Assembly (NCBI GenBank): GCA_024434115.1 | Contig: QMIT01000009.1 | Location: 214,165-278,164 of the forward strand | Origin: Chloroflexota bacterium | GTDB lineage: Bacteria > Chloroflexota > Anaerolineae > Aggregatilineales > J027 | Length of the DNA stretch: 64,000 nucleotides | Reading direction: 5' to 3' | Shown: in pieces, positions 1-64,000 of the stretch | How positions within the stretch are numbered: position 1 is the stretch's first letter | Layout: each line of letters begins with the position of its first letter | Translations under genes and position numbers: made by a program | Notes under the pieces: generated by a model | Told to the model about the DNA's origin: nothing | Database searches by the model: none | The model's input: the letters and a program-made list of their open reading frames with translations, nothing else

Positions 1-338
1 TGGCCGTTAAACAAAATAGAGGAGGAATCAAAATTTCATGCCAGTCGTGGTAAAAAAGCACATATCCGGTAGCCAGCCCCCATGCTATAGCCACCGGATA
101 TATGTATCCCCATGTGCAGTTTCGGAGCCGAGTGCCCTATGACCGCAAAAAAATTTATTTGAGCGGATGGAGTTCCTTTAGGGTGTCGTCTTTTTACCCT
201 TCAGGTAATCGCTTAAAAACAATTTAACTCGAAACCGGGATGGGCTATATTGGCTATTTGCACAAAGGGCCTCAATCCGGTTTGTATGATTGTGACAACT
301 GGCACGAATCTGCATGACAGGTGGCGTAGATTGACGCC
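1..338. other. Window edge, no gene assigned
   Basis: No convincing protein gene was found here. A frame open from base 1 stops at 70-72 and could be the last codons of a gene outside the window, but nothing in it is recognisable. A 34-codon ORF (38-142) follows a GGAGG at 21-25 with a long 12-base gap. It overlaps the inverted repeats at 58-117, so it may not be coding. A small hairpin GGCGT/ACGCC at 323-338 lies just beyond the NUDIX stop codon but has no T-tract. Confidence 0.5.
58..117. repeat. Nested inverted repeats
   Basis: Outer arms GCACAT (58-63) and ATGTGC (112-117) enclose inner arms ACATATCCGGT (60-70) and ACCGGATATATGT (93-105). The inner pair matches over at least nine bases with a two-base bulge. 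The two pairings share bases, so they suggest alternative folds. No known RNA family was recognised. Confidence 0.5.
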
Positions 339-896
339 CTATTTGACGAAAAATTGCTGGGTCAACAGCAGACTGCTGATACTTTTGGCGTCTTCGATCT
401 CACCACTGCGGATTTTCTCAAGAGCTTGTTCCATTGTTACCGCGACAGGCTCGATAAATTCGTCGTGATCAAGGGTTAGCGGATCATGCACCAGTTCTTC
501 CGCCAGAAAGAGATGGATATATTCGGTGGAATAGCCGGGAGCGACAAAAATCCCGCCAAGTTTGCTCAATTTACCGGGGCGATAGCCAATTTCTTCACGC
601 AGTTCGCGTTCGGCGGCTTTCCAAATATCCTCACCGGGGGTCAAGGTTCCGGCAGGCACTTCTAATAAAATCCGTTCGGCGGCCTTGCGATATTGGCGCA
701 CCAACAAAATTTGCCCATCGGCGGTACGCGGTACCATGGCAACTGCGCCGGGGTGCAAGATAATTTCCCGTTGGGCGGTGTCCCCATTAGGCAGACGCAC
801 CTGTTTGCGCTGTAAATGGAGCAGTCGGCCTTTATAAATATCTTCTGCGCCGATTTCGACTTCAATTAACGCATCATCATTGGGTGATTGAGTCAT
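339..896 (-). CDS. NUDIX hydrolase, ADP-ribose pyrophosphatase type
   Basis: The 185-residue protein contains a full Nudix box: G-x5-E-x7-REL-REE-IGY, starting at the glycine of VPAGTLTPGED. This box binds Mg2+ and cleaves nucleoside diphosphates linked to another group. The stretch after the box (GGIFVAPGYSTEYIHLFLAEEL) resembles the ADP-ribose pyrophosphatase subgroup, so ADP-ribose to AMP plus ribose-5-phosphate is the likely reaction; substrate is inferred. The frame stays open upstream to 962, but that extension reads through the terminator hairpin of the preceding gene. The ATG at 896 behind AAGGG is therefore the better start. Cytoplasmic, probably transcribed alone. Confidence 0.9.
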   Translation of the reverse strand: MTQSPNDDALIEVEIGAEDIYKGRLLHLQRKQVRLPNGDTAQREIILHPGAVAMVPRTADGQILLVRQYRKAAERILLEVPAGTLTPGEDIWKAAERELREEIGYRPGKLSKLGGIFVAPGYSTEYIHLFLAEELVHDPLTLDHDEFIEPVAVTMEQALEKIRSGEIEDAKSISSLLLTQQFFVK

Positions 897-914
897 CAGT
901 TTAGCCCTTTTAAA

Positions 915-955
915 TGATAAAAGACCCACACATGGATGGGTGCGGGTCTTTAAGC
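915..955 (-). terminator. Rho-independent terminator of the LysM gene
   Basis: Arms AAAGACCC (920-927) and GGGTCTTT (944-951) form a stem that, read on the minus strand, ends in a short T-run. It lies 25 bases beyond the LysM stop codon and upstream of the NUDIX ATG, which separates the two transcription units. Confidence 0.75.
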
Positions 956-979
956 GTTTCAAATGAATTACGCCCTGAA

Positions 980-2206
980 TTAGCCTGTCGCGCCTTGTAC
1001 TTGTAGGGTTGGAGTGGCGGTGGCTGTGCCGCAGGGTAGCGTCCGCGCCGGAATAGTCAGTGTATCGCCAGCGATGATAATGTTGATATTGGTGATGCGC
1101 GGATTGGCGACCACAATATCCCGCATGGTGACACAGAACCGGACGGACAATTTATAGATATTGTCGCCACCGACGACCACATATTGCACTGGCCCAAGTG
1201 AGTTGTCGGGAATCGCGCCACCCGCAACGCCGCCAGATGGGACAGGTGTACCCGTTGGAGTAGGCGTCGCATTGCGTCCGCAGCCGGGAATCTTGATGGT
1301 GTCGCCTGCTTTGATATAGTCCCAATTGGTGACGTTGTTATACGAGGCCAGTGTCGCCAAGTCTATGTTATAGGTGCGGGCAATCACCCCCAATTTGTCA
1401 CCGGGCTGGATGAGATAATCGCAGTCGGGGAATTGGGAAGAGGGCGTGGTTTGACCCGTCACCCCACCTGCGCCGGGGGTTGTACCCGGTACTTGGGGCG
1501 TAATGGCTAAGAGTGTACCCTGTGCGGCGGCGGCGGTGGCTGTGGCATTAAAGATGATGGCCGTCGCGGTCATTTGTTGGGGTAGGAGGGTCGCCTGCAA
1601 TTCCGAACCGCCCCCTTGCCCTACTACTGTAGGGGCAATCGTGAGCGTAAGAGTTGGGAAGGGCGTAAAGGTCGAAGTGATTTGTGAAGTAGGCGTATTT
1701 GATGGGAACGGCGGCAGGGTGTTGGTCGCTGTTGTGCTGGGAGTAAAGGTCGCCGTCGGTTGGACATTGGTTGAGGTTGCCGTCGAAGTTACAGTGCTGG
1801 TGGCGGTGCTAGTGGCGGACGGCAGTGAAGTTGGTGTGGCCGAGGGCAGAACCGCCGCTACTACAGGCGTGGTCGGTGTGGCTGTTGGGAACTGTACAGG
1901 CTGACTAAAGGTAGCTGTGCCTGTGAAGGTTGGCAGCGCTGTTGTTTCGACCCCTATACTTGTCCAGATTGTCGGTGATTCAGACGCCGTTGGTGTGCTA
2001 GAGGGCGTTTGTGCCTGAAGAGTTAAGACCGCACTTGTTTCTGTCGCGGCAAAATCTGGAGTTTGCGGTGTCTGCAAATCCACTAACGCTATTTCACCGG
2101 GCGGGGTCGGCTGTCTATCTTCACCAGCAGACCGATAGCGGCATCCGGCGATTATAAACGTCGCAAGGAATATGCCTGCAACGCCAATCAATACTTGCCT
2201 TCGCAT
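980..2206 (-). CDS. LysM-domain lipoprotein with Thr/Pro linker
   Basis: The 408-residue protein starts with a lipoprotein signal (hydrophobic helix, then the lipobox IIAGC, acylated Cys about residue 22). A long Thr/Ser/Pro/Ala-rich spacer follows (about 40-250), then two LysM domains: one around residues 260-310 (YLIQPGDKLGVIARTYNI...IKIPGC) and one around 335-390 (YVVVGGDNIYKLSVRF...LTIPAR). LysM binds N-acetylglucosamine polymers such as peptidoglycan, so the protein probably tethers membrane to wall; no catalytic domain is visible. Start supported by GGGAGG eight bases upstream. The repetitive Thr/Pro codons create a long antisense ORF that should be ignored. Confidence 0.9.
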   Translation of the reverse strand: MRRQVLIGVAGIFLATFIIAGCRYRSAGEDRQPTPPGEIALVDLQTPQTPDFAATETSAVLTLQAQTPSSTPTASESPTIWTSIGVETTALPTFTGTATFSQPVQFPTATPTTPVVAAVLPSATPTSLPSATSTATSTVTSTATSTNVQPTATFTPSTTATNTLPPFPSNTPTSQITSTFTPFPTLTLTIAPTVVGQGGGSELQATLLPQQMTATAIIFNATATAAAAQGTLLAITPQVPGTTPGAGGVTGQTTPSSQFPDCDYLIQPGDKLGVIARTYNIDLATLASYNNVTNWDYIKAGDTIKIPGCGRNATPTPTGTPVPSGGVAGGAIPDNSLGPVQYVVVGGDNIYKLSVRFCVTMRDIVVANPRITNINIIIAGDTLTIPARTLPCGTATATPTLQVQGATG

Positions 2207-2340
2207 CTAGTAAAACCTCCCGACCCTGTGATTATTTTAAACAGGATAAGTACGGTGTCATTCTCATTTTGGGCCAGTCAAGCGTAGTGTAGCATTACAA
2301 TCAAAGTGTGGCAAATTAAAAACAGGGCAGAATGTCATGA

Positions 2341-2949
2341 TTATTTGTAGGGTGGCACAAATATCTGCGGGTCAATTTTTAATCCAGTGAAATTTTGAAA
2401 GGTCAGGTCACGGAAGGCAAATTGATAGCGCCTGCGGAGTAGTTCAAATAAATCCACGTAACCCACCTCAATGCGCGGTGCATCGGTCAAGTTCAGTTTG
2501 GCGAGGGCCGCTTCAATGCCTTCGGGCGTTCCCTCAACCTCCAAAAAATTGCCATAGGGCATCTCATCCATCACCAATTCGACATCAGGTATATTGGGCA
2601 GATGATAGGTCGTGCGGTATTTTTCATAAACCATGTTGTGCCGATAGCCCAGATGTTGCAGGATGGCGTCCATTGTCTCAAAATCACCGACAGTGGTTTC
2701 TAATTCCAAACGAGTGACCATTCCACCTGCAACTTGAGGCGCAGGCGCTTTGTAAGTTAGCCGGATGTCCTGATCGCGCCGCAGACGCAAGACAATCCCC
2801 CGTGATGTAAAATCCCCATTAGGCCCTTCATAGCGGATGTTGTGTTCGTAGGTGCGGGGATGGGTCAAGACCGCCTCCGCTTGTGCCAGATGCGCTTGAA
2901 TGGCGTATATGGATTGGAAGTACAATTTACATTCGATTTCGAGGGCCAT
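2341..2949 (-). CDS. CYTH domain protein (class IV adenylate cyclase/triphosphatase type)
   Basis: The 202-residue protein opens with MALEIECK, which carries the ExExK signature of CYTH enzymes near the N-terminus. It continues with the alternating charged beta strands of the triphosphate tunnel (VLRLRRDQD, LTYKAP, RLELETTVGD, YEKYRTTYHL, VELVMDEMPYGNFLEVEG). Family members hydrolyse inorganic or organic triphosphates or make cAMP, and the substrate cannot be told here. The frame opens at a GTG (2955), but the ATG at 2949 has AAGGAG five bases upstream. Cytoplasmic. It is divergent from the next gene, with the forward promoter in the 135-base gap. Confidence 0.85.
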   Translation of the reverse strand: MALEIECKLYFQSIYAIQAHLAQAEAVLTHPRTYEHNIRYEGPNGDFTSRGIVLRLRRDQDIRLTYKAPAPQVAGGMVTRLELETTVGDFETMDAILQHLGYRHNMVYEKYRTTYHLPNIPDVELVMDEMPYGNFLEVEGTPEGIEAALAKLNLTDAPRIEVGYVDLFELLRRRYQFAFRDLTFQNFTGLKIDPQIFVPPYK

Positions 2950-3013
2950 AATCACTCCTTGTCGGTTAGCCAGATCGTACTACGAATTTCTATCAATCTC
3001 AAGCAGTTGACTT

Positions 3014-3042
3014 TTGGCGAATTGGGCCGCCCGTCGTATAAT
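3014..3042 (+). promoter_or_regulatory. Sigma70-type promoter
   Basis: TTGGCG (3014-3019), a 17-base spacer and TATAAT (3037-3042). The expected transcription start is near 3049, 36 bases before the ATG at 3085. Confidence 0.6.
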
Positions 3043-3084
3043 CATCTTAAACGTACCATCAATTATGTAAAAGAAAGGCCGGGC

Positions 3085-4038
3085 ATGTCTGAGCAGCCCG
3101 ACAACGCAAAACCCCCTCGTCCGGCAGTGTTTGATACCTCTGCTGAAGTTCCGCTGCCGATGGAAACAACTGCCAAAATGGCTGCTGTCACTGAAGAGGA
3201 AGCCATACCCGTTGAGCAGTTGATTAAAGCCGCCCGTGAATTGACCCAGCGTATTACCAACGATGATCGTCAGCGGGTGGTCAAAGAGTTAAAAGATACC
3301 GGACACCAACTCAATATCCGCACCAAAGCCCCCGTCGAATTGATGGAGTTTTTCACGGGTGAAATTGATCTGGATACTGAGCTTGCCAAACGCTATGCCC
3401 ATGCACCTTTGCTTTCGCAGGGCAGTTTTCGGCCCTCCAAACCGGGGCCAGATATTAAACGTAAAGCCGTTGCCATTTTGACCAGCCAAGATGATTCGGC
3501 GATGGTCACGGTGGATATGTTTTTGGAGACGCAGGCGCTCGAAATTACCTTTACATTGGGCAGTATGGTTTCGATGCGTTTTATGGTTGGTGCGATTGAG
3601 ACTGGCGAACGGCAGCGTTGGCTAGAATTGATGCGGCGGAGTAGCGGAATCGCCTTCTTGTGGACAAAACAACGTTGGGAAGAGGATTATCTCATTTTTG
3701 TCGTGCGCGAAAACTTTGCACGAATTTATGCCTTTTCACCCAAGCGCTTTGAAGCCGCCGTTCGCATTACGCCAGATATAGTTGCCAAATTGGTGGATTG
3801 GCTTGAAGCATTTTGGTTCTATGAAAAGCAGCTTGCCAAACGTGCCGAGGCCCCAACCCTGCTGCGGCCTCCTTCTTCACCACCAAGCCTTAATCCTGAT
3901 ACGCAGCCGATGCTGGCTGTGGCTGATGAGACACCGAAATCTGAACCGAATGGCCTAGCGCCTACTCCTCTGGCCGATACGCCTGCTCCGTCTGAGAATG
4001 ACACGACTGATTCCGAACCGTTCCCGTTCGAGTGGTAG
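3085..4038 (+). CDS. Conserved-looking protein of unknown function
   Basis: The product is 317 residues, and no family was recognised. Residues 1-35 are Pro-rich. Residues 40-240 look folded: a helical segment (LIKAARELTQRITNDDRQRVV), a beta-rich middle (VAILTSQDDSAMVTVDMFLE, LEITFTLGSMVSMRFMVGAI), and a Trp/Phe-rich end (IAFLWTKQRWEEDYLIFVVREN) before a helix ending in WLEAFWFYEKQLAKR. The last 75 residues are Pro/Ser/Glu-rich and probably disordered. No signal peptide or membrane segment. The frame is open far upstream, but ATG 3085 sits correctly behind the promoter. It probably shares a transcript with the zinc-ribbon gene 96 bases downstream. Confidence 0.75.
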   Translation: MSEQPDNAKPPRPAVFDTSAEVPLPMETTAKMAAVTEEEAIPVEQLIKAARELTQRITNDDRQRVVKELKDTGHQLNIRTKAPVELMEFFTGEIDLDTELAKRYAHAPLLSQGSFRPSKPGPDIKRKAVAILTSQDDSAMVTVDMFLETQALEITFTLGSMVSMRFMVGAIETGERQRWLELMRRSSGIAFLWTKQRWEEDYLIFVVRENFARIYAFSPKRFEAAVRITPDIVAKLVDWLEAFWFYEKQLAKRAEAPTLLRPPSSPPSLNPDTQPMLAVADETPKSEPNGLAPTPLADTPAPSENDTTDSEPFPFEW

Positions 4039-4134
4039 TTTTGTCGCCTACGCCTTGTGGCTGGCGACACCCGATTCATTTTTCTCGTCGTACAATGGGG
4101 TTCTGAGTATCTTAAATTTTCTGAGGAGGCCAAG

Positions 4135-5631
4135 TTGCCATCAGAACTTCGTATCTGTCCACACTGCGGCGCGGCTGTGAGTGGTGATACCAAACGATGC
4201 CCCCGCTGTGATGGAGTATTGACCGACCCTGCCGATGCGGATGTCAAAACGATCATAGGCGCGGAGGAGGATTTTCAGGCCCGGACGCTGGTTGAAGATT
4301 CACCCGAAGAACCCGTCTTGCCGCCGACGCCGAGTACGGAATCGGCTTATGAACCAATGGCGACGGTGATTGATTCACAGCCAGCGTATCAGGCCACCGA
4401 TGAACTTGAGCGTGTACTGAATGAGCAGCCCATTGAGTTTAAGACGGATGAACCACTGCCCTCGATCTATCAGGCACAGACGATTGTTGGTATGGATGAT
4501 GAAGCTCGCCCTGTGCCAAACGAAGACCTCCAATACCGTGAAGAGGATTACCCCAAAGCGATTGAGGAAATCAGCGAAGAAGTTAAGGAAGACGACAGCG
4601 AGCCAGTTGGGATTGTAGATTCAACTCCCAGCGAGTTTCAACCACCAGTCGCACCCGGCGGTATGAAAACCATTGTAGATGATAATCCGCCCGTCGGTTT
4701 TTCGGAAGCACGGACAGAGGCGTTTCAGCAGCCACCTTCACCAGCGGCCACGCCAGCACGGGGGTCAGCGCTGGTCACGATACCGGCTGAAACAGCCTCG
4801 CATCCGATGGATCGGCAGACGGTGCCGAATGCCTATATGCCGCAGTATGCACCTCCTGTTCCACAACCAATGCCGATTCCGCGTGCGCCCTATACCCCGC
4901 CCCCTGCATCTGCGGTCACGATGGCAGCAGCACCATCAATGGCTTATGCGCAACCTGCGCCCCCCCGTTCAATGCCCATGCAGCAAGGGTGGGGTGCTCC
5001 ACAGCCCGCTGGCCCATCGGATTATTGGCTACGGCAGCGTACCCAGACGTATCTAAATGGCGGTTATAAGCTAAAAGGTGAAGGCCCCGGCAAAATCATG
5101 CTGGCCTATGGTAAGTCGTTGGGACTGATTTGGTGGGTGGCGGCTGTAGCCAGTGTCATCGGGGCGCTGTGGTACTTTCTGATTTTGCTATTTTCCGGTT
5201 TCCGCAAGGACAAAGTGACGATTTTCCTTGAACCTGATGGGTATGTTTTTGAAGATGGTTCCGGGGCGGCCCATGTGCGTATCCGGCGGTGGCGTTCGGC
5301 GCGACGCTGGGGGGTGATCGGGATTATCTTGGCAGTGGTGTCGCTGTTGATGTTTTTGATGCTGGTTGTGGCGGCCTATGTCATTGGCAACCAATATGAG
5401 GCCGAATTAGAAAAAGCCTATCCTGAGATCACCTTTTTCGAGAGCACCGCCAGCGAAGCCGCTATTAGCCAAGCGGACGTGGAAATGGTACGATTGATCG
5501 TATTGGTACTCGGTATACTATTTGTGTTAGCAGCCATTGGCACTTTAGGAGGTGCGGCTGTGGCTGTGGTCAGTTATGTGCAAGCCGCCGCTTATCATGT
5601 GGATGTTCCGCCTTTGCCCGGTTTTTGGTGA
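4135..5631 (+). CDS. Zinc-ribbon membrane protein with disordered linker
   Basis: The 498-residue protein begins with a double CxxC zinc ribbon (CPHCG...CPRC, residues 7-26). An acidic, Pro-rich, low-complexity region follows (about 30-310), then a folded membrane-associated part. It has a hydrophobic helix around 335-355 (IWWVAAVASVIGALWYFLI), a soluble patch with a FLEPDGYVFEDGSG hairpin, and two further helices (GVIGIILAVVSLLMFLMLVV and a C-terminal one near 455-490). Start: TTG at 4135, with GGAGG six bases upstream. The frame opens earlier (ATG 4057) but without a ribosome site. The zinc ribbon probably faces the cytoplasm. Function unknown. Confidence 0.75.
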   Translation: MPSELRICPHCGAAVSGDTKRCPRCDGVLTDPADADVKTIIGAEEDFQARTLVEDSPEEPVLPPTPSTESAYEPMATVIDSQPAYQATDELERVLNEQPIEFKTDEPLPSIYQAQTIVGMDDEARPVPNEDLQYREEDYPKAIEEISEEVKEDDSEPVGIVDSTPSEFQPPVAPGGMKTIVDDNPPVGFSEARTEAFQQPPSPAATPARGSALVTIPAETASHPMDRQTVPNAYMPQYAPPVPQPMPIPRAPYTPPPASAVTMAAAPSMAYAQPAPPRSMPMQQGWGAPQPAGPSDYWLRQRTQTYLNGGYKLKGEGPGKIMLAYGKSLGLIWWVAAVASVIGALWYFLILLFSGFRKDKVTIFLEPDGYVFEDGSGAAHVRIRRWRSARRWGVIGIILAVVSLLMFLMLVVAAYVIGNQYEAELEKAYPEITFFESTASEAAISQADVEMVRLIVLVLGILFVLAAIGTLGGAAVAVVSYVQAAAYHVDVPPLPGFW

Positions 5632-5652
5632 GTTTATTGGAGCAGAGTGACA

Positions 5653-6441
5653 ATGCAGACGACTTCGCAATATGTATCTTTTGATCGTGCCGCCGATTAT
5701 TATGATGAGACTCGTGGATTTCCGCCGGGGGTCGAGCATAAGGCGGTTTCTTTGTTTGTCGAGGCAGGTCAATTAACCCCCCGCAGCCGTGTATTGGAAA
5801 TAGGAGTGGGTACGGGACGCATTGCCCTCCCACTTGGGCAGCGCGTGGGTACTTATATGGGCCTCGATATATCGCTGGCGATGATGCAGCGCCTCCGTCA
5901 AAAAGAGGGGGGCGAACGGATTGTCTTGATTGAAGGGAATGCCGCGCATTTGCCCTTTGCAACCGATTCAGTGGATGCCGTTATTGCAGTGCATGTGTTC
6001 CATCTGATCCCCAATTATATGGATGTGCTTGATGAAATCCGGCGAATACTACGTCCGGGAGGGATGCTGCTGCACGGCTGGAATGATCGAGGGTCTGAAA
6101 ATATGCTGGAAAGAACGTGGCGGGAAGCCACCAGTCATTTTGAAGAGACCACCCGTCCGATTTCGTGGGAGAAACGTCAAACTTTTTTGCCGGAGTCGGG
6201 TTGGCGAACCATTGGGTCAGAATTGCGCCATTCATATGTGACCCTGCGTTCACCCGCTACCTATGTGCAGCATCTACGGGAGCGTAAATGGTCACAGACA
6301 TGGCGCATGACCGATGAACAAATGGAGGCAGGTATCGCAGCAGTAGAGGCGTATATCGCCGCCAATCATCTTGACCCGATGCTGCTCACACACGTCGAAT
6401 CAACTTTTAACGTACAGGCCTTTTTGCCGCCACCCAATTAG
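5653..6441 (+). CDS. SAM-dependent methyltransferase, class I
   Basis: The 262-residue protein has the Rossmann SAM-binding motif I VLEIGVGTGR at residues 47-56. An acidic residue ends strand 2 (YMGLDIS). Motif II/III follow: GNAAHLPFATDSVDAVIAVH, then EIRRILRPGGMLLHGWN. This order is that of the UbiE/Methyltransf_11 type. The substrate is unknown, since the C-terminal cap is not recognisable. The start could also be GTG 5647; GGAG at 5639 fits ATG 5653 better. It lies 21 bases after the zinc-ribbon gene, so the two are probably co-transcribed. Confidence 0.88.
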   Translation: MQTTSQYVSFDRAADYYDETRGFPPGVEHKAVSLFVEAGQLTPRSRVLEIGVGTGRIALPLGQRVGTYMGLDISLAMMQRLRQKEGGERIVLIEGNAAHLPFATDSVDAVIAVHVFHLIPNYMDVLDEIRRILRPGGMLLHGWNDRGSENMLERTWREATSHFEETTRPISWEKRQTFLPESGWRTIGSELRHSYVTLRSPATYVQHLRERKWSQTWRMTDEQMEAGIAAVEAYIAANHLDPMLLTHVESTFNVQAFLPPPN

Positions 6442-6443
6442 AA

Positions 6444-6863
6444 TTATGAATGGGACAGCAACCCCAACTTGATAAGACGTGATCGGATCGCGGAAGGCTG
6501 TCGTTGAAAAGTATTCGCTAGTGCATCAATGCTCAAACCTTGTGTATAAGATTGTTTCAGATGGGCATCTTCCTCAGGTGTCCATTTTTTGTAGGCGTTT
6601 GGATGAAGTTGGCGAATTTCATCGAGCCTTTCAGTGTGATCTAGCCCTAGAAATTCTGTAATTTTAATCAGTTGCCCAAAGAATGCTTCGAAGTGTTCTT
6701 CGAATACCATCACTCGACTGCGTTCTAGCTCTCCATCGGAGCTTCTTGTCTCCGTAAGAGTGAGATACTTGACACCATCTTTGCCTTGTTTAACATCCAA
6801 AAAATAGGTGCGGCTGCCAGCCTGAATTTTGTCGGAGTATAGGGTTTGGTTATGATCGGACAT
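6444..6863 (-). CDS. PUR-domain (DUF3276) protein with C-terminal SANT/Myb-like helix-turn-helix
   Basis: The product is 139 residues. The first half (about 8-65: KIQAGSRTYFLDVKQGKDG, YLTLTETR, VFEEHFEAFF) matches the PUR single-stranded nucleic-acid-binding fold seen in bacterial DUF3276 proteins (family knowledge). The second half (about 90-135) is a three-helix SANT/Myb-like domain: KWTPEEDAHLKQSY, IDALANTFQRQPSAIRSRL. The combination suggests a DNA- or RNA-binding regulator. Start: ATG 6863, preceded by AAGGAAA; the frame remains open upstream without a ribosome site. It lies downstream of the secreted 655-residue protein, separated by a GGGCAGGT hairpin. Confidence 0.8.
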   Translation of the reverse strand: MSDHNQTLYSDKIQAGSRTYFLDVKQGKDGVKYLTLTETRSSDGELERSRVMVFEEHFEAFFGQLIKITEFLGLDHTERLDEIRQLHPNAYKKWTPEEDAHLKQSYTQGLSIDALANTFQRQPSAIRSRLIKLGLLSHS

Positions 6864-6882
6864 TTGTTTTTTCCTTGAATAT

Positions 6883-6908
6883 GGGCAGGTCATTCATGAG
6901 ACCTGCCC
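6883..6908. repeat. GGGCAGGT/ACCTGCCC hairpin
   Basis: Perfect 8-base arms (6883-6890 and 6901-6908) with a 10-base loop, between the 655-residue gene and the PUR-domain gene. No T-run follows on the minus strand, so it may be a weak terminator or mRNA-end stabiliser. The same GGGCAGG...CCTGCCC core recurs at 55423 and 61535. Confidence 0.7.
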
Positions 6909-6929
6909 TCTTACTATTTCGGGGGATTT

Positions 6930-8897
6930 TTATCCCACCGATGACAAAGTGGGTGTGGGAGTTGGGCCGCCGGGGGTCGTTTGGATTTGACCAGAATCGG
7001 TGGTCGGGGTAAAGGTAGGCGTCGGGCTGGCGGGTAGACGGGTCGGCGTTGGAGTTGCACTACCGGGGCGTAATGGGGCAGGGGTGGCTGAACCACCGAG
7101 ACCGCCCAAACCACCTGTACTGCCGAGGCCACTTAACCCTTCAGGGTTGTAGCGCACAGATCGGAAAATGGCGTCCAAAGTAGCCCCGGATTGTTCCCAA
7201 TCGCTCGGCGCTGTTCGTAGAGCCATCAATGCCAGCTTATCCTCAAAAATGAATACCACCCAATAACCATGTGTTTGGGTCGGCGTTTCCTGATTAAATT
7301 CAAACCAGATGGCCTGATTACCGTTGATGGTATCCGTCTGCATGGTGGATCGCCCTGTCAATTCTGCGGGATCGAGTAATGCAAAAATCTCGTCGGGGGT
7401 TAGGCTCTTGGTGGGGTCTATCATAATACGGTCAAAGAAAATGATGACCCCGCCCGCCGCCGCTGGGAGACCCGAACTTCGCAGGACATCAATTTCAGCT
7501 TGGCTGCTGGCAAAATAGATGGTATCCCCTCCAGCGATGAGGGCTTCCTCGCCAGACGCTATAAACGTCTGCCAGTTTTCAGGCAACAATATTTCAAGCG
7601 TCTCCGCCTCGTTACGTAGGGCTTGGGGCAGAGCAACAGTGGAGGTGTCTTGATTTCCCGTGTTGCCTAATACCCCGCCTAGACCCGTGCCACCGTCGCC
7701 TGGTCCCCCATTATTCGGCGGGTTGTTTCCGCCTGTTCCAGCAGAGGGCGGAGCGGCGATTTCTGCCGGAATACGCACGGATTCGAGAATGGGGAATAGA
7801 GTATCGCGGGAGGCTTCAAAATTCGCTGGCGAATCTGAGATGTAGACGATTGCCAGCGTCTCGCCAAAGACAATAAATGCCAAAAAGCCGCGCTGCTGCC
7901 CCCAATCTACGACGGCATAGGCACCGGGGGCGTTGTTGACGGTAAAAAGCTGCCGGACTTCGATTACTGTCACACTCAAATTCCGGATAAAGTTGTTGGA
8001 GGTGTTGCCAATGTTGACTGTCGCGGGGTCTAGGCCAATTTCAGAGAGGGGACGTGAGGAAATTAATCCACCCTTCCCACCGACCACTATTTCTTCGTTG
8101 GCAATCCAAAATACTGAACGATTATCGGCTTCGGCTTCAGTTTCACCAAATACAAAAATTTGGTTATCGGCCAACTGATCTTTGAAGCTCCAGCCCGTCG
8201 GAATTCCAACAGATAGACTGCCATCGGTGGCCCTAACGACTGTTACATCATCTTCAGCGGGCAGATTCTCATCAGGCGGGGCGGTGCTAGGGTCGGCAGG
8301 CATACGCACCGACTGAATAATCGAATATAGCAGGTCGCGGTTGGACTCCCATGTAGTAGGGGTGCCTGTAGCAGTCATGAGCGCCATCATGTCGCCAAAT
8401 CCAATCGTAGCAGCATAGCCTTGTTCACTGCCCGCTTCGATAACTGCCAAAAAAATCGTTTGGCCGGGATTGATTTCGACTTCTTGAGGCTGTTCAACGA
8501 CTGTCCCACCAACATCTTGAACACCGAGGAGACCTGAATCCATCACGGATTTTAGAACCTCGATTGAGGCTGTCGTATAGCCATAATCGGCGACATTTAG
8601 CAGGACAATCGTGCCGCCGTTGCCCACGATGAAACTGGTTTGACCGCGCACATCATTGAGACGACCCGTTACGGCGTCGGCGGAATCGCCATAGGTGAGA
8701 ATATTTTCGCTTGCCACCACATCGGTGTACGTCCAACTATCCGGCAGGCGCAACGATACCCGGCCATCGCTGCTTTGAACATATTGGGTCAGGGGTGTTT
8801 GGCGTGGGGGAGCAGCGAATACCGTCATAGGAGCAATAAGGCTGGTTAGAAGGGCCAGTATGAGTATCAATTGGGGAAAAGTATTCTTGAAGCCCAT
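6930..8897 (-). CDS. Secreted protein with three PsbP-like repeats
   Basis: The 655-residue protein has a signal peptide ending in TVFA (cleavage about residue 28). Three related domains of about 165 residues follow. Each opens with a strand pair such as VSLRLPDSWTY, LSVGIPTGWSF or LEILLPENWQT, and closes with IIQSVRMP, ILESVRIP or IFRSVRYN. They resemble the PsbP/DUF1795 fold (weak, by eye). Low-complexity Gly/Pro linkers separate repeats 2 and 3, and a Thr/Pro-rich tail ends the protein, as is common for Chloroflexota surface proteins. Ribosome site GAGGA lies close to the ATG. The 214-residue lipoprotein at 9163-9807 carries one copy of the same domain. Function unknown. Confidence 0.75.
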   Translation of the reverse strand: MGFKNTFPQLILILALLTSLIAPMTVFAAPPRQTPLTQYVQSSDGRVSLRLPDSWTYTDVVASENILTYGDSADAVTGRLNDVRGQTSFIVGNGGTIVLLNVADYGYTTASIEVLKSVMDSGLLGVQDVGGTVVEQPQEVEINPGQTIFLAVIEAGSEQGYAATIGFGDMMALMTATGTPTTWESNRDLLYSIIQSVRMPADPSTAPPDENLPAEDDVTVVRATDGSLSVGIPTGWSFKDQLADNQIFVFGETEAEADNRSVFWIANEEIVVGGKGGLISSRPLSEIGLDPATVNIGNTSNNFIRNLSVTVIEVRQLFTVNNAPGAYAVVDWGQQRGFLAFIVFGETLAIVYISDSPANFEASRDTLFPILESVRIPAEIAAPPSAGTGGNNPPNNGGPGDGGTGLGGVLGNTGNQDTSTVALPQALRNEAETLEILLPENWQTFIASGEEALIAGGDTIYFASSQAEIDVLRSSGLPAAAGGVIIFFDRIMIDPTKSLTPDEIFALLDPAELTGRSTMQTDTINGNQAIWFEFNQETPTQTHGYWVVFIFEDKLALMALRTAPSDWEQSGATLDAIFRSVRYNPEGLSGLGSTGGLGGLGGSATPAPLRPGSATPTPTRLPASPTPTFTPTTDSGQIQTTPGGPTPTPTLSSVG

Positions 8898-8915
8898 TCC
8901 TCAAATCCTTTGGTT

Positions 8916-8965
8916 ATCTTGTAAGTGCTATACAAGATTATGTGTCGGTTTTTCTGCATAGGCAA
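8916..8965 (-). promoter_or_regulatory. Promoter with palindromic operator
   Basis: On the minus strand, TTGCCT (8965-8960) and CATAAT (8942-8937) are 17 bases apart. A perfect 8-base-arm palindrome, ATCTTGTA-N7-TACAAGAT (8916-8938), starts at the -10 box and covers the expected transcription start near 8930. That is a classic repressor-operator position; a 5'-UTR hairpin is the alternative. Confidence 0.6.
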
Positions 8966-9007
8966 CAAATGACTTGTGGGCGAAGATGAATTCTTGTTTG
9001 CCGACTA

Positions 9008-9037
9008 TTGAGCGGGGTTGACAACCTGTGGTAAAAT
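9008..9037 (+). promoter_or_regulatory. Promoter of tRNA-Gln
   Basis: TTGAGC (9008-9013), an 18-base spacer and TAAAAT (9032-9037). The predicted start is a few bases before the tRNA 5' end. Confidence 0.5.
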
Positions 9038-9051
9038 GGGGACGTTCGCAG

Positions 9052-9123
9052 TGGGAGATAGTTTAATCGGCAGAACAGTGGACTTTGGATCCATCAGTCC
9101 TGGTTCGAGTCCAGGTCTCCCAG
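9052..9123 (+). tRNA. tRNA-Gln (anticodon TTG)
   Basis: A 72-base cloverleaf. The acceptor stem TGGGAGA/TCTCCCA has the weak first U-A pair usual in tRNA-Gln. The anticodon stem GTGGA/TCCAT has loop CTTTGGA, giving anticodon TTG. The T arm CCTGG-TTCGAGT-CCAGG is intact. CCA is not encoded: bases after the discriminator G are CAA. Confidence 0.97.
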
Positions 9124-9130
9124 CAAAAAA

Positions 9131-9165
9131 CAGGGTATCCTTTGGGGTACTCTGTTTTGTTTTTA
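9131..9165 (+). terminator. Terminator of tRNA-Gln
   Basis: CAGGGTATCC-TTTG-GGGTACTCTG pairs along its length with two G-U pairs and is followed by TTTTGTTTTT. It starts seven bases after the tRNA. Confidence 0.85.
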
Positions 9166-9807
9166 AGCTAAACGCAGCGAATCTAACATCGCTTCAAAAG
9201 TCGCACTATAGGTGTCCCAGTAGCCCGGCGCAGCAAAGCCATTGATAAACAACGACTGCCCTTCGCCTAAATCAAATACTGCAACCTCACCCCGTTCTGC
9301 ATAGGGAATGGTATAGCCTGTCATTGAACCATTCGCATTCTGGCGGTCAAACTGCTTGGCGGCATCCAAGTCGGCAATCTGGTCGAGATAGCCTGTTAAT
9401 TCATCCGCCGTGACACGCCGAATAATGACAGTAAATTCGCCGGGGGTGTTGGCGGGGTCAGTGGCGCTAATCAGCAATCGGTTGCTTAGTTCGACGGGGG
9501 AGAATCCCTCTGGCACACCAATGGTCAGGCCAAAAGCGGTTTGTTCGGTAAGTGGCAGGGGGGCGCTGCTGCCGGAATTTTCGATAGAGGATATTCCCGG
9601 CACACCACACGCGGCGTCAGGATTATTGGGGTCAGCTTCGCCACAAGCTTCGCCTGACCCACCGCCAGAATTGAGAATGGGGCCAGTAAAATTGGTGATG
9701 ACACTCAAGGTTGGGGTGGGAGTCGGTGATTTTTTCTCTGATTGGTCGTCTTTATCACAAGCTACCAGAACCAAAATTAGCATGAGCGCGATAGCGAATT
9801 GCCGCAT
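9163..9807 (-). CDS. Lipoprotein with one PsbP-like domain
   Basis: The 214-residue protein has a lipoprotein signal with lipobox LVAC at residues 13-16. A Ser/Thr/Pro spacer follows, with a CGEADPNNPDAACG segment that could form a disulfide. The C-terminal domain (about 85-214: LTIGVPEGFSP...YSATFEAMLDSLRLA) resembles the repeats in the 655-residue secreted protein at 6930-8897. AGAGGA precedes the ATG. It lies 12 bases downstream of the lipid-kinase gene on the same strand and is probably its operon partner. Function unknown; likely extracytoplasmic. Confidence 0.75.
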   Translation of the reverse strand: MRQFAIALMLILVLVACDKDDQSEKKSPTPTPTLSVITNFTGPILNSGGGSGEACGEADPNNPDAACGVPGISSIENSGSSAPLPLTEQTAFGLTIGVPEGFSPVELSNRLLISATDPANTPGEFTVIIRRVTADELTGYLDQIADLDAAKQFDRQNANGSMTGYTIPYAERGEVAVFDLGEGQSLFINGFAAPGYWDTYSATFEAMLDSLRLA

Positions 9808-9819
9808 AACCCAATCCTC

Positions 9820-10737
9820 TTATCCACTGACCAGCATCTTTAATGCCCCCGGCTCAACCGAAAAGTTCAAATGATTTCCGGCGGCGTGTTCGCCATCAAT
9901 ATCAAGGCCGATGGCGTTGGCCTGACATTCGACAGTCACCACTTTAGCTTGCTTATAATGCACATCCTCCCGCAGCAAATGCTTACCGCTGTATACGGAA
10001 TTGAGTGCAAGAATAGCAGAGAGGCGCGGTGTATCTTCAATCAAGACCACATCAAATAGGCCATCGTCAATTTCGGCATTGGGGGCGATTTTCATGCCGT
10101 GCCCAAACATGCGTCCGTTGGCTACGACCACAGCCCATGCCTTGCCTTCATACCACGCTGCTCCATCCAGCATGACCTTGAGCTTTTTGGGGCTGTAACT
10201 GAGCAGGGCTTGAACAGTGGCTAATTTAAATGTCCAAGGGCGGCGTCTGGTGCGAGCGTTGACACGGCGATCCACTTCACCCCCGATGCCTGCACTGGCG
10301 ATATTCAAAAAATAGCGGTTGGCATCATCGTAGGTCAGGTGGCCCAAATCGAGAGATTTAGGATTGGCTTGGGTAATCCATTTGACGGCGGCTTCGGGGT
10401 CAACCGGAATATTCAGGGTACGGGAAAAATCGCGGCCTGTGCCAATCGGTAACTGTCCAAATATCATGGGTGGGGCGGAGGGGTCGGCTTTGGCAAGGCT
10501 CTGGATGGCGTTGACAAGGGCATGATTTGTCCCATCCCCCCCTATTGCAATGACCCGTGAGATGCCAGCGGCGCGGGCTTTGTCGAGATGCTCCGCCACA
10601 TCTTCAGGGCGTTGGGTGATAGCGACGACCAGTTCACCCAATTCTTTCCACAACATCGGTTCAATTTGATGCCACAGTTTGCCAGCACGACCACTGCCAG
10701 CATTCGGATTGACTACAATCAGGGTGCGTTTGTCCAT
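9820..10737 (-). CDS. Diacylglycerol kinase-family lipid kinase
   Basis: The 305-residue protein has the DAGK catalytic signature. VVNPNAGSGRAGK (8-20) binds nucleotide, GGDGT is at 66-70, and GQLPIGTGRDFSR follows near residue 95. The C-terminal beta-sandwich contains ANGRMFGHGMKIAPNAEIDDGLFDVVLIED. Members phosphorylate diacylglycerol or related lipids with ATP at the inner membrane face. Length matches the YegS/DgkB group. It lies five bases from the GT39-like gene upstream, so a role in lipid-carrier or glycolipid metabolism is plausible (inference from context). Confidence 0.92.
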   Translation of the reverse strand: MDKRTLIVVNPNAGSGRAGKLWHQIEPMLWKELGELVVAITQRPEDVAEHLDKARAAGISRVIAIGGDGTNHALVNAIQSLAKADPSAPPMIFGQLPIGTGRDFSRTLNIPVDPEAAVKWITQANPKSLDLGHLTYDDANRYFLNIASAGIGGEVDRRVNARTRRRPWTFKLATVQALLSYSPKKLKVMLDGAAWYEGKAWAVVVANGRMFGHGMKIAPNAEIDDGLFDVVLIEDTPRLSAILALNSVYSGKHLLREDVHYKQAKVVTVECQANAIGLDIDGEHAAGNHLNFSVEPGALKMLVSG

Positions 10738-10742
10738 AAAGT

Positions 10743-12578
10743 TTAATTTTCCGGTGAGGGCCGCAGATTGCTCATGAGTTGGCCTTGTGGGTGAACGATA
10801 TATAAGCTGACCTGCACGCCATCATGGGGGCGATGATAGGTGGCAACCCATTCCAAACGCCCCCGCAAAATGCGCGGGTCAATTTGGAGAAAGCGGTTGT
10901 CCCTTTCCTCTTGAAATTCTTCTATCATTAGATAAACCGGGCCATGTTCGGCTAACAGGTTGTTGAGATAAGTATAACGCATGACGTTATCGGGCCAATC
11001 CCGTCCGGGCCATTCGGTATATTCGGGGCTGCATACGATCTGTAGGTGGTTATACACATCTGCTGAGATATGGTTGCCGAGATAGGAGCACGTTCTGACC
11101 ATGCCAAACACAATCGGAACATCGGTATCGCGCGAAATAATGGGCATTTGGGCGACATCTTGCAGAACATCACGCACCGCATAACCCGTCTGATTCTGAA
11201 AATATTCGTAGGTGTCGCGTTCGGGCAGGGCGAGTTCGGCAGGATTTTTGACCATTGTGTTATAGAATGGGCCGCCAAATGCGATGCCCCAAATCAGTAG
11301 GGTTGCCAATGGTGTCCATGAAAAGGTGCGCCAACGCCCCTGCCGTTGATTCATCTCAGATTGCAGCGCCAACACCCCGGCGGCGATTAAGATGACCCAC
11401 AGATGACCCACAGGCATGAGATAGCGGGTGGTGAGACGGCCTGCTGAAAAAATAACCGTACCCCATAACGCCACCACCCCGGCCAATAAAAATGTCGTTT
11501 CACGCCATTGCTTTTTCCCCAAGATCGGCAAAGAGATCAGGGTCAGCCCTGCCAAGAGTGGCCCCCAGAGATAAAAAACTACTTCCCCGGTGCGCCGCAA
11601 ATTATTGATCAGGCGTCCGCTGATAGATAATTGCTGCGCCATATGTAGATTGGAGCGCACGCCTTCGTACAGGTAGCGGTCTACAATTGGGCTTGTGCCA
11701 GCGGGGTCGGTCAGTTGGCGATATTTGTAGAAACCTAATAGCAGTCCCCAAATGATTCCGGTCAGCACAAAGGCGGCCAGCAAAGGTTTATGATAGGCAC
11801 GCCACGCATCAAGGCTTTGTTGGCTCAAATTGAAGCGCGAAACGAAACGTTGATTACCCAGCAGGATAACCGCCAAGATGGGCATGATGAGTAGCGGAAC
11901 AGCGAGAATTTTGGCGGCTAACATTAGGGTCAGCAATAACCCCAAAATCAAACCATTTTTGGTAGTGGGTTGACGCAAAACCACTAAACTCCACCATGCC
12001 ATGAGTACCACCAATGCTGCCGTCATGGAATCGCTTAGGGCGAGACGCTCATAAAAGGTCATAAATGGGAAAATGCCCAAGATAGCAAGCGCAAGGAGGG
12101 CGGTCTGGCGGGAAAACATCAAACGAGCCAGCGCGAATGTGCCTGCTGCACCCAACAGGGTAAATAGGGCAACAGGGGTACGGGCTAACCATCCCGGCAA
12201 ATGATCGGGTAAATCAAATAGGCCGATCCAATAGTAAAGCAAAAATTTGCCCGGTGTGGTGCTGGTTTGGGTATCCGAAAACGACCAGACGATGCGCCCA
12301 CGTTCGATGTGGCGGATTTCATCCACAAAATAGGGCATTGGGCCATCAATCACATGCGCCCGGACAAAAAAGAAGCCCAGCAGGAGTGCGACCACAGGCA
12401 GTAACCCAACAAAGACCCGCAGTCCAGCATAGTCGGCGGTGGCGGCATGGGGTTGATGGAGGGTCGAAGTAGGATGAGATGTCACCTCACCGGTATGACC
12501 CAACGGCGGCGCAAGTACAATGTTGGACACCGGAGAGAGTATAGTTTGATTAACCGATTGCTTCCCTGACGTGTTCAT
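10743..12578 (-). CDS. GT39-like membrane glycosyltransferase (copy 1)
   Basis: About 611 residues with roughly eleven membrane helices. The first periplasmic loop carries the acidic motif YFVDEIRHIERGRIVW, where the DE pair is the catalytic/metal position typical of protein-mannosyl/ArnT-type GT-C enzymes, which use polyprenyl-phosphate sugars. The stretch DLPDHLPGWLARTPVALF is shared nearly word for word with the next gene upstream (12681-14387), so these are tandem paralogs. A C-terminal soluble domain follows the last helix. An ATG at 12596 is possible, but ATG 12578 has GGGAG upstream. Acceptor unknown. Confidence 0.85.
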   Translation of the reverse strand: MNTSGKQSVNQTILSPVSNIVLAPPLGHTGEVTSHPTSTLHQPHAATADYAGLRVFVGLLPVVALLLGFFFVRAHVIDGPMPYFVDEIRHIERGRIVWSFSDTQTSTTPGKFLLYYWIGLFDLPDHLPGWLARTPVALFTLLGAAGTFALARLMFSRQTALLALAILGIFPFMTFYERLALSDSMTAALVVLMAWWSLVVLRQPTTKNGLILGLLLTLMLAAKILAVPLLIMPILAVILLGNQRFVSRFNLSQQSLDAWRAYHKPLLAAFVLTGIIWGLLLGFYKYRQLTDPAGTSPIVDRYLYEGVRSNLHMAQQLSISGRLINNLRRTGEVVFYLWGPLLAGLTLISLPILGKKQWRETTFLLAGVVALWGTVIFSAGRLTTRYLMPVGHLWVILIAAGVLALQSEMNQRQGRWRTFSWTPLATLLIWGIAFGGPFYNTMVKNPAELALPERDTYEYFQNQTGYAVRDVLQDVAQMPIISRDTDVPIVFGMVRTCSYLGNHISADVYNHLQIVCSPEYTEWPGRDWPDNVMRYTYLNNLLAEHGPVYLMIEEFQEERDNRFLQIDPRILRGRLEWVATYHRPHDGVQVSLYIVHPQGQLMSNLRPSPEN

Positions 12579-12680
12579 AATCTGGCTGTCTCCCATGCTG
12601 TTTGTAAGACAACCTGCCCCTTTTGAATGGTGAATAGACCTTCCACGAATTTATAGTGATTCACCGCTTTTGGATATGGT

Positions 12681-14387
12681 TTACTTAACCAAAGGTATCT
12701 CTCCGCCATCGGGGGTGGTACGGACACCGCTGACCGGAATTTGACCGGGGTAGACGATATATACATCTACGATAATACCACCATGCGGACGGTGATAGGT
12801 TGCCAACCACTGGGCGCGTCCGGCTATCCTTTCACGATGTAAGACGAGATCGGTACGCGGGGGTGGCAGTTGTTCATTAAACATATACACCGCACCGTAC
12901 TGTTCTAACGCGGCATTTAATACTTCATGCCGCACTTCGCGTTCGGGTGGGCAGATAATCTTGATGGGGGCGTCCTCTGCCATATGATAATGAAGGAAAG
13001 GACACGAACGAATGATACCCACTACCACACGCTGGTCGGTGCCTTCCGAAATGGGAGGTAAAGTTTCGACCAGTTCAAGGGCATCCCGTAGGGCAAATCC
13101 GGTGAAATTGCGGAAATAGCCGTGTGTCTCGCGTTCGGGTAATTGGAGGGCTGTCGGCTCGTAGATATTTTGATAACTAAAAGGTGCGCCAAAGGTCACG
13201 ACCCATACTCCCAACAAAACAACGGGAGTCCATTGGGCAAACTTCAGCGGGGTCGGTTTCAAAAGTCGGCTTAATTCATCTTTGAGGATAAACATCCCAC
13301 CCACCGCCAATATGACCCAAAGATGGCCCACTACCGACAGATAACGCGAATTGGGACGCTGGGCTACAAATATCAGCGGTAGCCAGACCGCCAAAATACA
13401 TCCTAGCAAGAGAGCGGCTTCACGCCAGCGTTTCCACACCAATACGATAATGCCGACAAAACTTAAGGCTGTAAGCAATGGCCCCCACAGATAACGGAAG
13501 GCTTCTTCAACATGGGTCATGTTGCCATCCAGCACCGTATCACTGTCGGGCAGGCCGTAGAGATAATCATCTACCAGCGGGCGGGATTCTTCGGGGTAGA
13601 GCAGGCCGTGTATAAAATAAAAACCCATGATGATGCCCCAGATCACGCCGACCACCAGTGCCGCGTTTAACAATATTGGGCCATATAGCTTCCATAATTC
13701 GATGGCTTGTTGGCGCAGATTCTGGTTAAGACGCAGAGGCTTTTTTCCAAAGAGAGCCATCACCGCAACGGGCATTGCTAGAAGTGGGACGGACAAAATT
13801 TTGGCGGCGATCATAAAACTGAGCATCAGACCCAAAATCAGACCACCGCGTTTGGAAGGATGCCGCGCCAACACCAGACTGTACCACAGGGACATCATGA
13901 CAATTGAGGCGGTCAGCGGGTCGGTAAGGGCCATGCGCTCGTGGAAGATCATAAACGGGAAAACGGACAGCACAATAACGGCTGTCAAAGCGGCGGCACG
14001 CGAAAACCACATGTGGGTGAAGGTATAGGTCGAGGCTGCACCAACCATCGCAAACAGGGCGACGGGAGTACGGGCTAACCAACCCGGCAGGTAGTTCGGC
14101 AGATCGAATAGGCCGATGTAATAGTAAAGCAGAAATTTGCTGGGGGTGGTGCTGATTTGGATGTCCGAGAACGACCAGACCACTTGGGCGCGGCTGACAT
14201 GGTTGAGTTCATCAATAAAATAGGCCATGTGGACATCAATCATATGGGCACGCAGCAAAAAGAACCCCCACAATAAGCCAATCATTGGAAGAAGGCGGGT
14301 AAATGTCTGGATACCCCTGTTGCTAGAAGCCAATTGTGAGTCGTTTTTAGGTACTGTCATAATGGGATTAGAATGGGATTTCGTCAT
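12681..14387 (-). CDS. GT39-like membrane glycosyltransferase (copy 2)
   Basis: About 568 residues, a close paralog of copy 1. It has the loop motif YFIDELNHVSRAQVVW, then DLPNYLPGWLARTPVALF, FPFMIFHERMALTDPLTAS, GLILGLMLSFMIAAKILSVP. About ten membrane helices precede a C-terminal domain ending in YIVYPGQIPVSG. No clear ribosome site separates ATG 14387 from ATG 14360. With the earlier start, the gene overlaps the end of the darG-like gene by 20 bases, suggesting read-through from it. It should transfer sugar from a lipid carrier on the outer membrane face (family knowledge). Confidence 0.85.
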   Translation of the reverse strand: MTKSHSNPIMTVPKNDSQLASSNRGIQTFTRLLPMIGLLWGFFLLRAHMIDVHMAYFIDELNHVSRAQVVWSFSDIQISTTPSKFLLYYYIGLFDLPNYLPGWLARTPVALFAMVGAASTYTFTHMWFSRAAALTAVIVLSVFPFMIFHERMALTDPLTASIVMMSLWYSLVLARHPSKRGGLILGLMLSFMIAAKILSVPLLAMPVAVMALFGKKPLRLNQNLRQQAIELWKLYGPILLNAALVVGVIWGIIMGFYFIHGLLYPEESRPLVDDYLYGLPDSDTVLDGNMTHVEEAFRYLWGPLLTALSFVGIIVLVWKRWREAALLLGCILAVWLPLIFVAQRPNSRYLSVVGHLWVILAVGGMFILKDELSRLLKPTPLKFAQWTPVVLLGVWVVTFGAPFSYQNIYEPTALQLPERETHGYFRNFTGFALRDALELVETLPPISEGTDQRVVVGIIRSCPFLHYHMAEDAPIKIICPPEREVRHEVLNAALEQYGAVYMFNEQLPPPRTDLVLHRERIAGRAQWLATYHRPHGGIIVDVYIVYPGQIPVSGVRTTPDGGEIPLVK

Positions 14388-15306
14388 GTGGGTCAAAGTT
14401 ACTTACAAAGTTGCCCTCGGATATTGGTTTTTCTCGGTCTGCTAAACCCGATACGAATTGCAGCCCGATTTGATTCTGTTCATCATAATCATGTTGGGAT
14501 AAACGAACAGGGCGAATATAACCAAGTTCAGATAGGAAACTTATCACATAAATGGCGTAACCCTCTAATCCCATTGGGAAATCTTCGACTAGGCAATATT
14601 TTGTTTGCTGAATATGCCGCCAAAAATCTGACCAGCCATTATCCTCCTTAGCTACAAAAACAGATTTGCCGCCTTGAATAATAAAATGGATGCCATCCTT
14701 TTTTTCGGCTAATTGAACTTCAAATCGCGTTTTTGTATCGAGTGTCTCGAATATGGTGTTTGAGTTGGTAATAGATATAAGATCGTTCCAAAATTCGTCG
14801 AATGTCAAAGTATCAGGGTGTCTATGCGCCCCATTTGGCTTGTGGTGTATTGGCGTAAGATCGTTTTGGGCATAACGATGGATATAAATGCTTATAGGGA
14901 GAGACCCCAAGTATCTCTCCATTAAAGGGCGTACTTGTGATTTCCAATCCAGTTCCCCATATCCACAGCCGAGCAAGGGAAATGAAATCGTAAGGATGCC
15001 TTTATCAGCATAGGTTTCAGCAAATTTCTTGAGGCCGGCCTCAAGATATTCTGGTTTCGAATTTTCTCGCCAATGTTTTTTGGTTGGGAAATTCAATATC
15101 CACTTATGCGGAGTCTTGTATAGCCATAATTGACCGACTGTAAACTGATGATGTTCACAAAGTTGCTGGTATTGTTTAAACATAGCAGGATAGATTTTTT
15201 TAAACTCGTAAGCGAGGCCTTTACCCATCACCCCAACCGTATTGACTGGATTGACGAGGACTTGGGCCGGACTCTCAAAAATATCCCCTGCAACATAGGT
15301 AATCAT
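14368..15306 (-). CDS. darG: DarG-type macrodomain ADP-ribosyl-DNA glycohydrolase, orphan
   Basis: The 312-residue product has an N-terminal macrodomain (1-150) with the DarG hallmarks: MITYVAGDIFESPAQVLVNP, NTVGVMGKGLAYEFK, NFPTKKHWR and LGCGYGELDW. The lysine pair in FPTKKHW (76-77) sits where DarG carries its catalytic lysine. DarG removes ADP-ribose from thymine bases modified by the toxin DarT, and its C-terminal part usually binds DarT. Here residues 155-312 form a separate unrecognised domain. No DarT gene lies on either side, since both neighbours are GT39-like genes. The gene looks more AT-rich than its neighbours, suggesting transfer. GTG 15321 is an alternative start. Confidence 0.85.
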   Translation of the reverse strand: MITYVAGDIFESPAQVLVNPVNTVGVMGKGLAYEFKKIYPAMFKQYQQLCEHHQFTVGQLWLYKTPHKWILNFPTKKHWRENSKPEYLEAGLKKFAETYADKGILTISFPLLGCGYGELDWKSQVRPLMERYLGSLPISIYIHRYAQNDLTPIHHKPNGAHRHPDTLTFDEFWNDLISITNSNTIFETLDTKTRFEVQLAEKKDGIHFIIQGGKSVFVAKEDNGWSDFWRHIQQTKYCLVEDFPMGLEGYAIYVISFLSELGYIRPVRLSQHDYDEQNQIGLQFVSGLADREKPISEGNFVSNFDPHDEIPF

Positions 15307-15360
15307 TTCTGTGCCATTCACTCCGCAATGGGATGCCCTGCTCCCTAGATTGTGGCAAGT

Positions 15361-16977
15361 TTATTCATTGGGATAGACTCGCCATAATTCAACAGCCATC
15401 CCGTTAAAAGGACGCGGATAGCGGTGGATTAGTTCCCAGCGAATGTGCAGCATCGAAAGATCGGTAAAGCGCAGTTCTGGCTCGACCAACAAATACACGG
15501 TGCTTTCTTCCGCTGCTCGTTCATCTATCAAGTTGGCGACATCTTGCATAAATTCGCCTTGCCACCCAAAGAACGGACATTCTAGCTTTACCGGGCCATG
15601 TTCGTCCAGATACAACCTGATTTGATGACATGACCCGACTAGGCCTATCACCTGTACATGTCCACTTGGCTCAGAACGGGGTAAATTTTCCATATCGCGG
15701 GCAGCATCTACCAGCGCGTAGCCCGAACCGAAATTGCCAAAATATTCCCATTGGTCAGCTTCGGGCAGGTGGAGTTTGGTTGGGTCGTTCCATGCGTGGT
15801 TGATGAAGGGGAGGGGAATCCAGACTAGCCAGACCAGCAGCACCGCCATTGCAGCGCGTTCGGGCATAGAAATAGGCAGGCTGGGTTTTTCAATATTTAT
15901 CTTGGCAACTTCTTGGATGGTCAAACTAACCGCGCCACCTAGAATCACCAGTGAGGGCAACACACCGAGGGTGAGATAGCGAGTGGATAAATCCGCCGCG
16001 AACACGAGTGACATGCTCCACGCCAGTAGGGTTGAGAGAATGAGATAGCTGCCTTCACGGGGGCGTTTCCACAGCACATATGCTGCCCCAACTAACGTCA
16101 AAATCCACAAAATAGAGCCGTGCAGCACTTGATTGGCTGTCCACAGGCTTTGCAGGTTATCTATCAAGACTTGCGGGGGGGATTTTTCCTCGGCAGCGCC
16201 GTTAATCAGGTTGTTGTTGACGACATTGACGTATTTGCCCGTGATGGTGCGGTCTGCGATATGCCAGATAAACGGCAGCATCACCAAACCAAAGGTGATA
16301 TAGACAGTGGTGAGCCTGTCTTGATGGATACGTAGAATTTGCCGGAGGCTTGCCAAATTTAATCGGATGACAGGCTGGCAGTTAAGGGTCAGCACGGCAA
16401 CCAGCGGCACCCCTGCCATTGGAAGCCCAAGCAATTTGGAAATAATGACGAGGCCACTTAAGATTCCGGCCCAAATCGCTAATAGACAGCGTTTACCACA
16501 GTTAGCCCGGCGCATCATCAACAGCGAAGCCCAAATGACCAACATGCCCAATGCGGCAGTGAGGGCGTCGGAAAGAGCAAGGCGGTCAAAAAAGACCATG
16601 AAGGGCGAAAATGAGGCCAGTACGAGCGTTACCCATCCGCCAATTCGTCCAAATAAAAGACGGGCGGTACTGTAGGCGGCGGCAAGACCCAACAGGGCAA
16701 AGAAAGCGCTGGCGGTGCGGCCTACGAAAATGGCATCTAGGCGAGCGGGGTGAAATAGGCCAATCCAATAATAACTGAGCAGCTTGCCAAGCGTCATGTT
16801 GAGATTACGATCTGTAAATTTATAGATCAGTTCGGCGCGGCGGATGTGTAGGCTTTCATCGTTAAAGGGTGGGAGGGTCTGAATGGAATGGGCACGAATG
16901 AAAAAGGCCAATAAAATCAGCAGGGCGGTTGGGAGAATTTCTTGGGAGCGTTTCACACCAGACTCCGTTTCCACCAT
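15361..16977 (-). CDS. GT39-like membrane glycosyltransferase (copy 3)
   Basis: The 538-residue protein has about eleven membrane helices. The first-loop acidic motif is PPFNDESLHIRRAEL, followed by MTLGKLLSYYWIGLF and FSPFMVFFDRLALSDALTAA, the same order as in copies 1, 2 and 4. The C-terminal domain holds VQVIGLVGSCHQIRLYLDE and a YPRPFNGMAVELWRVYP end shared with copy 4. The ATG overlaps the upstream GNAT gene by 25 bases, implying translational coupling. Expected role: lipid-linked sugar transfer at the outer face of the membrane. Confidence 0.85.
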   Translation of the reverse strand: MVETESGVKRSQEILPTALLILLAFFIRAHSIQTLPPFNDESLHIRRAELIYKFTDRNLNMTLGKLLSYYWIGLFHPARLDAIFVGRTASAFFALLGLAAAYSTARLLFGRIGGWVTLVLASFSPFMVFFDRLALSDALTAALGMLVIWASLLMMRRANCGKRCLLAIWAGILSGLVIISKLLGLPMAGVPLVAVLTLNCQPVIRLNLASLRQILRIHQDRLTTVYITFGLVMLPFIWHIADRTITGKYVNVVNNNLINGAAEEKSPPQVLIDNLQSLWTANQVLHGSILWILTLVGAAYVLWKRPREGSYLILSTLLAWSMSLVFAADLSTRYLTLGVLPSLVILGGAVSLTIQEVAKINIEKPSLPISMPERAAMAVLLVWLVWIPLPFINHAWNDPTKLHLPEADQWEYFGNFGSGYALVDAARDMENLPRSEPSGHVQVIGLVGSCHQIRLYLDEHGPVKLECPFFGWQGEFMQDVANLIDERAAEESTVYLLVEPELRFTDLSMLHIRWELIHRYPRPFNGMAVELWRVYPNE

Positions 16978-17642
16978 TGATAATGCCCAACGAGGGTGAA
17001 CTCAAGTTCTTGGGCGATTTGTAGGGCCGTTATATCACTGGTGGGGATAACTGCCCCGGTTAAATCCCATGCGTACTGCGTGCAGAGGACTTGCCCCGCC
17101 AAAAAGCTGTTTTTTTGATACGCTCCCTCGACCCAAATGCCGCGATAATTGATGGTCTGGACGGGCGTCAACAGGGCATTTTCGGGGGGGAGTATGAGAA
17201 TGTCTATCAATAGTTCCGAGCCGACCATTAAGGCGTGGTACTGATTTTCAAGGGTATAATCACAGCGGGCAAAGGTGCGCTGACTGGCGATGTTTTCAGT
17301 CTCGACCAAGCCACGTGCAAAATTCGCGCCGTGTACCCGTCCGGTTTCCGTGCTAAGGGCGACCAACTGCGCGGCGATGCCCTTGCCTCTAAAATCGGGA
17401 TGCACGGCTAATAAATCCACTTCCCAGCGTGGCAGTCCTGCGGGGGTGTAGGTCATAAATCCGTCCACAAAACCCGCTGGTGTACCCTCTACAAAAGCAA
17501 GGTGGGTCGCATGATCGAGCAGGGCAATAACTTCGGCAATGTAGGCCCAACCTTTAGGCGATTCTGAGGGCCAGACGGCCTGTTTAATATTCAGAATATG
17601 GGGCGCGTCGGCGGGCACGGCCTGACGGATTTCGATATTCAC
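16953..17642 (-). CDS. GNAT family N-acetyltransferase
   Basis: The 229-residue protein has the GNAT core in residues 1-145. Motif A, which binds the acetyl-CoA pyrophosphate, is LAVHPDFRGKGIAAQLV (about 76-92). The segment VETENIASQRTFARCDY is the usual motif B helix. A C-terminal extension of about 80 residues (LLIDILILPPENALL...WKRSLV) is not recognised. The GTG start overlaps the TGA of the upstream GT39-like gene by four bases, and its own end overlaps the next one, so it is embedded in the glycosyltransferase operon. It may acetylate a sugar or amino-sugar used there (inference). Confidence 0.87.
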   Translation of the reverse strand: MNIEIRQAVPADAPHILNIKQAVWPSESPKGWAYIAEVIALLDHATHLAFVEGTPAGFVDGFMTYTPAGLPRWEVDLLAVHPDFRGKGIAAQLVALSTETGRVHGANFARGLVETENIASQRTFARCDYTLENQYHALMVGSELLIDILILPPENALLTPVQTINYRGIWVEGAYQKNSFLAGQVLCTQYAWDLTGAVIPTSDITALQIAQELEFTLVGHYQWWKRSLV

Positions 17643-19204
17643 TTTGGACTCCTGACCCGATATAACCGCACGGTCACGCCATCATAGGGTCGTTCATAGA
17701 CTGCCAATTCTTCCCACGTAAACGGCAGACTGAATAAATCCATTGGTTGGCGATCATCGGCTAAAATATACCATGCCCCATCGGTTTTGATGCGCTTTTC
17801 CCATTCAACAAGGGTAATGGGGGCTTGTTCGATGCTCCATTTGAAATAGGGACAGGTCAGTTTGACATCGGAATCCGCAGGCAAGTATAGCCGCAGGGTG
17901 TGACATGCGCCCACAAAGCCCGCTACGCGAATTGTCGTATCTTCTAATTGCAGGGGAGGTAGATTGGGCAAATCAATGGCGGCCTGTCGTAAGCCATACC
18001 CCGTCGCGGTATTTTCAAAATATTCCCAGATGTCGCGGTCTGCTAGGGTTAGCTTGGTGGGGGCGTTCCACCCATTGAGCAAAAAGCGGATTCCTAGCAT
18101 CTCGCCAATCAGCGTGATTACAATGGCGGCAGGGGCGGCAACGCGATAGATTTTTTGCGGTGATGATCTGAACGTTTGCCATAAATTGTCCAAGCCAACC
18201 GCCCCAATCATCAAAAGAGGTGGAATGCCTAACACCAGATAGCGGGTACTTGGTTGGGCACTTGTCAAGACGATAAATCCCCAAACTGAAAAGGTGATAC
18301 TCAGTAGATAAAAAATCTCTTTGGGCCGTCTGCGAATTTGCCAAAAGGTAAGGCACAAAATCAGGAATAACAGTGGCGGCGTCAGCATTGTCCAGACCGC
18401 CTCGGTATAAATGTCCAGATTATGGGAAATCTGCTCGACTCGGTTTTGCGATTCTGGTACAAAGAGCGTGGTTGTAACGACTTCTTGCTTATTTTCAATT
18501 TGGGCAACTTCTTGATAGACCACATAAAATGCTGAAGGGAGCATAGGGACAGCAGTCGCAATTCCAATGAGGATGGCCTTATTCCATAGTTGACGCAAAT
18601 TGGCTTGCCCCCAGAGGCGTAACGCTAGAAAGGGCAGCATGATCCATGGAAGGGCGATCAATTTTGCCAAGAGTGCCAAGCCGAACAATAAACCCGTGAT
18701 GATGCTGTTTTTGCGGGTTGGCTGACGGGTCAATTTTAGGGAAACAATTGCCAGCGATAGCCCAAAAATCATGGTGAAGGTGTCGGAGAGGGCCATCCGC
18801 TCAAAAAACAGCATAAAGGGGGATAGGGCATATAAAATGACCGCCAGTAGACCGATTGACCAGCGGTGAAATAATTGACGGGCAAGGGTGAAGGTCAGGG
18901 CTGCCCCCAATGGCGCAAGTAAAGCAATCGCTTCCCGTGAGAGCCATGCCCCACCAACATCCTGTGGATTGAACAGGCCCAAATAATAATAGAGCAGTAG
19001 TTTGCCCGGCAGGATAGAAGCGGTGGCGTCGTTGAAGTCAAAGACCATTTGGGCGCGTAAAATATGGAGGCTCTCATCCACAAAAACTGCGAGAGCCATA
19101 ATTTGATGGGCGCGGGTGAACCATAACAGCCATAACAGCCCGACCATCAGCCATAAACGACGTTGTGAAATGCTCGAATGCGTCATGCAGAAATATGTTC
19201 TCAT
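17639..19204 (-). CDS. GT39-like membrane glycosyltransferase (copy 4)
   Basis: The 521-residue protein has ten or more membrane helices. The acidic loop motif is VFVDESLHILRAQMVF; SILPGKLLLYYYLGLFNPQD and FERMALSDTFTM follow. It is most similar to copy 3, including FVGACHTLRLYL and the ending YERPYDGVTVRLYRV. It is the first gene of the minus-strand glycosyltransferase run, facing the secreted glycosidase across a 118-base divergent gap. ATG 19204 or ATG 19186 could start it; neither has a strong ribosome site. Confidence 0.85.
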   Translation of the reverse strand: MRTYFCMTHSSISQRRLWLMVGLLWLLWFTRAHQIMALAVFVDESLHILRAQMVFDFNDATASILPGKLLLYYYLGLFNPQDVGGAWLSREAIALLAPLGAALTFTLARQLFHRWSIGLLAVILYALSPFMLFFERMALSDTFTMIFGLSLAIVSLKLTRQPTRKNSIITGLLFGLALLAKLIALPWIMLPFLALRLWGQANLRQLWNKAILIGIATAVPMLPSAFYVVYQEVAQIENKQEVVTTTLFVPESQNRVEQISHNLDIYTEAVWTMLTPPLLFLILCLTFWQIRRRPKEIFYLLSITFSVWGFIVLTSAQPSTRYLVLGIPPLLMIGAVGLDNLWQTFRSSPQKIYRVAAPAAIVITLIGEMLGIRFLLNGWNAPTKLTLADRDIWEYFENTATGYGLRQAAIDLPNLPPLQLEDTTIRVAGFVGACHTLRLYLPADSDVKLTCPYFKWSIEQAPITLVEWEKRIKTDGAWYILADDRQPMDLFSLPFTWEELAVYERPYDGVTVRLYRVRSPK

Positions 19205-19322
19205 GTATGGATAACGGCCATGAATTGTAGCAACGATTTTGGCAAGTGGTAGGTGGCAAAAGTTGGGTAAATTCTTTAGACTAGGAAATGGTCAAAAGTG
19301 GAAAAGTTTTTAGGCGAGTGGA

Positions 19323-20732
19323 ATGAAACAAAAAATCACGCTTGTTCTGACCGTGCTGCTGACCCTTCTCTCTCTAATGGGGGGAATGCCGCGCCGTGTC
19401 TTCGCCACTGAACCACCTTATGTTCAGTCTATCGCCGCGATGATTCCAAGACCACATCTGGGTTATGGTATCCATGTTGCGCCTCATACCAGCGTTGATC
19501 TCGGTTGGGTGGATCGCTTGGGCATGGATTGGGTCAAGGTCTATACCGATACCGAAGCGGGCTATTATCGCAACCAAAAAGTGCTGTATCGCTACGATCT
19601 CATTTGGCCCGGCGATGGCAATTGGGATGGCCTGAAATCGGGTGTCCGCGAACGGGCTATAAAACTAGTGGATTTAGGGGTAGAGGCGGTTGAAGTCCAT
19701 AATGAGCCAAATTTGCAGATGGAATGGCCGCGTGGCCCGAATGCGTGGGAATATACCCAACTGCTGCGTATCGTTTATACTGAGATTAAAGCCGTTGCCC
19801 CGCATTTGATTGTGGTTTCGGGTGGTCTTGCCCCCACAATTACCACCCCCAGCCGCGATGCCATTACCGATGTTGATTTTGCCCGTGAGATGTTTGAAAA
19901 CGGGGCGGGCAACTATTTTGATGCCTTTGGGTATCACCCCTATGGGTATAATGCCCCGCCGGAAGATGCTCCCAATGCACGCACCTTAAATTTTCGACGT
20001 ACCGAACTAATGCGTGACTTGATGCTGGAATATGATTTAGGCAGCAAACCGATGTGGCTCACTGAATTTGGCTGGCTGCGTGACCCGGCTGAAGAAGGAC
20101 TCAATTGCTTGGCGAGCGACCTCTCATTTGCTGGATTTAGTTGGATGAAGGTATCTGGGCAAACGCAGGCGGATTATATTGCACGCGCGTTTGATTTTGC
20201 CGATAAAAATTGGGCGTGGGCCGGGCCAATGTTTTTGTGGAATCTCAATTGGTCAATGTTAGGACCGGGTGTGTTGTCGCAGTGTAACCACATGCGCTGG
20301 TTTTCAATTTTACGCTCGGATGGGCAACCGACATTGGCGCTCTATAGTGTCGCTGCTATGCCGCGTCGTCCGGTACGAGAAATTGCCGAAATGACCTTAG
20401 TCGCCCTTGATGATATGGCCGTAGAAATTGGCTATTCGTGTCCAGCGATTATCGAGGTGGGTCAATTTCAAGTCCGCAATACAGGTTATCCGGGTACAGG
20501 GTTTGATGCAAAGATTGAACCTGCTGTCTCGCTGAGTGGGCCAGAAGTGACCGTCTCACCAGCGCTTGCTGTGTCAGATGATATTGTGACGGTTTATGCC
20601 GATACGACAGGGTTGACCCCCGGCTTATACGTTGTTTTCATTAATGTGGAGACAGATATTGGTGGGGCGATTGTGTCGCAGAATATTCGTGGCTATGTAA
20701 TGGTGTCGGAGACGTTTGCGGCTTGCCAATGA
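19323..20732 (+). CDS. Secreted clan GH-A glycoside hydrolase
   Basis: The 469-residue protein has a signal peptide ending RRVFA (cleavage about 29/30). A TIM-barrel catalytic domain (about 40-350) follows. The acid/base is the Glu in VEVHNEP (E128), with the Asn before it that marks clan GH-A. The nucleophile is the Glu in PMWLTEFGW (E248). The spacing fits GH5, GH39 or related xylosidase/cellulase-like families; the substrate cannot be assigned. The C-terminal 100 residues form a beta-sandwich (FQVRNTGYPGTGF, GLTPGLYVVFINVETD), probably an Ig-like adhesion module. Cysteines in the C-terminal part may pair. Confidence 0.85.
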   Translation: MKQKITLVLTVLLTLLSLMGGMPRRVFATEPPYVQSIAAMIPRPHLGYGIHVAPHTSVDLGWVDRLGMDWVKVYTDTEAGYYRNQKVLYRYDLIWPGDGNWDGLKSGVRERAIKLVDLGVEAVEVHNEPNLQMEWPRGPNAWEYTQLLRIVYTEIKAVAPHLIVVSGGLAPTITTPSRDAITDVDFAREMFENGAGNYFDAFGYHPYGYNAPPEDAPNARTLNFRRTELMRDLMLEYDLGSKPMWLTEFGWLRDPAEEGLNCLASDLSFAGFSWMKVSGQTQADYIARAFDFADKNWAWAGPMFLWNLNWSMLGPGVLSQCNHMRWFSILRSDGQPTLALYSVAAMPRRPVREIAEMTLVALDDMAVEIGYSCPAIIEVGQFQVRNTGYPGTGFDAKIEPAVSLSGPEVTVSPALAVSDDIVTVYADTTGLTPGLYVVFINVETDIGGAIVSQNIRGYVMVSETFAACQ

Positions 20733-20756
20733 TAGAACCATAGGCCAAATAAAAAG

Positions 20757-20795
20757 GGAAAAGGGGCGATTTTTGTGAAGTCGTCCCTTTTTGAA
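20757..20795. terminator. Bidirectional terminator
   Basis: AAAAGGGGCGA and TCGTCCCTTTTT arms with one mismatch; T-run on the plus strand and A-run upstream, so it can serve both converging genes (glycosidase and the 187-residue gene). Confidence 0.8.
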
Positions 20796-20798
20796 TTT

Positions 20799-21362
20799 CT
20801 AATCGGTTTGATTGGGTTTGCCGTAGAGCCACCAGTAGGCTTCTTGGGGATAAGCATTGGCGAGACGTTCATCCCAAAAGAATCCACCTGCTTTGAAATA
20901 GCGGCGCAGGAAACCGTCTGCCTCACTAACCAAGCCTTTTAGTTCGGCAGGGATGGCTATGTTTTGGGCGCTGGCTTCATTCATGAGTTCGGCCATGATG
21001 GTGCGCTTTTCGATTTGATTACCCCAATCCCCCATCGCATCGGTGGCATCTTCGAGATAACGCAGGGAGGTTTCGGCCCGTGATCTCAACTCTTGCAGCA
21101 CCTTTTTTTCATAGTGGGTGCGCCATTCGTAGCGCATTTGCTCAAATTTTTGGCGGGTTTCGGCCAATTGAGTTTGTTGGTTTTTGTTGAGTGCCGCTTG
21201 CAGCCCTTCCAATTGATGCAGCCGAAGCAGCAGCCCTCCGACAGTCATTTTGGGCATGTTGTCTCCCAAATGACCAAAGAGTTCCTCTTCATAGAGGTAG
21301 GGGGTCAATGCCTCGACCATTGCCCGGAGAGTGCGGAGATTTTTTTCGACGTCGTACTTCAT
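20799..21362 (-). CDS. Coiled-coil protein of unknown function
   Basis: The 187-residue protein is mostly helical. An N-terminal helical part (MKYDVEKNLRTLRAMVEAL) leads to a GLLLRLHQLEGLQAAL helix. A charged coiled-coil follows (about 55-105, AETRQKFEQMRYEWR). The C-terminus is aromatic-rich: GGFFWDERLANAYPQEAYWW. No signal peptide or membrane helix. Start: ATG 21362 with GGAGG five bases upstream; the frame opens slightly earlier. It lies downstream of the 134-residue gene, 37 bases away on the same strand, likely one operon. Not recognised as a known family. Confidence 0.75.
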   Translation of the reverse strand: MKYDVEKNLRTLRAMVEALTPYLYEEELFGHLGDNMPKMTVGGLLLRLHQLEGLQAALNKNQQTQLAETRQKFEQMRYEWRTHYEKKVLQELRSRAETSLRYLEDATDAMGDWGNQIEKRTIMAELMNEASAQNIAIPAELKGLVSEADGFLRRYFKAGGFFWDERLANAYPQEAYWWLYGKPNQTD

Positions 21363-21399
21363 CGTGGCCTCCATTCAGGATGGGCCAAACGACCCATCA

Positions 21400-21804
21400 T
21401 TATGATTTACGTCGAACGTTTTTATAGGCCGGGTTGCCTTGCAGGACTTTTAGGCGTTCTTTGCCCTCGGCAGCCTTTGTAAACCACTCGGTAACGCTGT
21501 CACCGTCGCCATCGGTATAGGTAACGGCAGGCTTAAAGCCAAGCACCTCGGCGCACACGGCGATTAAGCCTTCATCGGCCTTGTCGCTGCGGAGGACGAA
21601 GTGTTTGCCAACTTCCCATTCCAATTCTACCTTGATGCCCTGCCAAACGCCTTCAACTTTATACGGGGATTCAGCTTGGGTGCAGGTGAAATAAACATCG
21701 CTTAGGCGGTTGGCCCAAAAGGTATGTGTCACACGTTCTGAAATAAAATAGGGGCGGCCTTTTTCTGGTTCTTTATAAAACCATGTTGTCGCGTTGGTTG
21801 CCAT
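21400..21804 (-). CDS. Small soluble protein of unknown function
   Basis: The 134-residue protein has no signal peptide or membrane helix. The first two thirds are beta-rich (WFYKEPEKGRPYFISERV, VYFTCTQAESPYKVEGVW, KVELEWEVGKHFVLRS). The last third is helical and basic, with TDGDGDSVTEWFTKAAEG and a Lys/Arg-rich end. AGGGAAG is placed 7-13 bases before the ATG. No family recognised. Divergent from the membrane-protein gene at 21954. Confidence 0.7.
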   Translation of the reverse strand: MATNATTWFYKEPEKGRPYFISERVTHTFWANRLSDVYFTCTQAESPYKVEGVWQGIKVELEWEVGKHFVLRSDKADEGLIAVCAEVLGFKPAVTYTDGDGDSVTEWFTKAAEGKERLKVLQGNPAYKNVRRKS

Positions 21805-21916
21805 TGTTCAACTTCCCTGTGTTTTAAACCCGCAGCCGGGATGATTTCAAAATCAAACGCCATTATCTTACATCAAAATCGCCCGTGACCCAATTCCTTT
21901 TTCAAAATTTTGGTCG

Positions 21917-21945
21917 TTTCACGTAGTCAGGAACAAAGTTATAAT
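21917..21945 (+). promoter_or_regulatory. Promoter suggesting a leaderless mRNA
   Basis: TTTCAC (21917-21922), a 17-base spacer and TATAAT (21940-21945). The ATG of the next gene starts only eight bases after the -10 box, so transcription would begin at or next to the start codon. Confidence 0.6.
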
Positions 21946-21953
21946 CAATTTCT

Positions 21954-22358
21954 ATGGACGAACGCCCCGGACTGCCTACTCATTATGGACTTAACCTAGC
22001 CGCTGGACTGATGATTCTCGTCGGTTGGGGTGGATTGTTTGTGTTGGTCAGAACCGTTTTGCCTAATCCCGGCCCGCGCTGGATGTTTTTTGTATTACTT
22101 TATATCGCGGTTAGTGGCAGTGTCATGCCCTTTGTGCGTTTTTTGAACAATCGGTTTGGCGGCGGCCCGCTAGTTGTACCGGATTGGGTGGTGGTGCGTC
22201 AAAGTTTATGGGTTGGCTTGTATGTAGCGACCTGTGCATGGCTGCAAATTCCGCGTGTATTGTCACTCCCTATCGCGGTATTTTTGGCATTGGCGGTTGT
22301 GGTGATCGAAGTCTTTCTGCGCCTCCGCGAACGCGCTACCCAACTAGATGAGAACTGA
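21954..22358 (+). CDS. Four-helix integral membrane protein, unknown
   Basis: The 134-residue protein has four predicted membrane helices: about 14-35 (LAAGLMILVGWGGLFVLV), 44-62 (WMFFVLLYIAVSGSVM), 84-100 (LWVGLYVATCAWLQI) and 105-122 (LPIAVFLALAVVVIEVFL). It ends in a short charged tail. No Shine-Dalgarno sequence precedes the ATG, matching the apparent leaderless promoter. The family is not recognised. It precedes the M24 peptidase gene by 85 bases. Confidence 0.75.
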   Translation: MDERPGLPTHYGLNLAAGLMILVGWGGLFVLVRTVLPNPGPRWMFFVLLYIAVSGSVMPFVRFLNNRFGGGPLVVPDWVVVRQSLWVGLYVATCAWLQIPRVLSLPIAVFLALAVVVIEVFLRLRERATQLDEN

Positions 22359-22443
22359 TACTTAATGCGTCTGAACCCCCTCTTTACCCTTATAGTAAAT
22401 TCGATAACCAGCACTGAAATTTTTTTAAATGGAGGAGTCCCCG

Positions 22444-23682
22444 ATGAAATCTGATTTAGACCGTCTGATGACTGAGCGCAACATTGACGCCCTAATTATC
22501 CCCGGTACTGAAGAACCCAATCCTTATCGTGATTATCTTGCCAATGGCATCCATGCCCACGCGACGGTGATTAAAAGGCGCGACTCGGAGGCGGTATTGA
22601 TTGCAAATGGTATGGAACTGGACGAAGCCGCCAAAAGTGGACTGAAAGTCTATAACATGACGGACTTTGGCTTGGCCGAGCTTATGCAAAAATATCGCAG
22701 CGACCAACAAGCTATTGGCCGTGAGTATTGGCGCAATATTTTGACCCAACTGGATATCAAGGGCCGTGTGGCGTTTTATGGCGTAGGGGATGTCATGGCG
22801 ACATGGAAAATGCTCAAACGCTTTGAACGCGATTATGCCGATGTGATCGAAATTGTAGAAGATGAAGACACCAGTATTTTCACATTGGCTCGTCGTGGCA
22901 AAGATGCTGATGAAATCGCCAAACTGCGTGATTCCGGTGAGCGTTCCAGCAAAGTCATGACTGAGACCCGTGAATGGTTGGCAGGGCATAAGGCCAAAAA
23001 CAATGTAGTCTATAAAGCGGACGGCAAACCCCTCACCATCGGGGATGTCAAACATTTTGTCCGGCTGAAACTGATGGAATATGGACTTGAGGATTCAGGC
23101 GGGATGATTTTTGCTCAGGGGCGCGATGCGGCTTTGCCTCACAGTCGTGGTGAAGAAGATCAACCGCTGGAATTGGGCAAGACACTGGTGTTCGATTTGT
23201 TCCCCCGGCCCATCGGTGGTGGTTATTATCATGACATGACCCGTACATGGTCGTTGGGATACGCTACACCAGAAGTTGAGGAGGCTCATCGCTTGGTGAT
23301 GTATGCCTTTACCCAATCACTGGAGAGCCTAACCGTAGGACAGCGCACCCGCGATTTGCAGGAATTGGTGTGTGATATTTTTGAGGAACGCGGACACCCC
23401 ACACCGAAGACTAAACCGGGGGGTAGCGAAGGGTATACCCACAGTTTGGGGCATGGCATCGGTTTGGATGTGCATGAAGCGCCGGGGATTAGCAATTATT
23501 CGCCCGATGACCGTGTGTTCGAGAAGGGCGATGTCATCACGATTGAACCCGGTCTGTATTACCCCGATAAAGGGTGGGGCATTCGCATTGAGGATTCGGT
23601 TTACCTTGATGAGTCCGGCACGGCGCATAATTTAACCGACTGCACCTATGACTTGGTTATCCCGATTCAAAACCAGAATTAA
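22444..23682 (+). CDS. M24 family metallopeptidase (Xaa-Pro aminopeptidase type)
   Basis: The 412-residue protein has an N-terminal creatinase-like domain (1-165), then the pita-bread peptidase fold. The five metal ligands lie in VFDLFPRPIGGGYYHDMT (two Asp, about 250-262), SLGHGIGLDVHE (His), ITIEPGLYYPDKG (Glu) and GIRIEDSVYL (Glu). Such enzymes use two metal ions to cleave N-terminal residues before proline, or dipeptides such as X-Pro; exact specificity is unknown. Start ATG 22444 follows GGAGGAG at a good distance. Cytoplasmic, with its own terminator. Confidence 0.92.
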   Translation: MKSDLDRLMTERNIDALIIPGTEEPNPYRDYLANGIHAHATVIKRRDSEAVLIANGMELDEAAKSGLKVYNMTDFGLAELMQKYRSDQQAIGREYWRNILTQLDIKGRVAFYGVGDVMATWKMLKRFERDYADVIEIVEDEDTSIFTLARRGKDADEIAKLRDSGERSSKVMTETREWLAGHKAKNNVVYKADGKPLTIGDVKHFVRLKLMEYGLEDSGGMIFAQGRDAALPHSRGEEDQPLELGKTLVFDLFPRPIGGGYYHDMTRTWSLGYATPEVEEAHRLVMYAFTQSLESLTVGQRTRDLQELVCDIFEERGHPTPKTKPGGSEGYTHSLGHGIGLDVHEAPGISNYSPDDRVFEKGDVITIEPGLYYPDKGWGIRIEDSVYLDESGTAHNLTDCTYDLVIPIQNQN

Positions 23683-23712
23683 GTTACCTTTTCTCCATGA
23701 CATCTGGCATTA

Positions 23713-23736
23713 AAGCCCCGCGAATGGGGCTTTTTT
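23713..23736 (+). terminator. Rho-independent terminator
   Basis: AAGCCCC-GCGAAT-GGGGCTTTTTT, 31 bases beyond the M24 peptidase stop codon. Confidence 0.9.
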
Positions 23737-23785
23737 GTTGGGTTTGGGAGTATCATAGGGAAGAATGAGTATGGAGTAAGAGTCT

Positions 23786-24808
23786 ATGTCAAATGATGCA
23801 GCTACTGTAAATCCCGTTAACCCTCAATCCACATCCGAAGTGCCTTTATCTACCCAACAGTCTTATCCTTTGCCAATTGCCGAATTCTGGTATCGAATTG
23901 CTGCTGACGTGATTGATCTGATATGCCTTGCGGTTATCTTTTTCTTCTTATCCCTGTTCTTCCGTTCTTTTCTATTTAGCATCGGGCCGAGTGGTCGTGT
24001 TTTTAGTTTTCTCATCGCAGTGGGTTATTTTGCAATTCCCACTCGCTATAACAATGGTCAAACAGTAGGCAAAGGTTTTTTGAAACTGACCGTAACTGAT
24101 GCACACGGGAAAACCCTTACTTTCAAAAAATCTCTACTGCGCTCGGTGATTTTGTGCTCAATTCTGGCCCTCAATGGTTGGAATCTGAGTGTATTTTTTA
24201 CATCGGGACTGGGAACGATTTTGGTCGGATGGATTTTTATCGGAGGCACGTTAGCCCTCGTCTATGGTTATCTTTTTAATCGGGTAACACGACAAGGGCC
24301 GCACGACCTCATTGCGGGTTCATACGTAATCCATGAAGTCTATATGCCCAATACCTATACCCCTTATCTTGCTCCTCAACGCTCCAAGCCTCATGAAGTG
24401 ATTCCAGTATGCCTTGCCATTTTTGGTGCGCTGATTGCGCTTGTTAGCAACTCATTAAATCCGTTATCAGATTTATATGGAACACTCAACAAAGATCTGC
24501 CAGAGGAAGTTTTTCGGGTTGAAGTCACACGGCTTGATGATACCCTCAGCGTGATAGTATGGACAAAAGACGAATGTGAATCGGAGAGATGCAATGAAAT
24601 CCTCAGCCCTATTTTGTGGAATACGCTGCAAACCTATGAGGATATAGACGAGCTTGAAACGATTGAAATTGCCATTATCAACCGAATAGATTTCGGATTC
24701 GGTTTGACGGTAGACATTCAACCCTTATTCTACAAAGAGGTATGGGGAGGTAGTGCCTCGCCTGAAGAATGGTTAGGTTCCTTCCGCGTCAATACCAACC
24801 CACAGTGA
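23786..24808 (+). CDS. RDD family membrane protein
   Basis: The 340-residue protein has an RDD domain in residues 25-190. AEFWYRIAADVIDLICLAVI contains the conserved Arg and Asp of helix 1. NGQTVGKGFLKLTVTD and GPHDLIAGSYVIHEVY complete the pattern. Three or four membrane helices are expected. The C-terminal 120 residues form a soluble domain of unknown fold (EVFRVEVTRLDDTLSVIVWTK), with cysteine-rich ECESERCNE. GGAGTAAGAG precedes the ATG. RDD proteins are proposed transporters or ion exchangers, with function mostly unknown. Confidence 0.85.
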   Translation: MSNDAATVNPVNPQSTSEVPLSTQQSYPLPIAEFWYRIAADVIDLICLAVIFFFLSLFFRSFLFSIGPSGRVFSFLIAVGYFAIPTRYNNGQTVGKGFLKLTVTDAHGKTLTFKKSLLRSVILCSILALNGWNLSVFFTSGLGTILVGWIFIGGTLALVYGYLFNRVTRQGPHDLIAGSYVIHEVYMPNTYTPYLAPQRSKPHEVIPVCLAIFGALIALVSNSLNPLSDLYGTLNKDLPEEVFRVEVTRLDDTLSVIVWTKDECESERCNEILSPILWNTLQTYEDIDELETIEIAIINRIDFGFGLTVDIQPLFYKEVWGGSASPEEWLGSFRVNTNPQ

Positions 24809-24909
24809 GGGCGTCAGGCAAACAGCGGCAACACGTCTATTCAAGTCCCAAAGGCGGATATATAATCGGGCCGCCTTGCAAATGATGAAACGACTTGGAG
24901 CGAATTTTG

Positions 24910-26121
24910 ATGCGTATACCATTATGGGTGATTATGGGGTGGGTGATTGTGGCAATGGTCAGCACAGTGGCGGCTGGCGTAGTCACCTATTCACAGGCTC
25001 GTACCCGAACGGAAGAACTCAACGAAATCGCGCCATTGGAAGAGGGTGTGGATATCGTCCGCGTAGCCGAGTTGCTGTTGGGATTAAAAGAACCCGAAGC
25101 CCCCGGTACGGATACGGATGTGACCCCACCACCCACTATTATTCAACCCACTGCCCAAGTTACCTCTGATGCCACCGCGCCCTCGGTAGATGGCACGCCC
25201 ACACCAACCGATTCGACTGTGACACCTGATCCGGTGAGTACAAAAGTTGCAACGACAGAGGCTGGTCTTAACCCCATTGATTATCAACTGCAAGACCCGC
25301 GCCGTGTCAATATTTTGCTGCTCGGCATTGACCAACGGCAGGGCGAAACCGGGCCATTTCCGACGGACACCATCATGTTGTTGAGCCTAAATCCGCTTGC
25401 CAAGACCGGGGCGATTTTGTCCATCCCCCGCGACCTTTACGTGACATTTCCGAGCATTGGCAGCGAGGGTAAAATCAACACGGCAAACATTATGGGGGAG
25501 AATATTCAATATCCGGGGGGCGGGCCGGAATATGCCAAACAGGTGATTCAGGGGCTTATCGGCATCAATATTGACTACTATATCATGATTAACTTTGATG
25601 CCTTTATCACCTTTGTCAACGCGATTGGGGAGGTGGAAGTTTGCCCACCCGCGCCGATTGATGACCCCAAATATCCTGATGGAAGCTATGGCATTCGTCC
25701 GGTTCACTTTGATGCAGGATGTCAAAATCTGCCTGCCGAGCGTTTATTGGAATATGCGCGTACCCGTGCCACCGAAAAGGGTGATATTGACCGGGCCGCC
25801 CGCCAACAAGAGGTCATTTTTGCAGTGCGCGAGAAGCTGATGTCGTTGGGTGGGGCGACGGGATTGTTTTCTAAGGCCCAAGAAATTTGGGAATCGGTCA
25901 GTGCCAATGTCCAGACCGATATGACCTTCCAAGAACTGCTGGAACTAGCATTGGTGGCCGAGCAAATCCCGCGCGAGAATATCAAAAATGGCTCGATTAC
26001 GTATGGGGAGGCCATTCCGCAGGTTGGGCCAAATGGAGAAGATATTCTTGTGCCCATCGTAAGTGATATTTTGGCACTGGTGGCGGAATTGTTCGCACCT
26101 TCAACTACGCCACAACCTTAA
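24910..26121 (+). CDS. LytR-CpsA-Psr (LCP) family cell-wall polymer transferase
   Basis: The 403-residue protein has an N-terminal membrane anchor (IPLWVIMGWVIVAMVSTVAA), a Thr/Pro linker (about 65-125) and an extracytoplasmic LCP domain (about 130-330). The domain shows VNILLLGIDQ, TDTIMLLSLNPL, ILSIPRDLYV, INTANIMG and YARTRATEKGDIDRAARQQ; the Arg/Asp residues there bind the polyprenyl pyrophosphate. LCP enzymes attach glycopolymers to peptidoglycan or wall. Start ATG 24910 has GGAG upstream; a TTG at 24895 is possible. A TATAAT at 24861-24866 may be its -10 box. It fits the envelope theme of the window. Confidence 0.9.
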   Translation: MRIPLWVIMGWVIVAMVSTVAAGVVTYSQARTRTEELNEIAPLEEGVDIVRVAELLLGLKEPEAPGTDTDVTPPPTIIQPTAQVTSDATAPSVDGTPTPTDSTVTPDPVSTKVATTEAGLNPIDYQLQDPRRVNILLLGIDQRQGETGPFPTDTIMLLSLNPLAKTGAILSIPRDLYVTFPSIGSEGKINTANIMGENIQYPGGGPEYAKQVIQGLIGINIDYYIMINFDAFITFVNAIGEVEVCPPAPIDDPKYPDGSYGIRPVHFDAGCQNLPAERLLEYARTRATEKGDIDRAARQQEVIFAVREKLMSLGGATGLFSKAQEIWESVSANVQTDMTFQELLELALVAEQIPRENIKNGSITYGEAIPQVGPNGEDILVPIVSDILALVAELFAPSTTPQP

Positions 26122-26129
26122 ACCAAACC

Positions 26130-26159
26130 TTGACAATGGGCGGGCACGACGTTTAAAAT
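26130..26159 (+). promoter_or_regulatory. Promoter of the T-box leader
   Basis: TTGACA (26130-26135), an 18-base spacer and TAAAAT (26154-26159), starting nine bases after the LCP stop codon. The expected start is near 26166, just upstream of Stem I. Confidence 0.75.
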
Positions 26160-26165
26160 CGTTGT

Positions 26166-26550
26166 ACCTTACAAATTGATATGCCAATGGCTTTGAAGGG
26201 GAATAGTAGGCCAGTGTCGCAGCGAGTTGGGGATGGTGGAAACCCGACAATGGTGGATTCGACACACACCATAAAAGGCTAAACTCGCCCCGGAGCCGCA
26301 CAGTTGAAATGATAAAGTAGACTGTGCCGTAAAAGCGCACGTTACGCGACAATTAAGTGGATGATATGGGCCTGTAGCTCAGCTGGGAGAGCGCTTCAAT
26401 GGCATTGAAGAGGTCAGGGGTTCGAATCCCCTCAGGTCCACCAAATTTGTTAGAGAATTGTCATCAATCAGGATGGTACCGCGAAATCCCTTTCGTTCCT
26501 GTCAGCTAAAAATGGCTTGATAGGGTAGATGAGAGGGATTTTTGTTTTTT
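26166..26550 (+). promoter_or_regulatory. Leucine T-box riboswitch leader, interrupted by a tRNA gene
   Basis: Stem I has base arms GGCT/AGCC (26189/26294) and GGGG/CCCC (26198/26288), and the loop-E AGTA at 26205-26208. The AG bulge AGCGAG is at 26221, and the distal loop GGTGGAA (26235-26241) fits GGUGNRA. Opposite AGTA lies AAACTCG, with CTC (26284-26286) as the likely leucine specifier. Stem II is GCACAGT/ACTGTGC (26298/26321). The T-box AGGATGGTACCGCG spans 26470-26483. A competing terminator, AAATCCCT/AGGGATTT plus T-run, covers 26484-26550. TGGT matches a tRNA ACCA end. The tRNA-Ala gene lies between the Stem II/III part and the T-box. Uncharged tRNA-Leu should favour read-through toward leuS. 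Confidence 0.9.
26368..26443 (+). tRNA. tRNA-Ala (anticodon GGC), inside the T-box leader
   Basis: A full 76-base cloverleaf. Acceptor GGGCCTG/CAGGTCC; D arm GCTC-AGCTGGGA-GAGC; anticodon stem CTTCA/TGAAG with loop ATGGCAT (anticodon GGC); T arm AGGGG-TTCGAAT-CCCCT. The CCA end is encoded (26441-26443), unlike tRNA-Gln and tRNA-Leu in this window. No separate promoter or terminator is visible, so it should be cut from the T-box leader transcript by RNase P and RNase Z. Confidence 0.97.
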
Positions 26551-26564
26551 ACCGACGAAAGAAA

Positions 26565-26629
26565 TGTGACAGACATCACATCAAAATATTATAAATAATT
26601 GACCATTTTGCAGGAAATGCCCTTATAAT
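26565..26629 (+). promoter_or_regulatory. CRP-like operator and promoter
   Basis: TGTGA-CAGACA-TCACA (26565-26580) is an exact CRP/FNR-family consensus TGTGA-N6-TCACA. Downstream are TTGACC (26599-26604), a 19-base spacer and TATAAT (26624-26629). The operator centre (26572.5) is about 62 bases before the predicted start near 26634-26636, the spacing of a class I activator site. Confidence 0.65.
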
Positions 26630-26690
26630 GTTTCTAACACCATCGGTAAAAACTAGCGGCTTTGTATCTTACCTGTCAAAGGAGCGTGCC

Positions 26691-26837
26691 GTGAGCAAGA
26701 AAGCTGAAAATAACACTCGTATCGCTGACCGCCTGCGGGAGCTTCTTAATACGCTTGGTAGAATACTGCAACCGACGCCGCCTGTTCCTCAACCGATTCC
26801 AGTGCGGGAGCGTTCACGGCGCTTAGATAAACGTTAA
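26691..26837 (+). CDS. Small basic Pro-rich protein, 48 residues
   Basis: The GTG start is preceded by AAAGGAG at six bases, one of the best ribosome sites in the window. The product has a charged N-terminus, an amphipathic helix (TRIADRLRELLNTLGRIL), a proline stretch (PTPPVPQPIPV) and an Arg-rich tail (RERSRRLDKR). No signal peptide and no family recognised. It has its own CRP-like promoter and terminator, so it may be a free-standing regulated gene between the T-box and leuS. Alternatively, the transcript could act mainly as RNA. Confidence 0.55.
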   Translation: MSKKAENNTRIADRLRELLNTLGRILQPTPPVPQPIPVRERSRRLDKR

Positions 26838-26877
26838 GCGACCAGCCCCCTTTCACACTTAACCGGGAACTTTCAAG

Positions 26878-26907
26878 AACCGTGCGGCCCAAACCGTGCG
26901 GTTTTTT
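26878..26907 (+). terminator. Terminator or attenuator before leuS
   Basis: AACCGTGCGG-CCCAAA-CCGTGCGGTT forms a ten-pair stem (two G-U) followed by six T. It ends 31 bases before the leuS ATG, so transcripts from upstream must pass it to reach leuS. Confidence 0.8.
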
Positions 26908-26938
26908 GTTGCATTTTTATAAGTAAAGGGAGATGACG

Positions 26939-29749
26939 ATGACCGACCAGCAAAAAACGATGACCTATGTCCCGTCAGAAGTAGAAGCTAAGTGGCGCGA
27001 AAAATGGGAGCAAGATGACCTATATCGCAGCCAAATTGATCGTAGCCGCCCTAAATATTATGCGCTGACGATGCTGCCCTATACCAGCGGTGATCTGCAT
27101 ATCGGTCATTGGTATCCGATGGCTCCGTCTGATGCGCGTGCCCGTTTTATGCGGATGCAGGGCTATAATGTAATGTTTCCGATGGGCTTTGATGCGTTTG
27201 GGTTGCCCGCCGAAAACGCCGCCATTCAGCGCCGTATCCATCCTAAAACATGGACGTATGCCAACATCAAACGGATGGAAGGTCAAATGAAAAAAATGGG
27301 GGCGATGTTTGATTGGTCACGCGAGGCCATTAGCTGCGACCCGGAATACTACAAATGGACGGAATGGTTTTTCCTGAAGTTCTATGAAAATGGCCTAGCC
27401 TATAAAAAAATGTCATCGGTGGATTTCTGCCCGAACTGCAATACAACGTTGGCACGTGAGCAGGTCGTTGGCGAAGATCGCGTTTGTGAACGCTGCGGGA
27501 CACCCGTCATCAAAAAAGACCTAGACCAATGGTTTTTCCGCATTACCAAATATGCCGAAGAACTGCTGGACTACAGCAAGATTGATTGGCCGGAGCGTGT
27601 CCGGTTCATGCAGGAAAATTGGATCGGACGCAGTGAAGGGGCCTATGTCACCTTCATGACCGAAGATGAAGATCCCATCGAAATCTTTACCACACGTCCC
27701 GATACACTGTGGGGCGCGACTTTTATGGTGTTGGCCCCCGAACATCCGTTAGTACAAAAAGTGACGACCCCGGCCCAACAAAATAAAGTGGCGGCTTATA
27801 TCGAAGCGGCTGGGCGCAAGTCGGAAATTGATCGTACCGCCGAAGGAAAAGAAAAAACGGGGGTGTGGACGGGTGGTTATGCCATTAACCCGGTGAATCG
27901 GGAACGGATTCCGATTTGGATTGCCGATTATGTGCTGTTGACCTATGGCACGGGGGCGATTATGGCAGTGCCAGCCCATGATGAACGCGACTTCGCTTTT
28001 GCCCGTAAATTTAGCCTGCCGATTATCCCGGTGATTCAGCCCGAAGGGGTTGAACCACTAAAGGGTGATACGATGGCTGAGGCATGGTCAGGGTCAGGGG
28101 TGATGGTCAACAGTGGCCCATTCAATGGCACGCCTGTGAATGAAGAGAAGGGCAGCAAAAATCCCGGTATCAAAGCAGTGACGGCATGGCTGGAAGATAA
28201 TCAGATCGGCAAACTGGGCATCAATTATCGCCTCCGCGATTGGCTAATCAGCCGTCAGCGCTATTGGGGTGCGCCAATTCCAATTATCTATTGCGACAAC
28301 TGCGGGGCAGTGCCTGTCCCCGAAAGTGATCTACCCGTGCTGCTGCCAGACGATGTGGAATTTATGCCAACGGGTGAAAGCCCACTGCGCTCACACCCCG
28401 GTTTCCTAAATACGACCTGTGCCAAGTGCGGCGGCCCGGCCAAACGTGAAACCGATACGATGGATACCTTTATGTGCTCATCATGGTATCAATATCGCTA
28501 TCTATCTCCTTGGGATAATGATGAGGCGTTTGATCCTCAAGAAGCGGCGTATTGGCTGCCAGTGGATACCTACACGGGTGGGATTGAACACGCCACGATG
28601 CACCTGTTGTACACACGTTATTTCACCAAAGCCATGCGTGACTGCGGCATTTTTGATGATACCATCGCCGTCATGCGCCAAAACGGGGCAACCGAGGCCG
28701 AAATTGAGCGTATTTTTAATGAACCCATGATTGTCCTACGCAATCAGGGCATCATTTTGGGTGAACCCCGCGATGGGCATATCATTGTCGCATCGGGTCG
28801 TTACGATGGGCACAAATTCATGGCGAATGATGTGGCGGTGATTGGCTCATTTGAAGATGCCCCCCCCGCGGGCGCGACAATTGTCGTGGGCGAAGTGACC
28901 AAACGTAGCGAAAATACCCTGACCATCGAAACACCCGAAGGCCGGGATGTGATTGTCGAAACTGGCCCGGACACCACTTTTGAAATCGCTGGGTTTGGGG
29001 CAGGCGGCGGTATTGACCAAATCAAATATCGCTTGGACGTTGAAAAGATGTCCAAGAGCAAGGGTAATGTGGTCAACCCCGATCAGATTGTGGAGCAGTA
29101 TGGCGCGGACACTACCCGTGCCTATATGATGTTTGCCTTCCGTTGGGAGAAGGGTGGCCCGTGGGATAGTCAAGGTATCAAGGGTGTGGTGCGCTGGCTG
29201 GAGGACGTGTGGAATATCGTCCACGCTGGCCCACCGTCGGTTGCGGCAGGTGAAGATACCAGCAAAGCGGATCGTGATCTGCGGCGTAAGGCACATCAGG
29301 CCATTAAACGAGTCACCGACGACATGGGAGCATTCAGCTTTAACACGGCGGTGGCAGGACTGATGGAATTCAAAAATGCCGTCCAACGGGCGGGCAATGT
29401 CAGCGTCGAGGCATGGCAAGAGGCCGTTGAAACCATGCTGAAATTGATGGCTCCGGTGACGCCATTTATCACGGAGGAGTTATGGGCACGCATGGGTCAA
29501 CCCTACAGTATCCATAATCAGCAGTGGCCTGTGTATGATCCTGCTATTGCCGCCGAGGATGAAATTGAATTGGTGATTCAAGTGAATGGCAAGGTGCGTG
29601 ATCGTATCGTTGTGCCTGCCGGGGTCACACAAGAGGAAGCGACACAATACACATTGGCCTCGCCTGCCGTCCAGAAATATTTGGAGGGCAAGCAGCCACG
29701 CAAGGTCATCTACATCGCTGACCGCAAGATGATTAGTGTCGTGGTCTAG
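26939..29749 (+). CDS. leuS: Leucyl-tRNA synthetase
   Basis: The 936-residue class Ia synthetase charges tRNA-Leu with leucine using ATP. HIGH is at residues 54-57 (DLHIGHWYPM). Zinc-like clusters are CPNCNTT...CERCG, CDNCG and CAKCG. The editing domain contains FTTRPDTLWGATFMV and the TYGTGAIMAVPAHDERD stretch, and KMSKSKGN lies near residue 703. The C-terminal tRNA-binding and VQVNGKVRDR domains are present. Between HATMHLLYTRYF and KMSKS is a large leucine-specific insertion with an extra helical piece (MRQNGATEAEIERIF). ATG 26939 has AAAGGGAG at a good distance; ATG 26933 is too close. Regulated by the T-box upstream (inference). Confidence 0.97.
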   Translation: MTDQQKTMTYVPSEVEAKWREKWEQDDLYRSQIDRSRPKYYALTMLPYTSGDLHIGHWYPMAPSDARARFMRMQGYNVMFPMGFDAFGLPAENAAIQRRIHPKTWTYANIKRMEGQMKKMGAMFDWSREAISCDPEYYKWTEWFFLKFYENGLAYKKMSSVDFCPNCNTTLAREQVVGEDRVCERCGTPVIKKDLDQWFFRITKYAEELLDYSKIDWPERVRFMQENWIGRSEGAYVTFMTEDEDPIEIFTTRPDTLWGATFMVLAPEHPLVQKVTTPAQQNKVAAYIEAAGRKSEIDRTAEGKEKTGVWTGGYAINPVNRERIPIWIADYVLLTYGTGAIMAVPAHDERDFAFARKFSLPIIPVIQPEGVEPLKGDTMAEAWSGSGVMVNSGPFNGTPVNEEKGSKNPGIKAVTAWLEDNQIGKLGINYRLRDWLISRQRYWGAPIPIIYCDNCGAVPVPESDLPVLLPDDVEFMPTGESPLRSHPGFLNTTCAKCGGPAKRETDTMDTFMCSSWYQYRYLSPWDNDEAFDPQEAAYWLPVDTYTGGIEHATMHLLYTRYFTKAMRDCGIFDDTIAVMRQNGATEAEIERIFNEPMIVLRNQGIILGEPRDGHIIVASGRYDGHKFMANDVAVIGSFEDAPPAGATIVVGEVTKRSENTLTIETPEGRDVIVETGPDTTFEIAGFGAGGGIDQIKYRLDVEKMSKSKGNVVNPDQIVEQYGADTTRAYMMFAFRWEKGGPWDSQGIKGVVRWLEDVWNIVHAGPPSVAAGEDTSKADRDLRRKAHQAIKRVTDDMGAFSFNTAVAGLMEFKNAVQRAGNVSVEAWQEAVETMLKLMAPVTPFITEELWARMGQPYSIHNQQWPVYDPAIAAEDEIELVIQVNGKVRDRIVVPAGVTQEEATQYTLASPAVQKYLEGKQPRKVIYIADRKMISVVV

Positions 29750-29760
29750 TCCCAAGAACA

Positions 29761-29797
29761 AAAAAGGGCGATACCAGTAGCGGGTCGCCCTTTTTCT
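29761..29797. terminator. Bidirectional terminator
   Basis: AAAAAGGGCGATACC and GGGTCGCCCTTTTT arms around AGTAGC, located between converging leuS and the TPR-protein gene. Confidence 0.85.
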
Positions 29798-29799
29798 TT

Positions 29800-31077
29800 T
29801 TATAGGCTCATTACCAGACCAACCACTGCCGCAATATTGAGAATCAGCAGTATCAAGGTGCTCAATACCAGCATTCCCTGACCGCCACTTTTGGCTTTGG
29901 CTGTGATGTCCGCCGGAATCGCCGCGTAATACATGGCTTCTTCGGCGGAGATGGTCGGTTTGCGGGAATTGGGTTTCTTTTCTTTCTTTTTGCCTGCCTT
30001 AGCGGGCTTACTAGAGGCGGCGGGTATATTCTCGTTGATACCTGCAAACGGATCATCGTCATCAAAGCTGAAGTCCGTGCCTGCTCCAAAGGGGTCATCC
30101 TCATCGCCAAAAATGGAGGACGGCTCGTCATCGAAAAAAGAGGTGCGTCGGTCTGCTTCGTTTGAGAAATCAGAGAGACGGGTCGTTACCTGAAACGGCT
30201 CAATGGGTTCTGCGGCGCGACTGGTGGTTTTGGAGGGAGTGCCAAAATCAAAGGGCGAATGCGCATCCGAATCGTCCGCGAAAGCTGAAGCCCCGCCAAA
30301 TGGATCACTGTCCTTCTTCTTCGGCCCCTCCGACTGGACAGCGGCCTCTAGGTTGCTCGAAAGATCGTCGTCATCAAATGAAAATGCACTGGTTGAGGGT
30401 GTGGCCGTAGAATTCCAAGGACTTGCGGCGGGTGGCGGAGGCGCTGGCGGTGTTGGTGTGGCGGCTGGTGTGCTAGAAGGCCCTTGACCTAAATTGAGGC
30501 TGGCGAGCCATTGGTCATACTCATCCGAACTCGGCTGTGCGACCTGCCGTCCAGAGCCATAGGCCGATTTATCGCCACCCTTGTTCCATTCGACGCTGGT
30601 GGCAGGGGCATCCGGGCTGTCTCCTGCATAGAGCGCATCATTAGAATCCGATCCCCAAGGGTTGGCATCAAAGCCTGTTCCGTCAAACGGGTTGCTACGA
30701 TTAGAGGTACCGCTGCTGGCAGTATTGACCGCTCCCCAACTATCATCCACCGCATCCCAACCGCTTCCCAGTGGAGATGAGGATGGTTGTGCTCCGCTGG
30801 GGTTGGCAAATTGGGGCGGTATGGGCTTGCCTTGTTTTTTATAAAGTTCTTCCAGACCTTTACGGGCGCGATCATTTTTAGGGTTGATGGTCAGCACATT
30901 TTCCAAACAGACCTGCTGATCTTCCACTGAGTCCACGACTGCACTGAGCCACAACCATGCCTGCTCATGTTTGTCGTCCATATCAACGGCCTGCATCAAT
31001 AATTCACGGGCCTGTGATTTTTGCTTGGCTTTATAAGCGGCGATGGCTTTTTCGACTAATTGGTTTACATCTGGCAT
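29800..31077 (-). CDS. TPR protein with disordered linker and C-terminal membrane anchor
   Basis: The 425-residue protein has TPR-like helices in residues 1-80 (VEKAIAAYKAKQKSQARELL, AWLWLSAVVDS, CLENVLTINPKNDRARKGL). About 290 residues of Ser/Asp/Pro-rich disordered sequence follow, with repeated DDDDPF-like acidic patches. A single C-terminal membrane helix (GMLVLSTLILLILNIAAVVGLV) leaves the rest cytoplasmic. GAGGGTG precedes ATG 31077; the frame opens at TTG 31092. It is the last gene of a run with the DUF6624, fhs and phosphatase genes. It may be a membrane scaffold; function unknown. Confidence 0.8.
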   Translation of the reverse strand: MPDVNQLVEKAIAAYKAKQKSQARELLMQAVDMDDKHEQAWLWLSAVVDSVEDQQVCLENVLTINPKNDRARKGLEELYKKQGKPIPPQFANPSGAQPSSSPLGSGWDAVDDSWGAVNTASSGTSNRSNPFDGTGFDANPWGSDSNDALYAGDSPDAPATSVEWNKGGDKSAYGSGRQVAQPSSDEYDQWLASLNLGQGPSSTPAATPTPPAPPPPAASPWNSTATPSTSAFSFDDDDLSSNLEAAVQSEGPKKKDSDPFGGASAFADDSDAHSPFDFGTPSKTTSRAAEPIEPFQVTTRLSDFSNEADRRTSFFDDEPSSIFGDEDDPFGAGTDFSFDDDDPFAGINENIPAASSKPAKAGKKKEKKPNSRKPTISAEEAMYYAAIPADITAKAKSGGQGMLVLSTLILLILNIAAVVGLVMSL

Positions 31078-31130
31078 GACATTCACCCTCAAAGAAGATT
31101 TTTACGCTGCATTCCAATCATAACATAGAG

Positions 31131-31682
31131 TTAGGTTTCTGTGCTTTCCCAGCGCCGAATGGCATCTTTAAGCCACTGCGGGGCGTCATCCATTGGCGGC
31201 ATGGGTTCGCCCTTGCGGTTGAGTGCTTCCGCCCGTTCCAATTGTTCAGCGAGGGTGGGGACATCCCATGCAGCACGTTCGACATCGGTAGTTGTGGGGT
31301 CAACATCCCACAGACGATGACGTTTGCCATCTGGAACAGACTGTGTGCCGTATTTCTGAGGGTTCCCCTGATACATTAACCAGCGGTCAAGCGAAGCCGC
31401 TGCTAACCATCGGGCCGGGGCATGACCTAACTCGGCACTTTGTTTTGCCAGTTGATGCGCCTGTGCGATTTCTTCAAGCGCATCACCGTGTTGAAAGATC
31501 AGCGCCGCGTGATAAAAATCTTCAGCGGTTGTACAACCCCCGGATGCGATGATCTCTGTCACCCGCACCCGCCGCAGACGATCTCGTTCACGCAGCGCCC
31601 AATACTCCGGCGTCCCATATGGAGGATGATCTATCCTTTCGGCCTGATCGCTCTCAAATAGAAGCCGGAGTTCGTCATTCAT
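31131..31682 (-). CDS. DUF6624-like helical repeat protein
   Basis: The 183-residue protein is helical. The central part (HAALIFQHGDALEEI, AHQLAKQSAELGHAPARWL, SLDRWLMYQGNPQKYGTQ) matches the DUF6624 pattern, which looks Sel1/TPR-like; recognition is by eye. No signal peptide or membrane helix. It starts three bases after the fhs stop codon and so is probably coupled to it. Family function is not known. Confidence 0.75.
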   Translation of the reverse strand: MNDELRLLFESDQAERIDHPPYGTPEYWALRERDRLRRVRVTEIIASGGCTTAEDFYHAALIFQHGDALEEIAQAHQLAKQSAELGHAPARWLAAASLDRWLMYQGNPQKYGTQSVPDGKRHRLWDVDPTTTDVERAAWDVPTLAEQLERAEALNRKGEPMPPMDDAPQWLKDAIRRWESTET

Positions 31683-31685
31683 CGT

Positions 31686-33440
31686 TTAGAACAAGCCCAT
31701 GACTCGACCATTTTCGTCAATGTCCACGCTCATATAGGCGGGTTTCAGGCTTAGACCGGGCATGGTACGCATCTCACCCGCGATAGGATAAATGAAGCCT
31801 GCGCCGACGCTGGCCCGCACTTCACGAATCGGGAAGGTGTAGCCTGTCGGGCGGCCTTTCCAATCAGGGTTATGGCTAAGGCTGAGGTGGGTCTTTGCCA
31901 TACAAATGGGCAGACCGCCAAAGCCATTCGCTTCATACGCTTCGATTTGCTCCTCGGCCTTCGGGTCAAACGCGACATCGTCCGCCCCATAAACCTCACG
32001 AGCCAGCGTGCGGATTTTGTCCTTAATCGGGATGTCCAGCGGATATAAGAAACGGAAGTCGCTCGGTTGATTGGCGGCATCTTCAACGGCTTCGGCGAGT
32101 TCCAACGCCCCTTTACCGCCTTCGGCCCAATGGTTGGTCGCAATCGCGGCATGGGCACCCGCAGCCTCGGCAATTTTCTTCACCAGTGCAACCTCGGCAG
32201 GGGTGTCTTGGGTGAAGCGATTAACGGCAACTACGACGGGCACACCGAATTTACGAGCGATTTCGATATGTGCCACCATATTGACCGCACCTGCTTCGAG
32301 CAGCTTCAGATTTTCTTCCAGATAGGCTTTGTCCAATTTCTTGCCGGGGGTCACTTTTGGCCCACCACCGTGCATCTTCATGGCGCGGATGGTGCTGACG
32401 AGTACCACACAATGAGGAATAAGGCCGCTGACCCGGCATTTGATGTCGAAAAATTTCTCCATACCCATATCTGAGCCGAAGCCGCTTTCCGTCACGACAT
32501 ATTCACCTAAGCGGAGGGCGATTTGGTCGGCAATCACGCTGCTGTTGCCGTGTGCGATATTGGCGAAAGGACCAGCATGGATAAAGGCGGCCTGCCCCTC
32601 AAGCGTTTGCAGCAAGTTTGGCATGATGGTGTCTTTCATCAAGACGGTCACAGCGCCTGCCACTTTCATGTCTTCAAGCGTGATGGGTTTGCCTGCCCGA
32701 TTGGTGCCAATTACGACCCGTCCAACCCGCTGTCGTAAATCTTGCAGGCTGGTGGAGAGGGCTAAAATCGCCATTATTTCGCTGGCAACGGTGATGTCAT
32801 AACCTGTTTGACGTGGCAGACCATCGGCGTGTGGCCCCAAACCGACAATGACATTGCGGAGTACACGGTCATTGACATCCACCACGCGATTCCACGTAAT
32901 GTTATAGGGGTCAATATCCAGACGGGTCAAGCCTTGCTTGGCAAGCTGTTCGTCGGTGCGGGTGCTTTCATGGAAAATGCGCGAATCAATGGCGGCAGCC
33001 ACAAGATTATGGGCGGCGCTGATGGCGTGGATGTCACCTGTCAAGTGCAAATTAAAATCTTCCATTGGGATGACTTGGCTATAACCACCCCCAGCGGCTC
33101 CTCCCTTGATGCCAAAGGTTGGCCCCTGACTGGGCTGACGTAAACAGACAATGGCGTTGCGCCCCAACTGGCCGAGGGCTTGGGTCAGACCAACTGATGT
33201 GGTTGTTTTGCCTTCGCCCAACGGGGTAGGGGTGATGGCGGTGACTTCAATATATTTGCCTTGCGGGCGATCTTTGAACCGTTTTAGAACATCGAGATGG
33301 ACTTTGGCTTTGTATTTACCATATAGATCGAGGTCATCCTCATTCAAACCAAGCAAATCAGCAATTTTGAGGATAGGTTGGAGCGTGGCGGCCTGTGCAA
33401 TATCAAGGTCGCTTGGGATAGAAGATGTAACAGCAGACAT
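31686..33440 (-). CDS. fhs: Formate-tetrahydrofolate ligase
   Basis: The 584-residue enzyme makes 10-formyl-THF from formate, THF and ATP. It feeds one-carbon metabolism and, in acetogens, the Wood-Ljungdahl methyl branch. The ATP loop [11 protein letters not shown] is at residues 70-80, followed by [20 protein letters not shown] (substrate phosphate and metal region) and [14 protein letters not shown]. The ending, [13 protein letters not shown], is typical. About 25 residues longer than usual, at the N-terminus. A weak ribosome site precedes the ATG. It lies between the SpoIIE-type phosphatase and DUF6624 genes. Confidence 0.97.
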
Positions 33441-33482
33441 GGGGATTTTTACCTGCCTTTGTTTGGATAAATAGATTTTTGA

Positions 33483-35687
33483 TTATTCGCTGCGCTTAAT
33501 CACCACGATGGTCGCATCGTCAGCTGGGGGCAGGCCGTGCGAAAAAGTATAAACATCGGTAGCGATTGCCAACGAGATTTCCTGCGCTGTATAGTGGCGA
33601 TTGCGATAGATACACTCCATCAGGTTTTCTTCGCCATATTCAAATTCATCGCGGTTGATGGCCTCGGTCACACCGTCGGTATAGGTGACTAAGACATCGC
33701 CCGGTTGTAAAGTTAATTTTTCGGCTCGATAGGGGACGTTGGCAAAAATGCCAAGCGCCGTCCCGCCAGCTTCTATCATTTTATAACTTCCGTCGTTTCC
33801 GACAAAGACGGGGGGATTATGACCCCCATTGCAATAATGCAGTTCGCCATTGATGGGGTCTAAGACACCATAAAACAGCGTGACAAACAAATTGGCACGG
33901 TTATCGGCGCGAATTTGGTTATTAACCTCATGCAGCAATTGGTCGGGGGTATCCTCCGACGACATCGCCAAGACCCGGAAGATGGTACGCGAAAGGGCCA
34001 TAAACAGAGCCGCTGGAATCCCTTTGCCGCACACATCCGCTACGACAAAACCAATTCGACCATCTGGTAGGTTAAAAAAGTCATAAAAATCGCCCGCTAC
34101 CTCTTGGGCGGGCTGCCAACTGGCAGCAATATCCCAACCGGGGTAACTTGGCGCGAATTCTGGCAAAAAGCTGGTTTGGATTTTCTTGGCGGTTTCAACC
34201 TCTTGTTGCAGACGGGCCTGCAAAATCGTTTGTTGATAGAGGCGGGCACGTTCAATCGAGGCGGCTGCTTGATTAGCAAAAGCCTGCGCCACTTCAGCGT
34301 GTTCATCGGCATAAAAGTTAATCTGGCGACTGGTGATGCCCAGTTCCCCGATAACCCGATCTTCTACGATCAATGGGACACCCATCCAACTGTGCATCCC
34401 GGCGGTGGTGCTAATTTTTATCCAACGCGGGTCTTGCTCCACATCCGGGATAATAATTGGTTCCCAAGTCGAAATCATCTCTTGAAATAAGACATTTTCT
34501 GATGTTTTAAAAAGACGTGATTCTAAAGTATCGCTGGTTTCTTGATCGGCATAGCCTCGAATAGCCCGAATAACCATATCCTCGCCATCGGTCAGCAGAA
34601 TGGCCCCGCCATCAAAGGGCAGCACCCGCTCCAGTTCCTGCAACATTAAATCCAACACCTCTTGCAGTTCGAGTGTGCTGTTGATGATCGCGGTGATTTC
34701 ACGCAGGGTGTCGGCCAGTTCGCGTTTGGATTGTTCGGAGGCCAGCAATCGCGCGTTTTCGATGGCAATGGCGGCTTCGGAGGCCAACACTTTGAGGATG
34801 GTTTCATCGCGGGGGGTGAATACGCCATGTAATTTGTTCAGTAGCTGGATCACCCCGATCACCCGTCGGCGGCCATCACGCATGGGGGTGCAAATCATAT
34901 TGCGGGTGACATAACCGGATGCTTGGTCAAAGGATTTAGCGAAATAGGGGTTGTCTTTGGTCGAAAAAACGTTGACGGTTTCCCCCGTTTGGGCGACATG
35001 CCCCGCGATCCCTTGCCCCATCTTCAGGCGGATTTCAGTCAGGCGGCCTGTATCATCGTGCAGCACTTTGGAGACCAGTTCACCCGTCTGCTCATCCATC
35101 AAATACAACGTGCCACGATCTGCATCCACCACTTGGCGCAGCTTGTCCACAATCAAATTGAGCAGATCGTCTACATCGCGGGCATTGGTCAAGGCCCAAC
35201 CGACCTCCTCAAAAACCAGTAATTCGCGTTCGATTTCGGGTTGGGGAGCACCCCGAAGCGCGTCTAAATCCAAAATCTTTGTCATCGTCAATGTAGTTCC
35301 GTTTGCTCCATCAAATTTATAGTCTACGTTGTCCATCAAGGTACGCATAAAGTGCATTCCCATCCCACCCTTAATGCGCCTTTCAATGGGGGCATGGGGG
35401 TCGTAATTGGGAATGGCCTCCGGGTCGAAAGGCTTGCCCCAATCTTGAATGTGGAGACGAATCTCACCATTCATCTGGGTGAGCCGCATAAAAATTCGAC
35501 CCTCTTCATCCCCTTGATAGGCATGGGACATGATGTTGGTAATTGCTTCTTCGCTGGCGAGTTCAATATCGAAGTGAGTTTTTTCATCGAGATTGAGGGC
35601 CGCGCTGACTGCTGCCATGAAACTGTAAAGGTCTTTCAGATTGTCGCGGGTTGCTCTCAGCCAGAGATCATAGCTCTTACCAGCCAT
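33483..35687 (-). CDS. HATPase-GAF-GAF-SpoIIE phosphatase (partner-switch regulator)
   Basis: The 734-residue soluble protein has an N-terminal RsbW-like anti-sigma kinase ATPase domain (1-140: IELASEEAITNIMSHAY is the N-box, GGMGMHFMRTL the G-box). Two GAF sensor domains follow: about 155-300, with ADRGTLYLMDEQTGE and CTPMRDGRRRVIGVIQLLNK, and about 325-485. A PP2C/SpoIIE phosphatase completes it (about 520-734, PAQEVAGDFYDFF, VADVCGKGIPAALFM, GDVLVTYTDGVTEA; metal-binding Asp residues present). It should control a STAS-domain antagonist by phosphorylation and dephosphorylation; no STAS protein is in the window. AGGAGTAAAGG directly precedes the ATG. Confidence 0.92.
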   Translation of the reverse strand: MAGKSYDLWLRATRDNLKDLYSFMAAVSAALNLDEKTHFDIELASEEAITNIMSHAYQGDEEGRIFMRLTQMNGEIRLHIQDWGKPFDPEAIPNYDPHAPIERRIKGGMGMHFMRTLMDNVDYKFDGANGTTLTMTKILDLDALRGAPQPEIERELLVFEEVGWALTNARDVDDLLNLIVDKLRQVVDADRGTLYLMDEQTGELVSKVLHDDTGRLTEIRLKMGQGIAGHVAQTGETVNVFSTKDNPYFAKSFDQASGYVTRNMICTPMRDGRRRVIGVIQLLNKLHGVFTPRDETILKVLASEAAIAIENARLLASEQSKRELADTLREITAIINSTLELQEVLDLMLQELERVLPFDGGAILLTDGEDMVIRAIRGYADQETSDTLESRLFKTSENVLFQEMISTWEPIIIPDVEQDPRWIKISTTAGMHSWMGVPLIVEDRVIGELGITSRQINFYADEHAEVAQAFANQAAASIERARLYQQTILQARLQQEVETAKKIQTSFLPEFAPSYPGWDIAASWQPAQEVAGDFYDFFNLPDGRIGFVVADVCGKGIPAALFMALSRTIFRVLAMSSEDTPDQLLHEVNNQIRADNRANLFVTLFYGVLDPINGELHYCNGGHNPPVFVGNDGSYKMIEAGGTALGIFANVPYRAEKLTLQPGDVLVTYTDGVTEAINRDEFEYGEENLMECIYRNRHYTAQEISLAIATDVYTFSHGLPPADDATIVVIKRSE

Positions 35688-35803
35688 CCTTTACTCCTAT
35701 ATCTATTAGTCTTTTACGCAGACAAAGACGCGCTAGTTTCGTGAATTCCTGTACAAAGTATCTAATGTAACTAAACCCTAGCAAATGTGAAGTCCATTTT
35801 AAA

Positions 35804-35842
35804 CAAAAAAACCCGACTCAAATCACTTTTGAATCAGGCGGA
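35804..35842 (-). terminator. Terminator after tRNA-Leu
   Basis: Read on the minus strand, CCTGATTCAAA pairs with TTTGAGTCGGG around AGTGA and is followed by seven T. It lies just beyond the tRNA-Leu 3' end. Confidence 0.75.
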
Positions 35843-35879
35843 TTGTAACATCTATAAATTTTCCATTTAATCTACGATG

Positions 35880-35960
35880 TAGGGCAGGTGGGAGTCGAAC
35901 CCACAAGAGTTTCCTCCGCAGTTTTTAAGACTGCTGCGTTTGCCATTTCGCCACTGCCCC
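35880..35960 (-). tRNA. tRNA-Leu (anticodon TAA)
   Basis: An 81-base class II tRNA with the long variable arm GGAGGAAACTC. Acceptor GGGGCAG/CTGCCCT (one G-U); anticodon stem GCAGT/ACTGC with loop CTTAAAA (anticodon TAA, reads UUA/UUG); T arm GTGGG-TTCGACT-CCCAC. The discriminator is A. CCA is not encoded, since the following bases are CA. Confidence 0.97.
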
Positions 35961-35974
35961 TTGTGTGATTACGC

Positions 35975-36003
35975 ATTTTAACTAGAGATAGGCGGCGGGT
36001 CAA
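35975..36003 (-). promoter_or_regulatory. Promoter of tRNA-Leu
   Basis: Minus strand TTGACC (36003-35998), a 17-base spacer and TAAAAT (35980-35975), 15 bases before the tRNA 5' end. Confidence 0.7.
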
Positions 36004-36038
36004 GTAGTGTTCGTCATTTGGTGGTGGCAAGTATAACT

Positions 36039-36665
36039 TTAGTCGAGAATAACAAGCACGGCCTCTTTGAGTTTTGCCAGTGAAGTGTAAAAACCCCTAA
36101 ATTCTGACACCAATTTACGTATAGCATCGAAGTTTTCAAAATACGATACCATTACATTATGAATCCAAGCTTTATCCTCTGAAGGGTTTTCACCAAGTTG
36201 GAGGCGGGCTTCTATTTCCTCGTCTGAGATTGATACGAGTAGTTCGGAGATGGTTTTCACTTTTTCGGAGGGAGTATATCGAATGGGAAACCCTTGAGTT
36301 GCTCTTACTGCGGGGTGGATTATTTCTGCTCCAAATACTGCTTTTGCTAGTTCACTAGCCGTACTATCAATTTCTTCTCCGAAATAAATCTCACCAGAAA
36401 GGACATAAAATAATGACTCGTAAATCATGTGTTTACTCAGAAATAAATTACGGGATTCAATGCCCGGATTTGTTATTGCAGCTTTCTCTGCTTCCTTTTG
36501 GGCTTTGATCTCGAATTCCTCTAAATTTCTATCGGGTCTATAGAATTTCTCCATGATTAAATGGCTGAAAAACTGTAACTCACAGCCAAACTGAGCGTCT
36601 GATTTTGCCAGCAAAATGAGCCTACCATCCCCCGGTATGGCTTGATGTATCATGCTGATACCCAT
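36039..36665 (-). CDS. DUF1877-like protein
   Basis: The 208-residue protein looks like the DUF1877/YfbM family by eye. LFLSKHMIYESLFYVLSGE replaces the usual D-L-D-KAWHG-LLTG stretch. FPIRYTPSEKVKTISELL matches the GPARYLSPEEV block, and the end ENFDAIRKLVSEFRGFYTSLAKLKEAVLVIL fits. Family function unknown. The frame opens at 36743 inside the decarboxylase gene, but ATG 36665 has AGGGA upstream and falls 10 bases after that gene's stop codon, so this start was chosen. The base composition looks more AT-rich than the neighbours. Confidence 0.75.
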   Translation of the reverse strand: MGISMIHQAIPGDGRLILLAKSDAQFGCELQFFSHLIMEKFYRPDRNLEEFEIKAQKEAEKAAITNPGIESRNLFLSKHMIYESLFYVLSGEIYFGEEIDSTASELAKAVFGAEIIHPAVRATQGFPIRYTPSEKVKTISELLVSISDEEIEARLQLGENPSEDKAWIHNVMVSYFENFDAIRKLVSEFRGFYTSLAKLKEAVLVILD

Positions 36666-36675
36666 TACTATCCCT

Positions 36676-37680
36676 TCAAAATAGATGACTTTCCACCACC
36701 TGCGCTCCCATACCGGGTTTGTTATGCAGCACGATTTTGACACCCTCTAGCTGCCACAAGCGATTTTCCACATCATCGGCATCCTCAGGCTTGGCTAGGA
36801 CATGCACATTCGCCCCAGCATCAATCGTAAAATAGGCTTCGAGCCCACCCCGCCGCCATTCGGTTACCGCTTGGATGATTGCCAACGTCACCGGACTCCA
36901 ATAATAAATCGGTGGTTGGGAGGTCATGGCTATCACATGCAGTCGGATGGCTTCGCGTTCGGTTTCTTCGCCAAAAGTTGTCCAATTTTTTTCCAAAATG
37001 GCACGGCGGATAGTATTCAAACTCACCCCAGCTAATTTGACACGGGTGTCATTAAAGGGGCTGGTGCTGACCAATTTATTGCCATCGGCTGACCCGACCT
37101 CTTTGTGGGTGGTCTGGGTAATCGCAATTAAATCGCGGATGTCCCAATGGTCGGGCGGGGCAATCTGTTCCGCGAAGGATGCTTCATTGGTTTCGCCATA
37201 ATGCCATTCTACGAATCCCGCTGGTATGGAACGACAGGCTGACCCCGACCCTTGCCGCGCCAATAAAGTTAATTCGCGTTCGGAGAGGGATAATCCAGCG
37301 GCTTTGGCGGTGGCGACACTGAGGGCCGCGAATGCTGAGGCGGATGAGGCAATGCCCGCCCCGGTGGGAAAATTATTCTCTGATGCCACCCGTGCCCGCG
37401 TTTGAATGCCCGCAATGGCTCGGATGCGATCCACATGGCTAAACACTCGTACAGATTGTTTGGTGTCGGCGGGTTGGTTTGCCAGCGAAAATTGGTCGGC
37501 GCTTAATGATTCATCAAATTCGACGGTGGTAATCGTGAAGGCCGAGTCCAAATTCATCGAAATCGAACCGTTCATAGGTAGGCGGAGGGCATCATTAATC
37601 CGCCCCCAGTATTTTACAAATGCGATATTGCTGGTGGCAATACAGGTGGCTTTTTGGAGGTGTTTTAAGGTGTCCGTCAT
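36676..37680 (-). CDS. mvaD: Diphosphomevalonate or phosphomevalonate decarboxylase
   Basis: The 334-residue GHMP-superfamily enzyme has IAFVKYWGRINDALRLPMNGSISM (residues 19-42, the conserved KYWGK-like and NGS substrate loop), the ATP loop PTGAGIASSASAFAAL (105-120), and GSGSACRSIPAGFVEW (about 145-160). The C-terminal DAGANVHVLAKPED is also typical. It decarboxylates mevalonate-5-diphosphate to isopentenyl diphosphate, or mevalonate-5-phosphate to isopentenyl phosphate, as described in Roseiflexus (established knowledge). The sequence alone does not tell which. No other mevalonate gene is nearby. Start ATG 37680. Confidence 0.9.
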   Translation of the reverse strand: MTDTLKHLQKATCIATSNIAFVKYWGRINDALRLPMNGSISMNLDSAFTITTVEFDESLSADQFSLANQPADTKQSVRVFSHVDRIRAIAGIQTRARVASENNFPTGAGIASSASAFAALSVATAKAAGLSLSERELTLLARQGSGSACRSIPAGFVEWHYGETNEASFAEQIAPPDHWDIRDLIAITQTTHKEVGSADGNKLVSTSPFNDTRVKLAGVSLNTIRRAILEKNWTTFGEETEREAIRLHVIAMTSQPPIYYWSPVTLAIIQAVTEWRRGGLEAYFTIDAGANVHVLAKPEDADDVENRLWQLEGVKIVLHNKPGMGAQVVESHLF

Positions 37681-37736
37681 GATTACCTAGTGATAACCCT
37701 GATTATCACGAATAAAAATTTGTTACAGATAGGAAA

Positions 37737-37967
37737 TTATTGATCGAGAAGTTCTATAAATTCTTCGACGCTTAATCCAGCCTGTCGGATAATTCCGCGC
37801 AGAGTACCTTTTTTGAGTTCTTTATGTTTTGGCACAGGAATGGTTTTTGCTGGGGGTGGATCACTGCGACGCAAAATAATATGGCCTTCTTCTCGAACAA
37901 CGACAAATCCTGCATTTAGGAGCGCATCTACGCACTCTTGCCATGAAATAACAGGTAGTTTACTCAC
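37737..37967 (-). CDS. hicA: HicA toxin, mRNA interferase
   Basis: The 76-residue protein has a dsRBD-like fold. KLPVISWQECVDALLNAGFVV, EEGHIILRRSDP (catalytic-type His in a Gly-His-Ile context) and IPVPKHKELKKGTLRGIIRQAGLS match HicA/YcfA. It degrades mRNA when free. The ATG overlaps the hicB stop codon by four bases (37964-37967), so hicB comes first in the operon. A typical length of 60-80 residues, apparently intact. Confidence 0.92.
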   Translation of the reverse strand: MSKLPVISWQECVDALLNAGFVVVREEGHIILRRSDPPPAKTIPVPKHKELKKGTLRGIIRQAGLSVEEFIELLDQ

Positions 37968-38182
37968 ACGGCAACCACCACATCCACTAGGTCATTAATA
38001 TCTTCGGGTGGAATAGGGTCGCCATATTCTTTGGCAACCTCTAGCCAAAGATCAATTGCCTCTCGAATGTTAGCGAGCGTTTCTTCAAATGTCTCGCCTT
38101 GACTGACTACCCCCAAGCTGGGGCATTCAGCCCAATAACCTGTCTCATCCTCTTCGGCTCGGTGTATGATGACTTTTCGCAT
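37964..38182 (-). CDS. hicB: HicB antitoxin
   Basis: The 72-residue protein shows the HicB pattern: a partially degraded RNase H-like strand set (VIIHRAEEDETGYWAECPSL), GVVSQGETFEETLANIREAIDLWL and a short C-terminal tail with acidic VDVVVAV. It binds and neutralises HicA (family knowledge). A longer HicB normally has a DNA-binding domain, which is absent here, so autoregulation must come from elsewhere or from the partner complex. ATG 38182, preceded by GGAGGAC. It leads the hicBA operon. Confidence 0.9.
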   Translation of the reverse strand: MRKVIIHRAEEDETGYWAECPSLGVVSQGETFEETLANIREAIDLWLEVAKEYGDPIPPEDINDLVDVVVAV

Positions 38183-38230
38183 CGAAAGTCCTCCAATAAA
38201 TCCAACACCCGTAATTGTAGCAGGAAAATT

Positions 38231-38974
38231 TCAAAAATTCGGGTAGACATCAATGCCGAGCCAGCGTCCGACGGCGACAATGAGCGGCGCTATCAGGAGG
38301 GCAGGCAGATAATTTGCCATGCGCGGGTGTTTAATATCCAGCAAAATCAAACTGAGGCCGATGAGCAGCAGGCCGCCCGCCGAACTCATCTCATTAATCA
38401 TGGGGTCGGTCATGAACGATCCAGCAAGATAACCGACCAGTGCAAGGCCGCCCTGAATCACGATGATGGTGACGATTGAAAAACTGACACCGATTCCCAA
38501 TGAGGCCGCAAATGCCAACGCCGCGAACCCATCCAAGACGGCTTTGATAGCCAGTAGTTCATAATTGCCGGAGATGCCATCTTGAATCGAGCCAACAAAC
38601 GTCAATGGGCCAATGCAAAAAACAAGGCTGGCGGTCACAAATCCATTGATAAAACGCTCACGGGCCGAATCAAAATCACCCTCCTGACCGGGTTGACTGC
38701 GTTTGGCGACCCATGCCTGAAGCCAACTCGCAAAATCATCCAGTCCTTTTTGAATGTTGATGGCCTCGCCAATGATGACCCCTAGGACTACGCTAATCAA
38801 AGGAATGATAATGTTGCCCGACAGCATAGCGTTGTCAATGCCGACGACCAATGTGACTAAACCGAGGCCGGTGATGACCGAAGTCTGGGTATTTTTGGGG
38901 AGACGGTCACCAATCATGAGACCGAGAGCGCTGCCAATGGCGACGGTAATGACGTTGAGAATCGTGCCGATCAT
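38231..38974 (-). CDS. DUF554 membrane protein
   Basis: The 247-residue protein has about seven membrane helices. The DUF554 N-terminus MIGTILNVITVAIGSALGLM and GDRLPKNTQTSVITGLGLVTL are clear, as is VVGIDNAML. FVTASLVFCIGPLTFVGS and LIGLSLILLDIKHPRMANYL complete the family pattern. Bacterial members are proposed to be transporters; substrate unknown. Stop at 38231 is followed by hicB on the same strand, 48 bases away, with no terminator visible. Confidence 0.9.
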   Translation of the reverse strand: MIGTILNVITVAIGSALGLMIGDRLPKNTQTSVITGLGLVTLVVGIDNAMLSGNIIIPLISVVLGVIIGEAINIQKGLDDFASWLQAWVAKRSQPGQEGDFDSARERFINGFVTASLVFCIGPLTFVGSIQDGISGNYELLAIKAVLDGFAALAFAASLGIGVSFSIVTIIVIQGGLALVGYLAGSFMTDPMINEMSSAGGLLLIGLSLILLDIKHPRMANYLPALLIAPLIVAVGRWLGIDVYPNF

Positions 38975-38993
38975 AAAAATGATTCCTGTTTAT

Positions 38994-39039
38994 AAAAAAT
39001 AGCCGCCAGAGAGTGTACTCAATAACCCTCCGGCGGTTG
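38994..39039 (-). terminator. Terminator of the PBP gene
   Basis: Minus strand CCGCCGGAGGG and CTCTCTGGCGG arms (two mismatches or G-U) followed by CTATTTTTTAT, just beyond the PBP stop codon at 39069. Confidence 0.75.
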
Positions 39040-39068
39040 ATGGCGACTTTTACAAATTTGCCGATTTT

Positions 39069-42000
39069 TTACTGGGTCGGCGTAGAAACCGCTGCGGGTG
39101 ACTGATTATTAAAGACTGTGATTGGCACCCGTACATCCAAAAAGGCGTTGTTGGTGGCATAGGCAACCAGACGCAGTACATATTGTCCATCCGGGGTATC
39201 AATGGTGTTCCAGCCACCTAAGAAGGAATTGGCATCTGGTTCTTGGGTTGTATAGGTTTGCCCTGCAAGGGTGACAAAATTCTCAGTTCCCACCGGAGCA
39301 ATTTGGAACTCATATTTTTGGAAGTTTGGCAAGCTCACCTGACCCAACAACTGTACTGGGCCGGATACACTTGCTCCCGGTGCAGGACTGTTTAACACGA
39401 CAATGGGTCGCGGTTGGTCGGCGGTACACTGTTCGACGGGTGGCGATTGTAAGGGCAATGTCAATCCGCGTGACTGTGCCCATGCCTGACCTTCAGGCCG
39501 ATTGTTAATCCAGCTAATCGCGGTGGCATCAGTGGTCATGAGGTAGGTTTGCGGTTGGGCATAGTCTTGGCAATACTGGTTCGCAATCCGATTGGTGAAC
39601 GGGTCAACATTGACCACCTGCAACAAACTATCCGTACCTTGTGGAGGCGGCTGTGAATTCCAGAATACTTCAAAGTAATCTCCGCCGGGGCCACAGCCAT
39701 TGGTGGGAACTGTCGTACCTGTGTCATTACAAATCTGCTGTTGAACAATACCACCGGGTTGGGGGAAACCAACATTCGGTTTGCCTTGTAGTGCCGCCGA
39801 TATGGTTGCATTCCAGACCGGGGCGGCTACTCCATACCCTGTCTCACCGCCTGTCGGACGATTATCAGTGTTGCCCATCCATACCCCGACGACGACTTGG
39901 GGCGTCCAGCCAATTGTCCACGCATCACGGTTTTCATCGGTTGTCCCAGTTTTAACCGCGACGGTATAGCCTGCGACTTCCATCGGATAGCCGGTGCCAA
40001 ATTCTTCTGAACGGGCCTGATTATCTGACAAAATGGAGCTAATCAGGTAGGCGTGTTCGGGTCGGATCACCGGAAGGCCTTGCAGTGCATTCATGTCCAC
40101 TTGGAAAATGATGTCCCCCGTCACGGTTTCGACACGGCTGATACCAAATGGCTCGCGTCGGATGCCTCCATTGGCGAAGGCAGCATAGGCAGCTACCATG
40201 TCAAACAAGCGCACTTCTGCTGCTCCGAGTGCCGAGGGCAGCCCGACGGCGGTGGGGGATTGCAGCGGGAATTCAATGCCCATCTCATTTGCTTTTTGTT
40301 GGAAACGTTCTGTGCCTACACAATCAAGGGCTTTTACCGCAGGGACATTCAACGAGTTGGAAAGTGCCCGTCGAATGGTCACAGGCCCTCGGAACGTGCG
40401 GTCATAATTCAAAGGTTCATAGACAGACGGCGGATTACCCCATACCGTCGGGGTATCCCACAACACCGTGCCGGGGCTGAAGTAAGGGGCGGCAGCGTTA
40501 TAACATTGGCTTGCCGGGTCAATACCCTCAAAGGTCGTGACATATACCACTGGTTTGATAGACGACCCCGGTTGCTGCGGTGTAAGGGACACATTGACCT
40601 GACCATCAATCTCGTCGTTATTAAAGTCCGCGCTGCCGACCATGCCCCAGACCGCACCTGTTTGTGGGTCAATCACCACGACTGAACCATTTTCAATGTC
40701 AAAGCGTGCCCGTGCCTGATTTAGTTGGTCGGTGACGGCTTGTTGGGCGGCGTTTTGAATGGTCGGGTCAAGCGTGGTATAGACATTAAAACCTGTGGCG
40801 TAAATCGTGTCCGCCCCATAGGTCTCGGTCAGTTGATCCCAAACCCAGTTCACAAAATGGGCATAACGCAGGTCGCGGGCGGGTTGTTCAAAAATCTTAG
40901 TTTCCACCAACGCTCGGTCAATGGCGAAGTTGGGGTCGGCATTTAAAAATTCTGGCGTCACACACAACGGCTGCGCGAGATCATAGGGGAACGGTGTCCC
41001 ATCGGAGTAGCCGTTAAAGGTGTTTTCAAGTTGAATACAGCCATTCCCGTTGGCTTCGGTCATAAGACGCAGCACTTCACTCATACGTCCAATCGAACCC
41101 TCGCGGTTACTGATGGGACTGTATAAGGCGGGAGTTTGGGGCAGACCCGCTAACAAGGCGGCTTCGGCGATATTTAAATCCGAGGCGGGTTTATCAAAAT
41201 AGGCTTGGGCGGCAGCCTCGATGCCATAAGCGAGGTTGCCATAATAAATTTCATTGAGATACAGTTCCAAAATTTCGTTCTTGTCGTATTTGCGGCTGAG
41301 TTCGGCAGCAAGGATGATTTCGGTAATCTTGCGTTCGCTGGAAACCTGCGTCGCAAAATCTTCTTCCAAAATTAATTGGCGTACCAATTGTTGGGTAATG
41401 GTGCTTGCGCCAGAACGTGGGCCTTCGCCGCGGACGTTGGTATAGACGGCCCGCAAAATCGAAAAGACACTGAAACCGGGGTTTTCATAATAGGTTTCAT
41501 CTTCGGTGGCAACCGTCGCATGAATAACCCAAGGGGAAATTTCTTCCAATGGGACGGAAGTCCGTGCCCCTTCACGTGGGTCGTTATATTCGGCCAGCAC
41601 ATTACCCTGTGCGTCATAAATACGGGTGGTCTGGAAATTGGAGGCCTGCTGACCGAGATTGTCAATCTTGTCCTGATACTTGCCGACCACTGACATATAA
41701 TATCCGACCATGCCCAGCAGCATACAGAGGGTGATGCCAAGCCCAGCCACAATGCCAGCGACCCCAACCCACACACCGTATTTCACAATATTGCTGCGTT
41801 CAAAGGGGTGATCATAGGCCGCACTGTAATCGGGCTGAATGCCGACTTGTTTAGGCGGGGCGGCGGTTGGGACATTGGCGGAGGCATCCACCGGGCGGGG
41901 CGATTCAATGGTCGCACCCATCGCGGCTTGGGCGGCTTGCACAGGCGAAACAATCGTCGGCGCACTAACGGGCGAACTTGGAGTGCCCGCCGACGGAATG

Positions 42001-43412
42001 GTTTTGTCACTAATCCCCCCTGCCGGAGCAGCCGCATCGGGGCTGGGTTTGGGCTGTTGAAAGTCGCCCCATGTCGGTTCATCAGCACGCGGGGTAAAGG
42101 CTTGGATATTGACCATTGTGGCGTTGGGGTCGTCTTCGGGTACACGCTGGGGCAGCGGCATCCCATATTCATCCAGCGCGATTTTGGTCGGTTCTTGGGA
42201 GGGCTGTACCAACCCAAATGCCCCAACTCCAGCGGCAGCCATAGGCGCTTGTACATTGGTTTCAGTGGGCACGTAATTACCCCGAACCTCCTGCGCGACG
42301 GCGACTGGCTGCGACCCCGTTTGGGGTGGGGCATCAGGAATCCATTCCCGTCCGTCAAAGCGATACCAGCGGTTGCTATCTACGCCAAGCGTCCACCAGC
42401 GCCCTTGATCGTCCAGCACCATCAAGCGGCGCAGTTCGGTTTCCAGTTGAGCACGGGTAATCTGCCCCTGCTTAAATTGGTCACGCAGGATTTGTACCGA
42501 TTGCTCCACTTCACGGAAACGGGCGGCAGCCACTTCACGGGCCGATGGTTGCGGTGTAATCGGTTGACTGGGACCAGTTCCCGTGACCTGAGGGGGTTCT
42601 TGGGCCTGAAAACCAGACGATTGGGGCGTGGGTTTCTTTTGCATGTCGCCTGTATCTCCCAAAACATGGGTTGCATTTGCAGTGGTTAAAGGAGTGCTTT
42701 GAGGATTCGCCGCAATCGCATCCAGCGGATTGGTGTCGGATTGAGGTGTATCGCTGACACCGCCTAAGCCACGTTCAACCGCCAGAATCTCGCCCGTGCC
42801 TTGTTGTTGCAGGGCGGCTGCTTCCTCAAGTGTCAACCCCTGACTGGATTCTTCCGGCGCACGCTCTATATCGCGCAGACCGCTTGATTCCGCTTCCAAT
42901 GCAATTGAAAGGGGCACTTCGGGCGCTTCTTTAAAACCCTCTGCTGATCGCAACCCTTCCGGCGCTTCTAATGGCTCAAAAACCGTGCCTTCCGCAATGG
43001 GAGCAGCGGGCGGTTCGGTGGCTTCTAAGGGTTCGGTAGAGGATTCAGTGACAGCAGTTGCCGAGGGGATGCTGTCGAGATTTAATGCAACCGATGCACT
43101 CGCCGCGATGGTCGGTAAATCAACCGTGTTGCTCGGTGAATACCAGCCGCCTTCCCGCAGAGGAACCGTACCGGGGAGTAGCTCCGATGTTGTCACGGCG
43201 TTTTGGCTGCGCGTGGCAAGTTCCTCGGTTGAGAGGGCATTCGCTGGTTTGTACCAACCCTGCCGGGAAGTCTCTTGGGCAATCAGCCGCCAACCCGCTG
43301 TATCACCTGAACCGGGTAGAGGCTCTGTATCACCATTTCCCGAAGTCCCCGTGTTGATTTCGGGCAGATCACTCTGGGAATTAATGGGTAATTCGTTGGG
43401 GTTATCGCTCAT
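39069..43412 (-). CDS. Class A penicillin-binding protein with large disordered N-terminus
   Basis: The 1447-residue protein has about 540 residues of cytoplasmic low-complexity sequence with scattered GWY.P motifs, a SHOCT-like helical pair (ILRDQFKQGQITRAQLETEL) and a Trp-rich RWWTLGVDSNRWYRFDG element. A membrane helix (about 545-572) follows, then the GT51 transglycosylase (catalytic Glu in ATEDETYYENPG, about 637; STITQQLVRQL). The transpeptidase has SSIK (about 949), SNS (about 1020) and KTGT (about 1152). A C-terminal Ig-like domain closes it. It polymerises and cross-links peptidoglycan. The start is set by MSDNP at ATG 43412; GGGAGA lies upstream. Extracytoplasmic C-terminus. Confidence 0.93.
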   Translation of the reverse strand: MSDNPNELPINSQSDLPEINTGTSGNGDTEPLPGSGDTAGWRLIAQETSRQGWYKPANALSTEELATRSQNAVTTSELLPGTVPLREGGWYSPSNTVDLPTIAASASVALNLDSIPSATAVTESSTEPLEATEPPAAPIAEGTVFEPLEAPEGLRSAEGFKEAPEVPLSIALEAESSGLRDIERAPEESSQGLTLEEAAALQQQGTGEILAVERGLGGVSDTPQSDTNPLDAIAANPQSTPLTTANATHVLGDTGDMQKKPTPQSSGFQAQEPPQVTGTGPSQPITPQPSAREVAAARFREVEQSVQILRDQFKQGQITRAQLETELRRLMVLDDQGRWWTLGVDSNRWYRFDGREWIPDAPPQTGSQPVAVAQEVRGNYVPTETNVQAPMAAAGVGAFGLVQPSQEPTKIALDEYGMPLPQRVPEDDPNATMVNIQAFTPRADEPTWGDFQQPKPSPDAAAPAGGISDKTIPSAGTPSSPVSAPTIVSPVQAAQAAMGATIESPRPVDASANVPTAAPPKQVGIQPDYSAAYDHPFERSNIVKYGVWVGVAGIVAGLGITLCMLLGMVGYYMSVVGKYQDKIDNLGQQASNFQTTRIYDAQGNVLAEYNDPREGARTSVPLEEISPWVIHATVATEDETYYENPGFSVFSILRAVYTNVRGEGPRSGASTITQQLVRQLILEEDFATQVSSERKITEIILAAELSRKYDKNEILELYLNEIYYGNLAYGIEAAAQAYFDKPASDLNIAEAALLAGLPQTPALYSPISNREGSIGRMSEVLRLMTEANGNGCIQLENTFNGYSDGTPFPYDLAQPLCVTPEFLNADPNFAIDRALVETKIFEQPARDLRYAHFVNWVWDQLTETYGADTIYATGFNVYTTLDPTIQNAAQQAVTDQLNQARARFDIENGSVVVIDPQTGAVWGMVGSADFNNDEIDGQVNVSLTPQQPGSSIKPVVYVTTFEGIDPASQCYNAAAPYFSPGTVLWDTPTVWGNPPSVYEPLNYDRTFRGPVTIRRALSNSLNVPAVKALDCVGTERFQQKANEMGIEFPLQSPTAVGLPSALGAAEVRLFDMVAAYAAFANGGIRREPFGISRVETVTGDIIFQVDMNALQGLPVIRPEHAYLISSILSDNQARSEEFGTGYPMEVAGYTVAVKTGTTDENRDAWTIGWTPQVVVGVWMGNTDNRPTGGETGYGVAAPVWNATISAALQGKPNVGFPQPGGIVQQQICNDTGTTVPTNGCGPGGDYFEVFWNSQPPPQGTDSLLQVVNVDPFTNRIANQYCQDYAQPQTYLMTTDATAISWINNRPEGQAWAQSRGLTLPLQSPPVEQCTADQPRPIVVLNSPAPGASVSGPVQLLGQVSLPNFQKYEFQIAPVGTENFVTLAGQTYTTQEPDANSFLGGWNTIDTPDGQYVLRLVAYATNNAFLDVRVPITVFNNQSPAAVSTPTQ

Positions 43413-43545
43413 ACTATAATGATGTCTCCCAAACGCAATAAATATTATTGACTGCTCACCTCTCAAAAGAAATGAGCGGCAATTTTATACCGTAATTTAG
43501 CCAAATCTAAAGAGTATTATAACACCCATTAGCGTTGAGAAAAAC

Positions 43546-44541
43546 CTAACGGTGTTGATGCGCTTCGGTGCGGGGTTGCCAGTAGACAATACCGTCGCGG
43601 TAGTCACGGGTGAGTTTGCCATCGTGTTCCAAGAGGTCAATATGCCCCAAGACTTCGGATAGGGCCAAGTATTTTTCGCCGGAAGGGACATGGGCAAACA
43701 TTTTTTCGGTCAAATCCCATAGATGGTAGGCGTGACCCTCAAAAAAGTCGAGGATTTGGGCGGCCCGTTTGTGATGAAAAGCGACCCGTTTTTCGACCAG
43801 TCCCCGCACATCTTCAACGGGTACGCCGTGCCCTGAATAGGCTATTCGAATATCGAGAGCGGCCATACGTTGCAGTTGCGCGATATATTCCAATAGGCGG
43901 TGTGGACGGGGTTGGCCCTCAACAGCGGCGGGTTCGATCAGCGGATTGGAGCTAATTTTTAGGATGATGTGGTCAGAGGCGATGAGCGTTTGGCTGGCGG
44001 CGTGGTAGAGACAAATCAGATCACCTGCATGGCCGGGGGTGTGATAGACCTGCCATTCGACCCTGCCCGCCTCCACCCTATCGCCTTCATCAAGCACACG
44101 GAAAACAGGGGTAGGTTGATTGCCGTAGCGCTGCAAGAATTCGTAGCTGCGGTTGATAGTGCGAACGACCTCATCTGGTACGGCGGCCTCATGAAAAATC
44201 ACTTGCGAAAACAGCTTGTAGCGTTCATGCATCGTCACTGGGTTTTCCAGAAATGCGCGGGTTAGGGGGTGCGCTAGAACTTTTGCCCCGGATTCTTCGG
44301 CGATTCGCGCTATCTGCCCCAAATGATCGGTGTGATGGTGGGTAATGATGATTTGTTGAATGTCACGGAGGCTATAACCTACGTGAGCCAATCCTGCTAC
44401 CAGCGCATCATAGGCTTCGGGTGAATTTGGCCCAACGTCAATCAAGGTTAGGGGGTCGCCTTCTAAGAGGTAGACATTAACAGGCCCAACCATAAAAGGG
44501 GTGGGAATTGGAAACTGATGGATGGTGGGAGGGGTAGACAT
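43546..44541 (-). CDS. Metallo-beta-lactamase fold hydrolase
   Basis: The 331-residue protein has the metal-binding HHHTDH at residues 68-73, the Asp in LLEGDPLTLIDVGP, and further His/Asp in VYHTPGHAGDLICLY and ASDHIILKI. The C-terminal part (about 220-331) is a longer helical domain with VPSGEKYLALSEVLGHIDLL, as in the hydroxyacylglutathione-hydrolase-like and LACTB2 group. It probably hydrolyses a thioester or nucleic acid bond; substrate unknown. It lies six bases from the MaoC-like gene, in one operon on the minus strand. Confidence 0.88.
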   Translation of the reverse strand: MSTPPTIHQFPIPTPFMVGPVNVYLLEGDPLTLIDVGPNSPEAYDALVAGLAHVGYSLRDIQQIIITHHHTDHLGQIARIAEESGAKVLAHPLTRAFLENPVTMHERYKLFSQVIFHEAAVPDEVVRTINRSYEFLQRYGNQPTPVFRVLDEGDRVEAGRVEWQVYHTPGHAGDLICLYHAASQTLIASDHIILKISSNPLIEPAAVEGQPRPHRLLEYIAQLQRMAALDIRIAYSGHGVPVEDVRGLVEKRVAFHHKRAAQILDFFEGHAYHLWDLTEKMFAHVPSGEKYLALSEVLGHIDLLEHDGKLTRDYRDGIVYWQPRTEAHQHR

Positions 44542-44547
44542 GCAGAA

Positions 44548-45024
44548 TCAGTTCGTTTCGGTGGCTTCAACGATTTCTTTCATCGCCACCAATACCGTCC
44601 ATGTACCCTTTTGGGTAGTTTCGCCACGTTGATTAACGAGTTTAACGTCGAGGGTGACTAAGCCCCCGCCCATACGTTTGGCTTCTTTTTTTTCGGTGAC
44701 TTCAATCTGCACAGTAATCGTATCGCCCAACAAAATTGGGGCGCGGAATTTCCATTCGAGGCCCATAAAAGCGATGACCGTGCGTTCCATAAAACCGAGG
44801 GCATAGGCTTGCCCAGTAGCAGCCGATAGGCCCAACATGCCGTGTGCAATGCGCTGACCAAAGGGCGTCTTGCTCGCAAAATCAGCGTCGGTATGGTAAG
44901 GGTTATAATCGCCAGATACCCCGGCAAAATTGACCACATCCGCTTCGGTAATTGTGCGCCCGCGTGAGATCATCGTATGGCCGACTTCCAATTCTTCAAA
45001 ATAGAGGCCGCGTGGTGCTGTCAC
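44548..45024 (-). CDS. MaoC-like hot-dog dehydratase
   Basis: The 158-residue protein has a single hot-dog domain. The MaoC signature DYNPYHTDADFA (about residues 40-51) carries the catalytic Asp and His. GQRIAHGMLGLSAATG follows, as in (R)-specific enoyl-CoA hydratases. It likely hydrates or dehydrates an acyl-CoA or related thioester. Start: GTG 45024 with AAAGGAGAG at 5-7 bases; the frame opens earlier at ATG 45063 without a ribosome site. It lies next to an MBL hydrolase of the thioesterase type. Confidence 0.9.
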   Translation of the reverse strand: MTAPRGLYFEELEVGHTMISRGRTITEADVVNFAGVSGDYNPYHTDADFASKTPFGQRIAHGMLGLSAATGQAYALGFMERTVIAFMGLEWKFRAPILLGDTITVQIEVTEKKEAKRMGGGLVTLDVKLVNQRGETTQKGTWTVLVAMKEIVEATETN

Positions 45025-45115
45025 AAAAACTCTCCTTTGGCAGGCGAAATAAAGTAGACTCACCTGTTGAGTTTAAACTTGACCCTCTCGTTTGTCTAGC
45101 GTTTTGCCAAGTGGT

Positions 45116-45502
45116 TTATGAATCTTGCGTGACTTCGGACTGAGCCTCTGCGACCAAGCGTTCAACTTCTCGGTTAAATTGCTCCAAATGAACGGGTTTC
45201 GGCAAAAAACCATCGGCCTTATATTTTTGCGAAATCCGTGCCGCTTCATGGTGGGCACTGACGACCAACACACGAGTACGGGCCAATGACGGGGTACTCC
45301 GTACCAATCCTAACACTGTATCCCCCGAAGCATTAGGCATCATCAGATCGAGGATGATGAGGTCAGGTAGAAATTGCTGTACCATGTCTATTGCTTCGAG
45401 GCCGTCATTTGCTTGCATAAATTCGTGTCCGGTGCGGCGCAGAAACAGCTTCCACACCTCCACCATATCTGGCTCGTCGTCCACCAAAAGTATACGTGCC
45501 AT
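45116..45502 (-). CDS. Stand-alone response regulator receiver
   Basis: The 128-residue single receiver domain has acidic pair Asp8/Asp9, phosphorylated Asp52 (LIILDLMMP), Ser82 (VLVVSAHH) and Lys102 (GFLPKPVHL). There is no output domain, so it acts by protein contact, CheY-like. The C-terminus is a short acidic tail. The AGGAT-like ribosome site is weak. It is divergent from the aldehyde dehydrogenase gene. The partner kinase is unknown; the histidine kinase end at 63886 is 18 kb away. Confidence 0.92.
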   Translation of the reverse strand: MARILLVDDEPDMVEVWKLFLRRTGHEFMQANDGLEAIDMVQQFLPDLIILDLMMPNASGDTVLGLVRSTPSLARTRVLVVSAHHEAARISQKYKADGFLPKPVHLEQFNREVERLVAEAQSEVTQDS

Positions 45503-45582
45503 GCCGATGCTACCCTATCTCTATCCTTGCTATAGCTTCATTGTACCCCGCATTAATATCGGATTGGCTGTTGCAGTCAATT

Positions 45583-45612
45583 TTTCACGGTAATTTCATG
45601 GCAGGGTAGAAT
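45583..45612 (+). promoter_or_regulatory. Possible promoter of aldehyde dehydrogenase
   Basis: TTTCAC (45583-45588), 18 bases, TAGAAT (45607-45612). Its -35 box is the same as that of the leaderless promoter at 21917. Confidence 0.4.
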
Positions 45613-45647
45613 AGACACATAAATTTTTGAAAAATGGAGCAGTGGCA

Positions 45648-47066
45648 ATGGCAGAAAAATTTTTAGTGGGTGGTGAATGGCGCACCAGCAATGAGACCTT
45701 AGACGTGATGTTTCCCTATGATGGCTCGGTGTCCGCCACGATTTATATGGCAACAGAAAATGATTTGGATGATGCGGTTGTGGCTGCTCAACGCGGATTT
45801 GAAATCACGCGCAAATTGCCGACCTACCGTCGGGTAGAAATTTTACGGAATCTCCACCGTCTGTTCCGCGAGAATTTTGAGCGCATGGTGGATTTGATGA
45901 TTCTGGAAAGCGGCAAAAATCGTAAGACGGCGGCAGGGGAAATGAGCCGCGCTTGCCAGACCGTCTTGGTCGCCAGTGAAGAAGCCGGACGGAATTATGG
46001 TGAAGTGCTTGATCTCGATTGGACAGAGCCGGGATTGGGGCATCGGGGGTTTGTCCGACGCTATCCGGTGGGTATTGTGTTGGGCATTACGCCGTTCAAT
46101 TATCCCGTCAATTTAGGCTGCCATAAACTTGCCCCGGCTATTGCGACGGGAAACGCGGTCATCATTAAGCCACCGGAAATCGCCCCCCTATCCTCGCTGT
46201 TGATGGCCCAATTGGTATTAGAAGCGGGTTTCCCGCCGGAAGCCTTTAGTATGCTGCCCTGCCCCGGCCCACGCGCTGAAAAATTGGTCACCGACCCCCG
46301 TATCGCTATGTTGAGTTTTACGGGGAGTGCGCCGGTGGGTTGGATGCTGAAAGCAAAAGCTGGACGCAAGCGGGTCGCCCTTGAATTGGGTGGGAATGCC
46401 CCGGCGATTGTGCATGAGGACGCCGATTTGAATGTCGCGGTGCAGAAAACTGTGATCGGGAGTTTTGCCAACGCCGGCCAGAACTGTATCTCCGTTCAGC
46501 GCATCTTGCTGCATCGCTCCATTTATGAGGATTTTTGTGATCGCTTTGTCCCGGCAGTGCAAGCGCTCAAAGTCGGTGATCCGCGAGACCCCGCCACTGA
46601 TATTGGGCCGTTGATTAATATTCGCGCGGCGGAACGGGTTGAAGCATGGGTGCATGAAGCGGTTGCACAAGGCGCGACGATGCTGTTAGGTGGCAAGCGA
46701 GAGGGGACGATGATTCCTGCAACTGTTTTGGCGGAAGTGACCCCAACCATGAAGGTCTGTATTGAAGAAGTCTTTGCGCCAGTCGTCACCCTTTCCCCCT
46801 ATGAAACATGGGACGACGCCATTCAACAGGCCAATGCCTCCAATTTTGGGTTGCAGGCGGGGGTGTTTACCAACGACATCCGCCGCATGATGGATGCGTG
46901 GGAACGGTTGGAGGTTGGGGGAGTGCAGATTAATGATGTCTCGACCTTCCGGGTAGATCATATGCCTTATGGGGGAATCAAAGATTCTGGGTTGGGGCGA
47001 GAGGGGGTACGTTATACCATGCAAGAAATGACCGAGATGCGCCAATTAGTTATTAACATGGGGTAA
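45648..47066 (+). CDS. NAD(P)-dependent aldehyde dehydrogenase
   Basis: The 472-residue enzyme has the Glu general base in VALELGGNAP (E246) and the catalytic Cys in NAGQNC (C280). The cofactor-binding GSAPVGWMLKAKAG and the C-terminal DHMPYGGIKDSGLGREG are present. The sequence is close in style to lactaldehyde, glyceraldehyde-3-phosphate (GapN-like) or succinate-semialdehyde dehydrogenases, but the substrate is not fixed. ATG 45648 has TGGAG at eight bases; the frame also opens at TTG 45627. The next gene, encoding a DUF2071 protein, is four bases away. Confidence 0.92.
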   Translation: MAEKFLVGGEWRTSNETLDVMFPYDGSVSATIYMATENDLDDAVVAAQRGFEITRKLPTYRRVEILRNLHRLFRENFERMVDLMILESGKNRKTAAGEMSRACQTVLVASEEAGRNYGEVLDLDWTEPGLGHRGFVRRYPVGIVLGITPFNYPVNLGCHKLAPAIATGNAVIIKPPEIAPLSSLLMAQLVLEAGFPPEAFSMLPCPGPRAEKLVTDPRIAMLSFTGSAPVGWMLKAKAGRKRVALELGGNAPAIVHEDADLNVAVQKTVIGSFANAGQNCISVQRILLHRSIYEDFCDRFVPAVQALKVGDPRDPATDIGPLINIRAAERVEAWVHEAVAQGATMLLGGKREGTMIPATVLAEVTPTMKVCIEEVFAPVVTLSPYETWDDAIQQANASNFGLQAGVFTNDIRRMMDAWERLEVGGVQINDVSTFRVDHMPYGGIKDSGLGREGVRYTMQEMTEMRQLVINMG

Positions 47067-47070
47067 TCTG

Positions 47071-47805
47071 ATGCGCCTCATTGAAGATATTGCCCACCGT
47101 CCCTATCCACTGCCGACAGGGGCATGGGTGATGAAACAAGAATGGCATCGGCTGTTGTTTGCGCATTGGGCGCTTGATCCGGCGCAATTGCAACCGCTTA
47201 TCCCCAAAGGCTTAACCTTGGATACCTTTGACGGACAGGCGTGGATCAGTGTTGTACCCTTTTATATGCGCGGGATTCGCCTACGAGTTACGCCCACTGC
47301 CCCTTACCTATCCGCCTTTGCCGAACTCAATGTGCGGACTTATGTAACGGTAAATGGCGATAAACCGGGGGTGGTGTTTTTTAGTCTCGACGCGGCAAAT
47401 CCGATTGGGGTCTGGCTGGGACGTAATTGGTATCATCTCCCTTACTTCAATGCTGATATGCAGGTGCAGGTAGATGGCGATAAGGTTACGTATGGTAGTC
47501 GGCGCACGCACAAAAACGCTCCGGCGGGTGAACTCCGAGCGACCTATGCTCCTGACTCAGATGTGTTCCATGCCGAACCGGGGACACTCGATCATTGGTT
47601 AGTCGAACGCTACTGTCTCTATACAACGGGTCGGAAGGGCCAGATTGTGCGTGGCGATATTCATCATGTACGTTGGCCTGTGCAGCGTGCCAAAGCCGAC
47701 ATCACCCTAAACACCGTCGCGCCGATTCCCTTGACCAATACCCCCGACCTAGTGCATTATGCCCATAAAATTGAGGTCTTGGCGTGGCCCATCAAGGTGG
47801 TTTAA
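47071..47805 (+). CDS. DUF2071 protein (YqjF-like)
   Basis: The 244-residue protein matches DUF2071: MKQEWHRLLFAHWALDP, LQPLIPKGLTLDTFDGQAWI, VVPFYMRGIRLR and FAELNVRTYV. The C-terminal half includes FLVERYCLYT-like LVERYCLYTTGRKG. No signal peptide or membrane helix. Family function is unclear; an acetoacetate-decarboxylase-like fold is suspected (inference). It starts four bases after the aldehyde dehydrogenase and runs to two bases before the orphan HicB, so these are likely one transcript. Confidence 0.88.
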   Translation: MRLIEDIAHRPYPLPTGAWVMKQEWHRLLFAHWALDPAQLQPLIPKGLTLDTFDGQAWISVVPFYMRGIRLRVTPTAPYLSAFAELNVRTYVTVNGDKPGVVFFSLDAANPIGVWLGRNWYHLPYFNADMQVQVDGDKVTYGSRRTHKNAPAGELRATYAPDSDVFHAEPGTLDHWLVERYCLYTTGRKGQIVRGDIHHVRWPVQRAKADITLNTVAPIPLTNTPDLVHYAHKIEVLAWPIKVV

Positions 47806-47806
47806 C

Positions 47807-48022
47807 ATGCGCTATGGGATCGTCATTGAAAAGGCTGAGAACAACTATGCGGCCTATGTTCCCGATCTACCCGGCTGTATTGCAACGGGTGAATCGCTTG
47901 AAGAAACCGAAGAAGCGATTAAGCAGGCCATCCAATTCCATATTGAAGGGTTACTGGAAGATGGCTTGCCTATTCCAGAGCCAAACACGGTACTCCTTTA
48001 TGTTGAGGCGGCTATTTCATGA
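47807..48022 (+). CDS. Orphan HicB-like protein
   Basis: The 71-residue protein has MRYGIVIEKAENNYAAYVPD and LPGCIATGESLEETEEAIKQ, the typical HicB RNase H-like fold, with no DNA-binding tail. AAGGTGG precedes the ATG by six bases. No hicA-like ORF follows or precedes within 100 bases: the next element is a terminator at 48092. It may be a solitary antitoxin or one that neutralises a HicA encoded elsewhere; co-transcribed with the DUF2071 gene. Confidence 0.85.
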   Translation: MRYGIVIEKAENNYAAYVPDLPGCIATGESLEETEEAIKQAIQFHIEGLLEDGLPIPEPNTVLLYVEAAIS

Positions 48023-48091
48023 TTTATAAGCGTACCCTTCCAATAGACTAATCGTCATCCGAGCAGTTTGAAGTCGTAACAAATAAATAGT

Positions 48092-48126
48092 AAGGCCCGG
48101 GGTTATAATGACCGGGCTTTTTTTGT
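48092..48126 (+). terminator. Rho-independent terminator
   Basis: AAGGCCCGG...CCGGGCTTTTTTTT, with a stem around GGTTATAATGA, 70 bases after the orphan hicB. Confidence 0.85.
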
Positions 48127-48141
48127 GAACGGTATAAATTT

Positions 48142-49503
48142 ATGAAGAACAAGATGCTTGGCTCTAAATGGATATGGCTGCTGGATGCCCTGCTGTTGGT
48201 GCTGTTGGCCTGTTATGCGCTGGCAGGGATCAAAAAAGTGCCGTTTCATGGCGATGAATCTACCATTATTTGGATGAGTGCGGACTATGATACGGTTGTT
48301 TTACGTGGGGATGTATCGGCTGTCACCTATTCTCCGCCGCCGCGTCGCACCACTGAACAACATCTGCGTATTCTGAACGGCACATGGTCGCGCTGGACAA
48401 TGGGTATCGCTTGGTCTGCTTCGGGTTTCCATCGGGCCGATTTAAATGACCAATGGGTCTGGGGGCTAGATACGGAATGGAATCGCGCCAACGGGCATAT
48501 GCCATCTGACCGCCTGCTCAACGTGACCCGTTTATCTTCGACGCTGTTTTTGATTTTCAGTATGGCTCTTGTATTGAGGATGACTCGCTTGGTGGCAAAC
48601 CAAGTATTTTCCCACCCCTTGATTGTGGCTTCGGCGGGATGGCTATCAGCCACACTTTACGCGCTGAATTCGGTCATTTTGATGAATGGGCGGCGGGCCA
48701 TGTTTGAAGGGGCGATGTTGTTCGCTTTGGCATTGGTCGGGTGGGTGGTACTGCGATTGGTGAATCGGCAGGATTCGTTCAATAGCTATTTGCTGTTGGG
48801 AGTGGCGGCGGGCATCGCGTTAACCGCCAAACACAGCACGGCCTTTACGATTGCTCTGTTATTTTTGGGGTTACTGTTCGTGAAATGGGGGAAATCCGAA
48901 AACCAATCGAAGCAGTCATATCAGCTTATTTTCAAATTTGGGCTTGTCACGATGACCGCTCTAATCGTTTTTCTCGCACTGACGCCGCTTTGGTGGTCAA
49001 GTCACTTACTAGAGATGCCGGGTGTGGTACTGGATGAGCGTCAGAAACTTTTGGATGAGCAGGTGGCCTTATTTGGGGGCTATAACAGCTTGGGAGCGCG
49101 ATTTGAAGGCTTATGGGAGGGGATATTTGGCGTCGAACCCCAATATTATGAGGCCGATTATTGGGGCGATTATGCGGGGGTAGCCGATGAAATTGATGAG
49201 TATGAAAACAGCTATCTGGCTGGAATCACATCGCCTGCCATGGTGGGAATACGAATCCTCTTGGTCGTCGCGGGTCTGGGTGCCATCGGTTTGGGTTGGC
49301 GGCGTAGTCAGAAAAATATAGCGATTGTTTTAGCAATATGGGTGATTGGCATTGTTGTGATTTCACTGTTGACCATCCCACTTGATTGGCAGCGCTATTA
49401 TTTGCCCATTCAGATACCCCTTTCACTGATAATGGGCTTAGGTGGGGCGATGCTGCTGCAAATCATCTTAAATCGTAGGCAATTGAAGCATGATATGGCG
49501 TAA
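48142..49503 (+). CDS. GT39-like membrane protein, operon gene 1
   Basis: The 453-residue integral membrane protein has about ten helices. The first periplasmic loop holds KVPFHGDESTIIWMSADYD, with the acidic DE pair of GT-C glycosyltransferases. LNSVILMNGRRAMFEGAML and the cytoplasmic hinge GIALTAKHSTAFTIALL follow. A C-terminal loop ends with VISLLTIPLDWQRYYLPIQ. The gene overlaps the next by 14 bases. It is a divergent relative of the 10-19 kb array and the best match is operon gene 2. No ribosome site stronger than GTGAACGG was found. Confidence 0.82.
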   Translation: MKNKMLGSKWIWLLDALLLVLLACYALAGIKKVPFHGDESTIIWMSADYDTVVLRGDVSAVTYSPPPRRTTEQHLRILNGTWSRWTMGIAWSASGFHRADLNDQWVWGLDTEWNRANGHMPSDRLLNVTRLSSTLFLIFSMALVLRMTRLVANQVFSHPLIVASAGWLSATLYALNSVILMNGRRAMFEGAMLFALALVGWVVLRLVNRQDSFNSYLLLGVAAGIALTAKHSTAFTIALLFLGLLFVKWGKSENQSKQSYQLIFKFGLVTMTALIVFLALTPLWWSSHLLEMPGVVLDERQKLLDEQVALFGGYNSLGARFEGLWEGIFGVEPQYYEADYWGDYAGVADEIDEYENSYLAGITSPAMVGIRILLVVAGLGAIGLGWRRSQKNIAIVLAIWVIGIVVISLLTIPLDWQRYYLPIQIPLSLIMGLGGAMLLQIILNRRQLKHDMA

Positions 49504-50836
49504 TAAAGCCCTCGTGGTGGGATTTTTCGTCTTACTAATGGGCTATGTGCTAGTCGGTTATACCCGTGTGCCGTTTCATGGCGATGAAGCCGATCATCTT
49601 TTTAAAAGCCGCGATTTTATAACGTATTTTGTCGAAGGTGACCCCAATGCGCTGCGTGTGAAACCACCTGTTGCGATTGATTCCGAAGAACATATCCGTT
49701 TGCTGACAGGCACAACCACCGCTTATTTGACGGGGTATGCGTTATGGTCGGCGGGGGTGGAAAAATGGGAATGGCCTGCGCCGTGGTACTATGGTTTGGA
49801 TTATGCGTGGAATGCTGAAAATGGGCGGCGTCCAGAGGAATTTAAGCTGTATCGGGCACGCTTGGTCACGACGCTATTGACGATGCTGAGTATCCCATTG
49901 GCAGCGAACATCGCTTATCGAATGGGAAAATTCGATCAACGACGACCCTATCTTGCCAGTCTTGTCGCCGGGTTTTTAGTTGCTACCCATCCAGTTTGGC
50001 TACTCAATGGACGGCGCGTGATGCAAGAGGCGGCATTGGGAACATTTTCCTTGATGGTGGTGTGGATGGCGTTATTGGTGATGCAAAAACCCACCCCAGC
50101 GCGATGGCTGGGGCTATCAATCGCAGCGGGTTTGTGCCTAGCCTCCAAACCGACAGGCGTCATTACAGTGGGGTCGGTGATGGGGGCATGGGTCATTTTG
50201 CAGTTGGGCCAACATCTTTTTCATACCTCCGGTGAGATTCAGGGGGTATCGCAATCCCAAATTCACTCATTTGCCCGATGGTTGGGGGTAGTAATTGGCG
50301 CGACGGGGGTGTATATCCTATTGACACCTGCCATCTGGGATGCGCCACTTGACCGGATGCGATTGGCGGGTGAACTGCGTCTCCAAGTATTGCGGGGGCA
50401 GACGAAAGCCAGTGCCGATGCCTACGATTCGCATTGGTCGCAGGGGGTCGTGTTGATTCAGCAACCCTTTCTGACCGATTTGCAATATTATGAGAGTCCG
50501 GCATTTGAGCAGGTACTAGATGATGAAATTACTCGCTATGAGCAGGCCCGCCTAGACGGTTGGCAGATGAACCATCCTGTCGGAATAATTTGGACGGGGG
50601 TGGCGGCGATTGGGCTTGCTGCTTTGCTCCAACGTTCGAGGCATCCCAGCGCGTTTGTAGGATTGATTTGGTCAATCGGCACAGCGGTGGCATTAGGCAT
50701 TAGTGTGCCGTTGGCGTGGCAGCGCTATTATCTCTTGTGGTCGCTGATTTGCTGTATTCTGGCGGGTATTGGCCTACAGACGATTTTTACCCTGCTGACA
50801 AACCGAAATTTTCGGACGAGTGAATCACATGGCTGA
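49490..50836 (+). CDS. GT39-like membrane protein, operon gene 2
   Basis: The 448-residue protein is a paralog of gene 1. Matching pieces are PFHGDEADHLFKSRDFI, VWLLNGRRVMQEAALG, AGLCLASKPTGVITVG and SVPLAWQRYYLLWSL. It has about ten membrane helices. The loop after helix 1 carries the acidic GDE motif as in gene 1, with the sequence EHIRLLTGTTTAYLTGYALW next. It overlaps gene 1 by 14 bases and gene 3 by eight, indicating tight translational coupling. Confidence 0.82.
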   Translation: MIWRNKALVVGFFVLLMGYVLVGYTRVPFHGDEADHLFKSRDFITYFVEGDPNALRVKPPVAIDSEEHIRLLTGTTTAYLTGYALWSAGVEKWEWPAPWYYGLDYAWNAENGRRPEEFKLYRARLVTTLLTMLSIPLAANIAYRMGKFDQRRPYLASLVAGFLVATHPVWLLNGRRVMQEAALGTFSLMVVWMALLVMQKPTPARWLGLSIAAGLCLASKPTGVITVGSVMGAWVILQLGQHLFHTSGEIQGVSQSQIHSFARWLGVVIGATGVYILLTPAIWDAPLDRMRLAGELRLQVLRGQTKASADAYDSHWSQGVVLIQQPFLTDLQYYESPAFEQVLDDEITRYEQARLDGWQMNHPVGIIWTGVAAIGLAALLQRSRHPSAFVGLIWSIGTAVALGISVPLAWQRYYLLWSLICCILAGIGLQTIFTLLTNRNFRTSESHG

Positions 50837-53384
50837 TTGGTTAGAACCGTTTTTATCTGTCCTCACATGGCTGATCTGGTTTTTTGCCGGGGTCGGCATT
50901 CCTTGGGCCTATGGACTGCTCCCGCGTCGAGATTGGCGTGATTGGACAACTGTCGTTGGGCTTGGGCTGGCGCTTGGTCCCTTATTCGGCACGACATGGC
51001 TGTTTTTGCTCGGCACATTTGGCGAATTGACCTTTGGGGCAGCAATCTTTGGGACAGTGGTGATTGCCGGGGTGGGCGTGGCGATGGCATGGCGACGGCG
51101 CGATGAGTTGCCCCCGCTTGAAAATGAGGCCGATGTGCAAAGCGATGGCCTGTTACCCCGCCCTGTGATGACCACCCTGCTCGTCATGATGGGTATTGCG
51201 GTTTTGGCGATGACATGGGATACGGCGTTCTGGCCCTTTTTGCGCTATGACACCCTTTGGACATTCGGCTATAACACCAAGATATTTATGCAAGAAGGCC
51301 GCATCCCCAATTGGATAGATTATTATCCCCAACTAGTGCCTCTGACCTTCACGTTTGGCGATTTGGCATGGGGTAGCCACAATGACCATGCCGCACGTGC
51401 AGCCGTCCCGCTATTTTTTATCAGCAGTGGATTCGCGGCCTATTTGGTGGGTTGGCGGATCTATGGACGGTGTTCGGTAGGATTATTGACAGCGGCACTA
51501 TGGATTTTGCTGCCTTCCTCTCTGGCGTGGTCAAGTTCTGGCGACCTTGAACATCCAATGGCAATTTATTTCACGCTGGCGGCGGTATTTTTTACATTGG
51601 CGTGGCGGGCCGAAATGCGCTCCTCGGCAGACCGTTATGCCGCGATTGCTGGTTTGATGTTGGCGGGCGCGATGTGGACAAAACCGACCTCTGGCGCGTT
51701 TGTGTTGGGGGTAGGCCTAGTGATGGCAGTAGCCACATCAGCGGCCTATTTACAAGATCGGCGGCGCTGGTTTGCTAACAAATTTCGGATTGTTGTCATC
51801 ACTGGAATTCTTTCGGCTCCTATCGGCGGCATGTGGTATATCCGAAATGTACTGTATGGACATGATTGGACGATTTTGCCTGCCCACTATTGGCGCGAAT
51901 TGGCCCAACGTTCAGGGATGCAACTGGTTTGGCTGTATGGATTGGCGGTGCTGCTGGCGATCATTGTAATTATTGAGAATTTGCGGAAGGGGCGCGACCC
52001 CGAAACGATTTTGCCGCCCATGCTCTCCATCACCCTGTTAAGTTTGGCTGTGCTGCCGACAGCCTTGAGCATTCCTGACGGTGGATGGACACAAGCGACG
52101 GCGTGGGACTGGATCAATGGTTTCCGTGAGCCGATGCGCCGCCTAAATACGACGGAGACTGTGCTGCTGTTCTCAGGTATTGTCGTCTGGCTGTGGAGCA
52201 TCCGTGATTTTTGGCGAGAACAGCCGCCGATGGTGCGCCAGGGGTGGCTGCTGACATGGGGACTAGGCTTGCCATTCTTCTTAGTCTATTTTTGGTCGTA
52301 CAGCTATCATTATCGCTTGGCATTGACCGTATTGCCATTGATTCTTGCCCCTATTGCTTATTTGGTGTCCGGCTGGGTGATGCCCCTGATGAGCCAAAAC
52401 CGTTTACGCCAGACGGCCCTTATCGTGGTTATCATTTTCCTTGCTATCCCGGCCTCCATCGCTGCGACTTATCACACCGCCCTGAATACCTTTAATGATA
52501 CCGGAGTGGATACTGACCGCGAGAAATACGCGTATGCCAACCCCGCCTTGATGCAGGTCGTCGGATTTCTGGAAAATTATGCCGAGATTAATCAGGTTGA
52601 CCGCCTGCGTGTCATGGCCCCCGGTGAAAACCGCCTGCATTTTTATTTTCCAGAGTGGGACATCAACTATCGGGATATTCCCACCGACATTGAAGATTTA
52701 GCTAACTACGATTTATATGTAGCGGTGTTTGATGATGGGCTGTGGCGCGATTTTGACCTTATCCCCAATCAGGTGTGGGCATGGAAGCACATGGCGTGGG
52801 CCTATCCTCTACCACCGACGGGCCAACCTGCTACCGATGGGCCGAATGGGACGGCATGGCGGAAAGTGTTTACCCCGGTGACTTTTGTGGTGGATGATGG
52901 CAACAATCGCTATGAGGTCTTTAAGATTGATACGGGGGCGGTTTATCAACCCGTCAGCCCCGAAAACCCACTGGATGATGCCATATTTGACGGCACGATG
53001 CAGTTGCTTGGCTTCGATCTGCCCTCGACCACGCTGACACGCGGCGAACCTTTTACACTGAAATTGTATTGGCAGGGAACAGAAAATGCTCCACCGCACG
53101 GGGATTACAGCGTATATGTACATCTGCTCGATCCCGCTACAGGTGAAATCTTGTCGCAGCGGGACGGCGGATTAATGGGTGGGTTGTTCCCAACGCGCCT
53201 ACTGACTCCCGGTTTTGTGTTGCAGGATTTACGCGAATGGACGATTGCCCCCGATGTACGACCCGGCCCAGCGATCTTGCGGGTGGGAATTTATATGCCC
53301 GATGGTCCGCGTCTGCCAGCTTCATTCAATGGCGAACCCTCTGGCGACGGGGTGGTGATTGAGTCGGAAATTGTGATTGAGTGA
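50829..53384 (+). CDS. Large membrane protein with C-terminal beta-sandwich, operon gene 3
   Basis: The 851-residue protein has a membrane region of about 12 helices (1-560). Its acidic loop carries RYDTLWTFGYNTKIFMQ, and the cytoplasmic GAMWTKPTSGAFVLGVG corresponds to the TAKHST piece of gene 1. Residues 570-851 are extracytoplasmic. They include a helical region, then a beta-sandwich with LLGFDLPSTTLTRGEPFTL and GDYSVYVHLLDPATGEIL that recurs in Chloroflexota membrane glycosyltransferase-like proteins. Start ATG 50829 overlaps gene 2's TGA; a GTG at 50820 is also open. Function: probable sugar transfer (inference). Confidence 0.75.
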   Translation: MADWLEPFLSVLTWLIWFFAGVGIPWAYGLLPRRDWRDWTTVVGLGLALGPLFGTTWLFLLGTFGELTFGAAIFGTVVIAGVGVAMAWRRRDELPPLENEADVQSDGLLPRPVMTTLLVMMGIAVLAMTWDTAFWPFLRYDTLWTFGYNTKIFMQEGRIPNWIDYYPQLVPLTFTFGDLAWGSHNDHAARAAVPLFFISSGFAAYLVGWRIYGRCSVGLLTAALWILLPSSLAWSSSGDLEHPMAIYFTLAAVFFTLAWRAEMRSSADRYAAIAGLMLAGAMWTKPTSGAFVLGVGLVMAVATSAAYLQDRRRWFANKFRIVVITGILSAPIGGMWYIRNVLYGHDWTILPAHYWRELAQRSGMQLVWLYGLAVLLAIIVIIENLRKGRDPETILPPMLSITLLSLAVLPTALSIPDGGWTQATAWDWINGFREPMRRLNTTETVLLFSGIVVWLWSIRDFWREQPPMVRQGWLLTWGLGLPFFLVYFWSYSYHYRLALTVLPLILAPIAYLVSGWVMPLMSQNRLRQTALIVVIIFLAIPASIAATYHTALNTFNDTGVDTDREKYAYANPALMQVVGFLENYAEINQVDRLRVMAPGENRLHFYFPEWDINYRDIPTDIEDLANYDLYVAVFDDGLWRDFDLIPNQVWAWKHMAWAYPLPPTGQPATDGPNGTAWRKVFTPVTFVVDDGNNRYEVFKIDTGAVYQPVSPENPLDDAIFDGTMQLLGFDLPSTTLTRGEPFTLKLYWQGTENAPPHGDYSVYVHLLDPATGEILSQRDGGLMGGLFPTRLLTPGFVLQDLREWTIAPDVRPGPAILRVGIYMPDGPRLPASFNGEPSGDGVVIESEIVIE

Positions 53385-53392
53385 TCGAGCTA

Positions 53393-54448
53393 TTATTGGC
53401 TTTCCATGAGTTGGTCAATTGTTGTGACCATTAGGGTATAGTTACCACTGGGGCCATCCTGCTGACTATAAATAACCAGTGAAAAACCACCCTCAACCAG
53501 TGCTGTATATTGCAGAGCACGACCTGTCAATGGGCCGACTGTAAAACCCATTCCCATTAACTCACGGGCCACCATGCCGCCGCTGTTCCAAAGCTCAATA
53601 GCAAAAACGTCGGGGTTGCCATTGGTAGTAAAACTCACGATTGCCACGATTTCATCCCGCCGTCGGGCATAAAATCGGAATTCATGGGCTTCGTTGTGGT
53701 TCAATACCCCAATATTGGTACTGCCATACTCGATATTGCGGCGTTTGATGATGGGCAGGCGGTCTTGTTCAGGAGTATCTTCGGAAGCAGGGCCACCCCG
53801 CAAAACATTGACATACCCCAATGGCTTAGGCTCACCAAGTACCCGCCGTTCAAAATCATCAAACAAATCCCCACCTGTAAAATTGTCGAGCAGGAGCAGC
53901 GAGGTAAACATCATAGCTACCATGCCGATTGCTGACAGCAGCACATAGGGCCAGCGGATACGACGTTTTTTCTTGGGTGGAATAATTGGAGCATGGCGTT
54001 CGGGTAGGGGGCCAGTCTGTTTGAGTTGAGCATCAAGCGCTTGGGCCATCTTCTGCGCCGGAGCATGGTCAGGTTTGATTTGCAACACTCGTCCCAAGGC
54101 AGCCCGTTTACGCTGTGGGGTTTCGGCAATGAAGACCGATAGCCACCATGCGTCTATATTGTCTGGGTCAACCTTTAAAATATCTTCTAAGATAGGCCGT
54201 GCTTCTTCATTCGCCCCTGCTTTGACATATTGATAGGCGATTTGGAGGCGGTGCTGGTTGTAATAAATCCTTTGAGCAGTTTTCTGGGCCTCACCGCGAA
54301 GTTCGGGGTCTTTGACAAAAACGTCGGCCAACGCGGGTAAGGCAGCCGGATCGCCAAAGGCTTCAATTGAATGAATGGCCTCGCGGCGTGTCGCGGGGTT
54401 GGCATCGGTCAGGCGGCTTACCCAAATAGATATTCTGGAATAGCTCAT
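53393..54448 (-). CDS. HEAT/TPR protein with membrane anchor
   Basis: The 351-residue protein has a HEAT-like N-terminus (about 5-65: TRREAIHSIEAFGDPAALPAL), a TPR-like region (70-150: ARPILEDILKVDPDNIDAWW, ALGRVLQIKPDHAPAQKMA) and a basic KKKRRIRW stop-transfer. One membrane helix follows (about 172-192), then an extracytoplasmic C-terminal domain (VGPLTGRALQYTALVEGGFSL). It converges on the glycosyltransferase operon. It lies five bases after the 163-residue HEAT gene upstream, so the two share a transcript. Function unknown, probably a scaffold. Confidence 0.78.
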   Translation of the reverse strand: MSYSRISIWVSRLTDANPATRREAIHSIEAFGDPAALPALADVFVKDPELRGEAQKTAQRIYYNQHRLQIAYQYVKAGANEEARPILEDILKVDPDNIDAWWLSVFIAETPQRKRAALGRVLQIKPDHAPAQKMAQALDAQLKQTGPLPERHAPIIPPKKKRRIRWPYVLLSAIGMVAMMFTSLLLLDNFTGGDLFDDFERRVLGEPKPLGYVNVLRGGPASEDTPEQDRLPIIKRRNIEYGSTNIGVLNHNEAHEFRFYARRRDEIVAIVSFTTNGNPDVFAIELWNSGGMVARELMGMGFTVGPLTGRALQYTALVEGGFSLVIYSQQDGPSGNYTLMVTTIDQLMESQ

Positions 54449-54453
54449 CGTGG

Positions 54454-54945
54454 TTACGCTTCTGTTTTTAGCTGCACCAACAGCCGGAAATCGTCCGATA
54501 AGCCTACCTCTAACAGTTCAAGCGGGTCAGTGCCGCTTGCTAGGCGTTTGACCGACGCTGTTTCATACCGAAAATGGTCAGACAGGGTGTCTAGCTGTTG
54601 CCATTCACTTTTGAGCATTTCCAATTGATTCTGTAAATCTTTATCTGAGCCTGCTTGCCCTGCCAGATTCTCGACCAAGCGTTCCTCATGTACACGCGAG
54701 GGTCGCCATTTAAAGTGTTGTTGCAGTGCTGTTTCGGTGGTATAGCCGCTATGAACGGCTGACCAGATGACCTTACCCGCCCATTGTGCAGTTTGCCGAA
54801 CCTGCTCGTCAGGATCGGTTTTATAGAGTTCAGCTACTATTTTTAATGCACGGGTTTCTTCGAGCATTGCCAATATTTGTAAGGCTTTAATGCGGATTGT
54901 GGGGTCAACATGATGGAGGTCATGAATAAGTTTAGGCAATAGCAT
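54454..54945 (-). CDS. HEAT-repeat protein
   Basis: The 163-residue soluble protein has two HEAT-like helical hairpins in residues 1-65 (DPTIRIKALQILAMLEETRA, DPDEQVRQTAQWAGKVIW), then a charged region and a C-terminal helix (LLEVGLSDDFRLLVQLKTEA). No signal peptide. It shares its start-of-repeat pattern with the N-terminus of the next gene, so the two probably arose by duplication of one repeat. AGGTAGGGTT lies just ahead of the ATG. Function unknown. Confidence 0.78.
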   Translation of the reverse strand: MLLPKLIHDLHHVDPTIRIKALQILAMLEETRALKIVAELYKTDPDEQVRQTAQWAGKVIWSAVHSGYTTETALQQHFKWRPSRVHEERLVENLAGQAGSDKDLQNQLEMLKSEWQQLDTLSDHFRYETASVKRLASGTDPLELLEVGLSDDFRLLVQLKTEA

Positions 54946-55129
54946 AAAACCCTACCTTAATTCTTGTGTTAACGCAACGTTCATTTATTTCTAACAAAAG
55001 GTGCTTGACTTTGCTTGTGAAACTTGAAACAATTTTAACAACAGTGCGTAAAAAATTAACTGCTTCTTACGAGGAATTTGCAACGAAAATTAGCTCGCCG
55101 TACCTAATGGCGAAGGGAACACTACGAAA

Positions 55130-55396
55130 ATGACCATGTTTGAGAAAGAAATCAAATTGCTGGTGATGGCTGCTTTGCGGGATAATCCTGATACTTGTAC
55201 CCAACCCATTCGGGTGCAGGTACGTGGACGCAATGTCATGTTATCGGGCTTGGTTGCCAATGAGAACGTGATTTTGGAAGCCATTATTAGCGTCGAATCC
55301 GTATCTGAATTCCTCAATGTCTACAGCCGTTTGATGGTGCGTGAGGCTGAGGCTATCCCTGCCTATCGCAACGTGGCTGCCACCGCTGCCGTTTAG
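55130..55396 (+). CDS. BON-like domain protein
   Basis: The 88-residue protein has a BON-like core at residues 25-70: IRVQVRGRNVMLSGLVANEN and VILEAIISVESVSEFLNVYS, which fit the alpha/beta pattern of the BON phospholipid or ligand-binding family. There is no signal peptide, which is unusual since many BON proteins are periplasmic. AAGGGA lies about 12 bases before ATG 55130; ATG 55136 is an alternative. The gene stands alone in front of a terminator. Confidence 0.7.
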   Translation: MTMFEKEIKLLVMAALRDNPDTCTQPIRVQVRGRNVMLSGLVANENVILEAIISVESVSEFLNVYSRLMVREAEAIPAYRNVAATAAV

Positions 55397-55422
55397 TTTT
55401 ACAAACTTTGAAGTAACCAAGC

Positions 55423-55452
55423 GGGCAGGCATCAAACACCTGCCCTTTTTTG
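55423..55452 (+). terminator. Terminator of the BON gene
   Basis: GGGCAGG (55423-55429), CCTGCCC (55439-55445) and six T. Same stem core as 61535. Confidence 0.88.
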
Positions 55453-55455
55453 TTC

Positions 55456-56736
55456 CTACAGCTTTTTTAAAGCCGCTTCCAACCGATCAATTTCCGCGTG
55501 GGTGTTGTAATGTGCCAGCCCAACGCGCACCATACCCCCGCTCGATTGTTTATTTAGGCGTTCCATGATCGCCAGCGCATAATAATTGCCATCCCACACA
55601 TAAATGTTGTGTTGGGCAAGGTGGGTAGCAATTTCAAGTGGGGAATATCCCCGCCTCGTAAAGACGACGGTAGGCACTCGTTCATGATAATGGGCAGGGT
55701 CGGTAATCCCCGCAATCTCTATCCCCTGTAGCGATTTCAACATCTCAATCAAATGGGTCACCAATTCACGCTCATAGGCCGCGAGGGAGGACATGCCTGT
55801 TTTAAAATCCAAGCGCCGTCCGGTGAAGTTTCGGAAATGTTGGGCCTCAGAACCGCCATATAACCTGCCGATTTCCGCCAAATATTCCAGCGCTGCCTTG
55901 GTCCCCGCGATGGTTTCAAAGCTGGGCGTGCCAGTCTCCCAACGATAGGGCGTCACATTTTTCGATGGACGAACTTTGTAGGCAGGCAGGCGCTCTAATA
56001 AATCAGATTTGCCCCATAAAATCCCAATATGTGGCCCAAAAAATTTGTAGGCGCTGCACAGCAAAAAATCACAGCCAATCGCCTGTACATCAATCGAAAT
56101 ATGGGGGGCGCTTTGGACGGCATCTACCACATAGTAGGCTCCGGCGGCGTGGGCCATTGCCGCGATTTGCTGCACCGGGTTGATTGTGCCAACTGCATTA
56201 CTGGCATGGACGGTAGCCACGACTTTGGTGCGGTCAGTCAAGGCCGCTTCGAAGCTGTCCATATCGAGTGTACAGTCCTCGGTGTGAATATCCACCCAGC
56301 GCACCACGAGGTCATAATCTTCGGCAATTCGCAGCCACGGCGAGATATTGGCATCGTGATCCATCATCGTCAGCACAATTTCATCGCCCGTTTGAAGGGT
56401 CTTGCCGATGGCTCGTGACAACGCAAATGACAGGGTAGTCATGTTTGGGCCGAATACGATTTCATGATAATCCGGGGCATTTAGAAAATCGGCAGCAATC
56501 TGACGGGCGGCCTCGACCATCGCATCGTTGCGCTGGCTGGTAGCAAACGCCCCACCCGAATTGGCGTTCATGGTGGTGTAGTAGTTGCTGACCTCATCTA
56601 TTACTCGTTGCGAGACCTGTGTCCCGGCTGGATTATCAAAGTGAACGGGCAGGCCACCGGCATTAACGGGACGATTGAGGGCGGGAAATTGGGAACGCAG
56701 AGATTCAATATTTGGTGGGTTAAGTGGTAATGACAT
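55456..56736 (-). CDS. Class V aminotransferase (cysteine-desulfurase-like)
   Basis: The 426-residue protein is a PLP fold I enzyme. The Schiff-base Lys is in CSAYKFFGPHIGIL. A His that stacks on PLP is in MMDHDANISPW, and the phosphate/His region reads VDAVQSAPHI. It resembles the CsdA/SufS-like and selenocysteine-lyase-like clade, also seen in cysteine desulfurase-like proteins of unknown substrate; no Cys-loop of SufS is obvious. Start ATG 56736 has AGGAA at eight bases; the frame opens at 56802. It faces the lipoprotein gene divergently. Confidence 0.88.
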   Translation of the reverse strand: MSLPLNPPNIESLRSQFPALNRPVNAGGLPVHFDNPAGTQVSQRVIDEVSNYYTTMNANSGGAFATSQRNDAMVEAARQIAADFLNAPDYHEIVFGPNMTTLSFALSRAIGKTLQTGDEIVLTMMDHDANISPWLRIAEDYDLVVRWVDIHTEDCTLDMDSFEAALTDRTKVVATVHASNAVGTINPVQQIAAMAHAAGAYYVVDAVQSAPHISIDVQAIGCDFLLCSAYKFFGPHIGILWGKSDLLERLPAYKVRPSKNVTPYRWETGTPSFETIAGTKAALEYLAEIGRLYGGSEAQHFRNFTGRRLDFKTGMSSLAAYERELVTHLIEMLKSLQGIEIAGITDPAHYHERVPTVVFTRRGYSPLEIATHLAQHNIYVWDGNYYALAIMERLNKQSSGGMVRVGLAHYNTHAEIDRLEAALKKL

Positions 56737-56885
56737 CCAGACTATTCCTATGGGTTGAACTTCACCAATAAGCAGTGAGTGATAAAGGTAAGGGTAAAAC
56801 ATCCCTCAAATTCGAACTGGTTTTTGCTGGTTGTGCGTAATAGTATCTTAGCTTGTTGGTTGATGCGAATGAGAAGAGAGTGTTT

Positions 56886-58289
56886 ATGAAACGCCAGATT
56901 CTTAAGATGGATTTGAAATTTTCCAAATGGACTTGGCTGATATTGTTGCTGACAGCCACTTTGCTGCTGGGGGCATGTGGAGACGAAGAAGAACCCAGCG
57001 TACAATCCGCGTCGAGTAATCGGCCTACTGCGACGACCTCCGACAGCCAAACCGCTGGGAATGATGAGACAGGGAGTGCGGATTCACCACTCGCCCAACT
57101 CCCTGAACCTATAGATGGGCAGGTCAGCTTACCTGTGATTGACAGTATCTCAGGTGGCCTATTGTTTACACAGGGTTATTATGGGACGGCGGGAACTCAG
57201 CTTTCGACCCTCTATTTTATGCGTTTTGGTGAGACTGAAGCGCATATGATTGCTGAAGGGGTCAACCCAACCACCGTTTCAGTTTCACCGGATTACAAAA
57301 AGGTATTCTATTCCACCTCCGGGGTGCGTAATCGGCGTGTATTTGTGGCTGACTTGACGACTCTTGAAGCAACGGATTTAGGACGGATGCAGGGGGTTGT
57401 CGCCAATATAGTCGGTTGGACACCCGATTCGGTGCTCTATGCGGAGATTCAGATTCGTGGGGATGGCCCCGTCGCGGATTTCTTTCTCGCCAAACAAGAT
57501 GGTTCGGGTGTAGTGGATGTGTCACCTGAAGGTGTTATGAGCGGGGTGCTGGCGGATGGCACACTACTGTTGAACGCTGTGTCCGAAGATCAAACTGCGC
57601 TAACATTGAACCGATATGATCCGGCAACTGAGACGAGCACAGAAATCGGCACGGTTGCGCTGGATAACGAAAATTTTGGAGCAACGATCCTCGCCATTAT
57701 CGACACGCTCCAAACACAGGGACTTGACCTGAGCGATACCTTTTTCACCAATGGCTCTGTCCGTTCGGGTGATGATATTCTGCTGACTCAACTGGCGAGT
57801 CCAGCCCCCGGTGGGGTGGCTTTGTGTGGATTGTGGGAGATAAGCAAGGTGGGCATTCCCGAAAGCACACTGGTTTATAGCATCGAAGACGCGACTCTCT
57901 TGAGCCATCTCCGTGTTTTACCAGATGGGTCATTGTTAATGCTGCATTGGTGGCTGGAAGATTGCAATATCAATGAGCTACATAATGAAATTCTGCATGT
58001 CAGCACCGATGGTCAATCGTCCGTGAGCGTGGCTGAAATTGACCCCGGCACTGAAGTCAATTTGTCTTTCCTAGCGGGTTCCAGCGGTCAAAAATACGAT
58101 GTGACCCCTGACGGACGCTATGTTTTATGGATCGGTGGTGGGCTGCGGGCTGGGTATTCGGCGGTCAACGTCACCGATTTGCAGACCGATACTACGGCTA
58201 CCTTGATGCGGCAAATGCAGTCGGGTTCAGCCGATAGCTTTTTGGAAAACCAGATTTTTTCCAATGTGTTTTGGATCAACACAGACTAA
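56886..58289 (+). CDS. Lipoprotein, beta-propeller-like
   Basis: The 467-residue lipoprotein has lipobox LLLGACG (acylated Cys near residue 31) and an acidic/Ser/Thr spacer to about 90. The rest is strand-rich with repeating patterns of VSPDYKKVFYSTSGV, VLADGTLLLNAV, VLPDGSLLMLHWWL and TPDGRYVLWIGGG. These are typical of TolB/WD40-like propellers, so a multi-bladed fold is expected. No catalytic residues identified. GAAGAGAG precedes ATG 56886; the frame opens at TTG 56853. Role unknown, extracytoplasmic. Confidence 0.78.
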   Translation: MKRQILKMDLKFSKWTWLILLLTATLLLGACGDEEEPSVQSASSNRPTATTSDSQTAGNDETGSADSPLAQLPEPIDGQVSLPVIDSISGGLLFTQGYYGTAGTQLSTLYFMRFGETEAHMIAEGVNPTTVSVSPDYKKVFYSTSGVRNRRVFVADLTTLEATDLGRMQGVVANIVGWTPDSVLYAEIQIRGDGPVADFFLAKQDGSGVVDVSPEGVMSGVLADGTLLLNAVSEDQTALTLNRYDPATETSTEIGTVALDNENFGATILAIIDTLQTQGLDLSDTFFTNGSVRSGDDILLTQLASPAPGGVALCGLWEISKVGIPESTLVYSIEDATLLSHLRVLPDGSLLMLHWWLEDCNINELHNEILHVSTDGQSSVSVAEIDPGTEVNLSFLAGSSGQKYDVTPDGRYVLWIGGGLRAGYSAVNVTDLQTDTTATLMRQMQSGSADSFLENQIFSNVFWINTD

Positions 58290-58308
58290 ATGATCGTTGG
58301 ATGACTGT

Positions 58309-58336
58309 AACTGATTTGGCGTTTACCGAATCAGTT
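58309..58336. repeat. Inverted repeat between lipoprotein and ridA
   Basis: AACTGATT (58309-58316) and AATCAGTT (58329-58336) around TGGCGTTTACCG. No T-run follows, so it is either a weak terminator or an operator for the RidA-DUF711 pair. Confidence 0.6.
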
Positions 58337-58398
58337 GACGGCGGTTGCATATTCAATGATATGTTTAGATTGATTGTAGGCTACGAAAGGCAAATTTC

Positions 58399-58803
58399 AT
58401 GACGAACCATCGAAATGTGCGACTTTTCGATCCAGCGACCATTCACAAACCGACGGGCTATACGCACATCGCGGAGGTCAATAGTGGTCGGATGGTGTTC
58501 ATTTCAGGACAAGTAGCGCTAGATGTGAATGGCAATATCGTTGGCGTTGGCGATCTTCGCGCACAGGCGGTACAGGTTTTTGAAAACCTCAAAGCCGCGC
58601 TAGAATCAGTGGGGGCAGATTTTTCATCCGTCGTCAAATTTACCTACTATATTGTCGAAAAGAATGCCCTGCCGATTGTGCGTGAGGTGCGGAATCAGTA
58701 CATCAATGTGGATCTGCCGCCAGCCAGCACTGCTGTCTATGTGAGTGAACTGGCCCGCGCCGACTTTTTATTGGAGATTGAGGCCATCGCCGTTATCCCT
58801 TAG
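58399..58803 (+). CDS. RidA family enamine/imine deaminase
   Basis: The 134-residue protein has the YjgF/RidA fold: HIAEVNSGRMVFISGQVALD, LRAQAVQVFENLKAALESVG, VVKFTYYIVEKNALPIV and a VNVDLPPASTAVYV-like stretch. The Arg in VREVRNQYIN-type positions and the Glu near the end (LEIEAIAVIP) are conserved. RidA hydrolyses reactive enamines and imines from PLP enzymes. The final residue order is typical of the larger subgroup. AAAGG precedes the ATG. The DUF711 gene begins nine bases after its stop codon. Confidence 0.92.
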   Translation: MTNHRNVRLFDPATIHKPTGYTHIAEVNSGRMVFISGQVALDVNGNIVGVGDLRAQAVQVFENLKAALESVGADFSSVVKFTYYIVEKNALPIVREVRNQYINVDLPPASTAVYVSELARADFLLEIEAIAVIP

Positions 58804-58812
58804 TTGAGGATT

Positions 58813-60060
58813 ATGCCCAAAATTCGTTCGATCACGACCTTTGTTGACCTGACCCCCGACGTGGCTGAAGACACCATCACCCGTATGGGGGATTTTCTTG
58901 ATGAAGCCAGCCAAGCCCTTGCCAAAACAGGCTATCAAGTCCAGACCCGTCGCATGGCAACGCAGCCCTTTTCGGCAGGACTCGCCCCGGATGGTCCGGA
59001 AAGTGTGCCCCAACTAGCCGCCGATTTTTTTGCCCTTTGCCAAAACCACAACATTAACTATCTGTCACTGGGTCCAGTCCGCTTGCAAGACGATCCGCGC
59101 TATATTGAAGTCATTGGGGAAGTTTTTCGCCGCACACCGGGAGTATTTGCGACTGTTTCAATCGCCGAGCCAGAGCAGGGCATTTCCCTACTGCGCCTGT
59201 GGCAAACGGCGGTTTTGATTGACCGGGTTAGCGGGATTACCCCCGACGGCATGACCAATTTATACCTCGCCGCTCTTGCCAATTGTCCGCCGGGGTCGCC
59301 CTTTTTCCCGGTGGCCTATCATGGGGGTGGGCCAGCCCGATTTGCCCTCGCTATCCAAGCTGCTGACCTTGCGGTTTGGGCATTTTCTAAAGCGCCCACG
59401 CCGACCATCGCTAGAGAGCGCCTCATTGGGGCGATTCAATCCACAGTAGATACGCTCATTCCGGTGGCAGAAGCCCTTGCCCAAGAACACGACATTGCAT
59501 TTGGCGGCTTCGATTTTTCACTTGCTCCCTATCCGGTGGATGCGGAAAGTTTAGGTGGGGCGCTGGAAGCATTAGGGCCGTCGTTTGGTGGGGCGGGTTT
59601 GGTGGCATCAGCAGCACTGGTCATGAATGCGGTTGAATCCGCCAAATTTCCGCGTGCCGGCTTTTGCGGTTTGATGCTGCCCATTTTAGAAGATAGCGTG
59701 TTGGCAGCACGGGCCGCTGAGGGACGCCTGACCGTGAATGATTTACTCCTGTTGAGTGCCGTGTGTGGCACAGGCTTGGACTGTATTCCACTGCCGGGCG
59801 AGGTGGGGATTGCGGCCCTACATGATATTTTGTTGGATGTGGCGGCACTGGCCTTACGTCTGGATAAACCCCTGACGGCCCGTTTGATGCCGTTTCCAGC
59901 GAAAAAGGCGGGCGATTTGTTGGAATTTGAATTTGAGTTTTTTGCCGGGTCGCGGGTCTTGCCTAGCCCGATTTCGTCCACCCAACCCAATAGCGCCTTT
60001 GGTCAAACTGGGCCATCCCCGGAGGATCTGTTTCATATTCAGTCACGTCCTAGAGGTTAG
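58813..60060 (+). CDS. DUF711 family protein (UPF0210-like)
   Basis: The 415-residue protein begins MPKIRSITTFVDLTPD, typical of DUF711. YHGGGPARFALAIQAADL, FGGFDFSLAPYPVDAESLGG and TGLDCIPLPGEV are other conserved blocks. Family members are cytoplasmic with unknown function; some are fused or linked to ACT-domain proteins. The frame opens at TTG 58804, but ATG 58813 with TTGAGGA upstream is better. It is linked to ridA, nine bases upstream, which suggests a shared role in amine or amino acid clean-up (inference). Confidence 0.88.
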   Translation: MPKIRSITTFVDLTPDVAEDTITRMGDFLDEASQALAKTGYQVQTRRMATQPFSAGLAPDGPESVPQLAADFFALCQNHNINYLSLGPVRLQDDPRYIEVIGEVFRRTPGVFATVSIAEPEQGISLLRLWQTAVLIDRVSGITPDGMTNLYLAALANCPPGSPFFPVAYHGGGPARFALAIQAADLAVWAFSKAPTPTIARERLIGAIQSTVDTLIPVAEALAQEHDIAFGGFDFSLAPYPVDAESLGGALEALGPSFGGAGLVASAALVMNAVESAKFPRAGFCGLMLPILEDSVLAARAAEGRLTVNDLLLLSAVCGTGLDCIPLPGEVGIAALHDILLDVAALALRLDKPLTARLMPFPAKKAGDLLEFEFEFFAGSRVLPSPISSTQPNSAFGQTGPSPEDLFHIQSRPRG

Positions 60061-60140
60061 ACCTTGCTTTTTGCTTTTCGTAATGCCTAAGCGTATTCTT
60101 AAGGTGGGATGGTGATTGGACGCATGAGAAGGCGGAACGA

Positions 60141-61508
60141 ATGAACAATTCGACAAACGGAGATAAACCGCAAACCAGTTTTGGCAAGTCCCCTGCTGAT
60201 AAACTGCTGTTGATGCTGGCGTTTTTGGCCTTTCCCATCGCGTTAGCAGCGATGATTATTGCGACACGGGCGGATGATGGTAATGTTTATGAACGTGGGT
60301 CGCTAGAAAGCACGGAGGCGGCTGATCTGGCAGCACGTGCTTTGCATGAGGCCGAAAAGAATAATGACAGCGTGGGCACGATCCTGAGTTTCTTGGAAGG
60401 TGGTTCGGTGCTGTTGGGCCTGATTATCGCGGCATCGGCATCGTTTTTGGTGGTGAACCTGCGTGATATTCGTGGCGATTTGGAAAAACAAGCCAAAGCC
60501 AGTGAACATAAGGTGGAACTCACTCGTCAGCGTGCCGAAGCCGAAGTGGAACGATTGGGGCGAGAATTAGAGGCTGCTGTCCAAAAAACCAATCAACAAA
60601 TTGAAGAATTGACTGAAACAACCCGTCACCGGATTGGTGAACTGACAACGCTCATTACCGATCAGCTTGAGGCCACTCGTCACAAAGCTGAAAATTCATT
60701 TAGGGTGCTGTCACTGCAACTGTTGGCGGAACAGCAAGTACGGGCACGCAACTATGAATCGGCCATTCAAAGTCTCCAAGAAGCCTTTGAACTTGATTCT
60801 GATAATCAGACGACCAATTACCTGTTGGGATACTTGTATACAGCGCGGCGCAAATTTGAACTGGCCCTGCAACACCTGACCCGTGCCCTCCAAGTCAACC
60901 CTAATTTTGCCCCGGCATTGGCGGCAATGGGACTGGCCCAGCGGCGTATCGGCGACCAAGAAACTGACCCGAATGTTCGCAACCGCTATTGGGCTGAAGC
61001 GGAAGTGAATTTGTTAAGGGCACTTGAGATTGACAAGAAGATGATTGATGCCGATGGCGAAAGCTATTTTGGTACGCTGGGTGGCTTATATCGTCGCCAA
61101 AATCGCAATGATGACGCGCTGCGAGCCTATGAACACGCTGTCGAAGCAACTCCTACCTCGTCGTACCCCGTTGGCAATTTGGCCCTACTGTATAAAATTA
61201 CAGGCAAGGAACAAGAGGCCATTGAGATGTTTAAACGCGCCAAAGAAATTGCCGAGGCCATTTTGGATGACCAGCCAAGCGATTATTGGAAACGACTGGA
61301 TTTGGCGCAAACCCTTTTGGTCTTGGGTCATCATGAAGCGGCTCTGCGAAATTATCAGGATGTGATTGACCGCCAACCGCCTGTCACCGCACTCAAGAGT
61401 GGCGTCAGCGCCTTAGAGACTTTAGCAACCTCGCCCAATCCCATTCCACATATTCAAGATGCGATTAAGTTGCTGCAAGCTGAGATTACTCGCCGGGATG
61501 CTGAATGA
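60141..61508 (+). CDS. Membrane-anchored TPR protein with coiled coil
   Basis: The 455-residue protein has two membrane helices (about 18-38, LLMLAFLAFPIALAAMIIA; about 83-103, GSVLLGLIIAASASFLVV). A long coiled coil follows (about 110-185: ELTRQRAEAEVERLGREL), then four or more TPRs from about 200 (SAIQSLQEAFELDSDNQTT, ALQHLTRALQVNPNFAPALA, ALRAYEHAVEATPTS, AIEMFKRAKEIAEAIL). The repeats should face the cytoplasm and bind proteins. It is likely a scaffold; target unknown. No strong ribosome site. It is followed by a terminator at 61535. Confidence 0.85.
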   Translation: MNNSTNGDKPQTSFGKSPADKLLLMLAFLAFPIALAAMIIATRADDGNVYERGSLESTEAADLAARALHEAEKNNDSVGTILSFLEGGSVLLGLIIAASASFLVVNLRDIRGDLEKQAKASEHKVELTRQRAEAEVERLGRELEAAVQKTNQQIEELTETTRHRIGELTTLITDQLEATRHKAENSFRVLSLQLLAEQQVRARNYESAIQSLQEAFELDSDNQTTNYLLGYLYTARRKFELALQHLTRALQVNPNFAPALAAMGLAQRRIGDQETDPNVRNRYWAEAEVNLLRALEIDKKMIDADGESYFGTLGGLYRRQNRNDDALRAYEHAVEATPTSSYPVGNLALLYKITGKEQEAIEMFKRAKEIAEAILDDQPSDYWKRLDLAQTLLVLGHHEAALRNYQDVIDRQPPVTALKSGVSALETLATSPNPIPHIQDAIKLLQAEITRRDAE

Positions 61509-61534
61509 GGTTAAACAAGGGTAGATTTTGAAAG

Positions 61535-61566
61535 GGGCAGGCAGCAAAACCTGCCCTTTTTGATTA
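61535..61566 (+). terminator. Terminator of the TPR gene
   Basis: GGGCAGG (61535-61541), CCTGCCC (61550-61556) and TTTTT. Confidence 0.85.
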
Positions 61567-61573
61567 TCATTTT

Positions 61574-62554
61574 CTATTCAGGGGCGGCAACGGGTTCGAT
61601 GGCTTCGTTGACTTGGCTAAGTTCTGAAGTTTGGCTAAAGACAAAACTGAGGTTTAGGGTAGCTCCAGCGAGACTGCTGGATAGGACTGAAGCGTCGAGG
61701 TCTACCAGTTCGCCTTCAAACGACAGGGCATAGGCCAATGGATTGTCTTCGGCGTCCAAAATGATCGTGGCTTCAACCGCTTGACCTTCAAAAGCGTTAA
61801 ACAAACCCTGTGCGGCAGAGTTGGAATCCCCACCAAACGCATCAGGGGCCTCGCTAATGAGATCAACAAAATCAATGGTCAGCGTGAAGACATTAACGGT
61901 TGAGCCATCCTCAAGAGTGGTTTCTTCAACCGTAACATCCTGAACGATCTTTTCCAGAAGTTCAAGATCTTTCAAGGGGCTGTCGTTGGCAGGATCGGCT
62001 TCAATCGCCCCAACGCGCTCAAGAATACGGTCTAACCCAATGTCGTCAAAAATTTCGTAGGTGGTGACATCCTCTACTTCGACCCACCCTTCCGGCAATG
62101 CAAGCTCAGAAACATCACCATCCACTGGGGTTATATTGACGTACAGGACGCTATCCACATAACGCGCCTCAGCATCCACTGTATAGGAGACAATTGTACC
62201 GCTCTCTTGGTTTGTTTCGGAGGTATAGGTGGCAACAACCAGCGCATTTGGGTTGTCACCAAGCACGTAGGTGGTGGTTCTGTCCAACTGCTGACTTTGC
62301 ACAATTTCTTGGGTAAAACCCGCTAATGCGACACTGCCATTGAGGGCCAGAGTAGAGCCTTCGGTATTGACGTAGCTGGTGTAATCATCCACTAAGTTGA
62401 TTGCGTTAACGATACGCTCCAAGAGGGCCAATTGCTCTTCCGAGAGGCCGCCTTGAGCCTTAACGGGGGCTGCTGTGGGGTGAATGGAGGTGGCGGCGAT
62501 AGCAACCAACAAAATAATCAGAAAAGCCAATTTTGTCGGCAAGCGAAATTTCAT
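61574..62554 (-). CDS. Secreted LppX/DUF6612-like protein
   Basis: The 326-residue protein has a signal peptide ending TAAPVKAQG (cleavage about 31). The mature part is beta-rich with repeats of strand pairs (TYVLGDNPNALVVATYTS, DGSTVNVFTLTIDFVDL, GQAVEATIILDAEDNPLAY), like the LolA/LppX lipid-carrier folds and DUF6612; recognition is by eye. There is no Cys for lipid attachment, so it is a soluble exported protein. Start ATG 62554 has AAGGAGA at eight bases; the frame opens at TTG 62572. Converges with the TPR gene. Confidence 0.78.
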   Translation of the reverse strand: MKFRLPTKLAFLIILLVAIAATSIHPTAAPVKAQGGLSEEQLALLERIVNAINLVDDYTSYVNTEGSTLALNGSVALAGFTQEIVQSQQLDRTTTYVLGDNPNALVVATYTSETNQESGTIVSYTVDAEARYVDSVLYVNITPVDGDVSELALPEGWVEVEDVTTYEIFDDIGLDRILERVGAIEADPANDSPLKDLELLEKIVQDVTVEETTLEDGSTVNVFTLTIDFVDLISEAPDAFGGDSNSAAQGLFNAFEGQAVEATIILDAEDNPLAYALSFEGELVDLDASVLSSSLAGATLNLSFVFSQTSELSQVNEAIEPVAAPE

Positions 62555-62635
62555 TAGGGCGTTCTCCTTCAAGTTCTTTGAAATGAATCAAGCATGGTCA
62601 TTGTATCATAATCTACGCTTGCGCATGACCTAAAC

Positions 62636-62668
62636 AAAAAGGCGGATAGAGTCTATCCACCCTTTTGA
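62636..62668 (-). terminator. Terminator of the rhodanese gene
   Basis: Minus strand AAAAGGGTGGATA...TATCCGCCTTTTTG; loop GACTC and a T-run after the stem. Confidence 0.85.
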
Positions 62669-62698
62669 ATACAGGTTGATTTTAGATGAAGGATCAGA

Positions 62699-63547
62699 TT
62701 AGGCTTCAGCGCCTTTCTTGATGGGATTGCCAATCAGATTGCCCCATTCTGTCCATGAGCCGTCATAATTTCGCACATTCTCATAACCCAGAATGTATTT
62801 CAACGCAACCCATGTGTGCGAGGAACGTTCCCCGATGCGGCAGTAGGTCACGATTTCGTTGTTGCTATCTGTAATCCCGCGACCACCGTAGAGCGCTTCC
62901 AATTCCTCGCGGCTCTTGAAAGTGCCATCTTCGGCGACGGCCTGTGCCCAAGGAATATTGGCCGCTCCGGGGATATGACCCGCACGTTGGGCGGTTTCGC
63001 TCATGCCGGGAGGGGCAATCACATCCCCCACATATTCCGCAACCGAGCGCACATCTACCAAGCCAAAGCCGTTCGGCCCAATCTTGTCCAAGCGAGTTTT
63101 GATGTAGTCCCGGTCAGCGCGATATTCGGCATTTATTTGGGTGACGGCATAATGGGTGGCAGGATAGTTGGGGACATCGGTTACCAATTCGCGGCCTTCA
63201 TCTACCCACTTCTTACGTCCGCCGTTAATCAGGCTGACATTTTCGTGCCCATAATATTTGAACAGCCAGAAGGCATAGGCCGCGAACCAATTATTATTGT
63301 CGCCGTACAGAACAACCTGCGTATTGGGGCCAACACCGGCCTTGCTTAACAATGCCCCAAAATCTTCTTGACTGATGATGTCGCGGCGCACTTGGTCTTG
63401 CAGTTGGGTTTGCCAATTAAAGGCTACTGCACCGCGCAGATGCCCTTGTTCATATTGCGTGGTGTCCACATCCACTTCGACAAAGCGGATATTCGGATTG
63501 CCCAGATTTTCAGCGGCCCATTGCGTAGTGACAATTGCTTCGGTCAT
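62699..63547 (-). CDS. Thiosulfate sulfurtransferase (double rhodanese)
   Basis: The 282-residue protein has two rhodanese domains. The C-terminal one holds the active-site loop CRIGERSSHTW (catalytic Cys236), the motif for sulfur-transferring thiosulfate:cyanide enzymes. The N-terminal domain begins WAAENLGNPNIRFVEVDVD and shows VVLYGDNNNWFAAYAFWLF instead of a Cys loop, as expected. GHIPGAANIPWAQ and VDVRSVAEYVGD are typical. It moves sulfane sulfur to cyanide or a thiol. AAGGAG lies 10 bases before the ATG. No sulfur genes lie nearby. Confidence 0.94.
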   Translation of the reverse strand: MTEAIVTTQWAAENLGNPNIRFVEVDVDTTQYEQGHLRGAVAFNWQTQLQDQVRRDIISQEDFGALLSKAGVGPNTQVVLYGDNNNWFAAYAFWLFKYYGHENVSLINGGRKKWVDEGRELVTDVPNYPATHYAVTQINAEYRADRDYIKTRLDKIGPNGFGLVDVRSVAEYVGDVIAPPGMSETAQRAGHIPGAANIPWAQAVAEDGTFKSREELEALYGGRGITDSNNEIVTYCRIGERSSHTWVALKYILGYENVRNYDGSWTEWGNLIGNPIKKGAEA

Positions 63548-63670
63548 GAGGTTTTTGCTCCTTAGAGATGTTTCGATGTTTGGTTTTGGGTACAGTTTTG
63601 GCCTAGATGTTTGGGTACTGCGTTTTTCCTAAGTTTCGTTTCCTCCCCTTAAAACTGATTTCACAAGCAA

Positions 63671-63698
63671 AAAGCCGACTCAGGCGGGTCGGCTTTCA
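63671..63698 (-). terminator. Terminator of the histidine kinase gene
   Basis: AAAGCCGAC and GGTCGGCTTT arms; on the minus strand a T-run follows at 63669. It lies 188 bases beyond the kinase stop codon, with no gene seen between. Confidence 0.8.
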
Positions 63699-63885
63699 GT
63701 AAATTTCTTGGCAAAAATGATGAAGTTACTGCCCTAGACGCCTGTCAACACAAAAATAACCGCACATACAACACATGCAGGCCATCATTTGGGAAGTAGT
63801 TGGGCTTAGATTCACCATAGTGGCGTTAAAATACCATGCCCTATGCAAAATTACAAATTTTATTTTTGGGAAAATCACCAAAGCG

Positions 63886-64000
63886 CTAGGCCGTGACCTC
63901 TTCGTGGTGGGTTTCGGTGGCAAGGGGCAGCGTGAAGTTAAAAATCGAACCTCCCTCTGGATTATCTTCGATCCAAATGCGTCCGCCATGTGCCTCGACT
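63886..64000 (-). CDS. Sensor histidine kinase, C-terminal end (partial)
   Basis: Only the last 37 codons are inside the window. The translation has the G2 box and final strand of a histidine kinase ATPase domain ([20 protein letters not shown], then NFTLPL), ending in an acidic tail. The stop codon is at 63886-63888. This end is too short for the standard reading-frame length cut and would be missed easily. The kinase probably acts with a response regulator, but which one cannot be told from here. Confidence 0.9.

Follow-up and report, generated by a model that had tools for sequence, protein, structure and literature searches.

How can a T-box riboswitch keep its fold when a complete tRNA gene lies inside it, and what would control the output of that tRNA? 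The question arises from a 64,000-nucleotide stretch of DNA from a Chloroflexota bacterium, hereafter the window, for which a first-pass annotation had described a leucine T-box leader with all of its conserved parts in order but split by a tRNA-Ala(GGC) gene. We examined the leader, the tRNA, their promoters and their relatives in other genomes.

The leuS leader is a leucine T-box

The Rfam model RF00230 aligned from end to end to positions 26184-26503 of the plus strand (model positions 1-219; 86.3 bits, E 4e-18). Together with the predicted fold, this match confirmed the reported order of parts, and the alignment includes Stem I, whose support by a covariance model had been regarded as decisive. 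The features of the locus are as follows.

26130-26159, + strand: sigma-70-type promoter TTGACA-18-TAAAAT before Stem I (sequence; 11 of 12 consensus matches)
26190-26296, + strand: T-box Stem I, with AGTA at 26205-26208 and the leucine specifier CUC at 26284-26286 (RF00230 alignment)
26299-26326, + strand: T-box Stem II (Rfam alignment; CACAGUU/GACUGUG pairing in the sequence)
26328-26345, + strand: predicted Stem IIA/B pseudoknot region (Rfam alignment)
26355-26366, + strand: purine motif AAGUG (RRRxG, 26355-26359) and 5' strand of Stem III (26360-26366) (fold; covariation in 47 distinct homologues)
26368-26443, + strand: tRNA-Ala(GGC) gene in the Stem III loop; CCA encoded, G3-U70 present (ARAGORN; RF00005, 65.9 bits)
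26459-26467, + strand: 3' strand of Stem III (26459-26465) and conserved AA (26466-26467) (fold, covariation)
26469-26501, + strand: antiterminator with the 7-nt T-box bulge UGGUACC (26474-26480) (fold; Rfam alignment)
26487-26550, + strand: intrinsic terminator, hairpin 26487-26538 plus U run (fold, -27.7 kcal/mol, z -5.5)
26691-26837, + strand: small ORF of 48 aa between terminator and leuS (sequence; similar ORF in relatives)
26933-29749, + strand: leuS, leucine--tRNA ligase (TIGR00396 leuS_bact, 967.7 bits; Pfam editing and catalytic domains)

In the predicted fold, the terminator shares the 3' half of the antiterminator, which makes the two structures mutually exclusive. The CUC specifier agrees with the downstream leuS, and tRNA-Leu(GAG) was found in the same genome. 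With its full-model covariance match, Stem I specifier, RRRxG-Stem III-AA motif and a UGGN-bulge antiterminator opposed to a terminator, the leuS leader is by sequence a transcriptional leucine T-box, for which read-through with uncharged tRNA-Leu is predicted. At 86.3 bits the match does not reach the Rfam gathering score of 93, a shortfall that probably stems from the insert penalty; relatives with the same tRNA insert reached 99.1, 94.8, 125.2, 119.7 and 112.1 bits. A Pfam search with the small ORF at 26691-26837 gave no match.

The other eight T-boxes of the same genome contain no tRNA. On contig C13 of this genome (L001, 1418-1489), a tRNA-Thr(CGT) gene is followed after 12 nt by a different T-box (139.8 bits), in tandem and not nested.

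Stem III encloses the tRNA

The tRNA had been placed between the Stem II/III part and the antiterminator. It does precede the antiterminator, but the fold and covariation put it within the loop of Stem III itself, where GAUGAUA (26360-26366) pairs with UGUCAUC (26459-26465) around it. In recent work (PMC7583486), Stem III counts as part of the aminoacylation sensor, for which an RRRxG-Stem III-AA motif is described; this motif is kept around the nested tRNA as AAGUG and AA.

We analysed covariation in 47 distinct leaders having a single RRRxG candidate, using an alignment in which the tRNA was removed and replaced by a TTCG spacer, a construct that serves pair counting only. Six Stem III pairs were formed in 86.5% of the cells, with changes on both sides in 100 cells. 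None of 500 shuffles paired as well, and sliding the partner strand by 1-3 columns reduced pairing to 21-50%. Because Stem III covaries and the slid controls are far lower, the helix enclosing the tRNA is under selection. The earlier suggestion that the T-box fold could outlast the insertion thus gains support, since the tRNA sits on a Stem III that is intact and covarying. The form of Stem III varies: a few relatives (L045, L067, L077 and L132) have a short one or one that overlaps with the tRNA.

The nested tRNA-Ala(GGC) is probably a working, essential gene

A full tRNA-Ala(GGC) within the leader was likewise found by ARAGORN and by RF00005 inside the RF00230 match, with a cloverleaf, the GGC anticodon, G3-U70 and A73. 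It is the single tRNA-Ala(GGC) found in its own genome. By counts based on draft assemblies and a sequence pattern, exactly one such gene occurs in 16 of 16 carrier genomes from several phyla and, within the order, in 98 of the 99 matching genomes, those lacking the T-box included, while the remaining genome has two. G3 and U70 are present in all 92 homologues of the nested tRNA, and U precedes the gene at position -1 in 63 of them; CCA is encoded in 59 of the 92. In eight ORFs of the window, alanine is encoded most often by GCC (162 of 368 codons). Given its single copy, the conserved G3-U70 and the prevalence of GCC, the nested gene is very probably a working one and probably essential, and its single copy also leads us to infer that mature, charged tRNA-Ala(GGC) comes from this locus. 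tRNA-Ala(UGC) was not found in the assembly of this genome and may lie in a missing rRNA operon.

These properties bear on two other readings of the element. Its location in a riboswitch stem could suggest a tRNA-like riboswitch domain that is no tRNA gene, which we consider extremely improbable: all homologues have a complete tRNA with the GGC anticodon and G3-U70, it is the sole tRNA-Ala(GGC) found in carrier genomes, and loci that have lost the T-box retain it behind a promoter of its own. Alternatively, the 3' end of the nested tRNA might pair in cis with the UGGU bulge and bias the switch, adding an alanine input. The A73-CCA end does fit UGGU, but it is not free before processing, 33 of the 92 homologues encode no CCA, and the Stem I specifier is for leucine; this pairing is therefore very unlikely to operate.

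The nested layout recurs in several phyla

The suggested search of Chloroflexota genomes for the layout, by Rfam T-box matches and tRNA finding, showed that it recurs there and in further phyla: it is present in five genomes of the genus, throughout the order and beyond the phylum. Within the order, blastn against 41 genomes and Rfam scans detected it in other families. When species genomes were scanned for a pattern combining a tRNA T-loop and a T-box, at least 120 stretches matched, and among the 80 matches listed ARAGORN found a correctly placed tRNA-Ala(GGC) in 74. Carriers belong to Chloroflexota, Thermomicrobiota, Bacillota (including Syntrophomonas, Thermosyntropha, Desulfofundulus, Pelotomaculum and Symbiobacterium), Armatimonadota and Coprothermobacterota, along with single bins of other phyla. 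In the sampled carrier groups, Rfam matches showed whole T-boxes surrounding the tRNA, and a leucyl-tRNA synthetase signature followed in nearly all loci with enough sequence. A simple search detected the CUC specifier in 68 of 71 related leaders; the three misses are leaders cut by the searched segment, and in one of them, L103, CUC was seen on inspection. Repetition over so many assemblies and phyla led us to reject chance or an assembly artefact as the explanation of the layout.

Pattern counts, which are lower bounds, put the number of genomes with the pattern at about 38 or more out of 399 for the window's phylum, 65 or more out of 299 for the phylum that includes Syntrophomonas, and 13 or more out of 43 for an Armatimonadota-type phylum. 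A model search (R1) of the 399 genomes, scoring 8 candidates per genome, gave at least 29 matches. Among the loci searched, no nested tRNA of another isotype and none before another synthetase gene was seen. In a quick LeuRS tree, carriers largely track phyla (6 label changes, against a minimum of 5), which fits long vertical descent of the layout and is also compatible with old transfers.

Several pattern matches were discarded. Besides L107, which is truncated at the edge of the retrieved sequence, the rest of the 80 comprised three chance matches in Nocardia (L097, L156 and L166), in which a tRNA end lies near a terminator with no T-box, and L102 and L114, which have no tRNA-Ala at the locus. 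Five of the 43 pattern matches in the window's phylum (G343, G256, G149, G165 and G386) lack a tRNA end; the one in G343 (L246) precedes leuS and has a T-box match without a tRNA. In this last leader, a leuS T-box of the same class, the Stem III loop is filled by a repetitive stretch of about 65 nt.

As a separate observation, some leuS T-boxes bearing tRNA-Ala(GGC) have a tRNA-Ala(CGC) gene directly upstream; this holds for genomes of family f40 and for some members of the window's class (L159, L173, L222, L234, L235, L236, L239, L240 and L242). No promoter was seen between tRNA-Ala(CGC) and the T-box in L159.

A single promoter precedes leader and tRNA

In the window, the promoter at 26130-26159 is the only good one seen for leader and tRNA. 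We scored promoters in 66 related leaders as matches, out of 12, to TTGACA-17-TATAAT. Before Stem I the mean was 10.1, and 46 of the 66 leaders scored at least 10; immediately ahead of the nested tRNA the mean was 6.4, the level of shuffled sequence, and none of the 66 reached 10. A separate start for the tRNA would have spoken against the nested reading, and no promoter of its own was seen in T-box-bearing genomes.

The order also contains relatives, mostly of one family, that lack the T-box. An Rfam search of four of these loci (L049, L051, L330 and L334) found none. As L049 and L330 are the same place, the set comprises 12 distinct loci, all from one order, and every one of them has a near-consensus promoter (10-11 of 12) for the tRNA-Ala(GGC) itself. 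No promoter of the tRNA's own above 8 of 12 was seen in 19 T-box-bearing loci. An exact test on these loci took them as independent of shared descent and included L049 and L330 separately. In L051 the tRNA still stands before leuS, whereas no leuS was found within 1.5 kb of the tRNA in L049 and L331-L339, so the linkage can be lost after loss of the T-box.

Two further features of these loci were noted. ORFs like the 48-aa ORF of the window follow tRNA-Ala(GGC) in L049, L051 and L334. In L051, at about 1511-1583, an inverted repeat (TTCACATCA ... TGATGTGAA) still encloses the tRNA-Ala(GGC).

Proposed mechanism

Based on this arrangement, we consider it very probable that one strong promoter yields tRNA-Ala constitutively and that the T-box behind it acts as a conditional terminator for leuS. 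The single promoter before Stem I would drive leader and tRNA together. Because the tRNA lies after the promoter and before the terminator, every leader transcript should contain it, and the T-box would decide only on leuS; with each transcript traversing the tRNA, its production would be constitutive. The tRNA would fold as a separate domain at the tip of Stem III and, as its own domain, should leave the T-box free to form. The terminator behind it would end most transcripts, which would become tRNA precursors, and uncharged tRNA-Leu(GAG) would let transcription continue into leuS. Cleavage by RNase P and maturation of the 3' end would then free the tRNA and leave a leuS mRNA with a new 5' end. 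Processing is probably later than the switching decision, since antiterminator and terminator follow within about 100 nt of the tRNA. The T-box would thus separate a strongly transcribed tRNA gene from a synthetase gene that is needed less, and one short transcript seems to double as tRNA precursor and leucine sensor.

This order of elements also decides on the proposed link between tRNA-Ala output and leucine starvation. T-box and tRNA do share one transcript; however, the only promoter seen comes before the tRNA and the terminator after it, so that terminated and read-through RNAs both carry it. The link was consequently not upheld, and we consider it very improbable.

The nesting itself may have a regulatory role. 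As suggested in the first-pass annotation, excision of the tRNA by RNase P and Z might part the sensor from the antiterminator. Cutting by these enzymes, or a delay of cutting by the nearby paired Stem III, might set the time window for T-box switching, and cutting might stabilise the read-through leuS mRNA. The distance from the end of Stem III to the RNase P site is one base in the window and a few bases at most in many relatives, the nesting is kept across deeply separated LeuRS lineages, and cleavage of a T-box leader has a precedent in B. subtilis thrS, cut by RNase J/Y (PMC3542257). On the other hand, conservation may merely reflect the tRNA's need for the promoter, and the spacers around the tRNA vary from 0 to 18 nt across relatives, which argues against a finely tuned device. 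We therefore regard regulatory processing as possible but rather unlikely next to a constitutive tRNA followed by a conditional terminator. With similarly low confidence, we put forward the broader idea that these loci form a widespread, ancient class of split T-boxes: an essential tRNA gene would serve in them as one structural domain of the aminoacylation sensor, and its excision by tRNA processing enzymes would limit or fix what the switch decides, so that tRNA maturation is coupled to synthetase expression.

Implications and comparison with known systems

T-boxes sense tRNAs; this leuS leader T-box additionally encodes one. Since the layout is found across several phyla and on leuS lineages that diverge deeply, it is no single-genome curiosity. 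It allows a direct test of the structural load that Stem III tolerates, bears on how tRNA maturation and switching, both co-transcriptional, can take place on the same RNA, and poses the question of why a single essential tRNA remains tied to an unrelated synthetase. Many such T-boxes score under the curated Rfam cut-off, which may explain why they were missed in annotation.

The first-pass annotation knew of no described T-box with a tRNA gene in this position. Agreeing with it, we found no description of a tRNA gene within a riboswitch domain in the open-access literature searched, nor in the available sections of the T-box database paper PMC7778990 and the T-box survey PMC2494555. That search covered a part of the T-box surveys, which leaves priority uncertain. 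T-boxes, tRNA operons and the cleavage of leaders are already known; the tRNA gene nested in a riboswitch domain is what appears to be new. Unexplained insertions in T-box domains are reported in the available sections of PMC7583486; they resemble the present case in adding sequence to Stem III or Helix A2, but none is described there as a tRNA gene. The B. subtilis thrS/thrZ leaders, cut by RNase J/Y (PMC3542257), are alike in that a T-box leader RNA serves as an endonuclease substrate, as predicted here, whereas RNase P and 3' tRNA processing enzymes would be expected to act on the leuS leader.

Among the closest known systems is the transcriptional leuS T-box of RF00230 itself, with which the locus shares the AGTA/CUC Stem I, Stem II, RRRxG-Stem III-AA, the UGGN-bulge antiterminator, the terminator and leuS; it differs in that the Stem III loop contains a complete, probably essential tRNA-Ala(GGC) gene. 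tRNA genes can be cotranscribed with mRNA, as in the E. coli tufB tRNA operon, where a tRNA is likewise cut from an RNA shared with a protein gene. There, however, the tRNA stands beside the genes, while here it lies inside a riboswitch domain and before a conditional terminator.
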